Below, piece after piece: positions 1 to 42,269 of a stretch of 42,269 nt of DNA. The first letter of the stretch is position 1. Each line of letters begins with the position of its first letter. The DNA comes from a virus, in the IMG/VR virus record IMGVR_UViG_3300024054_000545, positions 1 through 42,269 of that record; one strand, given 5' to 3'. The notes beneath the pieces are model-generated. The model did no database searches. It saw only the letters and a program-made list of their open reading frames with translations, and was not told the origin of the DNA. The position numbers were made by a program, and so were the translations under genes.

Positions 1-759
1 TTACGAGTTGTTGTTCTCGACCGTGTCCACGCGCGCATGCCAGTAGACGCCCATCGTGCCACCCGCGTAGCAGTTGATTTTCAGCGCGCCGTTCACCGTG
101 TCAGCCACGACGGTCGCGGTCCACGTCTCCGTCCCGCTGCCGCCGAACGTCGTAGTGACAGGTGTTCCAATAAGCGCCGTCGTGTTGGGGCCGGTGTTAC
201 ACCAGACTGCGCCGTCGATGAACCACGCTTTGGAGGCTCCCGCGTTGGAGAGGTTTCGTGCAGTGATCTGGCAGCGGAACGACATCATGGAAAACACACG
301 AACTGGAATGCGGATCGTACCCGTCGAGCCAGCAGTGAGTTCAAATTCGGTAGTGGCGCTGCTGTTTGCGGCCAGCTGATGAATTGATACCTGGCTCTTG
401 TTTAGAGCCATCGCACCTGCACCAATGGCAAGCTGTGCGTTCACAGGAGCGCGTGCGCCACTGCCCAAGGCGATGGACGATACGGCAGAAGCGGCAGCAC
501 TCGGGCCAATCGCCAGCGAGCTATCGCCACTTGCGGTGCTACTCGCTCCAAATGCAGAAGCGTTGGTGTTCGTAGAGGATGAATTATAGCCGATGCCGAC
601 TGCACCGGCTGGGCCTTGCTCACCGCGTTCGCCCTGTGGTCCCCGCGCGCCCTGCTGTGTGACCTTCACGCTTTTGACGGTTCGGGTCAGGACTTTGGCT
701 GTTGGGGTGGCGCCCAGCGTGACCTGGATGTGCCGTTCAACCTGCTGAATGACGGCCAT
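1..759 (-). CDS. collagen-like / YadA-head-like fibre protein (252 aa)
   Basis: Probably a structural fibre or tip-decoration protein. After an N-terminal segment of about 35 residues comes a short collagen-like Gly-X-Y tract (GARGPQGERGEQGPAG, residues about 38-54). Next are repeats of the YadA-head type, with recurring LAIG/IALG and small residues (about 60-125), and then a beta-rich C-terminal domain. Collagen and YadA-type repeats usually form trimers, so a trimeric fibre is inferred. The ATG at 757-759 is preferred because it overlaps the stop of the upstream gene (TAATG), although the frame stays open further upstream. The TAA is at bases 1-3, so the gene is complete. It is co-transcribed with the BppU-like gene before it. 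Whether it sits on the tail or the head is not shown. Confidence 0.75.
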   Translation of the reverse strand: MAVIQQVERHIQVTLGATPTAKVLTRTVKSVKVTQQGARGPQGERGEQGPAGAVGIGYNSSSTNTNASAFGASSTASGDSSLAIGPSAAASAVSSIALGSGARAPVNAQLAIGAGAMALNKSQVSIHQLAANSSATTEFELTAGSTGTIRIPVRVFSMMSFRCQITARNLSNAGASKAWFIDGAVWCNTGPNTTALIGTPVTTTFGGSGTETWTATVVADTVNGALKINCYAGGTMGVYWHARVDTVENNNS

Positions 760-1076
760 TACCAACCCTCCACGATGATGGAGCCGGTCAGGAACATCTC
801 CTCGTGACCCGAGGTGACGATGCGGATGCGGTAGGGCGTGCCTTCCTCTTTGCTGCTCAGCTGCGCCAACCATTCGGGCGTGATCGAGAAGAGGAGTTCG
901 TTGGGATCGGTGAGGGATACCGATGGCGTCAGGCTGGGAGCGTCTGCTTTCTTGACCTCAAGCCGTACACTAGATGGATCAACCGCAACCGGCTTTCCAT
1001 CGGCGTCAACAATAGACAAGGGGATGCGATCACGCTGTCCCTTGTTGAAAGTGAAGTCTTCGATCGGTACGTCCAT
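759..1076 (-). CDS. BppU-N-terminal-like fibre/baseplate adaptor (105 aa)
   Basis: A small beta-rich protein with the pattern of the BppU N-terminal domain: a polar 'F-x-x-G' start, then 'PLSIVDADGKPVAVD' and alternating strands. In other phages this domain anchors receptor-binding proteins or fibres to the tail tip, which fits the fibre gene that follows with a one-base overlap. The ATG at 1076 has no clear Shine-Dalgarno sequence. TAAATA ends only 7 bases before it, so a promoter-initiated RNA might be leaderless or nearly so. The assignment rests on pattern recognition only. Confidence 0.6.
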   Translation of the reverse strand: MDVPIEDFTFNKGQRDRIPLSIVDADGKPVAVDPSSVRLEVKKADAPSLTPSVSLTDPNELLFSITPEWLAQLSSKEEGTPYRIRIVTSGHEEMFLTGSIIVEGW

Positions 1077-1083
1077 AGTCAGC

Positions 1084-1089
1084 TATTTA
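1084..1089 (-). promoter_or_regulatory. TAAATA late-type promoter element
   Basis: TAAATA reads on the minus strand 7 bases before the ATG at 1076. It belongs to the 15-copy set described in the findings. Confidence 0.6.
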
Positions 1090-1107
1090 GCCGACGTATT
1101 CATGGCG

Positions 1108-1129
1108 ACGGCCCCAATGACGGGGCCGT
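1108..1129 (-). terminator. 8-bp GC-rich hairpin after the 46-aa gene
   Basis: ACGGCCCC pairs with GGGGCCGT around a six-base loop, just past the stop of the small gene at 1134 and before the next promoter. No T-run follows on the minus strand, so it may be a weak terminator or an RNA 3'-end stabiliser. Confidence 0.45.
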
Positions 1130-1133
1130 GCTG

Positions 1134-1274
1134 TTAGGGTTGGAGAGTGAGTGGCAGGTCCAGCAATCGGATTGTGATTTCGATTGCGAGCGCGATACGC
1201 TGCTCTACCGTCATGTCCTCCTCAACCATTTGTAGTTCGTTGAGGACGATGGCTTTGATTACCGGATAGGTCAT
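1134..1274 (-). CDS. 46-aa hypothetical protein
   Basis: A short frame beginning MTYPVIKAIV and ending with TAA at 1134-1136. Its ATG overlaps the TGA of the preceding gene (ATGA, 1271-1274), the coupling seen throughout this genome. The product is a probable helix rich in Ile, Leu and Glu, without a signal peptide. The space between it and the next promoter contains only a hairpin, which supports it as the last gene of its transcript. No function is recognised. Confidence 0.55.
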   Translation of the reverse strand: MTYPVIKAIVLNELQMVEEDMTVEQRIALAIEITIRLLDLPLTLQP

Positions 1275-1852
1275 CGCATCCACCTCTTGATTTCCACGAA
1301 CAACTTGGCGTCGTTGGCAGCGGCGAGGAACTTGCGCGAAACAAGCGCGCCCTCGTGAAAGGCAACAGTGCCGCTGGGTCGAAAGCGGAAGAAGTAGGTG
1401 TAGAGGAAGGAGTGGTTTTTAAGCCCGGTGCATTCCAGGGCTTCTGCGATCAGGCTGGCTGCGCGAGTGGTTTCCAGATGGTCGAGTGGTTCGCTGACGG
1501 GAAAGGCGAAGAGAACCGTGTTGGCGCGTCCGTTGCGCGTTTCAATCTCATACGCTGCAAAGCCCAAGTGGGGCAGCATGGAGCGCACTTTGGCTGCGCT
1601 GTCTGCCTTGTACTCCAGAGTTACGCAGGTTGTGCCGTCGTGGTGGTATTCGTCGTGACCGCCATCCCACTTGGACAGGCTAAAATAGTCCTGCTGGGTC
1701 GCGAGCGTTTGATGCTCGGCATAGGTTTTGAGGATGGTCAGGAAGTCATAAGCCTCAGGGTCACTTGTAGTGATGGGGGCTGTGAGTGTTTCTTCTGGGG
1801 ATGCCCAGCTGGTCGCCGTGAGAAAACGGCTGATGACCGGATTGTTTGCCAT
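1271..1852 (-). CDS. hypothetical protein (193 aa)
   Basis: Not recognised. The start MANNPVIS at 1852 is chosen because AGGAG lies about 8 bases upstream; a longer frame to 1900 would run into the hairpin and promoter. The sequence has the look of a mixed alpha/beta enzyme or nucleic-acid domain, including a 'TVLFAFPVSEPL' strand followed by helices and 'TYFFRFRP'. A remote similarity to replication-initiator or primase-type folds came to mind but is not supported by any motif I can point to. It lies among tip and membrane genes and has its own TATAAATA promoter. Its C-terminus overlaps the 46-aa gene. Confidence 0.7.
   Translation of the reverse strand: MANNPVISRFLTATSWASPEETLTAPITTSDPEAYDFLTILKTYAEHQTLATQQDYFSLSKWDGGHDEYHHDGTTCVTLEYKADSAAKVRSMLPHLGFAAYEIETRNGRANTVLFAFPVSEPLDHLETTRAASLIAEALECTGLKNHSFLYTYFFRFRPSGTVAFHEGALVSRKFLAAANDAKLFVEIKRWMR
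1761..1773. promoter_or_regulatory. TCACTNNNAGTGA palindrome
   Basis: Exact copy with centre TGT, inside the 193-aa gene. Confidence 0.5.
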
Positions 1853-1868
1853 GTTGTTGCTCCTATAC

Positions 1869-1901
1869 AGTGGTGCGGAAAGCATTCTCTTCCGCACCAC
1901 T
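1869..1901. other. perfect 12-bp inverted repeat next to the promoter
   Basis: AGTGGTGCGGAA (1869-1880) pairs with TTCCGCACCACT (1890-1901) around nine bases. On the minus strand its 5' arm begins at the last base of TAAATA, so a transcript started a few bases downstream would lose part of the stem. The Shine-Dalgarno sequence is just outside the hairpin. Confidence 0.7.
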
Positions 1902-1908
1902 ATTTATA
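1901..1908 (-). promoter_or_regulatory. TATAAATA promoter element, identical to the T4 late consensus
   Basis: The minus strand reads TATAAATA, 48 bases before the ATG at 1852. Thirteen bases upstream of TAAATA lies an 18-bp sequence that recurs at the same spacing before the promoter at 34283. Confidence 0.7.
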
Positions 1909-1919
1909 GGATTTCCGAG

Positions 1920-1937
1920 AAAAGGGCTTCAAACGGG
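1920..1937 (-). repeat. 18-bp promoter-upstream repeat, copy 1
   Basis: CCCGTTTGAAGCCCTTTT on the minus strand is identical to 34302-34319, and each copy ends 13 bases before TAAATA. Confidence 0.7.
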
Positions 1938-1943
1938 TCAGTA

Positions 1944-2459
1944 TCAGCCTTTTGGCGCTACATTGCGAACTTCACGAATGCTGGCGCTAAACTGCTCTGC
2001 CCAGGTCTTCATCTGATCAAGCGTTTCCTTGTGGTTCTTTTCCATCTGCGCTTCGATGCGGGCCTGACCCTTTTCGATATTCGCGATAGTGAGGTCCACC
2101 TTTGCTGCCCAGCGGTCGCTTTCCTGGCGCTTGCTGTCCAGGGCGTCGATGCGGCCACGTTCGTTTCTGATGTCGTGACGTAGATCGTCCACCTCGCGCA
2201 AGATGGAGTTTCGATCCTCCGCCAACTCCTCTTTGGTCTTGAACGTGCTGACGGCGACCTCAAGCGGATGAAAGCGCGCATCAAGTAGCTTGTCGGCTGC
2301 TTCGCGTGCGCTCGCCTGCTCCTTGCGGATTTCGCGCCCTTCTGCGCGCACCTTGAACCAGAACGTGATCCCGCCGACGAGCATGGAGGCCATGATGCCC
2401 AGCGAACCGGCGGTGATGTTGATGCCCGCAAGGTCAACCAGGGTTGCTGGGTCGCTCAT
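1944..2459 (-). CDS. membrane-anchored coiled-coil protein (171 aa), possible lysis gene
   Basis: The N-terminus carries one hydrophobic segment (about residues 14-36, GSLGIMASMLVGGITFWF) followed by a long charged helix and coiled coil to the C-terminus. This layout fits an inner-membrane protein such as a spanin or holin partner. It also lies immediately after another single-span protein in the place where lambdoid phages often keep lysis genes. No recognised holin family motif and no neighbouring endolysin were found, so the lysis role is only inferred. The gene follows the upstream stop by one base. The first ATG (2459) is used. Confidence 0.7.
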   Translation of the reverse strand: MSDPATLVDLAGINITAGSLGIMASMLVGGITFWFKVRAEGREIRKEQASAREAADKLLDARFHPLEVAVSTFKTKEELAEDRNSILREVDDLRHDIRNERGRIDALDSKRQESDRWAAKVDLTIANIEKGQARIEAQMEKNHKETLDQMKTWAEQFSASIREVRNVAPKG

Positions 2460-2460
2460 G

Positions 2461-2817
2461 TCAGTTCACCAGATCGCCCGTGCCCTGCGGCAGCATCATC
2501 ACGATGTCGCGCAACTGGGTTGCCTTCTCCGGGGCGACGACACCGAAAGCGGACGCCAGGGACAAAGCGATTACTAGCGTGGTGCGGTTCAGGAATGGCC
2601 GAACCGCCGTGAATGCCGTCTTGAGGAAGCTGCGCTTCTCAGGGAGTGGGGAACCGCTGGGCACATTGTCAGCATTGATCGTGAGTGCTGCGCGAGCGGT
2701 CGCGGCGTCCAAGCGAGCCTGTTCCGCTGCCACCCTCGTGTCTTCGATGCGCTGCTCAAGATCGGTGCGTGCCGACGCCAAGACGGCTGCGAGGCTGGTT
2801 TCAATATCATTCGCCAT
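2461..2817 (-). CDS. single-span membrane protein (118 aa), holin candidate
   Basis: The N-terminal half is an alanine-rich helix (residues about 5-48). The C-terminal part has one membrane segment (TTLVIALSLASAFGVVA, about residues 79-95) and a short tail. Size, topology and its pairing with the 171-aa membrane protein suggest a holin or holin partner, but this is inference. The start ATG overlaps the preceding gene by 11 bases. No second hydrophobic segment is visible, so class I and II holins are unlikely. Confidence 0.65.
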   Translation of the reverse strand: MANDIETSLAAVLASARTDLEQRIEDTRVAAEQARLDAATARAALTINADNVPSGSPLPEKRSFLKTAFTAVRPFLNRTTLVIALSLASAFGVVAPEKATQLRDIVMMLPQGTGDLVN

Positions 2818-3160
2818 CCGTGTTGCCCTCCGTCGAAGGAGTTGGCGCAGGTGCTAGGGGCGCGTCTGGATCAACGGGCGTCGACCAGTTGGCGCATGAG
2901 GTTCCCAGGCTGAGCATGCCGTTGCAGATAGCGTCCAGGCCCAGACCAAAGTAATGCTCGTTCTCCGGCTTGCTTGCGCGGATCGCTACCAGCTGCTCGT
3001 GCAGCGCAATAAACTCAGGGCTGTCTACGATAGGCTTGATAGCAGCATAAATGGCGTTGCTGAGCATCGCGCTCTTGTAAGCCTCGCGGCGCTCATAAAG
3101 TGCCAGTTGCTGACGCATTGCCTGTGCCTGTTCGGCGGTAATAGGTGTAGTGTCACTCAT
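2807..3160 (-). CDS. hypothetical protein (117 aa)
   Basis: Not recognised. It is helical in the first 60 residues (Gln/Arg/Glu-rich) and ends in a proline-rich tail (DPDAPLAPAPTPS). The start ATG at 3160 has AGAGGG upstream and TAAATA 33 bases before it. It is the first gene of the membrane-protein group. Confidence 0.65.
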   Translation of the reverse strand: MSDTTPITAEQAQAMRQQLALYERREAYKSAMLSNAIYAAIKPIVDSPEFIALHEQLVAIRASKPENEHYFGLGLDAICNGMLSLGTSCANWSTPVDPDAPLAPAPTPSTEGNTDGE

Positions 3161-3193
3161 TGGGGGTTTTCCCTCTCTTGTTGTCTCGTCGTG

Positions 3194-3199
3194 TATTTA
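3194..3199 (-). promoter_or_regulatory. TAAATA late-type promoter element
   Basis: The minus-strand hexamer lies 33 bases before the ATG at 3160, in the short gap after the 268-aa tip protein gene. Confidence 0.6.
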
Positions 3200-3225
3200 C
3201 GCTGCGGGACGAGATAGGCCGCTGC

Positions 3226-4032
3226 TCAGTAAAACGTCTGCCCGATTGGCACGCCAGTGACATCCAAGACGAACAGGTACAGGTCTTTGAAATAGTCGTC
3301 GGGCTGTGGCTGATCGGGACCGGGGCCAATGAAAACGTCGTCCCAGCTTATCTGGCGGGTGCGAACTGTCTGCCCGCCATTCTCGCTGAGTGCGCCGTAG
3401 ATTTTGCCGTCGTTCTGCCATCCCGAGTAGCCGCCCTGACCGGGATTATCCTGATCGGGCGCAGTGGGCTGGAGGATGGGACCGCCACCGCCACCGCCGC
3501 CGTAGTATTGCTTGTCGCCACTGACGCGATGACCCGACCACTGCCCCTGGCACCATGCAAGCTGGCGACCGCCATAGGTCACGCTGTCCTCACCAATGTA
3601 GGGGCGCGAGCCGTTGATGTAGTCGATGACACGCATGACGCGCTGATTGGACGAGAAGGTAATCTCGTTGTTGGCGTTGCGCACTTCCAAGCCAAAACCC
3701 GTTGCGGGAATGGTGTTGCTTTTCTCGAAGATGAAATAGTTGAACGCCGTACCAGCTGGAGCGCCGTTGGTGCCGTAGACCTTGGGATAGGGCGCGCTGC
3801 CAGTGCCGTACACACCCGCGAAGCCAGCCGCGTAGCCGTTGCCGCCGCTGACTGCGATTAGCGCATTGGTGTAGGTGTTGCTCATGGGGATGAGGAAGCT
3901 GGTGGGACAGGTGTTGCCCACCTTCCTGTTCTCCACAAAAGTGGTGCCACTGACCCTGAGTGTATAGGTCAGCATTTCGCTGTTGAACTGGAGTTTTCCT
4001 CCGGCGTCGTATGTTGCAAAGCCCTCTGCCAT
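3226..4032 (-). CDS. tail-tip accessory protein with DUF6453-like N-terminus (268 aa)
   Basis: The N-terminus (MAEGFATYDAGGKLQFNS) matches the pattern of small phage tip proteins, 'GLxVWDAxGxxxFD', also seen in the next gene upstream. The middle is beta-rich. Around residues 170-200 there is a run of seven glycines and a Pro/Gln/Gly-rich linker, then a C-terminal domain. It probably decorates the tail tip or fibre. The ATG at 4032 is preferred to the upstream GTG (4038) because AGGTGA sits just before it. The DUF6453 name is from memory of the family pattern. Confidence 0.65.
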   Translation of the reverse strand: MAEGFATYDAGGKLQFNSEMLTYTLRVSGTTFVENRKVGNTCPTSFLIPMSNTYTNALIAVSGGNGYAAGFAGVYGTGSAPYPKVYGTNGAPAGTAFNYFIFEKSNTIPATGFGLEVRNANNEITFSSNQRVMRVIDYINGSRPYIGEDSVTYGGRQLAWCQGQWSGHRVSGDKQYYGGGGGGGPILQPTAPDQDNPGQGGYSGWQNDGKIYGALSENGGQTVRTRQISWDDVFIGPGPDQPQPDDYFKDLYLFVLDVTGVPIGQTFY

Positions 4033-4042
4033 AGTCACCTAC

Positions 4043-4390
4043 TTATCGGATGCCGTAGACAATGCGCTGTTGCGGGCGATTGTAGACGGTTCCGTTGTAG
4101 GTCACTGCATCGCGGGGATAGGTCCAGATAAGCGAGTTGCCTTCCTGCCTCCAAGTTGCGTCAAAACCCTCGCTATCGAAGGCTCCGTCGATGCGTGCCC
4201 AGAACGCCACATGCTGTGCATACTGAGTGAGACGCGCATCGTAGATGCTGCCCGTCTTGGCCGTGCCGGTATAGTTGGGGCTTCCTGGCGACCACCCGAT
4301 AGTCACTTCCCCAAGGAATTTGACTACCGGAGTGGTTGCGTCGAAGATCGGGGTGCCGTTGGCATCCCACACTGCTAGACCGTCCGCCAT
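4043..4390 (-). CDS. small tail-tip protein with DUF6453-like N-terminus (115 aa)
   Basis: MADGLAVWDANGTPIFDATT at the start resembles the N-terminus of the following 268-aa protein, so the two look like a duplicated pair. The rest is beta-rich with many Trp and Tyr residues. The ATG overlaps the stop of the giant fibre gene (TAATG), implying coupled translation and a role at the same tail tip. The function is inferred from position and similarity. Confidence 0.7.
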   Translation of the reverse strand: MADGLAVWDANGTPIFDATTPVVKFLGEVTIGWSPGSPNYTGTAKTGSIYDARLTQYAQHVAFWARIDGAFDSEGFDATWRQEGNSLIWTYPRDAVTYNGTVYNRPQQRIVYGIR

Positions 4391-7300
4391 TAGAAGTTCA
4401 ACCCGAACGCGACACGGCGAGTACCGTTGCCGTCAAAAACCTGGATGTTCTGATTGGTGATCTTCATGCGGTTGCCGCCGCTATCAGCACCGACATTCAG
4501 GTTGCCAGCGAAGTTCACGTCACCAACAATGTCCACTCCTGCACCGCTATTGTTGTCGGAGCGCAGTGTGATTTGAGCGCGGTTGTTGCCTGCGACGGCT
4601 GACAGTTCCAAGCGAGCTGCGGCCAGCTTGTTCCTCGCGTCCACGACTGCGCTCTCGTTGATGCCAACGCGCGCAATGAGGTTGGCGTCGATGACCTTCT
4701 GTGCCTTGATCTCACCATCAGTTGCGGGACGCATAACGATACGATGCCAGACGATACGAACAAAGCCGAAGTTCGTACCACCCTGGAAGCCGGACCAGCC
4801 CGACATGAGATAGATGTTCGCGCCATCGCTCTGTGCTTCGTTCTTAAACAAGACCGTGAAGCGGCGGGTTGCGTTACCAATGTCGCCATACCTGCCTGCC
4901 GTGTCTGCGTTCGTGGCAAAGCCGTAGGTCAGGACTGAGCCGTTGTTGAAGTTGCAGTGGATGCCCGAACCGCTCCAGTTGCCGTCCTCACCCACAACAT
5001 CGACTTCAAACGCATACCAGCCGGGAGCCAGAGGTCCGTTGATGCGCTGTGTGATGCCGTTGTTGATGCCGTTGCGGTCAATCTGGAGAGGGTAAGGAGC
5101 GCCATACATGGACGTGCGATCAGTCGTGCCAATGTATGCGCCATTGTCCTGTGACCAGCCGCCCCAATAAGGAGGGATGCCGCCGCCATGTCCCCAGCCG
5201 GGCGCATTGAACGTGCCGTTGCGAACGAGGTTGTTGCTGTCGTTGCTGATCTGCGCTTCGACAACGCTAGTGCGGTTTGCGACTGCCGACACGGCATCTG
5301 CGCGAGCGGTTTCCTCACGAGCCACACGCGCATCTACCGCTACGGTTTGATTGTAGCGGTCGTTGTTCCAAGTGTTCAGGTCATTGCGAACGCCACTATA
5401 GTTGGCCTCCGTGGTGCTGACACGATTGCTCAGCGCGCTATCCGCGTTGGCAGTCGTGGTTGCCAGATCGGTGATGCGAGCGTTTGCACGGAAGCTCTCG
5501 GCATCGCCATAGCCAGCGGGGCGAAGAGACATCTTGTGCCACTTCATGTACTTGGGCGCGCGGTAACGACCGAAGCCAGTCCAACCGTGCATTGCGTGGA
5601 AGTTGACAGTTCCACCGATGTTGTTGATGAAGTTCTGGTCGAAGTCGAACGCCTTGTTCCAGGTCCGCATAGTGTTGCCCTGGTCGCCAGTGTAGCCCTT
5701 GGTGTCAGGATCGCTCAGGAAGTCGATGTTGAAGACGCCATGCAGGGTCATGCCAGCGCCGCTAAAGCCGCTGCCATCACTCTCTGCTGTTACCTCAACA
5801 ATCCACTTGCCTGCGTAGACAGGAACCTGCTGATAGAAGCCGCTTTCGACGTTGGCGTTGTCGTTAAGCGTCCTGACGGCGTAGGGTGAGCCACCGTTGC
5901 CGCTGACGCGCTCTGTGCGGTAATTGCCTTCAGCGACCCACAGTATCCAGTTGTCTGGATGCTGCTGACCATCGCGCCACATGGCAAAGTGATCGTTGCG
6001 CGCAGAGCTGCTGCCCACGAGGGCTGCGGCCTCTAGCGTGGTGGCACGCTGCGCGAGCGCGCTGTCCCGGTTCGCACTCGCGGTGTCCACGTCGTTGATG
6101 CGACCGGCCATCCAGCTTCCCTGGCTACCGTTCAGCTGCGCCTCGGTCGTACCGATGCGACCAGCCAATGCGTTGTCACGATTGGCACTGGCGGTGGCTT
6201 CATCCGAGACACGCGCATCGACTGCGAATGCCTTTTGCTTTGCTGCCAGGATCGCGGCGATGTTCGTTTCCGAACCGTCCACCTCCTCAACGACCGGGCG
6301 ACCAAAGGCCGAGAACGATCCGTTGTAGGCGTAATACTGGTAGGCACGGTGGACTGGTTGCGAACCGTCGGGTTTGAACGTCCAGTTGTTACCGTCGGCG
6401 ACTTTTGCGCCTGTGACGGCATCCCACACGCCAGCGCCATCGTGGGTCTTGCTGTTGCTGTTGCGCGGGAAGAGATAACCGACAAACAGGTGCCAGCGGT
6501 TAGGCGTCATATTGCCTGCGACTGCGAAGTACGGGTTGCCGTTCTCGTTGGTAGTGTTGAGGTCGCAGACGCCGTTCACGCCCCAATATGCGTTGCGTGA
6601 TCCTGCGCCGCCCAGGTGGGCAATAGGCACAACAAAGCGGTAGGTCTTGTCGGGGTTGAGCGGAGCCATCTGACCACCGTTCCAGCCACCAGCAGCATCT
6701 GCGCCGCCCTGACACAGCCACGCATCACCACTGCTACCATCTGCGAGGGGAATGCCGTCGAAGTTGCCGCCATGGGGGAATTGGACAATCTCGTTGCGGG
6801 TGCCACCATTGATACCCCAGGGGATACCAGCGCCTTGCTTCCACCAGTCAACGAGCGCCATGTTCTTGCGCTTGTTGTTGATGAGGGTCTTTAGGCCGCT
6901 GTCGCTGTCTCCACGAAACTGCGCTTCGGTGGTGCTGATTCTGTTGCCGAGCGCGCTATCGCGATTGGACGATGCACTTGCCTCGTCGCGAATACGACCA
7001 GCAACCCAGCTGTCCTGCTCACCACGGAACTGTGCTTCAGTGGTACTGATGCGATTGCCAAGTGCGTTGTCCGCAGTGGTGCGAGCGGTCTGCTCATCAG
7101 CCAGTTTAGTCGAGAGCGCGCGTGAACCACCGTTTGCTCCTACCGCTGCCCGACCGGCTGTTAGCGTGAAGGGGATTTCCAAGTAGGCGTTTGGATCAGC
7201 ATTGTAGCCGCCCGTGTAATACTCAGTGCCGTTTCCACGTCCGATGCCTGCGCGACCAATAAGCACATAGGCGCTGTGGGATGCGAAGTTGGAGGCAAAG

Positions 7301-10300
7301 TAGGCTTCGCCAGCACCACAACGCGCCATTGCGTCACCAAGGCCGTTATCGAAGCGGTGAGTGAATGGCTCGTCACAAGTGTAGATGATGACCGTATTGC
7401 CGTCAGGGATACCGTTGAGCGTCTGCGCCATCGACAGCGAGCCGCGTCCGTCAGCGGCTGCGCCTTCACCGTAAACGTCGAATGTCGACGTTAGAACGGC
7501 GGTGTTGCTGCCCGGCGCGAACGCCACGACACCGTAGCTGCGCCTTGTCTCACCAATCTGATAGCCATCAGGACGGAACAGGCCAGCAATACGATTTGCG
7601 CCTTGGGCCGCGTTGCCGAACGCACGAACACGCCACGTCTCGGGGATGAGCGATACGCTGGTTTCAAGCGTAGATGTACGCCCGCCGAGTGCGCTGTCAC
7701 GGTTCGCTGACGCAGTTGCTTCATCGCGAATACGGGCTGCGAGCGTGCTGTCCTGATCCCCGTTTAGCTTTGCCTCGGTGTTGCTGACACGATTGCTCAG
7801 CGCACCGTCGCGGTTCGCGCTTGCTGTTGCCTCGTCAGTGATACGAGCGTTTGCCGCGCCAATAGACGCTTTGCCCGAACCGGGGCTGTAGGGGTTCCAC
7901 TCTGTCTGACCTTCGCGGGCATAGCCCAGGTAGGGACGGATGAACCACGCGATGCTGCCATACTCATTGTCGCGCGTCGGGTACTTGCGAAGCGCGAGGC
8001 GCATCGTTGCTGTACCATCGGGAACGCGAACCGACTTAATGCCAGTCTGGTCCCAGCCGCCCATGTCGCGACCGCCATTGTTGTAGCGTGGGCTAGTGAA
8101 CTCACCCGCGTAGCCATTCCAGGTGCCGTCGTTCTTATAGAAGAAGATGCTAACCCAGTTGTTGGAACGGTGCGAAGCGCCAAGCGCATAGCCCTGGACA
8201 TACTGGCCGCCCGTCACAGAGACTGGCGAACTGATGATCTCAGAGAGCGCGGAAGCTGTGCCATTCTCGCTGATCGTTAGTGAGTTTTCACCTACGATGT
8301 TCCAGTCAGCACCTCCGCCGTTGCGGTCGAAGCTGGTGCCTGGGGGCTGGCTAGTGATCTGCCATCCGTCCAGCGAGAGTAGTTCAGAGTTGGTGACGAG
8401 GTTGCCCGCACCGCTGTAGCGAGTTTCCACGCTACCAATGCGGTTGCCCAGCGCGCCGTCGCGGTTGCTTGAAGCTGTTGCTTCATCACGAACACGAGCA
8501 GCAAGCCAGCTGTCCTGATCGCCACGCATCTGCGCTTCGGTGGTGCTGATGCGATTACCAAGTGCGCTATCCTGATTGGCACGAGTTGTCGCTTCGTCGC
8601 TGATCTTAGCAGCGTTGCTGAACTCACCGGTGACTTCACGGCAGAACCAACCGGCGATGACGTAGCCCGCACCAGCTGGCGCGTTGTCGATGTTGATGCG
8701 TGGCCTGATCCAGTACGAACTAGCGGTAGAGACAGTCGTGTCATCTACCTGGTAGTCGAAGGCGTAAAGGTGCCACGCCCCGTTTGGGATCGCTTCATAG
8801 AAGTTACGCTGTGTCTCTGGAGCGTTCGCAGTGATGCCTAGGTATGAACTATCGGTGTGGTCCTTGTTCTGACCCTCGTAGTACACACGGGCGTTGCCGC
8901 CGTAGCCATTTGGTGCGCTCCACTGCCAGACCCAGAAGCCTGCACGGTAACGCTTACCCGGCGTGGTCTTTATCCAGCCGTATGGGTCCATGTAGAGGAA
9001 GTTGCCAAAGCCCGGTGGGAAGGCAATGCCCGCACCCTTGGTGTGATGAGTTTCCCAAGCGGCGCCGTTGTTGCGACCGCGCAACTCAGTGTCATAACCC
9101 CAACCATCTGCCTGTACCTCAAAGCCTGGGAAGGTCTTGAGAGCCATGTCATTGAGACGTGTCGCCGTGCTTTCCAAAAGCTGCGTGCGTGAGCCAATTG
9201 CGGCATCGCGGTTCGCGCTGGCTGTGGCTTCGTTCGTAATGCGCGTGTTGAGGTCGCCACGATCCGTGTTTGCCTGAGCAATGACACTATCAACACGCTG
9301 ACCAATTGCCGTGTCGCGATTGGCACTTGCGGTCGCTTCATCGCGGATGCGCGCCGCGATTGTGCTGTCCTGTTCACCACGGAATTGCGCTTCCGTTGTC
9401 GCAACGCGATTGCTGAGTGCGCTGTCCTGAGCCGCACGAGTAGTCGCCTCGTCACGGATAGCAGCATTGGCCTGTTCAACAGCGGTGACATCCTCAATCG
9501 TGAAGTAGTCAACCTCAGTCACCGAACCCTGAACGTCGGTGTAGTTGAGGAACATGATCGGACGCATCCACACTGCGCCCTGTGGGATCGCGAGAGTGCC
9601 GCCGTTGGCGGAACCACCTACTCCTTTGCCGATGATAGCTTCGCGATCCAACCAACCGTGGATTGCGCTGTCGAGATAGACATTAGAGCCAAGTGGGTAG
9701 TTGCCAGTGCCGTCACTCGCACCAACATGGTTGCCATTCTCGTCAGCGAAGACGACACCAAAATAGTAGACGCCAGTTGCAGCCGCGCAACGCCAGGATG
9801 CCCTCAGCTTGAAACGCTGGTTATCCGATGTGATCGCGATAGCGCGGCCCTGAACGGCGTTGTACTTTGCCGTTGGTGGGGTGCGAAGGACATTGCGACG
9901 ACCATAGGACGAAGGAACAACTAGACCGGCAGGAAGGCCGTCCCAGCCTGCGCTATCGTTGTCGAAGTTCTCGTTGAGTACCAGCTTGCTCACACCCGCG
10001 AAGCCGCTTTCCAAAGCCTGGGTGCGGTTGCCGAGTGCGGCATCGCGACTACTGCTCGCGGTGGCTTCGTCGCTGATGCGGGTGTTGAGGTTGCCGCGAT
10101 CTGTGTTTGCCTGTGTGATTACCTCGTCAACACGGCGACCTACTGCGCCAACTGCGTCTGAGCGCGAGGTAGCCTCACTGTTGATCTTGGAGGTGTAATC
10201 GGCACGGTCAGTGTTGGCCTGTGTGACGACGCTATCAATGCGCTGACCAAGTGCGCCGTCGCCATCGCTACGCGCCTTCTGCTCCGTCGTAATCGCAGTC

Positions 10301-11544
10301 GTGTTGCCGTCTACGCTGGTCTTGATCGTGTCGATACGCTGACCAATTGCCTTATCGGCATCAGTCAGGGTCGTGATCTGCGTTTGAACTTCTGCGTAAT
10401 TGTCGATCACGCGGGACTTGAGGCTGTCCACTCGATCATTGAGCGCGGTGTCACCCGCGAGGCGCTGCGTCGTTTCCGTGCTGATCGAGGTGGCTGCGCC
10501 GTCTGCGGTACGCTGCGCCGTTTCCACCTTCGTGGTCAGCGTTCCCTCTGCACCCTTTGCGCGGCTTACCTCGTTGGCAAGATCGGTGCTGATCTGGCTG
10601 GCTTGTGCGGCTGCGTCCGTGCCTGCCTTCTTGGCCGCGTCGATAGTCGGCACGAGGTCAGTGCGAACCTGCTGCGCGGCTGCGCTCGCATCGTCACCGG
10701 CCTTCTTTGCGGTTGCGATGGTGGGAACGAGATCGGCACGGACCTGAGCAGCTTCCGCGCTGGCATCCGTTCCGGCCTTCTTCGCCGCTGCAATGTCGGT
10801 GGAGAGGTCGACCTTCGCAGCCGCTAGGTCGTTCTGTGCCTTTGTCGCATCCGTTTGCGCCTTGGTGGCGTCGGACTGCGCCTTACTGACTGCGCTATCA
10901 ATCGCAGCCTGTGCCTGTTGAAAGCTCTGGACGACGGGCGTTGCGCCAACAGCGGCGTTTAGATCCCCGCGCTTGATGGGCTGGGCATCCCATGCGGAGA
11001 ACGTGTCGAGGCCGAAAGCGTCATAGGGCGCGACGCGCAGGTAATAGGTTTTGTCGTCGGGCAGCTGGAGCGAGAACGTGCCCGCTTTGCCCCTGTAACG
11101 CTCTGTGGTGCTGTTCAGGGGCACATAGCTATCCGTACCCACCCAAGCGACTACGCCCTCGTGATCGCTGTCTGCGGGCGTCTGTACGGTGACTTCCACG
11201 CCGGTAAGCGTGCTGACGATGTTGGGCGCAGTGCTGAACACGGCGAGCGGGTTCTGTGCGTCGATCTCCAGCCCATTCGACCACTTGAGGTCGGCGTTCT
11301 GGCTGTACAGCTTGACGATGGGCGTGCGGGTTAGGCCAGCTGCCTCATTCTCCGCATAGGACAGCACGTCCTTGTAGATGCGGTTGCCCTGCGCATCATT
11401 GCCCTGGTTGTCTTCGGCTTTGACGTAATGAACAACAATGTCGCGCGCACAAATGTACTCGATGCGGTACTGGCGGATTGCCTGGTTGTCTGCGTCTTCC
11501 TTAAATCGCGTTACAAGGTCGCGACCGTTGAACTTAATCGTCAT
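4390..11544 (-). CDS. giant modular central tail fibre / host-specificity protein (2384 aa)
   Basis: This is the receptor-binding end of the tail, equivalent to the C-terminal part of lambda gpJ as a separate protein. The first 200 residues hold fibronectin-like strands. They are followed by a helical stalk with near-repeats of 'AAKKAGTDASA' and 'DLVPTI' (about 205-340). From about 340 to 2290, coiled-coil linkers of the type 'DEATASANRDxALGxR' alternate with seven globular beta modules. Several modules start like jelly-roll carbohydrate-binding domains, for example 'NLVTNSELLSLDGWQ' and 'NLVRNGTFNAPGW'. The C-terminus (ITNQNIQVFDGNGTRRVAFGLNF) resembles J-type fibre ends. Receptor binding and trimerisation are inferred from the family. 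Confidence 0.85.
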   Translation of the reverse strand: MTIKFNGRDLVTRFKEDADNQAIRQYRIEYICARDIVVHYVKAEDNQGNDAQGNRIYKDVLSYAENEAAGLTRTPIVKLYSQNADLKWSNGLEIDAQNPLAVFSTAPNIVSTLTGVEVTVQTPADSDHEGVVAWVGTDSYVPLNSTTERYRGKAGTFSLQLPDDKTYYLRVAPYDAFGLDTFSAWDAQPIKRGDLNAAVGATPVVQSFQQAQAAIDSAVSKAQSDATKAQTDATKAQNDLAAAKVDLSTDIAAAKKAGTDASAEAAQVRADLVPTIATAKKAGDDASAAAQQVRTDLVPTIDAAKKAGTDAAAQASQISTDLANEVSRAKGAEGTLTTKVETAQRTADGAATSISTETTQRLAGDTALNDRVDSLKSRVIDNYAEVQTQITTLTDADKAIGQRIDTIKTSVDGNTTAITTEQKARSDGDGALGQRIDSVVTQANTDRADYTSKINSEATSRSDAVGAVGRRVDEVITQANTDRGNLNTRISDEATASSSRDAALGNRTQALESGFAGVSKLVLNENFDNDSAGWDGLPAGLVVPSSYGRRNVLRTPPTAKYNAVQGRAIAITSDNQRFKLRASWRCAAATGVYYFGVVFADENGNHVGASDGTGNYPLGSNVYLDSAIHGWLDREAIIGKGVGGSANGGTLAIPQGAVWMRPIMFLNYTDVQGSVTEVDYFTIEDVTAVEQANAAIRDEATTRAAQDSALSNRVATTEAQFRGEQDSTIAARIRDEATASANRDTAIGQRVDSVIAQANTDRGDLNTRITNEATASANRDAAIGSRTQLLESTATRLNDMALKTFPGFEVQADGWGYDTELRGRNNGAAWETHHTKGAGIAFPPGFGNFLYMDPYGWIKTTPGKRYRAGFWVWQWSAPNGYGGNARVYYEGQNKDHTDSSYLGITANAPETQRNFYEAIPNGAWHLYAFDYQVDDTTVSTASSYWIRPRINIDNAPAGAGYVIAGWFCREVTGEFSNAAKISDEATTRANQDSALGNRISTTEAQMRGDQDSWLAARVRDEATASSNRDGALGNRIGSVETRYSGAGNLVTNSELLSLDGWQITSQPPGTSFDRNGGGADWNIVGENSLTISENGTASALSEIISSPVSVTGGQYVQGYALGASHRSNNWVSIFFYKNDGTWNGYAGEFTSPRYNNGGRDMGGWDQTGIKSVRVPDGTATMRLALRKYPTRDNEYGSIAWFIRPYLGYAREGQTEWNPYSPGSGKASIGAANARITDEATASANRDGALSNRVSNTEAKLNGDQDSTLAARIRDEATASANRDSALGGRTSTLETSVSLIPETWRVRAFGNAAQGANRIAGLFRPDGYQIGETRRSYGVVAFAPGSNTAVLTSTFDVYGEGAAADGRGSLSMAQTLNGIPDGNTVIIYTCDEPFTHRFDNGLGDAMARCGAGEAYFASNFASHSAYVLIGRAGIGRGNGTEYYTGGYNADPNAYLEIPFTLTAGRAAVGANGGSRALSTKLADEQTARTTADNALGNRISTTEAQFRGEQDSWVAGRIRDEASASSNRDSALGNRISTTEAQFRGDSDSGLKTLINNKRKNMALVDWWKQGAGIPWGINGGTRNEIVQFPHGGNFDGIPLADGSSGDAWLCQGGADAAGGWNGGQMAPLNPDKTYRFVVPIAHLGGAGSRNAYWGVNGVCDLNTTNENGNPYFAVAGNMTPNRWHLFVGYLFPRNSNSKTHDGAGVWDAVTGAKVADGNNWTFKPDGSQPVHRAYQYYAYNGSFSAFGRPVVEEVDGSETNIAAILAAKQKAFAVDARVSDEATASANRDNALAGRIGTTEAQLNGSQGSWMAGRINDVDTASANRDSALAQRATTLEAAALVGSSSARNDHFAMWRDGQQHPDNWILWVAEGNYRTERVSGNGGSPYAVRTLNDNANVESGFYQQVPVYAGKWIVEVTAESDGSGFSGAGMTLHGVFNIDFLSDPDTKGYTGDQGNTMRTWNKAFDFDQNFINNIGGTVNFHAMHGWTGFGRYRAPKYMKWHKMSLRPAGYGDAESFRANARITDLATTTANADSALSNRVSTTEANYSGVRNDLNTWNNDRYNQTVAVDARVAREETARADAVSAVANRTSVVEAQISNDSNNLVRNGTFNAPGWGHGGGIPPYWGGWSQDNGAYIGTTDRTSMYGAPYPLQIDRNGINNGITQRINGPLAPGWYAFEVDVVGEDGNWSGSGIHCNFNNGSVLTYGFATNADTAGRYGDIGNATRRFTVLFKNEAQSDGANIYLMSGWSGFQGGTNFGFVRIVWHRIVMRPATDGEIKAQKVIDANLIARVGINESAVVDARNKLAAARLELSAVAGNNRAQITLRSDNNSGAGVDIVGDVNFAGNLNVGADSGGNRMKITNQNIQVFDGNGTRRVAFGLNF

Positions 11545-11548
11545 CTAT

Positions 11549-11588
11549 TCTGGCCCCATTTTATTGCCAGCTATTTATTGGGGCCAGA
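11549..11588. other. 9-bp inverted repeat enclosing the fibre promoter
   Basis: TCTGGCCCC (11549-11557) and GGGGCCAGA (11580-11588) are perfectly complementary and enclose TAAATA. In RNA coming from the upstream J-like gene, the GGGG before the fibre ATG would be paired. RNA started at the enclosed promoter would lack the 5' arm. Confidence 0.7.
11572..11577 (-). promoter_or_regulatory. TAAATA late-type promoter element
   Basis: The minus strand reads CCAATAAATAGC, 27 bases before the fibre ATG. Confidence 0.7.
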
Positions 11589-11601
11589 TTTTTGGTCGTT
11601 C

Positions 11602-14484
11602 TCAGTCGAAGCCGATGAACACCGGAGGCTTCAACAGCATTGCACCTTGTCCGTAGACAAGTTCATAGGTTTCAACGGCTGGATCGCCGCTGGCGTCAAA
11701 TGTGTTGATTGGCTTGACCGTGACAATATACTTGCCGGGTTTGGCGTCACTAATAGTGGCCACATTCATCATGCCCTCGTAAACGAGGCTCCACTCGTTA
11801 TCGGGGTTGTAGGCCTCCACCTTGTAACCCTTCAAAGCGTACTTGGGATCGGTGATCGCATCCCAGCTGATTTGCAGCTTGTACCTGCTGCCAAGGGCAT
11901 CATCCTGACTGAACGTGTGGCTGATTTTCAGGCCTGTTGGCGCAGGGATGTAGCTGCTGCGCTTGAGGTCGCTCCAGGGAACGTCTGGTACAGGTACGTT
12001 CTGCTCAACGAAGGCGTACTTGCCCTCCACATGGATTTTGGCGCTGACCTGATACTTGCCTTCGCCCTGATCGGTGATTTGCTGAATGCGGAAGATGCGC
12101 GGCTGTGCGCCTCCTGCTTCAACGATACCAAAGGGAGTGCCCCACTCCACGCCAGTTGCATCAACGGGAACAAGCGTGCTGGTTGTGTCCTGATGCACAA
12201 TCGCAATGGGGCGAATGGTCAGGCTATTGTTGATGACAACATGCAGGCTGTAGCTGGTGTTGGCTTTTTGCGTCCAGGGTTGTTCAAGTCGCACGCCATT
12301 GACTTCACCGGCGTAAGCCCTGCCGGTGAATTGCTTGTTGGCGATGATGATGTCATCAACCTCAATGAGCTGGCCGGGTGCGTATGCGGCTGCACCTAGC
12401 AGGGTGGAAAACTCCACAGTCTCATTCTCGTGCTGACTGACATAGCAGATCATGCGCGCGAAGTCGTAGGCTTCCTGCTTGTTGGTGCAGCCTACCTTGT
12501 CGAACTTGGCGCGGATCACGCCACCCGCTGCTAGTCCGGCTTTGCGATTGCGCTCAATGCTGCCTGTGTCGCGATAGCGAACCGTCTTTTCGGTAAAGTA
12601 GTCCGTGGGGTCACTGTAAGTGACAAGCACCTCGTTGTACTGCTTCGACAACTCCACGTTCTGGTAGTTGAAGAAGCCATCGGCAACCATCGTGTTGTTG
12701 ACGTAGTGATTGACTTGTTCCTGTGGCCGGTCCTGTACGAGAACCACGCTGGAGCCATTGAAGTATGGGAAGGCGCGGAAGCTGCTCGCCAGTTCAACAA
12801 GGAACGGCCATCCGTCAGTGGCTTCGCGGAATTGCTTGTTGAGTGTGTAACGTGGTCGCCCGTTGACATCCTGATCGTTGAACTTGGCAATCTGATAGAG
12901 TTCGTACTTGCTGAAGAACGCATCAGGCATACCAAGTCCCTGGAGGGGTTCGGTTGCGATATGTAGCCAGTGCCAAACGGGGTTTTGTGTTGCGGCCGTT
13001 TTCCAGCTACCATCCCAATTGCCATTGTAGGTGCGCGCAACTGGATCATAGTTGCTGGGCACTCGCACCTTGCGGCCACGAATGCGCGCCATGACATCAG
13101 GGTAGTTGCCGCCCTGATTGAACTGCGCCATGTCGAGCGCCAGCGCGAGCAGTGCCACCGGAGGGCAAGTGTCGCTGCCATCATAGGCTAGGTCGATGCT
13201 CTGGATTTCAACGTGGCCGTTGAACGAGCATTCGTTTTGTACCTTGTCGTTGTCGCTGTCTGGCGTGATGCGATAGATTTGGAATTGCCACTTTTCGTCC
13301 GGGTTGGCCGTTGCGGCTGGAGCGTTGATCGTGCGCTCTAGGACAAAGGGATCGCTGCTCTTGCCGGTGTAGGCAAACGTGCCTGCGCTGACCCATCCAC
13401 CGCTGTCCTGGCGTTTGACGTTCATGCCCCACTGGATCGTGGTGGCTTCCTGATTGGCCTTCTTGTTGTCCGTGCTGACGAGTGCGCGAACCATGAGGCG
13501 CACGCTGGCTTTGTCGGCCTTGGGGTTGGTGATCGTAACGGTATGGAAGAACTGACTGCCGCCGCTGAGAATGCGGGGCAGGTCCACGTTGGCGTCTACG
13601 TTGTTGGTGACGCCGGGGACGAGCGCGATATTGCTCTGTCCCTTTTCACCTAGGCGTTCATCAAATGCCGTGCCCTGATAGGCCAGCTGGCCTGTGCCGT
13701 GATCGCGCAGCGGCTGGCGGTTGATGTAGATGTTCTTCTGCTTTTCCTCGTAGGTGTCGCCAACGACGCCACCGATAGGTCCGTCACCCAGGGCGATGAG
13801 CGCGAGGAGGGTCGCGTCTGTGACGATGCTGTTGCTGATCGTCTTGCCACCGCCGCCGCCCTTGCTGCCGTCAACGAACATGGCGTTGCCCAGCTTGTCG
13901 TAGCCGCCCATGTTCTGCATGAGGACTTTCTGGAGGGCCTTGGTGTCGGCGCTGCCAAGCGCGCCGCTGTTGCTGTAGGTAACAGTGCCCTCAATGAGGT
14001 TGCCGCCTGCCGCTACGTCCAGTCCTGCATTGTAGTAGAGTGGTTCGTCCTGCTTCTGAGTGGTGAAGCCGCCACCCTGATAGAGTACGCCCTTCTTTTG
14101 ATCCTTGGCCTCTTCCTGATTGGTAGGCAGGAGGAAGTTGACTAGGATGGAAGCCGCGATGCTTGCAGCCGCACTGATAAGCGCGGTGAGCAGCATGGCG
14201 GTTGTGATTTCGTTGCCGCCCATTGTTGGGCAGAGGTGCAGCGTCGTGCCCTCACTAAAAGTGAGCTTGGCCATTTCATCAATGTGGAGACTGCGGCTGC
14301 TCTTGATCGACTTGCCAACGCGCAACTCAAAGCGAGCATGGCGCAGCACGTCCACAATCGCGGGAAACTGATTGAGGTAGCCTAGTACGTCTTCGATCTT
14401 CTCGACATAAATGGTGTGGGCGCGCTTGTGCCCCTTGGGCATGGCTTCGCGAAACTGGCCATGCGTCTGTAGTGTGATGTACAT
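11602..14484 (-). CDS. tail tip protein: gpI-like N-terminus fused to gpJ N-terminal region (960 aa)
   Basis: The first about 130 residues look like lambda tail assembly protein I: a ubiquitin-like part ('FELRVGKSIKSSRSLHIDE') and then a hydrophobic segment (ITTAMLLTALISAAASIAASI). The following 830 residues resemble the conserved hub part of gpJ, with the 'GDGPIGGVVGDTYEEKQKNIYINR' type of sequence and a C-terminal fibronectin-like domain. It would close the tail tube and carry the giant fibre encoded next. A fused I-J and a separate fibre differ from lambda, where I and J are two genes and J contains the fibre end. Start ATG 14484. Confidence 0.85.
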   Translation of the reverse strand: MYITLQTHGQFREAMPKGHKRAHTIYVEKIEDVLGYLNQFPAIVDVLRHARFELRVGKSIKSSRSLHIDEMAKLTFSEGTTLHLCPTMGGNEITTAMLLTALISAAASIAASILVNFLLPTNQEEAKDQKKGVLYQGGGFTTQKQDEPLYYNAGLDVAAGGNLIEGTVTYSNSGALGSADTKALQKVLMQNMGGYDKLGNAMFVDGSKGGGGGKTISNSIVTDATLLALIALGDGPIGGVVGDTYEEKQKNIYINRQPLRDHGTGQLAYQGTAFDERLGEKGQSNIALVPGVTNNVDANVDLPRILSGGSQFFHTVTITNPKADKASVRLMVRALVSTDNKKANQEATTIQWGMNVKRQDSGGWVSAGTFAYTGKSSDPFVLERTINAPAATANPDEKWQFQIYRITPDSDNDKVQNECSFNGHVEIQSIDLAYDGSDTCPPVALLALALDMAQFNQGGNYPDVMARIRGRKVRVPSNYDPVARTYNGNWDGSWKTAATQNPVWHWLHIATEPLQGLGMPDAFFSKYELYQIAKFNDQDVNGRPRYTLNKQFREATDGWPFLVELASSFRAFPYFNGSSVVLVQDRPQEQVNHYVNNTMVADGFFNYQNVELSKQYNEVLVTYSDPTDYFTEKTVRYRDTGSIERNRKAGLAAGGVIRAKFDKVGCTNKQEAYDFARMICYVSQHENETVEFSTLLGAAAYAPGQLIEVDDIIIANKQFTGRAYAGEVNGVRLEQPWTQKANTSYSLHVVINNSLTIRPIAIVHQDTTSTLVPVDATGVEWGTPFGIVEAGGAQPRIFRIQQITDQGEGKYQVSAKIHVEGKYAFVEQNVPVPDVPWSDLKRSSYIPAPTGLKISHTFSQDDALGSRYKLQISWDAITDPKYALKGYKVEAYNPDNEWSLVYEGMMNVATISDAKPGKYIVTVKPINTFDASGDPAVETYELVYGQGAMLLKPPVFIGFD
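11747..11759. promoter_or_regulatory. TCACTNNNAGTGA-like palindrome, one mismatch
   Basis: TCACTAATAGTGG, with one difference in the right half, lies within the J-like gene near its end. Confidence 0.25.
12611..12623. promoter_or_regulatory. TCACTNNNAGTGA palindrome
   Basis: Exact copy with centre GTA, inside the J-like gene. Confidence 0.5.
14252..14264. promoter_or_regulatory. TCACTNNNAGTGA palindrome
   Basis: Exact copy with centre AAA, inside the 5' part of the J-like gene. Confidence 0.5.
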
Positions 14485-14486
14485 CT

Positions 14487-14512
14487 AATACCCCGCTGGA
14501 TTGCGAGATATT
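14487..14512 (-). promoter_or_regulatory. Shine-Dalgarno-sequestering hairpin before the J-like gene
   Basis: On the minus strand AATATCTCGC (14512-14503) pairs with GCGGGGTATT (14496-14487) over ten positions, two of them G-U, around a six-base loop. The GGGG ribosome site is in the 3' arm and the 5' arm overlaps TAAATA. G-U pairs fit an RNA fold better than a DNA palindrome. Confidence 0.7.
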
Positions 14513-14514
14513 TA
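14509..14514 (-). promoter_or_regulatory. TAAATA late-type promoter element
   Basis: The hexamer lies 24 bases before the ATG at 14484 and overlaps the 5' arm of the leader hairpin. Confidence 0.7.
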
Positions 14515-14523
14515 TTGGAGGGA

Positions 14524-15348
14524 TCAGCTACTCAGGGGCCTGGGACAGACTAGTTCAAGTGCCGCTATGTCGTTGAGCAATGGCTTCTTCACCGACTTGG
14601 GACGCAGGAAGTCGATGTTCATCAACTCGATAAACCGCTCCTCATGGTCAGTGGTGTGAATGACTGATGCTTGATCGACCGGCTGGTGGAGGAATTGGCC
14701 ATCGCCCAAGTAGATAGCGCAGTGGTTGTACCTGTTGCCCTTGGTGATCCAGCGCGTGATGTCGCCGGGTTGGCGCTCATGTCGCTTGAGCAGCTTGAGG
14801 CCCAATCGCTCAGGTTCGCTCAAAAACTGATCGTGGCCCCAATGTCCCTTGGGATAGATCGACGGCTCCCGCGAACGCGGTATGCGAGGCAGTTTGACGC
14901 CTTGCAGGGTGTAATAGTCCTGACACAGCGTAAGGCAGTCGCGGACAGCCCAGAGGTAGGAACGCCCTAGCAGGGGCGGGATGGGCAATCCTGCGCCCCA
15001 GCACTCAGGATAGTGCGCAGCGAATATCTGGCCCGTGGTGACTTCGGCGTCGATCGCCACGATACCATAGGGGAACGCCCAGGCCAGCTGGCCTACCGTA
15101 TCGTCGTCGCTGGGTTGCCGCGTGCCGTTGGGATGGCTGTGGAGGACGACGAGCGGCTTGCGCGCCAATAGCGCAGCGCGATCCTCCTCGCTGAAACAAA
15201 AGCCCAGCGCGGGAGCGGAGTGGACATTGCGCAGTTCACGCCAGCCATCCGGCCAGATCGCAACAATGGCCTCACAGGGCCATGCGCGGATAAAGATGGG
15301 CTTGATCTCTTCCCAGAGACTGGCGGGCAAAAAGGGTAAGTGGCTCAC
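14524..15348 (-). CDS. gpK-like tail protein: JAMM + NlpC/P60 peptidase (274 aa)
   Basis: A two-domain tail assembly peptidase like lambda gpK. The N-terminal JAB/MPN domain has H70-S-H72-P with S80 and D83, the JAMM zinc-site pattern. The C-terminal NlpC/P60 domain has Cys138 ('RDC') and His209 ('YNHCAIYL') as likely catalytic residues. In lambda-type phages it acts in tail tip assembly and may cleave peptidoglycan peptides during DNA entry. The start is a GTG at 15348 with a poor ribosome site, close behind the L-like gene. It should not be read as the lysis endolysin. Confidence 0.85.
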   Translation of the reverse strand: MSHLPFLPASLWEEIKPIFIRAWPCEAIVAIWPDGWRELRNVHSAPALGFCFSEEDRAALLARKPLVVLHSHPNGTRQPSDDDTVGQLAWAFPYGIVAIDAEVTTGQIFAAHYPECWGAGLPIPPLLGRSYLWAVRDCLTLCQDYYTLQGVKLPRIPRSREPSIYPKGHWGHDQFLSEPERLGLKLLKRHERQPGDITRWITKGNRYNHCAIYLGDGQFLHQPVDQASVIHTTDHEERFIELMNIDFLRPKSVKKPLLNDIAALELVCPRPLSS

Positions 15349-15363
15349 CCCGTAATTAGCAGC

Positions 15364-15873
15364 TTAGAAACTGAGACTGCTGTTCAGAGCCGGGAAGTCG
15401 TCGGTGGTCATCACAACACCGGGGAACTTGCGCATCGCGAAGTCAATGTGCGTGGCCAATTCCATGTCGAGGATGAAGCCGTTTTTGCTGACCCGGTTCA
15501 GCACATAGCGTTCAGTCTGAAACACCGCGTTTGGGTTGCCACTCAGGATGTCCTCTTTGAGGATCATCATGCGGGTCACGGGAGCGCCAGGAGCAAAGCT
15601 CATGTCGCGGAGGATTTCATACAGCGCGCCGGAATAGTCACCGATCTGGAACGAGGGGCGAACCATATTCTCGCCGCCGCGCTGGAAGCCACCCGACTGG
15701 AAAGGCAGCGGGAGGTAATCGTTGTTCTGGAAACGCACAGGGGAGAACTGCTCGGCCGCACCCTCATAGGTGCTGGTGTCGGTGTAGCGGCGGATGCTGT
15801 CACCAAAGGCGGTAAAGTCGAACGTGACCAGCTGAATGAGGTTTTCGACGTTGAGGGCGTTGAGATTGGGCAC
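15364..15873 (-). CDS. minor tail protein, gpL-like / DUF1833-like (169 aa)
   Basis: Size, position between the M-like and K-like genes and the pattern ('PVRFQNNDYLPLPF', 'RMMILKEDIL') fit the minor tail protein L family at the distal tip. Lambda gpL binds an iron-sulfur cluster through cysteines; this protein has no cysteine, so that feature is absent. The GTG start at 15873 follows the previous stop by two bases. Confidence 0.7.
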   Translation of the reverse strand: MPNLNALNVENLIQLVTFDFTAFGDSIRRYTDTSTYEGAAEQFSPVRFQNNDYLPLPFQSGGFQRGGENMVRPSFQIGDYSGALYEILRDMSFAPGAPVTRMMILKEDILSGNPNAVFQTERYVLNRVSKNGFILDMELATHIDFAMRKFPGVVMTTDDFPALNSSLSF

Positions 15874-15875
15874 GG

Positions 15876-16211
15876 TTATACCCTCGTCACGCCCACTGTG
15901 ACCGCGACGGTCTTGGTGGCATATTCCTCTGTAAAGCCATACTCACCCGACAGGCGCAGGCGGATTTTGCCGCGCAAAGCGCACTGATAGTCAAACACGC
16001 CGTTGAAGTTGGTGAGGCGGAATTGATCCAGCATGGCGTTGGCCTCGCTCGCGCTGAGCAGTCGCCATTCCAGCGTTGCGCGCTCCGTCCATGGACGCCA
16101 ACCCAGCGTGACAGTGGGCATGTAGCCCGCTGCCTGGATTGAAGTCTTTTGCGTTTCACCGCTCCACTGAATGGGAACGGTGAGATTGTCCTGACGTGGT
16201 AGGTCTGCCAT
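15876..16211 (-). CDS. minor tail protein, gpM-like (111 aa)
   Basis: A small beta-rich protein ('LGWRPWTERATLEWRLL', 'FDYQCALRGKIRLRLSGEYGF') at the place of lambda M, directly after the tape measure gene. It probably connects the tail tube end to the tip. The ATG at 16211 is preferred because GAGG lies 9 bases upstream and the tape measure stop overlaps it (TAATG). An ATG at 16220 would add three residues and lacks a site. Confidence 0.7.
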   Translation of the reverse strand: MADLPRQDNLTVPIQWSGETQKTSIQAAGYMPTVTLGWRPWTERATLEWRLLSASEANAMLDQFRLTNFNGVFDYQCALRGKIRLRLSGEYGFTEEYATKTVAVTVGVTRV

Positions 16212-19200
16212 TATTGCCATCCTCGGACGTTCTGCCGCGTCCTGATTTGAGTGTTCTGCTGCGCCTGCTGCGCTTTGATCTGCGCCAGCGTCATCGCGTC
16301 CTGCTGAGCATTGCCGCTCAACTGGATGTTGTAGGTTGGTGCGAGAGTGACGCCGCCGCCGCCGCTGTTCTGGATGCGGTGATTGGGGAACACGCGACCG
16401 GCTGCGCCCATGCGGACAATCTCAGGTCCGCGCTCACCAACGAGGTATGTGCGTCCGCCCTGAACTGTACCGCCCGTCGCGCGACCGCCACCAAACAAGC
16501 CGGTGAACATGGACTTGATGTTGCCGCCAATGGTGCCACCGCTACCGGGCATCAGCGCGTTCAGGATTACTGCCTTCGCAATCGCCTTGATGAGGCCGGT
16601 GATGAGGTCTTTGAGGAAGCCACGCAGGGCTTCCTTGGGGTTCTCCCACGCGCTCACCATGAAGTCGGCGAACTTGTTCGCCATGGTGTTCATGCGCTCT
16701 TGCTTGGCCAGTACCGCGTCCTGCTGGCTGATCGCCGTTGCCTGGGCGATTAGGCTGGCATCATCGAGTTGCGCGTTTTCCTTCTTGGCATCGCGGATGC
16801 TCTGGATGGTGCGGGCCAACTCCATGCTGCGGCGCAGTTCGTCCGCGCCCTTCTGGTTGCCGTTCATTTCCATCTGCTTGGCGCGCTGCTCGCCCGCCTG
16901 CTGACCAAACTGATCGGTAAAGCCCTTGGCTGTCTTCTCCGCTGCCTTCTTCTGCTCGGCGTCGTACTTGGCACCGGCTTCCTGCTTGAGCAGCGCAATG
17001 CGCTCCGCGAGTGCAGGGTTCAGCTTAGCCAGGTCTTCCAATTCCTTGGTGATGCCTGCGCTGCGCATTTCCTGCGCAATCGCATTGTCGCGCTCACTAG
17101 CAGTGACGCCCTGTGTCTGACGGCGCAGTTCAGCGATATGCTCGTTCAGGGTCTTGATGGCCTTGCCATCCTCAACCGCGTTGACCAGCTTGCGGATCGC
17201 GTCAGCTTTTGCACCGACGAGCTTGGGATCGCGCTCTAGTCCAGCACGGCTGAGACTTTCTGCAATCGCTACTTCGCGCTCAGTGCGAGCAAGGTCGGCC
17301 TTCGCAGCGGTGAGATTTTTGATCTCCTCCGCGTACTTGTCGGTTTCCTTCTTCTTCTTTTTCTTCTTCTTGTCGTCGTCATCGTCGCCGGGAGTGGCAA
17401 CCGCCTTGGGCGTGCCAGCGTCCGGCGAAGCCTTGTTGCCGTTGCGCTTGGCTGCATCTTCCTTGCGCTTGCGCGCACGAGCGCGACGTTCTGCACCGGC
17501 CTCGATGCCGTCCGTGAACTCCTCGACTGCGCCGCGACCACCAAAGCCAGTGCCGATTGCCTTGCGCAGCGTCTTGCCGATGGTGACGCCGCTCTGCTGC
17601 ACCTGTCCGAGGTTGACCTTGCCAATCTCGCCGAGGCCCAGGTAGCCGCTGACAGCATTCAAGCCGCCGATCATGGTATTGATGAAGCCCTGGAACAGCT
17701 TGATCGCGCCGTTAACGGCTGCGGCCACATAGTTTTGCAGCATGGCCGGGAAGTTGGACCACAGGCCGTCGATGATGCTGAAGGAGATTGTGAACAGCTT
17801 GATTGTCAGGTCGATGCCGCGAGCGATTGCACGGACAAAGCCAGCAAAGCTGAACTCCATGTCGCCGGTGACTGCGCTCCACAGTTCACCAATCGGGCCG
17901 AGGTAGGTGGAAGCGAACGTGCCAATGGCGCTGAACACCTTGGAGGCAATCTCACCAATGGCAGTGAAGGCAGGGCCGATCTTCGACAGGATTTCGTTGC
18001 CGTAATCAGCCAGGGTGGCCATGCCGCCGGTGCTGATCTTGATCTTGTCGCTGAACTCGTAGAGCGCGACCACAGCGGCGGTGATCGCCACTGCCCACGC
18101 GGTCAGAGGGTTGGCAGCAAGCGCAACCGTGACACCGCGCACTGCGCCCTGAACACCCTTCATGCTGATGCTGAAAATGGCACCCATGGTGGAGCCTGCG
18201 CCCAGCGCCTTCTCCAGCGCGATCAGCTGCCCAACGGTGGTAGCGATGCTGCCAGCTGCCGTTGCGAGCTTAAAGGCGGTAAAGCCAGCTGCCGCGACAA
18301 CCGCGAGGCGCGCGATGTTGCCCAAGTTGCCACCAATGGTGGTCAGGATCGGGCCGACGACGCTTGCGAGGTTCTGGAGTGTTGGCTGGATCGCGAGGAA
18401 CGCCGACTTGACCTGTACGCCAAAGGCTTGGAATTTCGGTCCTACGTCGCTTGTGAACTGATTGAACTTGGCGAGGAGGACGGCCAAGCTGTCATTGATA
18501 CCGAGGCCCTTTGAAAAGGCACCGATCAGTCGCGTCATAGCGTTCTGACCAGCAGTCGCCATGTCACCGAACGTGACAGGGATGGTGCCGAATTCCTTCT
18601 CGATCTTCGCAACGAACTTGGGGTCGCTCAAGGCCTTCACCAACTTGTCACTGGTGATTTCGCCTTCGCTGGCCAGCTTCTTCAATGCGCCGCGTGGCAC
18701 GTTGAGGCTGTCCGCGAGCAGGTTCATGAAGCGGGGCGCGTTCTCGCCAAGGGAGCGGAACTCGTCGCCCTGTAGCTTGCCTGATGCCAACGACTGGCTG
18801 AACTGGAGAATTGCGCTGTCAGCTTCGTTCGTTGTCGCGCCGCTGATCTTGAGCGCCTTGTTGAAGTTGGTAACAACAGCGCGAGCCTTGTCCTGTGCAA
18901 GCCCCATTGCCTTCGTCTGTGCAGTGACCTTGCCGTATAGCGTCGCGCTTGCACTCAAGCCTGTGCGCGTCTCGTTGCTGATCGAGACAACATCTTTCAT
19001 TGCCTGATCGAACGAGCCGTAGCCATCAGTAGCGAGGCGCATCTTTGCCTCAATGAGCGCAAAGCTGTCAGAGGCTTTGGTAACTCCCTCGGCGAGCCGC
19101 TTTACCTGAGCCGTAGCAGCGACAACGAGGCCACCGGCGAGGCCGCCAACAAAGCCCTGGAGGAGGCCGCGATTGCGCTGAGCAGCTTGCCCAACGCCGT

Positions 19201-19396
19201 TGATCGCTACGCTGATGGAGGCGAGGCTTTGCGCCGTGGCAGCGGAAGCGGCTGCGCTTCCGCTGCGGATCGTTTGTAGATCGCGAGTGATAGATGCAGT
19301 TGCCGACCTGAACTGGTTAGTGAAGCTGACAACGGCACTCGCTGCGCCGTTCTGATCGACTTCAATTCTAATACCTAGACGTTCAATGTCTGACAC
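16211..19396 (-). CDS. tail tape measure protein (1061 aa)
   Basis: It sets tail length and is ejected with the DNA. The first about 330 residues are the conserved TMP domain ('SDSFALIEAKMRLATDGYGSFDQA', 'LQFSQSLASGKLQGDEFRSL'). Hydrophobic segments follow at about 78-98, 355-380 and 425-450. Around residue 675 a block of five Asp is followed by eight Lys, then coiled coils to about 960 and a Gly-rich C-terminus. The start is GTG (19396) with GAGGT upstream, and this site is within a leader hairpin. At roughly 3 residues per 0.45 nm the length predicts a tail of about 160 nm, a rule-of-thumb estimate. Confidence 0.95.
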   Translation of the reverse strand: MSDIERLGIRIEVDQNGAASAVVSFTNQFRSATASITRDLQTIRSGSAAASAATAQSLASISVAINGVGQAAQRNRGLLQGFVGGLAGGLVVAATAQVKRLAEGVTKASDSFALIEAKMRLATDGYGSFDQAMKDVVSISNETRTGLSASATLYGKVTAQTKAMGLAQDKARAVVTNFNKALKISGATTNEADSAILQFSQSLASGKLQGDEFRSLGENAPRFMNLLADSLNVPRGALKKLASEGEITSDKLVKALSDPKFVAKIEKEFGTIPVTFGDMATAGQNAMTRLIGAFSKGLGINDSLAVLLAKFNQFTSDVGPKFQAFGVQVKSAFLAIQPTLQNLASVVGPILTTIGGNLGNIARLAVVAAAGFTAFKLATAAGSIATTVGQLIALEKALGAGSTMGAIFSISMKGVQGAVRGVTVALAANPLTAWAVAITAAVVALYEFSDKIKISTGGMATLADYGNEILSKIGPAFTAIGEIASKVFSAIGTFASTYLGPIGELWSAVTGDMEFSFAGFVRAIARGIDLTIKLFTISFSIIDGLWSNFPAMLQNYVAAAVNGAIKLFQGFINTMIGGLNAVSGYLGLGEIGKVNLGQVQQSGVTIGKTLRKAIGTGFGGRGAVEEFTDGIEAGAERRARARKRKEDAAKRNGNKASPDAGTPKAVATPGDDDDDKKKKKKKKETDKYAEEIKNLTAAKADLARTEREVAIAESLSRAGLERDPKLVGAKADAIRKLVNAVEDGKAIKTLNEHIAELRRQTQGVTASERDNAIAQEMRSAGITKELEDLAKLNPALAERIALLKQEAGAKYDAEQKKAAEKTAKGFTDQFGQQAGEQRAKQMEMNGNQKGADELRRSMELARTIQSIRDAKKENAQLDDASLIAQATAISQQDAVLAKQERMNTMANKFADFMVSAWENPKEALRGFLKDLITGLIKAIAKAVILNALMPGSGGTIGGNIKSMFTGLFGGGRATGGTVQGGRTYLVGERGPEIVRMGAAGRVFPNHRIQNSGGGGVTLAPTYNIQLSGNAQQDAMTLAQIKAQQAQQNTQIRTRQNVRGWQ
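17094..17106. promoter_or_regulatory. TCACTNNNAGTGA palindrome
   Basis: Exact copy with centre AGC, inside the tape measure gene. Confidence 0.5.
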
Positions 19397-19402
19397 CCGA
19401 TC

Positions 19403-19423
19403 TACCTCACTAGTTGCGAGGTA
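19403..19423 (-). promoter_or_regulatory. Shine-Dalgarno-sequestering hairpin before the tape measure gene
   Basis: TACCTC pairs with GAGGTA, plus one G-U pair, around a seven-base loop. GAGGT is the ribosome site for the GTG at 19396. The 5' arm overlaps TAAATA. Confidence 0.75.
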
Positions 19424-19427
19424 TTTA
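19422..19427 (-). promoter_or_regulatory. TAAATA late-type promoter element
   Basis: The hexamer lies 25 bases before the tape measure start. Its first three bases are also the stop codon of the frameshifted chaperone frame. Confidence 0.7.
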
Positions 19428-20041
19428 TCGGGCGTTCTCTGCTGCCTTATCTGCGCGCATCTTCGCCATGCGCGCCTTTACATCATTGACATCATCAGTT
19501 TCCTCCTGTGGCGGAAGCTGGCCGATGATGTAGGTGAGGTATTCGGGATATGTGACTTCCATTGCCTCCCACGGCAGATAGCCCAGCGTCATCAACTGGC
19601 TAAGGGCTATCTGCCAAGTGGGGAGGTTCAGTCGTTTACTTTTTTTTCCTCAGCCTTCTGCGTGTCACTAATGATCTTGCTCTCACTGTTGCCAAGCAGC
19701 TTGTTGAAGAAATTGTCTTGCAACTCTTGCAGGCGACCGCCGTAGGAAGACAGGTCGGCGAAGAAGCAGCTAAAAATCTCATCTGCGGTATCGTCTGATC
19801 CGACCTGGAGATAGCTGAATAGTTCAGCGATTGGGCGCAACGGGTGGCTCTTCATGACGATATTACCCTCGTCATCAACGGACATGGTGTCCATTGATTG
19901 TAGGTACTCGAAGAAGCCCATTCCTGTGGCCTCTTCTACCTTCTTCTGGTTTTCCAGCGAAGCGGCTAGCAAGATAGTGTCGGTGCCAGCTGCGTCTGAG
20001 ATAGTCCATTCAACGACGCCAAGGCGATTAGTTCGTGCCAT
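19425..20041 (-). CDS. tail assembly chaperone, -1 frameshift product (gpGT-like, about 205 aa)
   Basis: Near the end of the chaperone gene the minus strand has eight A (19640-19647) in the codons GAA AAA AAA G. Slipping back one base continues for 71 more codons to the TAA at 19425-19427. The added part contains 'LPTWQIALSQLMTLGYLPWEA' split around 'PEYLTYIIGQLPP', typical of lambda/HK97 G-T extensions before a tape measure gene. The longer product would act with the short one in chaperoning the tape measure protein. Only the efficiency of the shift is unknown. Confidence 0.85.
19628..20041 (-). CDS. tail assembly chaperone, unshifted form (gpG-like, 137 aa)
   Basis: Zero-frame product of the chaperone gene between the major tail protein and the tape measure. 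It is an acidic, mostly helical protein ('FFEYLQSMDTMSVDDEGNIVM') ending in a Lys/Glu-rich stretch over the A8 slippery run. Start ATG 20041; its GGAG can form a small stem GGAG-CAAA-CTCC next to the start codon. Function by position and by the clear frameshift extension. Confidence 0.85.
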   Translation of the reverse strand: MARTNRLGVVEWTISDAAGTDTILLAASLENQKKVEEATGMGFFEYLQSMDTMSVDDEGNIVMKSHPLRPIAELFSYLQVGSDDTADEIFSCFFADLSSYGGRLQELQDNFFNKLLGNSESKIISDTQKAEEKKVND

Positions 20042-20090
20042 TGGGAGTTTGCTCCTCTTGTAAGGCGGTATGCCGGTTTGTGTTCGCTGA

Positions 20091-20096
20091 TATTTA
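20091..20096 (-). promoter_or_regulatory. TAAATA late-type promoter element
   Basis: The minus strand reads GCATAAATATC, 49 bases before the chaperone ATG and just after the 13-bp terminator-like hairpin. Confidence 0.65.
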
Positions 20097-20126
20097 TGCG
20101 ACTACAAATCCGCGCCATTCACGGGC

Positions 20127-20161
20127 GAACCCTGTTCCCAGGAGCAGAGGGAACAGGGTTC
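20127..20161 (-). terminator. perfect 13-bp hairpin after the major tail protein gene
   Basis: GAACCCTGTTCCC and GGGAACAGGGTTC pair around nine bases. It lies between the major tail protein gene and the chaperone promoter. No T-run follows, so it may stop RNA polymerase weakly or protect the abundant tail-protein mRNA 3' end. Confidence 0.6.
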
Positions 20162-20198
20162 TACTAGGCCGGAGGTCCACAAACCGGCTTAGATAGTT

Positions 20199-20639
20199 TT
20201 ACGAGGTGCCGAGCGCGCGAGGGGTGGCACCGTTGTCGGTGATGTTGCCAGCCTTCTTGAGCGTGCCAGTGTACTCTCGAACACCCGATGCGCCTGCCTT
20301 GCCCGAAAGCTCAGTGAGGCGGAACTTGCCTTCGATCCAAACGCCAGAGGCCTCGCGAAGCTGGTAGTTCCACGACTTGTTCTTTGCACCGTAGAGTGAT
20401 GCAAAGCCTGCGTCCGTGAACACCTCGTTGACCGTGAAGGTGATTTCGTAAGTCTCAAGACCGTCAGTGCTGACCTTGCCACCGCTCTTGGTAGCAATCT
20501 CTTCGTCATCAACAGACCACTTCAACTCGATCTCGTTTTCGTTCTCGACAAGGGCGTAGCCGCTGTCGTTAGTTGGGGTTGCAGAAGTGGCCACCCAGAG
20601 GCGGACATCCTTACCCAGCTTGAAATTCTCAGTTGCCAT
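20199..20639 (-). CDS. major tail protein (146 aa)
   Basis: Tail tube subunit. Position and the pattern 'MATENFKLGKDVRLWVATSATP', 'DEEIATKSGGKVSTDGLETYEITFTVNEV' and the 'SGKAGASGVREYTGTLKKAG' end fit the lambda gpV/HK97 tube family. It has its own promoter and a strong hairpin behind it, as expected for a protein needed in many copies. Start ATG 20639 with GGAGGT upstream inside a leader hairpin. No Ig-like C-terminal domain is present. Confidence 0.85.
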   Translation of the reverse strand: MATENFKLGKDVRLWVATSATPTNDSGYALVENENEIELKWSVDDEEIATKSGGKVSTDGLETYEITFTVNEVFTDAGFASLYGAKNKSWNYQLREASGVWIEGKFRLTELSGKAGASGVREYTGTLKKAGNITDNGATPRALGTS

Positions 20640-20645
20640 TAGGTA

Positions 20646-20679
20646 ATACCTCCGTAGCGGCTCTCAGTTACGCAGGTAT
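20646..20679 (-). promoter_or_regulatory. Shine-Dalgarno-sequestering hairpin before the major tail protein gene
   Basis: ATACCT (minus, 20679-20674) pairs with AGGTAT (20651-20646). After one G-G mismatch CGTA pairs with TACG, around a 12-base loop. GGAGGT, the ribosome site, is in the 3' arm. Confidence 0.7.
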
Positions 20680-20682
20680 TTA
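20677..20682 (-). promoter_or_regulatory. TAAATA late-type promoter element
   Basis: The hexamer lies 37 bases before the major tail protein ATG and overlaps the 5' arm of the leader hairpin. Confidence 0.7.
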
Positions 20683-20714
20683 TGTGAAGAAGCCCGTTTT
20701 GAGCGGGGTGCTGG

Positions 20715-21080
20715 TCAGAGCAATCCGATGTAGACGGTAGCTGGGAAAACAACATGGTCGATGTTGTTTGTTGCGTCGGGTTGGTGTACCCAATTTGTAG
20801 TCAGGATTGCTGATCCCTTTAGCGCGTCAATGAGTGCGTCAGCGATGTCGTGGATGTCACCGGCTTTGTCTGGCGTTGTGAAGGGCCTGTAGAGGTGGAT
20901 CGTGATGCCGTTTTGCTTTTGCTTGGCTTCGATACTGAACACGCCATCAACGGTCACACAGCTATCCACACCAGCAGGAGGCAAGCCCACAAAGATAGCG
21001 CCGCTATCCAGCATCGACAGTGCGGGCGAGTTAGCGATTGCCTCGCTGATTACCTGACAGACTTTGATTGTGTTGCTCAT
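20715..21080 (-). CDS. tail terminator / tail completion protein (121 aa)
   Basis: It lies directly before the major tail protein gene in transcription order, the usual place of the gpU-like tail terminator. The mixed alpha/beta pattern 'SIEAKQKQNGITIHLYRPFTTPDKAGDIHDIADALIDAL' fits that fold. The start overlaps the previous gene (ATGA). The assignment is by order, size and pattern. Confidence 0.7.
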   Translation of the reverse strand: MSNTIKVCQVISEAIANSPALSMLDSGAIFVGLPPAGVDSCVTVDGVFSIEAKQKQNGITIHLYRPFTTPDKAGDIHDIADALIDALKGSAILTTNWVHQPDATNNIDHVVFPATVYIGLL

Positions 21081-21421
21081 CGGTTGATACCTCGAATAGC
21101 GCGCCTCGTGTAGCGGCTCAGCAATGGACGAGCGGCTTGGTATGCGGGGCGGATGTATGGTTGGGCACGCATTTTGAAGGTGCCGAATTCTACGTCACTG
21201 GCGTGCGGGGCACTCGCGAAGACGAATACCTGGGCGGCGCTGACCTCGAATGCGATGCTGTCCCGCAATTCGCCAGTATCGACGGGTACGCGAGCCTTTG
21301 CACGAGGCACGAACTCATACTCGGCCCACTGGATAACGGCGTTCACGAACAGGCCGGTATCGATAGCGCGCTTGACGCTACCGAGCCGCCTCAGGATCGA
21401 GTTGACGCCGGTCATGCTCAC
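21077..21421 (-). CDS. HK97 gp10-like neck/tail-completion protein (114 aa)
   Basis: The segment 'RAKARVPVDTGELRDSIAFEV' with a following 'DVEFGTFKMRAQPYIRPAYQAARP' is the typical pattern of the HK97 gp10 family at the head-tail junction. The frame starts with GTG at 21421, overlapping the previous stop (GTGA). An ATG two codons later (21415) is also possible. Confidence 0.85.
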   Translation of the reverse strand: MSMTGVNSILRRLGSVKRAIDTGLFVNAVIQWAEYEFVPRAKARVPVDTGELRDSIAFEVSAAQVFVFASAPHASDVEFGTFKMRAQPYIRPAYQAARPLLSRYTRRAIRGINR

Positions 21422-21756
21422 ATCAGCACCAGCTTGTGCGCTGCGATGCCGTCAGGGGCTTGTCCGAGGTCATCGCTGGCGATGACGGTGTAGGTGTTGC
21501 CGCCCTGAGTGATCTTTGCGCCTACGGGGTTGCGCGACACAGCGGACATGATCGCGTTGGTGATGACGGTGACGCGATCCCCGGCAATGCGCGTCTCGCG
21601 CTTGCCCGTGAACAGCTTGACCTTCTCGCTCTCGTCGGATGCTGCGCGAACAGCCGTTGCGCCTTTGCCTGCCCATGTGATCGTCGCGGCCTTGCCGTGC
21701 TTGGCCAGCGCGGCATTCGCCAGTCGGATTGCGGTTGCAAGGGCGGGACTGGTCAC
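21418..21756 (-). CDS. head closure / stopper-like protein (112 aa)
   Basis: The position between the adaptor and the gp10-like gene, and beta-strands such as 'RIAGDRVTVITNA' and 'KITQGGNTYTVIASDDLGQAPDGIAAHKLVLM', suggest the stopper that closes the portal after packaging. GTG start at 21756 overlapping the upstream stop (GTGA). Sequence alone gives only moderate support. Confidence 0.6.
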   Translation of the reverse strand: MTSPALATAIRLANAALAKHGKAATITWAGKGATAVRAASDESEKVKLFTGKRETRIAGDRVTVITNAIMSAVSRNPVGAKITQGGNTYTVIASDDLGQAPDGIAAHKLVLM

Positions 21757-22139
21757 TTGGTCAACCCAACGACTTGGAAGCCGCCCGTCTGCGCCGTGAT
21801 CGTCCTCAGGAACTTGGTTACGAGGGGATAGGGATCACTGCTAGTGACTACATAGGTGGTCTTTTCCGTGGACAAGCCCTCTAGGCGCTCTTCCTTGCTC
21901 TGGATGGCGTCGGAGTGCTGGAGCGCGAGGGGCGACTTGCTCAGCTGGTATGCGAGGATGAACTTGGCTGCACGAAACTCGTTGCGTGCCTCGGGATCGT
22001 CCACAATGAATGTGTAGCTGGCTAGAATATAGTCAGCAGCCTGAGTGAGGAAGCCGACCTTCTCGGCCAATTCCAAGTCACTCCAGTCGGTGTAGTTTCG
22101 CGCTGCCATGTAGGCATCTGCGTCAGTTGTGTCGCTCAT
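21753..22139 (-). CDS. head-tail adaptor protein (128 aa)
   Basis: A small helical protein ('YMAARNYTDWSDLELAEKVGFLTQAADYI') at the place of the gp6/gp15-like adaptor that binds the portal. The ATG at 22139 is chosen because GAGGTGA precedes it. An ATG at 22154 lies 6 bases after TAAATA and would add five residues. Confidence 0.65.
   Translation of the reverse strand: MSDTTDADAYMAARNYTDWSDLELAEKVGFLTQAADYILASYTFIVDDPEARNEFRAAKFILAYQLSKSPLALQHSDAIQSKEERLEGLSTEKTTYVVTSSDPYPLVTKFLRTITAQTGGFQVVGLTK
21835..21847. promoter_or_regulatory. TCACTNNNAGTGA palindrome
   Basis: Exact copy with centre GCT, inside the adaptor gene. Confidence 0.5.
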
Positions 22140-22160
22140 AGTCACCTCGCTCATGTCGAG

Positions 22161-22166
22161 TATTTA
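22161..22166 (-). promoter_or_regulatory. TAAATA late-type promoter element
   Basis: The minus strand reads CAATAAATACTC, 21 bases before the ATG at 22139. ACTCG directly after it can pair, with one bulge, with CGAGGT of the ribosome site. Confidence 0.65.
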
Positions 22167-22237
22167 TTGAGCGGTAGTCACGGATACGGCGGCAGGTTTC
22201 CCCGCCGCCGTAGCGTGTAACTGAGAGCCTAAACCGA

Positions 22238-23212
22238 TTAGGTCGTTGGGTTCGACAGCTTGCTCTTGATGAACACCAGTGGGATCAGGCGAGTGTCGTC
22301 CGAAGCCACGAATGCACCAGCAGTCGCGAGTTCTGCGTTCGAGGCACTAGCAGCCAGAGCAGGGGTGCCCTCGTAGCTGAAGCCCTTAGGCATGAATGCG
22401 AATTTGCGGCGGTTAACCAGCGTCTCGCGACCGCCCCAGTTACCGGCCTGTGCATCGCGCAGGTACTCGACTGGAGTGTCGGCACGGCCGACGCCTGACA
22501 GGATTGCACCGCGACCAAAAGCGACGGTGGTGTACACGCCAGCAGTTGGAGCGATTGCGCTGTCAACGATCAGCTTGAGACCTGCGTAGGTGTCGAAGCC
22601 AATGTCGGTCTTGCTCTTTGGAACGTACAGGTTGCCCTCTGCCTTCTGGAGCAGAGTGTGGACAGCCTTGTTGACGATCAGACCTTCGATATTCTCGTAG
22701 AAGTCGCCTTTGGTTGCGCAAGCGTCAACGATACCGTCGATGTCCAGCACACCGTTGATGGTGTGGGTGAAACCGCTCTGGGTCATGATCGACTTGAACA
22801 TGGCCTGCACAGTGGCACGCTCGTCGTACATCCAGTACTCACCGAAGCGACGTGCGATTGCGCCCATAACGTCTTCGTCTAGGACTTCCGAAGCGAGGTC
22901 CATCGCGGAGAAGGCCTTAGCACGCATGTGGGCGCGCATCTTCTTGACGCCCATGCTGATGTTGCCAGCCTCGCCGCGATCATTGGGGTTATCCGTTGGG
23001 ATCGCGCTCTCGTCCTGATCCAGGGCCTTGAAGAAACGCTTGTTGTAGGTGGTGTCGAGTGGGCCGTTTGCAACGACGCCCATCTCTGCGTCGTCAACGA
23101 TCAGGCCAGCCTGACGGTAAACGCTCTTGTCGGCGATCTCCTGATCGACAGTAGCAAGGAACTCGTCCTTGACTGCGATGATGTTCGCCAGCTGGGTAGT
23201 CTTATCAACCAT
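22238..23212 (-). CDS. major capsid protein (324 aa)
   Basis: Main shell protein, placed after the scaffold and before the connectors. It begins with a helical N-terminal segment (residues 1-35). Features include 'GEAGNISMGVKKMRAHMRAKAFSAMDLASEVLDEDVMGAIARRFGEYW' type helices, split by 'DERATVQAMFKSIM', and a C-terminal beta-region. The length fits HK97-fold coat proteins that use a separate scaffold rather than an internal delta domain. The gene has a promoter, two leader hairpins and GAGGT before ATG 23212. No maturation protease gene is seen nearby. Confidence 0.85.
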   Translation of the reverse strand: MVDKTTQLANIIAVKDEFLATVDQEIADKSVYRQAGLIVDDAEMGVVANGPLDTTYNKRFFKALDQDESAIPTDNPNDRGEAGNISMGVKKMRAHMRAKAFSAMDLASEVLDEDVMGAIARRFGEYWMYDERATVQAMFKSIMTQSGFTHTINGVLDIDGIVDACATKGDFYENIEGLIVNKAVHTLLQKAEGNLYVPKSKTDIGFDTYAGLKLIVDSAIAPTAGVYTTVAFGRGAILSGVGRADTPVEYLRDAQAGNWGGRETLVNRRKFAFMPKGFSYEGTPALAASASNAELATAGAFVASDDTRLIPLVFIKSKLSNPTT

Positions 23213-23220
23213 CTTGTTGT

Positions 23221-23280
23221 TACCTCTTATCTGGTTTGCTTTCCGGCAAACCGCGAGGTGCCGGACGACTTGTGTCGTCC
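23221..23280 (-). promoter_or_regulatory. structured leader of the capsid gene
   Basis: Directly after TAAATA the minus strand forms an 8-bp hairpin (CGGACGAC, loop ACAA, GTCGTCCG; 23280-23261). A second 7-bp hairpin follows (23251-23232, GGTTTGC/GCAAACC). ACCTC (23258-23254) can also pair with the ribosome site GAGGT (23225-23221), closing around the second hairpin. Confidence 0.7.
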
Positions 23281-23286
23281 GTATTT
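23281..23286 (-). promoter_or_regulatory. TAAATA late-type promoter element
   Basis: The minus strand reads AAATAAATACGG, 68 bases before the capsid ATG and directly before the leader hairpin. Confidence 0.7.
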
Positions 23287-23298
23287 ATTTGGCTGACT

Positions 23299-23320
23299 GT
23301 AGTTTCAGCGGGTAACGACT
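23299..23320 (+). repeat. 22-bp direct repeat, left copy, flanking the HNH gene
   Basis: It shares 21 of 22 bases with 23793-23814. The common core is AGCGGGTAACGACT. Confidence 0.8.
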
Positions 23321-23361
23321 TTAGTAGTGACTATTGGCTACCGGAAACGCTAAACTAGAGC

Positions 23362-23796
23362 ATGGACACAACACTTCGAAACGACTACTTTGTTGAATAC
23401 ACAGCTTGGGCGAACGCCCGCGCTCGCTGCACAAATCAAAACGATCCTGCATGGGACGACTATGGTGGGCGCGGGATCACAATGGCTGCTGAGTTTGTGA
23501 ACGACTTTGCCGCGTTCCTCGCTTACATTGGACCAAAGCCTGACCCGGCTTTGACTTTGGAGCGACTGGACAACTCGAAAGGCTATGAGCGCGGCAATAT
23601 CGCTTGGGTCAGTTGGTCGGATCAGATGAGAAATCGCCGTCCGCTCAAGACAAGGCATTCGTTCACCTACAAGGGGCAGACGAAGACGATTGCGGAATGG
23701 GCCGACGAACTAGGGATCGAGCGGAAGACGTTGCGGACACGCTTGTCTCGTGGCCTTCCGCTGGATAGGGCGTTCACGCCCGGCTTGCTACAGTAG
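23362..23796 (+). CDS. HNH homing endonuclease with C-terminal DNA-binding helix-turn-helix (144 aa)
   Basis: It has the HNH/AP2-type phage pattern 'YGGRGI', then 'FAAFLAYIGPKPDP', 'LERLDNSKGYERGNIAW' and 'QMRNRR'. A C-terminal NUMOD-like part follows ('YKGQTKTIAEWADELGIERKTL'), probably a DNA-binding helix-turn-helix. It lies on the opposite strand within the late block, between scaffold and capsid, and is enclosed by a 22-bp direct repeat and followed by its own terminator. A paralogue lies at 31724-32218. Such genes spread by cutting DNA lacking the insertion; here that is inferred. Confidence 0.9.
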   Translation: MDTTLRNDYFVEYTAWANARARCTNQNDPAWDDYGGRGITMAAEFVNDFAAFLAYIGPKPDPALTLERLDNSKGYERGNIAWVSWSDQMRNRRPLKTRHSFTYKGQTKTIAEWADELGIERKTLRTRLSRGLPLDRAFTPGLLQ

Positions 23797-23814
23797 TTTG
23801 AGCGGGTAACGACT
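23793..23814 (+). repeat. 22-bp direct repeat, right copy, flanking the HNH gene
   Basis: Right partner of 23299-23320. It overlaps the HNH stop codon and runs into the terminator stem. Confidence 0.8.
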
Positions 23815-23840
23815 AGAGCGCCCGAAGGCGCTCTAGTTTT
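23813..23840 (+). terminator. intrinsic terminator of the HNH gene
   Basis: CTAGAGCGCC and GGCGCTCTAG form a perfect 10-bp stem with loop CGAA, followed by TTTT on the plus strand. On the minus strand, after the scaffold gene, the stem has a UUCG loop but no T-run. Confidence 0.85.
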
Positions 23841-23846
23841 GTTGCT

Positions 23847-24455
23847 TTAGAACCTCTTGTTGTGCTTCTTGGCGTAAGCCGCAGCGAGCGTTGGATCGTC
23901 GGCCTTCAATTCGGAATACTTGGTTAGGCTCCATGCGTCTGGAGTTGCGGGCGCAGTACCAGTGTTGCCAGTTGCGCCGCCGCCGCTGTTCACTACGGGC
24001 TTGAGGAATTCGCGACCGTCATCGGATGCGAAGAACGCCTTGGCAAAGTCCTCAGGCGACTTGTCGCCAAACATGACGCCATCTTCGGTTACGCTCAGCT
24101 GTCCCTTGAGCAACGCAACTAGCGCGGGACGGAGCGAGGGCTTCACGTCGTATGCGCCAATCATGTCCTTCAATGCGTTATCGGTGAGAAGGCTGGTCAT
24201 GCGCGCGTTTGCCGCAGCTAGAGCCTCGTCGCGCTCCTTGATCGACTTCGCGGCCTTATCCTGCTCCTTCTTGAGCAGCGTGTCGTAGTCGCCCTTCTTT
24301 TTTGCTTCGGCAGCTTCGTACTCATCAAGGCGATCTTGAGCCTTCTTGAGATCATTCAAAAGCTGTCGATTGTGTCGAACGCTACCTTCCGTAACAACGT
24401 CGGGAGCAGTCTCGGTCTGGGTAGCGGTTTCGGTATTAGTGTTTTCGTCTGCCAT
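23847..24455 (-). CDS. capsid scaffold protein (202 aa)
   Basis: It lies between portal and capsid genes. The protein is acidic at the N-terminus (ENTNTETATQTETAPD), has a charged coiled coil (about 28-100, 'KKAQDRLDEYEAAEAKKKGDYDTL' split by Lys/Glu) and a Gly/Thr linker. The basic C-terminus 'AAYAKKHNKRF' would contact the capsid protein. This is the common make-up of phage scaffolds. No protease domain is evident. Start ATG 24455 with AGAAG upstream. Confidence 0.8.
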   Translation of the reverse strand: MADENTNTETATQTETAPDVVTEGSVRHNRQLLNDLKKAQDRLDEYEAAEAKKKGDYDTLLKKEQDKAAKSIKERDEALAAANARMTSLLTDNALKDMIGAYDVKPSLRPALVALLKGQLSVTEDGVMFGDKSPEDFAKAFFASDDGREFLKPVVNSGGGATGNTGTAPATPDAWSLTKYSELKADDPTLAAAYAKKHNKRF

Positions 24456-24523
24456 TATGTTCTTCTTTCCGGCGGCTCAGCCGCTCTCTGTTGGGGTCGC
24501 AGACCCGATGTGGTCCGCCAGCC

Positions 24524-25981
24524 TCAGGCCAGCGGAGCCAACTTGTCATTGCGCGGAAGCTGCGCAGGGACTTCACTTGTAGTTAGCGATCCGCTCTTGC
24601 TCACGACGAACGACAGGCCATCTGTCTGGTCGTTCTGGAGGCGGGTCTTTTCCATTTCCCAGGTCAGCGTTGGGTTGACCACATCGCCATCGCGCAGTGC
24701 GAGGAAGATGGTTTCGCCACTCAGGACGCCTGCCTGTAGCAGCGACACATGAGCCTGGATTTCCGCCGCCGTCATGGGCTGTGGCAGGAAGTCGGTGTTA
24801 AGCTGGAAACGGACGTGCGGCAGACCCATCCAGTCGGCCATCTCGTTGAGCGCGTCCTGAATAGCCTTGCTGGTCAGGTTGGCGATCGTCGCCAACGCGC
24901 TGTTCTCCGATGCACGGCGAATGGCCAGCGTCTCAGGTGCTTCCGCTGCGATCTTCTCGCCAGCGATCATCTGCACGCCAACAACCGCCATCATGCTCTC
25001 GATTTTGTCGCGGTCGGCGCGGAGGTCATCGAGGCCCTTGCCCGTGTACTCCAGATAGCCAATCTGCACGTTCTCGCCCGTGGGGTTCGTCCAGAACGTG
25101 CCGGGGCTGACGGTAGGCTTGAAAGGCTTGCCGTCCTTGTCGAGCGGCCATTCAACGCCGAAGACATATCCCTGTGGGCTGGCCTGAAACAGCTTGCTCA
25201 TCGCGATCAGGCCCTCGTTGCGGAAGTGCGAGAGGTTGAGGTTCGCGATCTTCGCTACCGGCGACTGCTCAATTACGCCGTTGCGAATGCTGGTGTTGAG
25301 GAAGAAGGGGATGCGGTTGAGCGGCTTGCCGTTGCGCAGTGGCTGAAAGGGCGTGCCCTCCTGTAGCATCACACCGTCATGCTGGTGGATCGTGACCCAA
25401 TACTCGCCATCAATGAGGCGCAGTTCGCGTTCGCTTTGATCTGCATCAATGAGGCGCACATAGACGAGGGTGCGACGGCCACGGACAGTCTTGTACTCGC
25501 GGGCGACGATGTTCTCGAACGTGTACACGTTCACGAACGGGCGCTGGTCCTGTTCGACGCGCTGTGCGGGGCTGAGATTGGCGTCAGCTTCGCCCACCGG
25601 CATATCCACGAGCAGTCCCATGAAATTGCTCGTCAGACGCTCGCAAACCACGTTGTAGCTGAACGTGAGGAGGTCTTCGGCATCGCTGGTCAGGGCATCG
25701 AGCAAACGCGCCATAACGGATCCCTCAGGGGCGCCATCGACCACCGGGGGCTTGCGGAAGATCAAGCCTGCTAGGCCCTCCAGCGTGCGGCTGGTGGCGG
25801 GGTAGAAGATCGCGTGATCCTTCATCAGCTTATAGCTGGTCGCGGGCTGATCCGCCGACGACTTCGGCAGGTAGAGCGCATTCCGCTTCTTCACGGTCTG
25901 CTCACCCTCTAGGAAGTGTCGTGTCTGTGTTACCCAGCTCTGCGCTAGGGAAATGTCTGTGTCAGTTTGCCTGATCTTCAT
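24524..25981 (-). CDS. portal protein, DUF4055 family (485 aa)
   Basis: Forms the DNA entry vertex ring. The pattern 'YLPKSSADQPATSYKLM', 'YPATSRTLEGLAGLIFRKPP' and 'FLNTSIRNGVIEQSPVAKIANLNLSHFRN', interrupted as usual, fits DUF4055 portal proteins. They are near 450-500 residues, and the gene stands 12 bases after the terminase gene as expected. Start ATG 25981 with GAGGT about 9 bases upstream. The C-terminal about 70 residues are variable. No MuF-type gene follows. Confidence 0.85.
   Translation of the reverse strand: MKIRQTDTDISLAQSWVTQTRHFLEGEQTVKKRNALYLPKSSADQPATSYKLMKDHAIFYPATSRTLEGLAGLIFRKPPVVDGAPEGSVMARLLDALTSDAEDLLTFSYNVVCERLTSNFMGLLVDMPVGEADANLSPAQRVEQDQRPFVNVYTFENIVAREYKTVRGRRTLVYVRLIDADQSERELRLIDGEYWVTIHQHDGVMLQEGTPFQPLRNGKPLNRIPFFLNTSIRNGVIEQSPVAKIANLNLSHFRNEGLIAMSKLFQASPQGYVFGVEWPLDKDGKPFKPTVSPGTFWTNPTGENVQIGYLEYTGKGLDDLRADRDKIESMMAVVGVQMIAGEKIAAEAPETLAIRRASENSALATIANLTSKAIQDALNEMADWMGLPHVRFQLNTDFLPQPMTAAEIQAHVSLLQAGVLSGETIFLALRDGDVVNPTLTWEMEKTRLQNDQTDGLSFVVSKSGSLTTSEVPAQLPRNDKLAPLA
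24573..24585. promoter_or_regulatory. TCACTNNNAGTGA-like palindrome, one mismatch
   Basis: TCACTTGTAGTTA, near the 3' end of the portal gene. Confidence 0.25.
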
Positions 25982-25993
25982 TATCGTTGTACC

Positions 25994-27367
25994 TCACCAG
26001 TAAAGTCCACTTCCCGAGTGGATCGTCATTGTTTTGTTTTGCTGCGCCTCCAGAGGTGCGAGTTCAGTCACTGCCCAGACCATTGCGTCCATGCGGTCAG
26101 GGCTTTTGCCCTTGCCGTCATATTCGATCATTTGTTCTTCAAGCTGTTTGAAGTGCTTGGCGTGATGCACTAGGCCGCGCTCGTAGAGGGCGCTCACTGG
26201 CTCTGCGCGAACTAGTTTGCCGCGCGTGGCGTGAACCATCGTGACGGGCACTGTAGGGGCGACACTGTAGAGGGTGTGGGCGACCATATCGCCGCCCTGG
26301 TTCTTTTCCGCTACAATGCGGTCGGCCTTGTGCGTGATGTAGGCGTCAACTGCGCGGCTCGCCCATTGCGTGGGACTACCTTTGGTCGTGTAGTCGTCCA
26401 GAATGTAGATATGATCCACACCGGCAATGTCCTTCGCAACACCCGCGACAATGATGCCGTGTTCGTCGCTGTCCTTGTTGCTGGAGACTGCAGGATCGAC
26501 TGCGACGACAATGCGGTCCATGTCAGGGAGCGGCTTGTCGAAGGGGTGACGGTTCTCCTCGATCCACTTCTCCTGAAACAGTGCGCCGCTGTTATCGTCG
26601 GACCACTCGCCCTCTAGGAAACGCTTGCGCTGCTCGGCGGACAGGTTCTCCAGGCTTTCCAGATAGTCGGCGTTGAGGTTGCCCAGGTTGTCTTGCGGGT
26701 TGATCCTCAGCCAATCCCATTCGTCGGGCTTGTTGATGGGCAGGTTTTGGTCGGCGCGGATTTTGCGCACGAACATGCGGTATTCCCAACCCTGCTTGGT
26801 CTTGGGGTTGAGGTCGCAAAACAGCTTGGGCTTGAGCGTTGCAGCGTCAGGCCCGATGAGGGGAATGTCCTGGTTGAGTCGCGTAATCAGCGTGGAAATG
26901 ACGTTGTAGGTCAGTTCGCTGACTTCGTTGCACCAGATGCTCGCAAACTCGTTGCCCAGCACCTTTTCAAGACGGGCGCTGTCATCGAGGCCGCCGAACA
27001 GGATAACGCTGGGGGTGCCGTCTGCGCTCTTCTGAGGCAGGGTGATGGTCATCTCGCTTTCGGAGATCACACACTGGTCAATGAGGCCGGGATAGGCCTT
27101 GCGCATCACGTCGCGGAACGTGAGGTCGAAGAGGGTGGTGCGGCAGCTGGCGGCGGTCTTACGGCAGACAAAGTGTCTGGAGCCAGGAGCCATCATTGCA
27201 CGAAGAAGGATGATATAGGCGAGTACGAAACTCTTGCCGCTGCGGCTTCCGCCTGCGAGCAATAGGTACTTTACGGTGTTGGTGAAGGCCTTAGCGACGG
27301 CCTGCTGCTGGAGTGGGTTGAGGTCTAGCTGACTTTCAACCCTTACGATCTGTTTGGCTCTCGCCAC
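25994..27367 (-). CDS. terminase large subunit (457 aa)
   Basis: ATP-driven DNA packaging motor and nuclease. Numbered from the GTG at 27367: Walker A GGSRSGKS (39-46), Walker B 'ASIWCNE' (about 142-148), and an RNase H-like nuclease domain with D291 ('VVAVDP'), 'VAEKNQGGD' (about 352-360) and D424/D427 ('PDRMDAM'). The GTG start is preferred over a TTG at 27391 because GAGG lies 7 bases upstream. The same GAGG is complementary to the sequence directly after the promoter. The small subunit gene is not adjacent. Confidence 0.92.
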   Translation of the reverse strand: MARAKQIVRVESQLDLNPLQQQAVAKAFTNTVKYLLLAGGSRSGKSFVLAYIILLRAMMAPGSRHFVCRKTAASCRTTLFDLTFRDVMRKAYPGLIDQCVISESEMTITLPQKSADGTPSVILFGGLDDSARLEKVLGNEFASIWCNEVSELTYNVISTLITRLNQDIPLIGPDAATLKPKLFCDLNPKTKQGWEYRMFVRKIRADQNLPINKPDEWDWLRINPQDNLGNLNADYLESLENLSAEQRKRFLEGEWSDDNSGALFQEKWIEENRHPFDKPLPDMDRIVVAVDPAVSSNKDSDEHGIIVAGVAKDIAGVDHIYILDDYTTKGSPTQWASRAVDAYITHKADRIVAEKNQGGDMVAHTLYSVAPTVPVTMVHATRGKLVRAEPVSALYERGLVHHAKHFKQLEEQMIEYDGKGKSPDRMDAMVWAVTELAPLEAQQNKTMTIHSGSGLYW

Positions 27368-27372
27368 ATTAT

Positions 27373-27455
27373 TACCTCGCGCGGAGTTCAACTCCGTCTC
27401 TTGAGTTGCGCCACAGGCGCGGAAGCAAACGCGGCTCAGCCTTGCTTGCGAGGTA
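27373..27455 (-). promoter_or_regulatory. long-range anti-Shine-Dalgarno pairing in the terminase leader
   Basis: TACCTCGC (minus, 27455-27448), beginning inside the promoter hexamer, is perfectly complementary to GCGAGGTA (27380-27373) at the ribosome site. Between them lies a small CGGAG/CTCCG hairpin. Confidence 0.6.
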
Positions 27456-27459
27456 TTTA
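27454..27459 (-). promoter_or_regulatory. TAAATA late-type promoter element
   Basis: The minus strand reads CCAATAAATACC, 86 bases before the terminase GTG. Confidence 0.7.
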
Positions 27460-27540
27460 TTGGGACGACACGTCTTTGCTTGACATGCTGAGCCGAAGGC
27501 TCTTCGCTGCTCGGCTAATTATTTGAGCAGGAGGCCAGGC

Positions 27541-28083
27541 ATGAAGAACTTGATTTTGCTCGCCGCGGGCGCAGCATTACTTGTGGCGGGAAGCGCCACA
27601 GCGCAGGTGCGCAAGGACACGTTCAAAGCGCCCAACGGGGCCAAGCTGGAGCGCACCACCGACAGCTTCACGGGCAAGGTCAGCTACGCCGCCAAGGAGC
27701 GCATGTGGTTCGACGGCTATGTGAGCATGGACGTGCGTATGGCCACTGTCCGACTTCTCGGCCGCAGCGAAGCCAATCCCAAGATGATTAAGCTGGGCGT
27801 ACAGGTCGCCAACAGGGGCGAGACAACCAATCTCGTCGCGCTCCAGTTCAGGGGCGGCGAGGAAGTGCCGTTTAGGCCGTTTGTGGATGTGCCTGACGCG
27901 CGCTGCTATCAGGGCTTCTGCTATTTTGGCACGGCTGCGATTATCGAGGTGCCTGAGGAAATGCTGCGCCGCTACGCCGTCAACGGTGAGGTGGAGGCAC
28001 AGGTCGCGCTCACGGCAGGACGCCCATTCAGGGGCAAGCTGGACCTTCGCGAACTGGACGCGCTCGACACGCTCAATCGGTAA
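27541..28083 (+). CDS. secreted/periplasmic protein of unknown function (180 aa)
   Basis: The start MKNLILLAAGAALLVAGSATA-Q is a clear Sec signal peptide with probable cleavage after 'ATA' (residue about 21). The mature part is mixed beta with two cysteines ('ARCYQGFCYF') that could form a disulfide. ATG 27541 has AGGAGG at good spacing. It is alone on the plus strand between the terminase promoter and a minus-strand gene and overlaps the latter by 11 bases tail to tail. That is the position of a moron-type gene that might alter the infected host's envelope; this role is speculative. Confidence 0.75.
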   Translation: MKNLILLAAGAALLVAGSATAQVRKDTFKAPNGAKLERTTDSFTGKVSYAAKERMWFDGYVSMDVRMATVRLLGRSEANPKMIKLGVQVANRGETTNLVALQFRGGEEVPFRPFVDVPDARCYQGFCYFGTAAIIEVPEEMLRRYAVNGEVEAQVALTAGRPFRGKLDLRELDALDTLNR

Positions 28084-28327
28084 TCAGCGACAGCTTTAGC
28101 AGCATCGCTGTATCGGGATCGTTGAGGACGATCACGATAACCGCTCCCACGAATATATCGCATCCACCTTCTTCGTGATGTTCCCAAACATCGTCGGAAT
28201 ACGCCTCAACCATATGCGAGAGGCGGTTATTAGCTTCCAGCCAATCCACTGCCCTGCGCAGAATGTCGCGGAGTTGGAATGGTTGACCGCAAGGATAGCG
28301 CAGCGTGTAAGTCTGAGGTTTGGTCAT
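28073..28327 (-). CDS. small protein with C-terminal 'AMLLKLSL' motif (84 aa)
   Basis: Function unknown. ATG 28327 is chosen because AGGAG is about 6 bases upstream; a longer frame would run through a hairpin. The C-terminus 'VLNDPDTAMLLKLSLITD' is like the ends of at least four other small proteins here (123 aa, 150 aa, 97 aa and 111 aa). The leader upstream is strongly structured (28328-28510). Confidence 0.7.
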   Translation of the reverse strand: MTKPQTYTLRYPCGQPFQLRDILRRAVDWLEANNRLSHMVEAYSDDVWEHHEEGGCDIFVGAVIVIVLNDPDTAMLLKLSLITD

Positions 28328-28342
28328 CGTCGCTCCTAGGGG

Positions 28343-28391
28343 ATTGGGGGAGCAGTTAAGCGTTTTGAGCAACCACCACAAAAGCACTCCC
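28343..28391 (-). other. large hairpin in the leader of the 84-aa gene
   Basis: GGGGGAG and CTCCCCC close a stem-loop with an inner GTTTTG/CAAAAG stem, just upstream of the ribosome site AGGAG. The role is unknown. Confidence 0.5.
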
Positions 28392-28436
28392 CCAGAGCGT
28401 GGCCGCTCCACCACTAGTTATCCCAGACACAACAAA

Positions 28437-28478
28437 GGGTCCGCAAAAGCACGTTCGCAACCGTGCCCCTACGGACCC
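28437..28478 (-). terminator. hairpin with TTTGTTGTG tail
   Basis: GGGTCCG/CGGACCC with an inner GCACG/CGTGC stem is followed on the minus strand by TTTGTTGTG. It probably ends the transcript of the 147-aa gene. A separate hairpin CGAGTAC-AGGGG-GTACTCG lies at about 28489-28507. Confidence 0.6.
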
Positions 28479-28549
28479 TCCACAGGGCCACCGAGTACAG
28501 GGGGTACTCGACTAGCCCCGGTCCCTATGTTGCGCTGTATGGCCCCTTA

Positions 28550-28993
28550 TCAGGGCTTCTTGGCGGGACCATCGGTGTCACCCATGAGGAACCAAGGCAT
28601 AGGACCTTTGCCCTCTTCATAGTCGCTTTGCGCTTTTTGCTCCTCCCTCGACATTGCGTTGCGACCTAGCCTGCCAAACCCTGGGTCATCCGGGATGTTG
28701 GTGCAACCCTCTTTATGCCCACCAATACCTAACTCCTTTTGGTAGCGGTAGAACTCCAGGCGGATGACATCGAGTAGAACTTGCAAAGAGCCGATATGCG
28801 GGTAGTTCCAACCAACCCGACGTGCGAAGTAAAGCCGAGTACCCTCAGTTATCATCGCTATCGCAGCAGCGTTGTAAGCCGCGTCTTCCTTGCGCTGTTT
28901 ATTCCACTTTGCCGCTAGTGCTTCGGCTTCCTCTGCCTCACGCGCAATTCGGTCACGGCGAGGCTTTTTATGGTCTTTGAGGAGTGACATCAT
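28550..28993 (-). CDS. hypothetical protein (147 aa)
   Basis: Not recognised. A very basic and acidic N-terminal helix (KDHKKPRRDRIAREAEEAEALAA) is followed by a helical core. Starts at ATG 28993 overlapping the previous stop (ATGATG), so it is translated with the 187-aa gene. No cysteine pair or enzyme motif is visible. Confidence 0.7.
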   Translation of the reverse strand: MMSLLKDHKKPRRDRIAREAEEAEALAAKWNKQRKEDAAYNAAAIAMITEGTRLYFARRVGWNYPHIGSLQVLLDVIRLEFYRYQKELGIGGHKEGCTNIPDDPGFGRLGRNAMSREEQKAQSDYEEGKGPMPWFLMGDTDGPAKKP

Positions 28994-29553
28994 TCGTCCT
29001 CCAGCAAGGGGGACAGAGTGTGCCGGATGGCAAAGGCGTTGGTCTTCTCCACACCCGGCAAGACAAGTTCAATTGGAGGTTCGTCCACGAGTGTTGGAGG
29101 CCACTCGGAGCCATGCCAGTTTCCCGGCACGGTCCACAGCTTGGCTTCATCCGACAGCTTGTTATAGGCTCGCCAACAAGCCTCAGGTCCATTGGCGAGG
29201 ACTTTGTATTGCTGCTTAATGCGATTGCGCGTCGCATAGGCTTTTTTGGGTGCCGTCTTCAGCATCTGCTTGAGTTTTTCCAGCTTGGCTGGAGCCTCGG
29301 CGTAAGCCTTCTTTGTCAAAGCAAGCGCATTTCGGTAATCGCGTACCTCTTCGGGATCAATACGCCAGTTAGCCCATGCTTCTTCATTATAGGCGTCGAC
29401 AATCGCGTTGTGCCGCTTGATTGCGAGGCCCGCAAACTCAAGGAACAGATCGTGCGGCAGGATAGCTTGCGCTTCCTCGTCGGTGATCTCTTCATTGCGG
29501 AGGGCGCGATCCAACAGCACGCGGAAAGCCGCGCGTTCTGCTTCACTTAACAT
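28990..29553 (-). CDS. hypothetical protein (187 aa)
   Basis: Not recognised. MLSEAERAAF at 29553 follows AAGGA at about 7 bases. A mainly helical protein with a Lys-rich central helix ('KLEKLKQMLKTAPKKAYATRNRIKQQ' in two parts) that may bind nucleic acid, which is inference only. Middle gene of the 30599-28550 unit. Confidence 0.7.
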   Translation of the reverse strand: MLSEAERAAFRVLLDRALRNEEITDEEAQAILPHDLFLEFAGLAIKRHNAIVDAYNEEAWANWRIDPEEVRDYRNALALTKKAYAEAPAKLEKLKQMLKTAPKKAYATRNRIKQQYKVLANGPEACWRAYNKLSDEAKLWTVPGNWHGSEWPPTLVDEPPIELVLPGVEKTNAFAIRHTLSPLLEDE

Positions 29554-29603
29554 CGTTGATCCTTTCACAGGAACGGGTGGGGCCGAAACCCCACCCACCT
29601 TGT

Positions 29604-30599
29604 TCACGCTGCCGCGCTGTTGCTGTCAGAGGCCTCAGGCGCTTCACTAGCAGTGACGGCCGGGACGGACTTGCTCGTGGTGGGCCACATAAAGTCGCCA
29701 TCAACGTCAAAGCCCACCAGCTTTGCAGCCAGCGAGGCATTGTCGTTGGCCTTGGCCTGCGCCTCATTTTGCGCCTTAACGGCATCAATGAGCGCCTGAC
29801 CCTCCAGGGGCAGTTCGCCCTTGTGAGCGGCCCGCGCCACTTCGGCTTGCTTGATCCAGGCGTTCATGGCCTCGACCGTCTTGGCCGCAATGCCGTTCCA
29901 CGCCTTCTGGTGATCGGTCTGATTGACCGCACGGATGTTCCACACACCCGACGCGGCATCAAACTGCCCCACAAGGCCCACCAGCTGGCGATCCTCGGGC
30001 TTTTCTACGAACGTGCCATGGCACTGAGCAAGCGGAGCCTGCGTCTTGGCCATCCATGCGAGGGCGGCCTTCTGTTCCTGTTCAGTGAGGACAGCCTCCG
30101 GGTTGCCGTGCTTCACCGTGTCATACGTCTCCAGGGCGATATGACGGCGCAGCACCTTGTCAGTGCCCTCTTTGGTGTAGGTCCACTTGTCGAGGTTGTC
30201 CGCGTAATTGGCAGCGGTCCAACCCATGGCAGCGGCAGCGCGGAAACCCTTGCTGTACTTCCATGCCGAACGCGCCTCCAATTCGCCCTTCTTGTTTCTC
30301 TTGCCGAACAGGATGTTGACGACAGTGGCATGGGGATTGGCGTCGGCTTTGGGTGGCTTGACCTTGTTATTGGCACAATACTCGCCGAGTACCTTCATGT
30401 CCTGCGTGAGCGCAAGGCTGACGCCATACGCCTCCGCGAGCATATCATAGAGCCGCTTGCGCGTAGCAACCTCGTAGAGGTCCTTGTGTCCGCCCTTTTG
30501 GTTCTGCGCCGTGTTGTGCGCCTTAAGCGTGTTGTGAAAGGTGGAAACCAGCTTGGACGCTTCTGCGAGGGTCAGGGCCTTAGTGGTAGTCTTAGTCAC
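29604..30599 (-). CDS. hypothetical protein (331 aa)
   Basis: Not recognised. The GTG at 30599 (MTKTTTKALTLAEASK) is preferred to a TTG at 30632 because CGGAG lies about 8 bases upstream. The protein is helical, rich in Ala and Lys, with a repeat-poor core and a Ser/Ala/Glu-rich C-terminal tail. It is the first gene of a three-gene unit. A copy of the 13-bp palindrome lies just upstream of the start and another within the gene, so control at both sites is possible. High expression or a DNA-related role cannot be shown. Confidence 0.7.
   Translation of the reverse strand: MTKTTTKALTLAEASKLVSTFHNTLKAHNTAQNQKGGHKDLYEVATRKRLYDMLAEAYGVSLALTQDMKVLGEYCANNKVKPPKADANPHATVVNILFGKRNKKGELEARSAWKYSKGFRAAAAMGWTAANYADNLDKWTYTKEGTDKVLRRHIALETYDTVKHGNPEAVLTEQEQKAALAWMAKTQAPLAQCHGTFVEKPEDRQLVGLVGQFDAASGVWNIRAVNQTDHQKAWNGIAAKTVEAMNAWIKQAEVARAAHKGELPLEGQALIDAVKAQNEAQAKANDNASLAAKLVGFDVDGDFMWPTTSKSVPAVTASEAPEASDSNSAAA
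29644..29656. promoter_or_regulatory. TCACTNNNAGTGA palindrome
   Basis: Exact copy with centre AGC, inside the 331-aa gene near its 3' end. Confidence 0.5.
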
Positions 30600-30648
30600 G
30601 TTACAACTCCGAGCAGAAAAGGCCTCTGCCAAAGCCCGCCAGTCTACA

Positions 30649-30661
30649 TCACTTGAAGTGA
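30649..30661. promoter_or_regulatory. TCACTNNNAGTGA palindrome (intergenic)
   Basis: Exact copy with centre TGA, about 50 bases upstream of the 331-aa gene. It is the best placed of the set for control of transcription. Confidence 0.6.
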
Positions 30662-30676
30662 TGCTACTGGTCAGGT

Positions 30677-30769
30677 GACGGTGGAAGGGAGTCGAACCCG
30701 TCCCGTCTTGTTCCTATGAGTTGGCAAACGAACAAGACGCACCTCTCCCGTGGGAGGCCTAGTGCCGTC
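30677..30769 (-). ncRNA. tRNA-like cloverleaf RNA
   Basis: The minus strand can fold into a four-way junction. A GACGG/CCGTC closing stem is followed by a D-like arm CCTC-CCACGGGA-GAGG. A 9-bp arm GTCTTGTTC/GAACAAGAC with a 16-base loop comes next, then a T-like arm GGACGGG-TTCGACT-CCCTTCC with one mismatch. The loop TTCGACT fits the tRNA T-loop rule. It is not a normal tRNA: the acceptor is short, the third arm is too long, and no CCA is encoded. CTCATAG at the end of the long loop resembles a CAU anticodon loop with nine extra bases before it. Degraded tRNA or tRNA mimic; undecided. Confidence 0.4.
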
Positions 30770-30921
30770 AACGGCCCGGACCCAAAGGCCCAAGCGAGTT
30801 TCCAGTTCAACGATGTCAAAGAGCGGCGCGGGCTAGAAGCCGTTGCTGTTGGAGCCCTTCTAGCGGACTTTCACGGCCTGTCCAGTAGTTTTTGATAGTG
30901 ACGGATTGTAGTGATGGCGAA

Positions 30922-30948
30922 GGGGCTTCGTTAACTATCCGAAGCCCC
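30922..30948 (-). terminator. 9-bp hairpin ending the 31680-30981 unit
   Basis: GGGGCTTCG and CGAAGCCCC pair perfectly around nine bases. It follows the last gene of the minus-strand unit but lacks a long T-run. Confidence 0.6.
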
Positions 30949-30980
30949 GTGTTTCCGTCATTTGTAGTGATGCGATAGTT

Positions 30981-31172
30981 TTAGGGTCGCAGCCCTAGAA
31001 GCTGGTCGATGCGGGCTTGTTGGTGCCAGGGTCGGTTGGACGTGCCAAGGTGCCAGCCCTTGCAAGAAGCGCAGTGATAGACAGCCAGGCCCGCGTTGTT
31101 GACGGCATCGTGCGCGAGCATGGCTTTGCGGCGGCTGGTGTGCCGGACCTTGCCGGTCCCACCGCACCTCAT
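30981..31172 (-). CDS. small zinc-ribbon-like protein (63 aa)
   Basis: The start MRCGGTGKVRH overlaps the previous stop (ATGA), which favours it over a TTG at 31253. Residues 'VYHCASCKGWHLGTS' contain a CxxC and a following 'GWHL', a common ending in small phage and bacterial zinc-binding proteins. The only other cysteine is near the N-terminus (C3), so a single-zinc site is uncertain. Last gene of a coupled trio. Confidence 0.65.
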   Translation of the reverse strand: MRCGGTGKVRHTSRRKAMLAHDAVNNAGLAVYHCASCKGWHLGTSNRPWHQQARIDQLLGLRP

Positions 31173-31459
31173 TCCGTGGCATCCGGGGCAGACAGCCCAG
31201 TGGCGAATGCCTCTGCCGCCTTTTCCGTGCGGAACAGCAAAGTGACCTTCCAACCATCAACGACAGTGTCTACCACTTCGGCGCAGGTGGTGGCTGCTCG
31301 CGAGATAGCGTTGAGGGCCGTATCAGTGTCGGTAGTCTTCACAACAGCAGTGAAGCCCAAGACGCTTGCGTCGCAGCGGATGATAGGCTCGGGGAGGGTT
31401 ACTGACACTTCAAACAGGGTCAGCGTGGAAGTCGAGCGAGAGATTTCCATGCGGCTCAT
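31169..31459 (-). CDS. hypothetical protein (96 aa)
   Basis: Not recognised. An alternating-strand protein ending 'WKVTLLFRTEKAAEAFATGLSAPDATE'. The 'LLFRTEKAAEAF' part is distantly like the 'F-x-x-x-x-x-A-x-x-F' ending of other small proteins in this window. Starts with ATG 31459, overlapping the upstream stop. Confidence 0.65.
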   Translation of the reverse strand: MSRMEISRSTSTLTLFEVSVTLPEPIIRCDASVLGFTAVVKTTDTDTALNAISRAATTCAEVVDTVVDGWKVTLLFRTEKAAEAFATGLSAPDATE

Positions 31460-31680
31460 GCTGCACCGCCATCGTTTGAGGTAGCTGGGCTGGCGTTGAG
31501 GAAGCTGACGGCATTGAAGCCCTGGAACTTGCCCTTGCGGGCTTCACTGGCCAGCTTGTCCTTGGCGTCGGGATTGCTGACACCCAATTTGCTGCCACGG
31601 CCCTGGCAGGGCGTTACAGGGTTGCTAGTGCGATTTGCGCGAGTGGCGGAACGCTGAATGCGACGAGTAAGTGAACTCAT
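31456..31680 (-). CDS. hypothetical basic protein (74 aa)
   Basis: MSSLTRRIQRSATRANR at ATG 31680, with AGGAG about 10 bases upstream. The first 20 residues are rich in Arg, so nucleic-acid binding is possible. First gene of the coupled trio 31680-30981. A longer frame to 31854 overlaps the HNH gene and is rejected. Confidence 0.6.
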   Translation of the reverse strand: MSSLTRRIQRSATRANRTSNPVTPCQGRGSKLGVSNPDAKDKLASEARKGKFQGFNAVSFLNASPATSNDGGAA

Positions 31681-31723
31681 TAGTTTTGCTCCTGGCCGCT
31701 TGTGCGGCTCTCTTGAGGTTTGA

Positions 31724-32218
31724 TTATAGGTAGATGTCGGGACGAGCGACGTTGTTGGACGAACTCGGGCGCTGTAGACGGCCCTTGTGGATGATTTCTT
31801 CATCCTTGCGGCCATCCCGGTAACGCTTGAGGATCGTAGGGATAGGAATGTCATATTCCTTTGACCATTCCACGGTGGTCTTGGTAACGCCTTTGATTGT
31901 GATGCGGTTGTCTATTGGACTTCTCGTGTAGTGGCGGCGGTTGGATTGCTGCTCGCTCTTGGTAGCCCAACGGACGTTGCCCGGCTCATAGCCCTTGTCG
32001 TTGTGGATGCGCTCCAGTGAGAGCGAGGGGTCTGGGCGGTGGCCGATATGGTCGAGGAAGGCTGCAAAGCCAGTTTCCCTGTTGCGCCACTCGTCACATA
32101 CCGTAATGCCGCGCGCTCCATAGTTGCTGTAGTCGCGGTGATCTTTGTTGTGGCAACGATGCAGCATGTTGCGCCACGCATCCCGCTCCACTTTGTTCTT
32201 GTATAGTTTTTGGGGCAC
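31724..32218 (-). CDS. HNH homing endonuclease, paralogue of the 23362 gene (164 aa)
   Basis: The pattern 'YGARGITVCDEW', 'FAAFLDHIGHRPDP', 'LERIHNDKGYEPGNVRWATKSEQQSNRR' (in parts) matches the HNH gene at 23362 position by position. The C-terminal 'IKGVTKTTVEWSKEYDIPIPTILKRY' is its DNA-binding equivalent. The start is GTG at 32218 with AGAGGT in the 3' arm of a perfect 10-bp leader hairpin. Unlike its paralogue it lies on the minus strand and uses a TAAATA promoter. Confidence 0.9.
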   Translation of the reverse strand: MPQKLYKNKVERDAWRNMLHRCHNKDHRDYSNYGARGITVCDEWRNRETGFAAFLDHIGHRPDPSLSLERIHNDKGYEPGNVRWATKSEQQSNRRHYTRSPIDNRITIKGVTKTTVEWSKEYDIPIPTILKRYRDGRKDEEIIHKGRLQRPSSSNNVARPDIYL

Positions 32219-32221
32219 TTG

Positions 32222-32249
32222 AATACCTCTGTTCTTGTTCAGAGGTATT
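32222..32249 (-). promoter_or_regulatory. perfect 10-bp Shine-Dalgarno-sequestering hairpin before the HNH gene
   Basis: AATACCTCTG pairs with CAGAGGTATT around eight bases. AGAGGT is the ribosome site for GTG 32218 and the 5' arm overlaps TAAATA. Confidence 0.85.
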
Positions 32250-32251
32250 TA
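32246..32251 (-). promoter_or_regulatory. TAAATA late-type promoter element
   Basis: The hexamer lies 27 bases before the HNH start and overlaps the hairpin arm. Confidence 0.7.
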
Positions 32252-32288
32252 GTCAGCCGCTAACAGCGTTGCCGTTAGCTGTGCCTGC

Positions 32289-32301
32289 TCACTATTGGTG
32301 A
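32289..32301. promoter_or_regulatory. TCACTNNNAGTGA-like palindrome, one mismatch
   Basis: TCACTATTGGTGA, upstream of the HNH promoter. Confidence 0.3.
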
Positions 32302-32385
32302 CAATGTGAAAAGGGTTTTGGTCGAGGAGGTCTAGTTCTAGGGTATCAGGGCCATTGCTGTGCAGAAACCAAAGGGTCGAGATCG

Positions 32386-32464
32386 CGACCACTCAGGATG
32401 CACCTGTCAACCACTCTTTTGATAGGCGATGTGGCGACCACTGTTGACGGTCATGTCAACCACT
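32386..32464 (+). repeat. iteron-like array of four CRACCACT octamers
   Basis: CGACCACT or CAACCACT starts at 32386, 32408, 32435 and 32457 (spacings 22, 27, 22). This is a 30-base CGACCACT...TGTCAACCACT unit repeated with a 49-base period. The 10-mer GTCAACCACT also occurs at 39841-39850, and inverted at 39907-39916, at the end of the tyrosine recombinase gene. Confidence 0.6.
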
Positions 32465-32892
32465 AAGGTGGGTAGGTGTAGTAATGAGTGAAGAACTACA
32501 CCTCTTGTGCCTGAAAAGTAGACAATAAATGCGACGAGTCGTGTAGAAAGGAGTCGTATTTGCTCTGGCTGGGTGTAGTGTGGAGTAGCGTTAGGTGTGA
32601 GTACCAACGCAGACCCAGACATTGATGCGTTGTGCAACGGTTCGTCGCATTTCCGCCTTTTCTTCAAGTCTTTGCTCGCTTTGACGGATAGCGGTGCTAC
32701 TTGGGTAGAGTAGGGAACTGAGTTGATACCTCGGCCCAGATATTCACACAGAGCAGGCAGTCTTTGGTAGACAGTGCGATCCACGATTGTAGTGTGCTAT
32801 TGTGGAGGTGTGACCTGAATGGTCGGCCCACTGCTAGTCATGTCGGCGCTCTGCCTATCTAAGACACCAATACACCAGCTGATCGACGGCCT

Positions 32893-32918
32893 ATAAGCCC
32901 CTACAGTGAGGGGCTTAT
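32893..32918 (-). terminator. 9-bp hairpin after the 74-aa gene
   Basis: ATAAGCCCC and GGGGCTTAT pair perfectly around eight bases, ten bases past the stop of the minus-strand gene. No T-run. Confidence 0.6.
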
Positions 32919-32928
32919 CTGAGGGGCA

Positions 32929-33153
32929 CTAGATAACCCGGAGGGCTGTTGTGGCGTTCTCTGACCCCTCACAGGGGCACTGTGACACTGCTAGACGTAG
33001 ATCGCTCTCTATGGTTGCTTCATCGATATTCAGCAGCAAGTCCCGCATGTCCTGGGGCAATGGCTCGCCACTCGTTGCCACATGAATGGCGCGGAGCAGA
33101 TTGTCGATGTAATTGAAGCGGTCTGTGTTATCGACTACTAGATGAATTGTCAT
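32929..33153 (-). CDS. hypothetical protein (74 aa)
   Basis: Not recognised. Acidic and helical (RFNYIDNLLRAIHVATSGEP). ATG 33153 has GGGAGG upstream. It stands alone between a terminator-like hairpin and a non-coding gap. Confidence 0.7.
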   Translation of the reverse strand: MTIHLVVDNTDRFNYIDNLLRAIHVATSGEPLPQDMRDLLLNIDEATIESDLRLAVSQCPCEGSENATTALRVI

Positions 33154-33260
33154 TGTGTCCTCCCTGCGCTTTGTTGTTACGCAGGTAGTATGACGTTGTA
33201 GTTTTCCTGTCTAGCAAATAGTCTGGCGAAACAAACATAGTGATGTTGGTAGTGAAGTCG

Positions 33261-33632
33261 CTACTTGCCGCCAAAAGTCAGTTTGAAAAGCACGGCTAGG
33301 GCGGACTGCTCCTTGGTGTATTCCGCGTCCAGATCATGTTCGTGGAACATCATCACCACATAGGGCTGATAGCCGTCACAAACAAAGTCATGGCTGACGG
33401 CAGCATTCATATCCTCGTCCCACTCGCCCTTTATCTCGCCCCAAGCGATGTGCTGATCCACATCCGCGTTCTGGCCCTCGAACCACTCGTAGAACGTCAA
33501 GCCAGCCCATGTTCTGATTACGCTGTCTGCGGACAGCCAAATAGGAATAGCATGTTCGTTGAACTTGTCCTCCAGGTCGTCCCTGACCTGGAAGTATTCT
33601 GCGAGCGGAATGGGAATTCGGACTTCAATCAC
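33261..33632 (-). CDS. small protein with C-terminal 'AVLFKLTFGG' motif (123 aa)
   Basis: Function unknown. MIEVRIPIPLAEYFQVRDDLEDKF begins with GTG at 33632, overlapping the stop of the NUMOD3 gene by eight bases. The C-terminus 'QSALAVLFKLTFGGK' is the clearest example of the shared ending found in other small proteins here. An alternating strand/helix pattern suggests a compact alpha/beta fold. Confidence 0.75.
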   Translation of the reverse strand: MIEVRIPIPLAEYFQVRDDLEDKFNEHAIPIWLSADSVIRTWAGLTFYEWFEGQNADVDQHIAWGEIKGEWDEDMNAAVSHDFVCDGYQPYVVMMFHEHDLDAEYTKEQSALAVLFKLTFGGK

Positions 33633-34158
33633 TGTTGGTCGCCTTTGCGATTTTGTTGGCGGCGCGAGTAGCGCGCAGCTTGGCCTTGGCCACTTCCGAC
33701 ATGGGTGGCCTCTTCTTGCCGATCTGGCCTTTGGTGCGCTTCCTCACATGCTCTTCGCTTTGCTTGACGCCACGCTTGGCATCACCGATCCTGGCACGGG
33801 CATCGGCCTCATGCTTGTCACCGGTCTGGAAGCGGAACATCTTCAAGCTGTCCTCGCTCTTCATGATCCTGGCATCGGCAACGGTCATCGTTCCGCCGAT
33901 CACTCGCGCTTCGCGACTAACCCATCCACACACAGGGGCGTACAGCTTGTTACCCATGTAATAGTCGATGGACTTCTGGCCCTGTGCGATCTTCTTGGCC
34001 ATCGTGTTGATCCGGGTTGTCGACCACAGGCTGAGGTATTCCGCAAACGTCATCGTCACGCGGATTTGGTTCTTGGTGCGCTGGTAGTTGATGGTGGAGT
34101 TGTACTCCTTCCACAGCAATTCCAGGACGGGTTCGGGTGTGTTATCAATCGTTGCCAT
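33625..34158 (-). CDS. NUMOD3-containing putative homing endonuclease (177 aa)
   Basis: The C-terminal half has NUMOD3-type DNA-binding repeats: 'GDAKRGVKQSEEHVRKRTKG' and 'GKKRPPMSEVAKAKLRATR'. The N-terminal 100 residues ('FAEYLSLWSTTR', 'YAPVCGWVSREARVIGG') resemble the nuclease part of HNH-like phage proteins, but I cannot identify the catalytic residues. ATG 34158 with GGAG is preferred to a TTG at 34170. The long leader between promoter and start forms a terminator and alternative stems. Confidence 0.75.
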   Translation of the reverse strand: MATIDNTPEPVLELLWKEYNSTINYQRTKNQIRVTMTFAEYLSLWSTTRINTMAKKIAQGQKSIDYYMGNKLYAPVCGWVSREARVIGGTMTVADARIMKSEDSLKMFRFQTGDKHEADARARIGDAKRGVKQSEEHVRKRTKGQIGKKRPPMSEVAKAKLRATRAANKIAKATNSD

Positions 34159-34198
34159 GTCGTGCTCCAAATAAAAAAGAACCCCCGGAGAGCACGAC
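34159..34198 (-). promoter_or_regulatory. ribosome-site-sequestering stem of the NUMOD3 gene
   Basis: GTCGTGCTC (minus, 34198-34190) pairs over nine bases with GAGCACGAC (34167-34159), which contains part of the GGAG site next to the ATG. A second GAGCACGAC (34269-34261) can compete for the same partner. Confidence 0.65.
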
Positions 34199-34212
34199 CA
34201 ATCCGAGGGTTC
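34173..34212 (-). terminator. intrinsic terminator/attenuator in the leader of the NUMOD3 gene
   Basis: GAACCCTCGG pairs with CCGGGGGTTC (ten positions, one G-U), followed by TTTTTT. It lies after the promoter and before the ATG, so it would stop RNA before the gene. The GGGAACCCT segment overlapping its 5' arm can instead pair with upstream AGAGTTCCC (34238-34230). Confidence 0.7.
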
Positions 34213-34282
34213 CCGAAGACCCCGTTGAAGGGAACTCTGAAACTGTAAGGGCGCTATAACGTCGTGCTCGTTGCGTCCGATC

Positions 34283-34288
34283 TATTTA
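34283..34288 (-). promoter_or_regulatory. TAAATA late-type promoter element
   Basis: The minus strand reads GGTAAATAGATC, 124 bases before the NUMOD3 ATG, the longest leader of the set. Confidence 0.65.
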
Positions 34289-34301
34289 CCCGATAAGCCC
34301 C

Positions 34302-34319
34302 AAAAGGGCTTCAAACGGG
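34302..34319 (-). repeat. 18-bp promoter-upstream repeat, copy 2
   Basis: Identical to 1920-1937. Both copies end 13 bases before TAAATA. Confidence 0.7.
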
Positions 34320-34371
34320 CATCTTAGACACACTATGCGTTCTGGGTGTGTTGCGTGTCATTATTCATGTG

Positions 34372-34394
34372 CCCTACCTTGGTAAGAGCCATAT
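34372..34394 (+). repeat. 23-bp direct repeat, copy 1
   Basis: The unit contains CCCTACCTTGGTAAGAGCC followed by ATAT and is repeated exactly at 34430-34452. Confidence 0.85.
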
Positions 34395-34429
34395 GTGTTC
34401 ATAGCGCAGCGGCGGCAGCTTACTTCCTC

Positions 34430-34452
34430 CCCTACCTTGGTAAGAGCCATAT
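34430..34452 (+). repeat. 23-bp direct repeat, copy 2
   Basis: Exact second copy, 58 bases after the first. It is followed at once by the hairpin ATCTAC-GATA-GTAGAT. Confidence 0.85.
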
Positions 34453-34576
34453 CTACGATAGTAGATATGTTTCCCCTTCCCAACGAAGGAGACGAACTAA
34501 ACTACCACCACTACTCAGACGCCTTGCGTTTGCCGTGCCTTCGCACTCGCTCTGCTCGTACTCAGGCCGTCAAACA

Positions 34577-34685
34577 CTGGCGTCAGGCAACTTCGTTGAA
34601 CTTCGTTCGTCCTGGCCTTTGGCCCAGGGGCATTTGTCTGCGACAGCCATTAGTCCTGCGGACAGCCAGAAGTCTGCGACGCCAG
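34577..34685 (+). ncRNA. candidate structured RNA domain
   Basis: CTGGCGTC (34577-34584) and GACGCCAG (34678-34685) close a 109-base domain. Inside it are CAAC-TTC-GTTG, GAAC-TTC-GTTC, a CCTGGCC/GGCCCAGG stem with a bulge, TGTC-TGC-GACA, GTCC-TGC-GGAC and GTC-TGC-GAC. The strand is assumed, since all stems also form in the complement. No promoter was identified. Confidence 0.35.
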
Positions 34686-34806
34686 TCGCTTCGCTCCGTT
34701 GGCGACGCCGCTGGAGGGAAATGGCGCCCCTACAAAGCCCTGAAAGCCTCCAGGGTGTCTGCGGTGCTAAACTGGCGGGATGGCCCTGTGCGGGCGTCTC
34801 TGGGGA

Positions 34807-35124
34807 TCAGAGAACCCCTTCACGGCGCAGCCTGCGGATGCGATAGATTACAGTGATAGGACAACCGTAGAACTCGGCAAGGTCCGCTACCTTGCCTTCC
34901 TGATCCGCAATCTCTTTTTGCTTGGCCAGATTGAACCATGGCTTGCGCCCGCGCGTGGGTTGCTCCTTGGTTACGCCAGTGGGGCGAACCAACTGCGCTC
35001 GCTCTTTCTTGGCGGTCTTTCGGGGCGGCACTACCACAACGGCTTTGCCCACAGCTTCACCGCGTTGATGCGCTCTCGCTTCGTCCAGGCCCCGTAGAAT
35101 GACGTGATTGGTGTATTGCTTCAT
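34807..35124 (-). CDS. small basic protein with C-terminal helix-turn-helix (105 aa)
   Basis: The C-terminal 'GKVADLAEFYGCPITVIYRIRRL' reads as a helix-turn-helix like those of Hin-type or homing-protein DNA-binding domains. The N-terminal part is basic and carries Pro/Arg/Lys-rich linkers ('VVPPRKTAKKERAQL', 'PTRGRKPW'). It may be a transcription regulator, and it is the only clear small DNA-binding regulator candidate here. The ATG at 35124 lacks a ribosome site and follows TAAGATAGTAG, so a leaderless start is possible. Confidence 0.65.
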   Translation of the reverse strand: MKQYTNHVILRGLDEARAHQRGEAVGKAVVVVPPRKTAKKERAQLVRPTGVTKEQPTRGRKPWFNLAKQKEIADQEGKVADLAEFYGCPITVIYRIRRLRREGVL

Positions 35125-35153
35125 CTACTATCTTAGTCAGAAACACGAACCCC

Positions 35154-35183
35154 GTGTGGCGTCATTATTAGTGATCGCCACAC
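35154..35183 (-). terminator. 8-bp hairpin after the 150-aa gene
   Basis: GTGTGGCG and CGCCACAC pair around a loop that itself contains a near copy (TCATTATTAGTGA) of the 13-bp palindrome. No T-run follows on the minus strand. Confidence 0.5.
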
Positions 35184-35209
35184 ACTAAGGCTCTACCCGC
35201 TCACCCGCC

Positions 35210-35662
35210 TTATGCGGCCCGTGCCAGCTGCTGTTCACCACCCATGAACTTGAGCTTGAACAACATGGCCTTGTCGCGCTCCTTAAAGCTCACGCTCAGG
35301 CCTGCGCGATAGTGCGTGTTGATGATGCTGGGCAGGGGCTGGCCCTTCTGCAGATAGATCGTCCTGATCTGATCACCCTTGTGCTTGGTTGCATAGCGAC
35401 AGGTTGTCACCCGGCCACCATGCTCCTCGATCCAAGCAAGTGCCTCGCTGTTGCGCACCTGCTTTGCTGCCACTTCGCGCACCCTATAGCGGACCTGACC
35501 CGCCCAGGCTTCCGCGCCCTCGATAGTGCAGAGATAGTCGGCCCTGAAGCTCAGCCCTTCAAGCACGGCATCGCGATCCACAAGCTGCTCAGGGATCGTG
35601 ATGCGAAAGCGCGTGTCGCACTTGGGGTCTTGTTCAATAGTCAGGCTTGCGTAGCGGCTCAT
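35210..35662 (-). CDS. small protein with C-terminal 'AMLFKLKFMGG' motif (150 aa)
   Basis: Function unknown. An alternating strand/helix protein ('LTIEQDPKCDTRFRITIPEQL'). 'SVSFKERDKAMLFKLKFMGGEQ' near the C-terminus is the shared motif of the family described in the findings. ATG 35662 has AAGGAG six bases upstream. Confidence 0.75.
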   Translation of the reverse strand: MSRYASLTIEQDPKCDTRFRITIPEQLVDRDAVLEGLSFRADYLCTIEGAEAWAGQVRYRVREVAAKQVRNSEALAWIEEHGGRVTTCRYATKHKGDQIRTIYLQKGQPLPSIINTHYRAGLSVSFKERDKAMLFKLKFMGGEQQLARAA

Positions 35663-35900
35663 AGTTCACTCCTTGTGCTTCCATCCGTCACCCTTTGTGC
35701 GTTGGTTCAACTACCCTCTCACACTTTTTTGATCTGTCTACCGAAATCTATGGTTAAAGCCCAATTATGCATCTTAGTGATTGATCTGCCACTAAAAAGT
35801 GCCTGCCCATCATAGTGATGGCCTAGTGATGGGGCGGCGGCTAGGGTCGCTTCTGCGGAAGGCTAATTAAGAGGAGAACACCACTACAGGAGCAAACACC

Positions 35901-36179
35901 GTGACCCTCGCAGACCATCACTACAAGTGGGCAACAGCCCTACTCGCAACCCTCAATGCCGCATGGATGGCTGGCGAGGTTGACGCGTCCGATCTGCCCA
36001 TGAACCGCATCAACGGCATCGTGACCCAGGGCGTCGATGCTTGGCTGTCTCAGCTCTATCCTTCTCGTTGTGCGCCTGATCGCGTCAGCTACAGCACGCC
36101 ATCCGTGAATGCGCTGCTAGACGAGGCCGAAGCGGCTGGTCGTGCTTATTCTGCTGCGCTTGCGGGAGGTGCGCAGTGA
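35901..36179 (+). CDS. hypothetical protein (92 aa), first gene of the plus-strand operon
   Basis: Not recognised. GTG start at 35901 with AGGAG about 9 bases upstream; a second AAGAGGAG lies further up. Mostly helical. It heads a run of seven genes with overlapping starts and stops. A near copy of the 13-bp palindrome (TCACTACAAGTGG, 35918-35930) lies in its first codons. Confidence 0.7.
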   Translation: MTLADHHYKWATALLATLNAAWMAGEVDASDLPMNRINGIVTQGVDAWLSQLYPSRCAPDRVSYSTPSVNALLDEAEAAGRAYSAALAGGAQ

Positions 36180-36469
36180 GCCACACCATCACCGTAGAAG
36201 TGCGCGAAATGTCCGGTCCCAAGGACAATGAGGCGCTCATGCTCTCGTTCCTCGCTGGCCAGTGGGGCACAGTGCCCCAATTCGGTCAGGTCTATGCCGA
36301 CTGGTTGAGGCGGCACAACATGGCCGTCGTGCCCACGGTTACTCCTCTTGAGCATCACGCGGATGCCCTGCGTCCCAGCAACATGATGTTCCGCTTTGCC
36401 TGTGGCTTTGTCCTCGACAGCGATGAGGACGCGGAGTGGTTCAGGCTCACATTCGTAGGTGCCGCATGA
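36176..36469 (+). CDS. small protein with C-terminal 'AEWFRLTFVG' motif (97 aa)
   Basis: Function unknown. GTG start overlapping the previous stop. The end 'VLDSDEDAEWFRLTFVGAA' is a divergent form of the small-protein ending shared with the 123-, 150-, 111- and 84-aa proteins. Confidence 0.7.
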   Translation: MSHTITVEVREMSGPKDNEALMLSFLAGQWGTVPQFGQVYADWLRRHNMAVVPTVTPLEHHADALRPSNMMFRFACGFVLDSDEDAEWFRLTFVGAA

Positions 36470-36894
36470 GCGCCGTGACACTCGAAACCCTCCGCGCCGA
36501 CTTTACCGAAGCCGACTTTGATGTAGTAGATAAGGTATTCAGGCTTTATCGAAACTATAAAGCACATGGCTCCAGCGACATGCAAACAGCGGAGTACGCA
36601 AACGATTTCTTCATTGCACTAGAGGACCGGTCAGATGCGTTTGCTTCTGCGGTTATATCTTACACTATTGGCTATCTCGGGGTGACATTCGATCCGAACA
36701 AGGTAGAGACTTGGCATCGCGCGATCGATCGTCTCCAGGATTATTTGTCAAACTGCGACGTTAGCCCGCATCCTGAAGGTCGTCGTTGGATGCAGGAAAT
36801 CAGCATGGCGCACATTGCGTCACGCTACGGTTTGAAGGCGGCGACGCTCTACAAACTCAGCGGGGGCAACATCGACCCAAGGGTGAGCGCATGA
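36466..36894 (+). CDS. hypothetical protein with C-terminal helix-turn-helix-like segment (142 aa)
   Basis: MSAVTLETLRADF starts at ATG 36466 overlapping the previous stop (ATGA). The C-terminal 'AHIASRYGLKAATLYKLSGG' looks like a recognition helix-turn-helix. The first 250 bases are visibly more A+T-rich than the neighbours, a possible sign of different origin. Confidence 0.7.
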   Translation: MSAVTLETLRADFTEADFDVVDKVFRLYRNYKAHGSSDMQTAEYANDFFIALEDRSDAFASAVISYTIGYLGVTFDPNKVETWHRAIDRLQDYLSNCDVSPHPEGRRWMQEISMAHIASRYGLKAATLYKLSGGNIDPRVSA

Positions 36895-37295
36895 CGCTGG
36901 AGGAATTGATCGCGCGAGCAGAGAGCGCGCTGGCGGGAAACACTGTTCCGCTCACCGGCAAAAGTACAGAGGAGCGCCTGTCTATGCTGCGGGGCGAGGA
37001 AGAAGACCCGCGCCTCCAACAGTTGCGCGAGGAGTTTGAGGCCGAACGTGACGCCATTCTATCCCGCCCCATCACGATAGACGATGAGGCGGCAGACATC
37101 GTTTACAGGACGACGTTTGCCAGTGAGTTTCCCGATAGGATCAACTCAGAACCAGATGAATGGACGAGTGGTCATGTAACATGGGAAGACGAGGACGCTC
37201 TTAGCCTAGCAGCACGCCGCTACATCATCGCCCGCGACTTCAACGTCTTCGACCCCGACAAAGCTGACATGCTGTGGAAACTACAACGACAATAA
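36891..37295 (+). CDS. hypothetical acidic protein (134 aa)
   Basis: Not recognised. MTLEELIARAESAL at ATG 36891, overlapping the previous stop. Acidic and mostly helical, without cysteines. The longer frame from 36786 lies in another gene and is rejected. Confidence 0.7.
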   Translation: MTLEELIARAESALAGNTVPLTGKSTEERLSMLRGEEEDPRLQQLREEFEAERDAILSRPITIDDEAADIVYRTTFASEFPDRINSEPDEWTSGHVTWEDEDALSLAARRYIIARDFNVFDPDKADMLWKLQRQ

Positions 37296-37311
37296 GAGGA
37301 GGGAAACTCCC

Positions 37312-37503
37312 ATGACAATTTCACTTACTGCAATTCTCGTATCGGCCACCATCGGCGCGCTCTTTCTAGTGGTTGACCTTTGGATAGCGGGCAAGGCCAG
37401 CAAGCGCATGGGGCCGGTGCGCCTCCTCCTCGATCAGATGGAAGAGACTAACGCCATCCTAAAGCGGATTGAGGACAAGCTACAGAACGGCGGTGCGCAG
37501 TGA
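37312..37503 (+). CDS. single-span membrane protein (63 aa)
   Basis: An N-terminal membrane helix (about residues 6-27, AILVSATIGALFLVVDLWIA) is followed by a charged cytoplasmic helix. It resembles small phage inner-membrane proteins but no family is recognised. GAGG lies about 12 bases before ATG 37312. Confidence 0.7.
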   Translation: MTISLTAILVSATIGALFLVVDLWIAGKASKRMGPVRLLLDQMEETNAILKRIEDKLQNGGAQ

Positions 37504-37775
37504 CGGTACTGCGCACCGACGTGATGCTCCTTGAGGCCTACATGCGTGGTGCGAGCCGTCGCATGCCTACCAAGATCATGGACCCATACGCCAACCTGAA
37601 CACGCCCTATGACAACCCTGTGCTGATAACCTGGGGCAGCAACAGCATGGTATGTGACAGGGACGACCTAGAGCCTCTGCTCGACGTACTCGACGCAGAC
37701 AATGGGATTAGCCCCAACGGCTTCCTAGAGGACTATTGGAAGCCCTTCCTGCGACAGCACGCGGACAAAGCCTGA
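37500..37775 (+). CDS. hypothetical protein (91 aa)
   Basis: Not recognised. GTG start at 37500 overlapping the previous stop (GTGA). Contains 'NLNTPYDNPVLITWGSNSMVCDRDDL' in a mixed fold. Confidence 0.65.
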   Translation: MTVLRTDVMLLEAYMRGASRRMPTKIMDPYANLNTPYDNPVLITWGSNSMVCDRDDLEPLLDVLDADNGISPNGFLEDYWKPFLRQHADKA

Positions 37776-38110
37776 TGCCAGAGCAGCTTTACAAGGCCCA
37801 TATGATCCTGCCCAGTTATCCCCATTGGTGCGATCATGTTGACATCCTCGCAGCGTGGGACGGCAAATCGGACTTTATCTCCTACAAGGGCAATGACCAC
37901 CTTCGTGTTATCGTGCTCCACCAGATGGCCGCGATGGAAGCGATGTTCCGTGAGAAGGCACTAATCGACGCAAAGCGGTCGCTTGGGGATGAGGCTGACC
38001 ATCTCTTGAATGTGTACGTTGAAGCAGATCGAACCAAGCACGCCGTTCCAGCTACATTCGTTTTCAACAACAAGAACACGGCGTTGATGTTCAAAATGCG
38101 CTGGGGTTAG
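37775..38110 (+). CDS. small protein with C-terminal 'ALMFKMRWG' motif (111 aa)
   Basis: Function unknown. ATG 37775 overlaps the previous stop by one base (TGATG). The protein ends 'FVFNNKNTALMFKMRWG', the same ending as the other family members. It ends tail to tail with the minus-strand gene 38107-38295 with a four-base overlap. Confidence 0.75.
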   Translation: MPEQLYKAHMILPSYPHWCDHVDILAAWDGKSDFISYKGNDHLRVIVLHQMAAMEAMFREKALIDAKRSLGDEADHLLNVYVEADRTKHAVPATFVFNNKNTALMFKMRWG

Positions 38111-38295
38111 TCCTTGGTGTTGTCGATGTCGCGGGTTTCCCAACGGGCCAGTGCCTCGTCGGCTTTCATGCGCTGATGCATCATGCGGCGGCATAGCAGG
38201 GCTTCGCTGGGCCGCATGTCCGCAAAGGGGTCAAAGCTGGGATCGCGCATAAACCTCGCGGCGTAGCGGATGGGGATCACGACGTAGTTGGTCAC
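38107..38295 (-). CDS. hypothetical protein (62 aa)
   Basis: GTG start at 38295 overlapping the stop of the small terminase gene (GTGA), so it is translated with it. The protein 'MTNYVVIPIRYAARFM' has no recognised family. The co-translation suggests a role in packaging, by inference only. Confidence 0.6.
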   Translation of the reverse strand: MTNYVVIPIRYAARFMRDPSFDPFADMRPSEALLCRRMMHQRMKADEALARWETRDIDNTKD

Positions 38296-38954
38296 TCGCT
38301 GTCCTCGTCCTTGTCCTTGTCGGTGTACTCGCCGGGGAGGATGTTCTGGGGCAGGACGAAAACGTGCTGCTCTGTTTCGTGCGTGATCTTCACATTGTCG
38401 GTGTAATAACTGTTTCTCTTGCCCAAAATCCATTTGACCAGCTTGACAAGTTCAGCATCCCTGATCTTGTCACCCGTGCTGAGCGGGCCACCATTCGCAA
38501 TGTCCACCATGGCATCCACTAGCGCATGCGTGCCGCGCATCTTGGCCTTCTCGATCATCGCCTCCACGTCAGGATGAAGTTCCATGAACTTGCATAGGTT
38601 CTTGTAGGCGGGAATGTGGTCGTCCATGCAGATGCCCGACAGCGTTTCACCCGTCCACAGTCGCTCAATAACTTCCTCAAGTACCTCAGGCGTCAGCTTT
38701 ACTGGCTGGATGCCCCTGACCTCATAGAGGTTTTTCAGCATACCCAGGAATGGCGCTTGCTGAGCGTTGATCCTCCATGTGGGCTGAGTGTTGGAGTAGT
38801 TTTCCTCGTAGGCTGTTTTGAGCGCAGCTTTGCTCTCCTCCATCGTGCCCTCAAAGGGCTGGACGTAGGTGTGATTTTTCAGCGGCTTATAGGTTTTGGT
38901 CTCGCTCGTCCTAATGGGCGGTCGCTCGCGCTTGGGTGGTGTTTTGTCAGTCAT
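38292..38954 (-). CDS. terminase small subunit-like DNA-packaging protein (220 aa)
   Basis: Recognises viral DNA for packaging. 'LTPEVLEEVIERLWTGETLSGICMDD' and 'YKNLCKFMELHPDVEAMIEKAKMRGTHALVDAMVDIA' (in parts) follow the usual small-terminase pattern: a helix-turn-helix, then a helix with 'AxxRGxxxxxDxxxDIA', then a helical oligomerisation part and an acidic tail. ATG 38954 with GAGGA is preferred to a TTG at 38972. The unusual point is the distance of about 11 kb to the large subunit gene. Confidence 0.8.
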   Translation of the reverse strand: MTDKTPPKRERPPIRTSETKTYKPLKNHTYVQPFEGTMEESKAALKTAYEENYSNTQPTWRINAQQAPFLGMLKNLYEVRGIQPVKLTPEVLEEVIERLWTGETLSGICMDDHIPAYKNLCKFMELHPDVEAMIEKAKMRGTHALVDAMVDIANGGPLSTGDKIRDAELVKLVKWILGKRNSYYTDNVKITHETEQHVFVLPQNILPGEYTDKDKDEDSE

Positions 38955-39282
38955 CGCCGTCCTCTTCCTCAATTATGTCGATGTGTGTTTCGAGGGCGGT
39001 GTCGGACCAGTCGGCTTCCACATAGATCGCTACGTCAGTGTCAACGATGAACTCGCTGGCCATCACAGTAGCAGCAACGGTTTCGCGCCATACACCCACA
39101 TAACCCATGCGGGCGTTTTCATCTGCGAACAGTTCGCGCAAGTTGCTGACATCCAGTGCCTGGACTGTTTCCCTAAACGTGCGCTTGGTCACGCCTGCGC
39201 ACAAAGTCACAAGCCTCTGCATCATCGCCAAACGTGCGCGGCTTTCGATCTCTTTGACCTGATCCCTCGTGAGCGTCCTCAT
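38947..39282 (-). CDS. hypothetical protein (111 aa) before the small terminase
   Basis: Not recognised. A helical N-terminal half (LTRDQVKEIESRARLAMM) and an acidic tail (IIEEEDGDD). TAAATA ends six bases before ATG 39282 and no ribosome site is present, so the RNA may be leaderless. Its stop overlaps the small terminase start by eight bases. Confidence 0.7.
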   Translation of the reverse strand: MRTLTRDQVKEIESRARLAMMQRLVTLCAGVTKRTFRETVQALDVSNLRELFADENARMGYVGVWRETVAATVMASEFIVDTDVAIYVEADWSDTALETHIDIIEEEDGDD

Positions 39283-39288
39283 ACTGAC

Positions 39289-39294
39289 TATTTA
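39289..39294 (-). promoter_or_regulatory. TAAATA late-type promoter element
   Basis: The minus strand reads GCGTAAATAGTC, six bases before ATG 39282. Confidence 0.65.
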
Positions 39295-39353
39295 CGCATT
39301 CTGGGAGGAAACAGGTTGATCCGCAGAAGTGTGGCTATATCCCAGCTGAGTAA

Positions 39354-39364
39354 GGTGTAGTTTT
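39354..39364 (+). promoter_or_regulatory. GGTGTAGTTTT element before the recombinase gene
   Basis: This 11-mer recurs exactly at 41356-41366 before another plus-strand gene, and as GTTGTAGTTTT near 33192. It may be part of a rightward promoter; no -35/-10 pair was confirmed. Confidence 0.35.
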
Positions 39365-39379
39365 CACAAGGAGCGCAAC

Positions 39380-39907
39380 ATGCAAGCCCCGCTACTCAGC
39401 AACGCGCAATGGGCAAAGATCGAGCAGCACATTGAGGGAATGCAGAACCCCGCGATGTACAGGCTGATTGTGCGTTTGATCCGCGAAACGGGTCTGCGCC
39501 CCATTGAACTAGCGCGCATGGAGCGCAGCTGGATACGAGGGCTTGAACTGCGCATCCCGCAGGGCAAGAGCAAGCGCGGTCGGGCTGGCACTGTGCCCCT
39601 CGCGGAAGAAACGGTGTTTGAGTTGTTTGCGTTCATGCAGGGACGTGACGGCCCTGTGTTCCTCACGCGCACGCTCAAGCCCTTTACGCCCCTGGGCATG
39701 ACGCAAGCCATTATCCGGCTAATGGATCAGGCAGGCGTGCAGGGTAGCTGCTACAGCGCGCGTCGCGGGCTTGCTAATCGGCTCGTGGACGAGGGCGCAA
39801 ACATCGCAGTTGTGCAACACGTCCTGCGCCACGCTCATATGTCAACCACTGCTTCATACTGCGCTGTTAGCACAAATATGGTGCGCAAGGCGCTTTATGG
39901 TGCCTGA
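39380..39907 (+). CDS. tyrosine recombinase, catalytic domain only (175 aa)
   Basis: DNA strand-exchange enzyme of the integrase/Xer type. Likely active-site residues are R40 ('TGLRPIEL'), K63 or K65, R128 ('YSARRGLANRL', with Tyr125 where His is usual), H151 ('LRHAHMSTTASY') and nucleophile Y160. The N-terminal core-binding domain of normal integrases (about 100-150 residues) is missing; the frame begins with a ribosome site AAGGAG, so it is not simply cut. It may resolve DNA multimers or work with a partner; integration is not shown. Confidence 0.85.
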   Translation: MQAPLLSNAQWAKIEQHIEGMQNPAMYRLIVRLIRETGLRPIELARMERSWIRGLELRIPQGKSKRGRAGTVPLAEETVFELFAFMQGRDGPVFLTRTLKPFTPLGMTQAIIRLMDQAGVQGSCYSARRGLANRLVDEGANIAVVQHVLRHAHMSTTASYCAVSTNMVRKALYGA

Positions 39908-39969
39908 GTGGTTGACGCGTAGATAGTTTGGTAGTTGATCGTACTAGTAGTCCACAGAGGAGTTAGAGA

Positions 39970-40431
39970 ATGTCGAAGCTGACCGACTTCATCGTTGCAG
40001 ACGGTGCCAAGCGTTTTGAGGCGCAGCCCGAAAAGGACACCATTAAGCCGCGTCGCGAGCGCATCGCTGCGCAGATCGACAAGCTGATTGCCGCTGCAAA
40101 GGCTGGCGAGGAAAAGGCACGCGGCAAGGTATTCGAGGTGCGCGATGGAGTGGCCAAGGCGCACATTCGCCACGCTGGCAAAAACCTCGTCCTAGAGGGG
40201 CAGGAGTTCTTTTACGTCGCCAAGGACAAGCTGGCAGCGTTCTACGAGACGGTGAAGGAGCAAATCCTGGCCGGGGATCACGACGACGCGATCCGCGCGC
40301 TCGACAAGGACGACAAGCCCGCCAAGGGCGAGCGCAAGCCCATGAAGAAGGGTTGGTCGCCGGAACGGCTGGCGCGCTTCCAGGCAACCATTGCTGCCAA
40401 GCGGGACGCAAAGGCGGGCGCGGCCAAGTAA
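39970..40431 (+). CDS. hypothetical basic protein (153 aa)
   Basis: Not recognised. MSKLTDFIVADGAKRF at ATG 39970 with GAGGAG upstream. The central part (about 45-95) is mixed, the C-terminal 45 residues are Lys/Arg/Ala-rich ('GERKPMKKGWSPERLARFQ'), like DNA-binding tails. Ends just before a palindrome copy and a strong terminator, so it is a single-gene or recombinase-linked unit. Confidence 0.75.
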   Translation: MSKLTDFIVADGAKRFEAQPEKDTIKPRRERIAAQIDKLIAAAKAGEEKARGKVFEVRDGVAKAHIRHAGKNLVLEGQEFFYVAKDKLAAFYETVKEQILAGDHDDAIRALDKDDKPAKGERKPMKKGWSPERLARFQATIAAKRDAKAGAAK

Positions 40432-40436
40432 GTCCT

Positions 40437-40449
40437 TCACTGCTAGTGA
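40437..40449. promoter_or_regulatory. TCACTNNNAGTGA palindrome (intergenic)
   Basis: Exact copy with centre GCT, between the stop of the 153-aa gene and its terminator. Confidence 0.55.
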
Positions 40450-40455
40450 GGTAAG

Positions 40456-40484
40456 GCCCTGGCGCTGCGGCGCTGGGGCTTTTT
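40456..40484 (+). terminator. intrinsic terminator of the 153-aa gene
   Basis: GCCCTGGCGC and GCGCTGGGGC pair over ten positions with two G-U pairs, loop TGCG, followed by TTTTT. Confidence 0.85.
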
Positions 40485-40512
40485 CGTGGCTGCATGGATT
40501 GCAGACGTGGAA

Positions 40513-40540
40513 GAACCCGACTGCCGTAGCAGCCGGGTTC
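40513..40540 (-). terminator. hairpin after the DUF2958 gene
   Basis: GAACCCG/CGGGTTC with an inner CTGC/GCAG stem, followed on the minus strand by TTCTTCC. It may end the 41240-40594 transcript. Confidence 0.6.
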
Positions 40541-40587
40541 CCATCCAATTGCTGTATAGGAGAGCAGGATGGCCACCTACTCGCATC

Positions 40588-40593
40588 TATTTA
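40588..40593 (-). promoter_or_regulatory. orphan TAAATA element
   Basis: The hexamer overlaps the stop of the DUF2958 gene. No convincing gene follows on the minus strand. A hairpin ends about 50-75 bases downstream, so at most a small RNA would be made. Confidence 0.35.
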
Positions 40594-40956
40594 TCATGCG
40601 CGGATGTAGCCCAGCTTGCGGCTCTCGGTGGCGTACTCGCTCAGGGGCTTGCTGGCTTTCCAGTGTATGTCGCGCTCCACCTGCAAGCCACCGGGGCCTT
40701 TGACTTCCAGGATTTCATCGATCGAAACGTATCCCAACTCCGGGGTGCCAAATCCCAGGTCGGCGAGGCCAAACGCCAGCCCGTCCGGCTCCATTTCCGT
40801 CAAGAGCCAAGTCCCACTCGCCCATGGCAGGAAGAGCTTGCAGACGGGGTGGAAGTCACGCTCCTCGCGCGTACCTTTGAGGGGCGCTTGCTCCCGGCCA
40901 TTGGCCAGTAGCTGCTCCACGACATCGCTGCCTAGCAGATCGACTAGGTGCTTCAT
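40594..40956 (-). CDS. DUF2958-family protein (120 aa)
   Basis: The pattern 'PVCKLFLPWASGTWLLTEMEPDGLAFGLADLG', 'GTPELGYVSIDEILEVKGPGGLQVERDIHW' (in parts) fits DUF2958, a small family found in plasmids, phages and integrative elements, function unknown. MKHLVDLLG at 40956 overlaps the previous stop (ATGA). Confidence 0.8.
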   Translation of the reverse strand: MKHLVDLLGSDVVEQLLANGREQAPLKGTREERDFHPVCKLFLPWASGTWLLTEMEPDGLAFGLADLGFGTPELGYVSIDEILEVKGPGGLQVERDIHWKASKPLSEYATESRKLGYIRA

Positions 40957-41240
40957 GCCTGACCTCCCAGCTTGTAGGTGGGATAGTCCGTTGACCAGTC
41001 GATGTTGGCGCTGATCCACTGTGGCACAAACTCCCAATCAAAGGGGGCGTCGTAGGTGTCTTTGGCTTTTGCCCATGCGGCGTCCACCAATTCAACCCAG
41101 CGCAGCACAGTCAACCGGACGCTGTTAGTGCCCAGCCGTTCAAATGCGCTTTGTACCAGGGGATCGTCTTTGCGCTCCAACACTGCCTCCCAGAGACAGG
41201 CTGCTGTCTCCAAGCTGGCTGCGGGATAACTGTTTTGCAT
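40953..41240 (-). CDS. hypothetical protein (95 aa) paired with DUF2958
   Basis: Not recognised by name. MQNSYPAASLETAACLW at ATG 41240 with GAGGAG seven bases upstream is preferred over a longer frame. Trp-rich ('WVELVDAAWAKAKD', 'FDWEFVPQWISANIDWSTDY'). Translated with the DUF2958 gene, an association often seen on mobile elements. Confidence 0.7.
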   Translation of the reverse strand: MQNSYPAASLETAACLWEAVLERKDDPLVQSAFERLGTNSVRLTVLRWVELVDAAWAKAKDTYDAPFDWEFVPQWISANIDWSTDYPTYKLGGQA

Positions 41241-41271
41241 CGTGGCTACTCCTCTATTGAGCCACGAGACG

Positions 41272-41396
41272 ATCAAGCGCCAATTGGTGGGAGGATCAAC
41301 CGCTTTTGCAGACTAAAAGCGCGTCTCCAGAAAAGCGACGAGTTGTGAACTAGTTGGTGTAGTTTTGGTCGCAAGTCTCACCAGAAGGCGCTTGAT
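41272..41396. repeat. 10-bp inverted repeats enclosing a divergent promoter region
   Basis: ATCAAGCGCC (41272-41281) and GGCGCTTGAT (41387-41396) are perfectly complementary, 105 bases apart. Between them lies a 7-bp hairpin CGCTTTT/AAAAGCG (about 41300-41320) and the GGTGTAGTTTT element. Confidence 0.6.
41356..41366 (+). promoter_or_regulatory. GGTGTAGTTTT element before the 61-aa gene
   Basis: Exact second copy of the 11-mer at 39354-39364. Confidence 0.35.
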
Positions 41397-41400
41397 AGAG

Positions 41401-41421
41401 TGGGCAAACAGGAGTTGCCCA
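41401..41421 (+). promoter_or_regulatory. 7-bp hairpin displaying the ribosome site in its loop
   Basis: TGGGCAA and TTGCCCA pair around the loop ACAGGAG, one base before ATG 41423. The AGGAG ribosome site is the loop, so it stays open while its surroundings are folded. Confidence 0.7.
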
Positions 41422-41422
41422 G

Positions 41423-41608
41423 ATGCTTAACCAGATCGACCTCGCAGCTTTCGCAGACTACGCGCTCAGCACTTTCGACTACTCGGCCGACTTCGAGGAC
41501 GATGCGTGGGTTGTCGAGTTTCAGGGCGTGAAGGTGTATGTCGAACGCAAGCGCAACTTCTTCAACATCCATCTTGGTTCGGAGTGCCACAAGCTGCCGA
41601 GGTGCTGA
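41423..41608 (+). CDS. hypothetical protein (61 aa)
   Basis: Not recognised. MLNQIDLAAFADYAL with a hairpin-loop ribosome site directly before the ATG. 'WVVEFQGVKVYVERKRNFFNIHLG' suggests strands. It overlaps the end of the minus-strand endonuclease gene tail to tail by 47 bases. Confidence 0.6.
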   Translation: MLNQIDLAAFADYALSTFDYSADFEDDAWVVEFQGVKVYVERKRNFFNIHLGSECHKLPRC

Positions 41609-42269
41609 GCGCAGTCTCCCGCGCTTTGCGTTCCGCATGTCGCTTCCGCATAGCTGCGGAGCGACGTGCCCGTGTATCGGGGTTTGCGCTCGCCTCTTTC
41701 AACACGGCCCGTCGCTCGTCGGATAGCTTTGTGCCTTTGAGAGGGTTGACCCAGCCTTCCGCTTTTTTCCTCGCGCGCGTTGCTGCTGCCTTCTCGCGCA
41801 TTTCGGGCGTGTTGGGGCGGCTGTTGGCCTTGCTGTGGTTCTCGCGCGCCGACGGAGTGTTATGCGCGACTTTGAGTTTAGCCCGTCCTTCGTCCGTCAT
41901 CTTGCGCCCCTTGTTGCCGGGACGGGGCGTTCCCCATAACGGACGCTTGAATTTGTGACCTCCACGTCCACGATTGAGGAAGCGGTGGCTCTTTACGGCA
42001 TCAAAGTAGAACTGGAGAAGTTCCTCGCGCAGGAGGGCTTCGTCCTTGCTTGACGCGATGTCGCATCGAAAGACGTCAGGTTCTCCCCAAAGATAGCGTG
42101 CAGCTGTCACATATTGGCTGCTCGTAAAGTACGTTGACCAAAGGTCCGAAGGCGCGCATCCATTCGCGTATTTCACGCCAATGTAAAATCTGTCGTGCTT
42201 TGACCAGCCGATTAGATAGGTGAAGGGTTGTGAGCTTTTCATTCTGTAGTTTAGCAACGCTGCTGTCAT
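41562..42269 (-). CDS. GIY-YIG homing endonuclease with NUMOD3 repeats (235 aa, start at the window edge)
   Basis: The N-terminus has the GIY-YIG signature as Y18-L-I and Y29-I-G31 ('TYLIGWSKHDRFYIGVKYA'), then E83 ('LREELLQFYF') and N99. The second half has NUMOD3-type DNA-binding repeats ('GRKMTDEGRAKLKVAH', 'PNTPEMREKAAATRARKKAEG', 'GTKLSDERRAVLKEAS'). The ATG at 42269 is the last codon of the window, so the true start could lie outside, or at the ATG at 42242 (MKSSQPF). It is the fourth endonuclease-type gene in the window. Confidence 0.85.
   Translation of the reverse strand: MTAALLNYRMKSSQPFTYLIGWSKHDRFYIGVKYANGCAPSDLWSTYFTSSQYVTAARYLWGEPDVFRCDIASSKDEALLREELLQFYFDAVKSHRFLNRGRGGHKFKRPLWGTPRPGNKGRKMTDEGRAKLKVAHNTPSARENHSKANSRPNTPEMREKAAATRARKKAEGWVNPLKGTKLSDERRAVLKEASANPDTRARRSAAMRKRHAERKARETALSTSAACGTPNQDGC

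Follow-up and report, generated by a model that had tools for sequence, protein, structure and literature searches.

Superinfection immunity that works through RNA alone has been established experimentally in a few enterobacterial phages, and the C4 RNA found there is released by RNase P, which cuts the longer precursor transcript at a GGW. Among plasmids, CopA-CopT and the IncI/IncB pair of Inc RNA and repZ place replication genes under kissing-loop or pseudoknot control; these systems join loop-loop recognition to a fast-evolving, incompatibility-like specificity, and in them an upstream loop can compete near the translation start. In phage P4, the CI RNA pairs with two sequences, seqA and seqC, situated upstream and downstream of it, and causes termination of transcription (PMC4825925). 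In P1 and P7, the b' loop of C4 covers a ribosome site, and differences of 4 nt separate the specificities (PMC5320573).

The window analysed here, a stretch of 42,269 nucleotides of viral DNA (IMG/VR record IMGVR_UViG_3300024054_000545), carries on its minus strand a leader that recalls these systems. In the direction of transcription, the features of the leader, of the DNA before it and of the two genes behind it are:

34431 to 34448, minus strand: first copy of the operator-like repeat GGCTCTTACCAAGGTAGG, immediately following the palindrome ATATCTACTATCGTAGATAT
34373 to 34390, minus strand: second copy of the operator-like repeat GGCTCTTACCAAGGTAGG, with 11 nt between it and the -35 element
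34332 to 34361, minus strand: distal promoter P1, with -35 ATGACA at 34361-34356, an 18-nt spacer and -10 CATAGT at 34337-34332
34283 to 34288, minus strand: TAAATA, beside a GATCGGA block; either an element of the RNA or the -10 of a weaker proximal promoter
34249 to 34278, minus strand: hairpin I, with seqA in its loop
34261 to 34269, minus strand: seqA, the upstream target, GAGCACGAC, inside hairpin I
34239 to 34244, minus strand: AGTTTC, a possible weak anti-Shine-Dalgarno sequence that pairs with GGAGC in the RNAalifold consensus
34220 to 34233, minus strand: hairpin II, TCCC-ttcaac-GGGG
34179 to 34212, minus strand: hairpin III, the putative antisense hairpin and terminator stem, with an 11-bp stem (arms GAACCCTCGGA/TCCGGGGGTTC) and a 12-nt loop, TTGGTCGTGCTC
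34190 to 34198, minus strand: seqB, the putative antisense sequence, GTCGTGCTC, in the loop of hairpin III
34173 to 34178, minus strand: run of six T (U in the RNA) 3' of hairpin III
34159 to 34167, minus strand: seqC, the second target, GAGCACGAC, identical to seqA and overlapping the ribosome site GGAG
34158 to 34156, minus strand: start codon ATG of the first gene
33625 to 34158, minus strand: the operon's first gene, of 177 aa, with an N-terminal domain of no recognised fold and a NUMOD3-like tail
33261 to 33632, minus strand: second gene, 123 aa, ending in an LLFKLTFGG-like sequence (LAVLFKLTFGGK)

All the motifs named in a preliminary description of this DNA lie where it had placed them (minus strand, 34361-34156), including both copies of GAGCACGAC, their complement GTCGTGCTC, the start codon and the complete terminator hairpin with its six T. 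The 9-mer and its complement occur nowhere else on either strand of the 42 kb window than at these three leader sites.

As in P4, a target, the loop of an antisense hairpin and a target at the ribosome site follow one another on one transcript in the leader of a prophage operon, and short complementary stretches appear to set the specificity. In a positive control, the Rfam models C4, isrK and c4-a1b1 all matched P4 DNA (74.9, 60.8 and 44.1 bits), in which TTCACAGG lies upstream, CCTGTGAA inside the C4 RNA and TTCACAGGA beside the ribosome site. However, the spacings between the elements are 71 and 31 nt here as against about 187 and 80 in P4; the P4 RNA has multiple stems and a second 10-nt stretch, GGCAGCCTCC/GGAGGCTGCC, where the present leader has one loop and one 9-nt stretch; and the antisense hairpin, which lacks an Rfam match, doubles here as a terminator-like stem. 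Similarly, C4 is processed by RNase P and built of three stem-loops that include the separate antisense loops a' and b', whereas the leader has a single antisense loop, that of hairpin III, with one stretch of 7-10 nt; its downstream genes are also not icd/ant-like by the searches done. What it shares with C4 (RF01695) is an antisense loop that pairs with a target in its own operon, over the first gene's ribosome site (PMC5320573). At gathering score, the models C4, c4-a1b1 and isrK matched neither the window nor any of 13 related loci, and relaxing the limit to E = 10 over 34100-34700 of the window, or to E = 3 in 8 of the related loci, did not bring out a match either. Thus, the action may be seen as C4/CI-like, since an antisense loop is complementary to targets up- and downstream, yet the leader is no member of that family, since the Rfam models fail and the loop is single. 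Two weak Rfam matches in 34100-34700, ctRNA_pGA1 and SAM-SAH, had E values of 2.3 and 5.5 and were discarded as chance-level. As for CopA-CopT and Inc RNA, their antisense RNA comes from the opposite strand, whereas all the elements here are on one strand, and no replication gene stands behind the phage leader.

In minimum free energy the leader is unremarkable (z = -0.42) and Rfam returns nothing at gathering score, so the case rests on comparison, i.e., on covariation. Relatives were gathered by DNA patterns, by protein searches and with a covariance model built from four leaders; a covariance search in other phages had been proposed in the preliminary description, and in the relatives so found stem III and the three-way pairing are kept. 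Eleven distinct three-element leaders resulted (the window, L002, L008, L043, L061, L062, L069, L070, L083, L110 and L111), with the ten relatives being mostly sphingomonad prophages and viral contigs in which the order seqA-seqB-seqC is the same; some members are located in Sphingomonas chromosomes. L002, reached via the protein encoded behind the window leader, is a prophage contig also present in the genome of Sphingomonas gellani S6-262; there, the leader is kept and two other genes, the first of them small, separate it from the homologue of the 177-aa protein. Between the window and L002 the three copies are altered jointly, from GAGCACGAC/GTCGTGCTC/GAGCACGAC to GAGCATCAC/GTGATGCTC/GAGCATCAC. 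Five seqA/seqC types are seen: GAGCACGAC, GAGCATCAC, GAACACGAC (L061), GGTACGAC (L070) and GAGAACCAC (L111). The departures are small, with one mismatch in seqA of L069 and a terminal G-U pair in each of L070 seqA and L043 seqC, and each of the 11 leaders in the window's subfamily has its seqC overlapping the first gene's ribosome site.

Counted by script on elements picked by eye, a choice that biases the counts towards pairing, standard pairs fill 85 of 88 cells of seqA/seqB (11 distinct types, double changes in 7 of 8 columns) and 100 of 100 cells of stem III (10 distinct stems, double changes in 10 of 10 columns), levels matched by none of 5000 swaps between phages in either case. For seqB/seqC the figures are 39 of 40 cells and double changes in 5 of 8 columns, with 43 of 5000 swaps reaching this level in a test limited by there being five distinct types only. 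The stored alignment did not serve for these counts, as MAFFT had inserted gaps into the extracted elements. In an independent swap matrix of the longest matches, also made by script, seqB pairs over 7-10 bp with its own seqA and 8-9 bp with its own seqC, against only 3-7 bp when the segment comes from another specificity type. Two detectors that are blind to sequence and score architecture show the arrangement to be beyond chance: that for triples of hairpin loop, ribosome site and upstream copy (585 kb, both strands) and that for loop/upstream pairing (721 kb) found only members of the leader family, in DNA fetched partly for its resemblance to the window, so that the lack of other matches speaks for specificity and not for prevalence. 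At the level of sequence comparison, then, the three-way complementarity, its co-variation and the re-pairing of stem III are established; the mutually exclusive pairings of the loop complement, with either the upstream or the ribosome-site copy, which the preliminary description had proposed, are supported by the compensatory changes in the relatives.

These patterns point to a compact antisense-type RNA switch, similar to C4 of P1/P7 and CI of P4, whose recognition is phage-specific and which would repress a prophage operon, a reading that we hold with a confidence a little above even. The leader transcript would display seqA in its 5' hairpin and then fold hairpin III with seqB in the loop, and the stem of hairpin III with the U-run would halt a part of the transcripts to yield a short leader RNA. 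On the mRNA that reads through, seqB would bind seqC over the ribosome site and thereby block translation of the operon, with the identical upstream seqA competing for the seqB loop as a first target or decoy. When a phage of the same type superinfects, the short leader RNA that the resident prophage makes would act on it in trans. We infer that the outcome is repression and not activation, that there is a short RNA, and that it acts in trans and has a part in immunity; in a short RNA that includes seqA as well as seqB, the two could pair internally, which would leave the RNA inactive in trans as long as it is not processed. The existence of many types with strict co-variation favours recognition between molecules, as pairing confined to cis need not differ between phages.

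This last point bears on the main rival, a bistable leader acting only in cis, in which the hairpin I bearing seqA kisses the seqB loop and frees the ribosome site, failing which seqB-seqC pairing shuts translation; no RNA would act in trans, and the choice would be set by the speed of transcription, by RNA processing or by a protein. In local folds of each of the 11 leaders seqA falls within the loop of a hairpin, as such a switch would have it, and the identity of seqA and seqC would make for an even competition. The stems of hairpin I vary in sequence, with own and swapped stems comparing as 4.7 to 4.1, a slight excess. As for a GGW at which RNase P could cut, GGA stands at the foot of hairpin I in most members (not in L043, L070, L110 and L111). 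Further, six more distant leaders, the B-subfamily (L088, L093, L098, L099, L100 and L076), carry a counterpart of hairpin III in the corresponding position, its loop pairing over 7-9 bases with an upstream segment (e.g., GGGTTCGC, GGGTCCA, GACTGTCA, GACTGAGA and GGGCTGCAA), so that seqA-seqB persists there; the seqC copy at the ribosome site is absent in all six. In L093 at least, the ribosome site can, going by its sequence, pair instead with the foot of the hairpin. Hence, the system has some function besides masking the ribosome site. However, a leader acting only in cis needs no phage-specific sequence, and the types look like the product of selection against cross-reaction, as between P1 and P7 (PMC5320573); we consider this alternative rather unlikely, if to be taken seriously. 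Two lesser elements lie between the pairing parts. Close members have a small hairpin with changed pairs in the place of hairpin II, which is missing or different in L061, and AGTTT is kept in most members, the AGTTTC/GGAGC pairs being without covariation.

The preliminary description had likened the leader to a transcription attenuator controlled by a ligand or a protein, in the manner of a riboswitch, with an antiterminator opposing the terminator. In the window, and in most relatives too, a terminator hairpin with a U-run does stand before the gene, and 8 of the 9 bases of the antiterminator AGAGTTCCC/GGGAACCCT could pair in the window, with one mismatch. However, this antiterminator is not conserved, the mean longest complement in the relatives being 4.4 for own and 4.7 for swapped segments, and it is best given up. 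The U-run is missing after hairpin III in L061 and L111, so that intrinsic termination appears common but not essential, and what is conserved as a unit is the pairing system, not an attenuator. No Rfam riboswitch or leader was found at gathering score in the window or in the 13 related loci, and the pairing parts are the most variable of the leader, with no conserved aptamer core; such hypervariability argues against a riboswitch that binds a ligand, in which the core should be conserved, and for sequence-specific recognition between RNAs. The attenuator is accordingly an improbable reading. Thus, of the preliminary description as a whole the motifs, an arrangement beyond chance and the notion of a regulatory leader with exclusive pairings stand, but not the antiterminator, nor, as set out below, its promoter and its endonuclease; systems of the C4/CI kind were not named in it.

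If the antisense-type switch is taken further, the leaders could form a new compact family of phage antisense leaders conferring RNA-based superinfection immunity on sphingomonad prophages, with many mutually exclusive types, in which the sequence and fold are unrelated to C4/CI and one 9-nt loop sets the type against two identical targets. This is a tentative proposal, to which we give somewhat less than even credence. If true, it would bring compact immunity with at least 10 natural pairing specificities to alphaproteobacterial prophages, would make the rules of RNA immunity and of specificity switching testable by exchange of 9 bases, and would suggest that current covariance models miss such systems. 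Among the papers searched there was no report of such leaders in Sphingomonas phages. Annotated phages gave no match to the leader DNA or the 177-aa protein, nor did phages and plasmids to the B-subfamily proteins. Pattern R1 under strict filters yielded nothing new in 399 genomes of the family, a search of 289 class-level genomes with the 177-aa protein recovered only G001, which was already known, and the matches in a 16-mer scan of genome contigs were mostly due to chance, with only L028 and L043 being real. Three loci (L095-L097) have protein relatives and no recognisable loop-target leader; a short leader there ends at TATAAATAG, possibly as a leaderless variant.

The first gene had been described as a NUMOD3 endonuclease. 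Its tail does resemble NUMOD3 repeats, with phrog_314 as the sole match (E = 0.0028, residues 100-167), but no nuclease domain (GIY-YIG, HNH or other) is found by Pfam, and its AlphaFold model (pLDDT 83) has no PDB match at E <= 0.001, so that neither sequence nor fold bears out a nuclease. Homologues of the 177-aa protein occur in or adjoining most leaders; nevertheless, in 6 of the 11 the first gene is unrelated to that of the window, with the junction exactly at the start codon. The leader thus behaves as a portable control unit that governs an operon position and not a particular enzyme. The second gene has a homologue in the same operon of L008, and no antirepressor or kil gene was recognised in the operon. 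LLFKLTFGG-like ends recur on many small ORFs of these phages that have no other resemblance to one another, namely at 33261-33632, 35210-35662, 36176-36469 and 37736-38110 of the window and on the first genes of L043, L069 and L111.

Upstream, P1 is the sole sigma-70 match within 33.5-35.3 kb. A match with spacing 17-19 recurs at the corresponding position in each of the 11 leaders belonging to the window's subfamily, as well as in L088; across the eleven it has a T(A/T)GAC-like -35, a CATAGT-like -10 and an 18-base spacer (17 in L070). Transcription is expected to start at about 34326-34323. P1 is hence better supported, at 34361-34332, than the promoter placed at 34283 in the preliminary description. 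TAAATA may still mark a possible second, weaker proximal promoter: TAAATAGATCGG is kept or nearly so across the window's subfamily, and the B-subfamily has TATAAA, with a -35 at N18 spacing in L098, L099 and L100. Unless there is such a second promoter, the conserved TAAATAGATCGGA would be transcribed from P1.

The two copies of GGCTCTTACCAAGGTAGG are exact (0 of 100 shuffles had 2 matches) and may serve as operators. The same pair is present in L002, L043, L061 and L062, and the palindrome ATATCTACTATCGTAGATAT is retained in these and in L093. Operator-like repeats so close upstream, and a leader joined to different genes exactly at the start codon like a recombination module, would also suit a reading in which the leader repeats themselves function as DNA (operators, recombination sites or insertion scars of homing elements) with the pairing incidental. 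Yet the inverted copy sits in a hairpin loop, the compensatory changes in stem III and in the three copies require RNA pairing, and the detectors of RNA architecture gave zero false positives, which leaves this reading very improbable. Beside the RNA pairing of the antisense-type switch, DNA-level specificity is also suggested by the different repeat pairs that L070/L093, L088 and L098-L100 have at the operator-like places.

The surroundings offer some further observations. A short tyrosine integrase (PF00589, E 1.9e-15; 175 aa, the catalytic part) is encoded at 39380-39907 of the window, pointing to a temperate phage or a remnant of one. At 41562-42269 lies a candidate GIY-YIG-like homing endonuclease (phrog_314, E 3.9e-11; SegE GIY-YIG below the cut-off). 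Repeats of the TGGCTGTCCGCAGGA and GTCGCAGAC type recur in intergenic DNA, at 34640-34700 of the window and likewise in L002, L093 and L098-L100. Finally, the genes upstream of the leader in L083 (2585-3832) and L070 (2148-3122, minus strand) resemble, by eye, tRNA-guanine transglycosylase/DpdA-type proteins.
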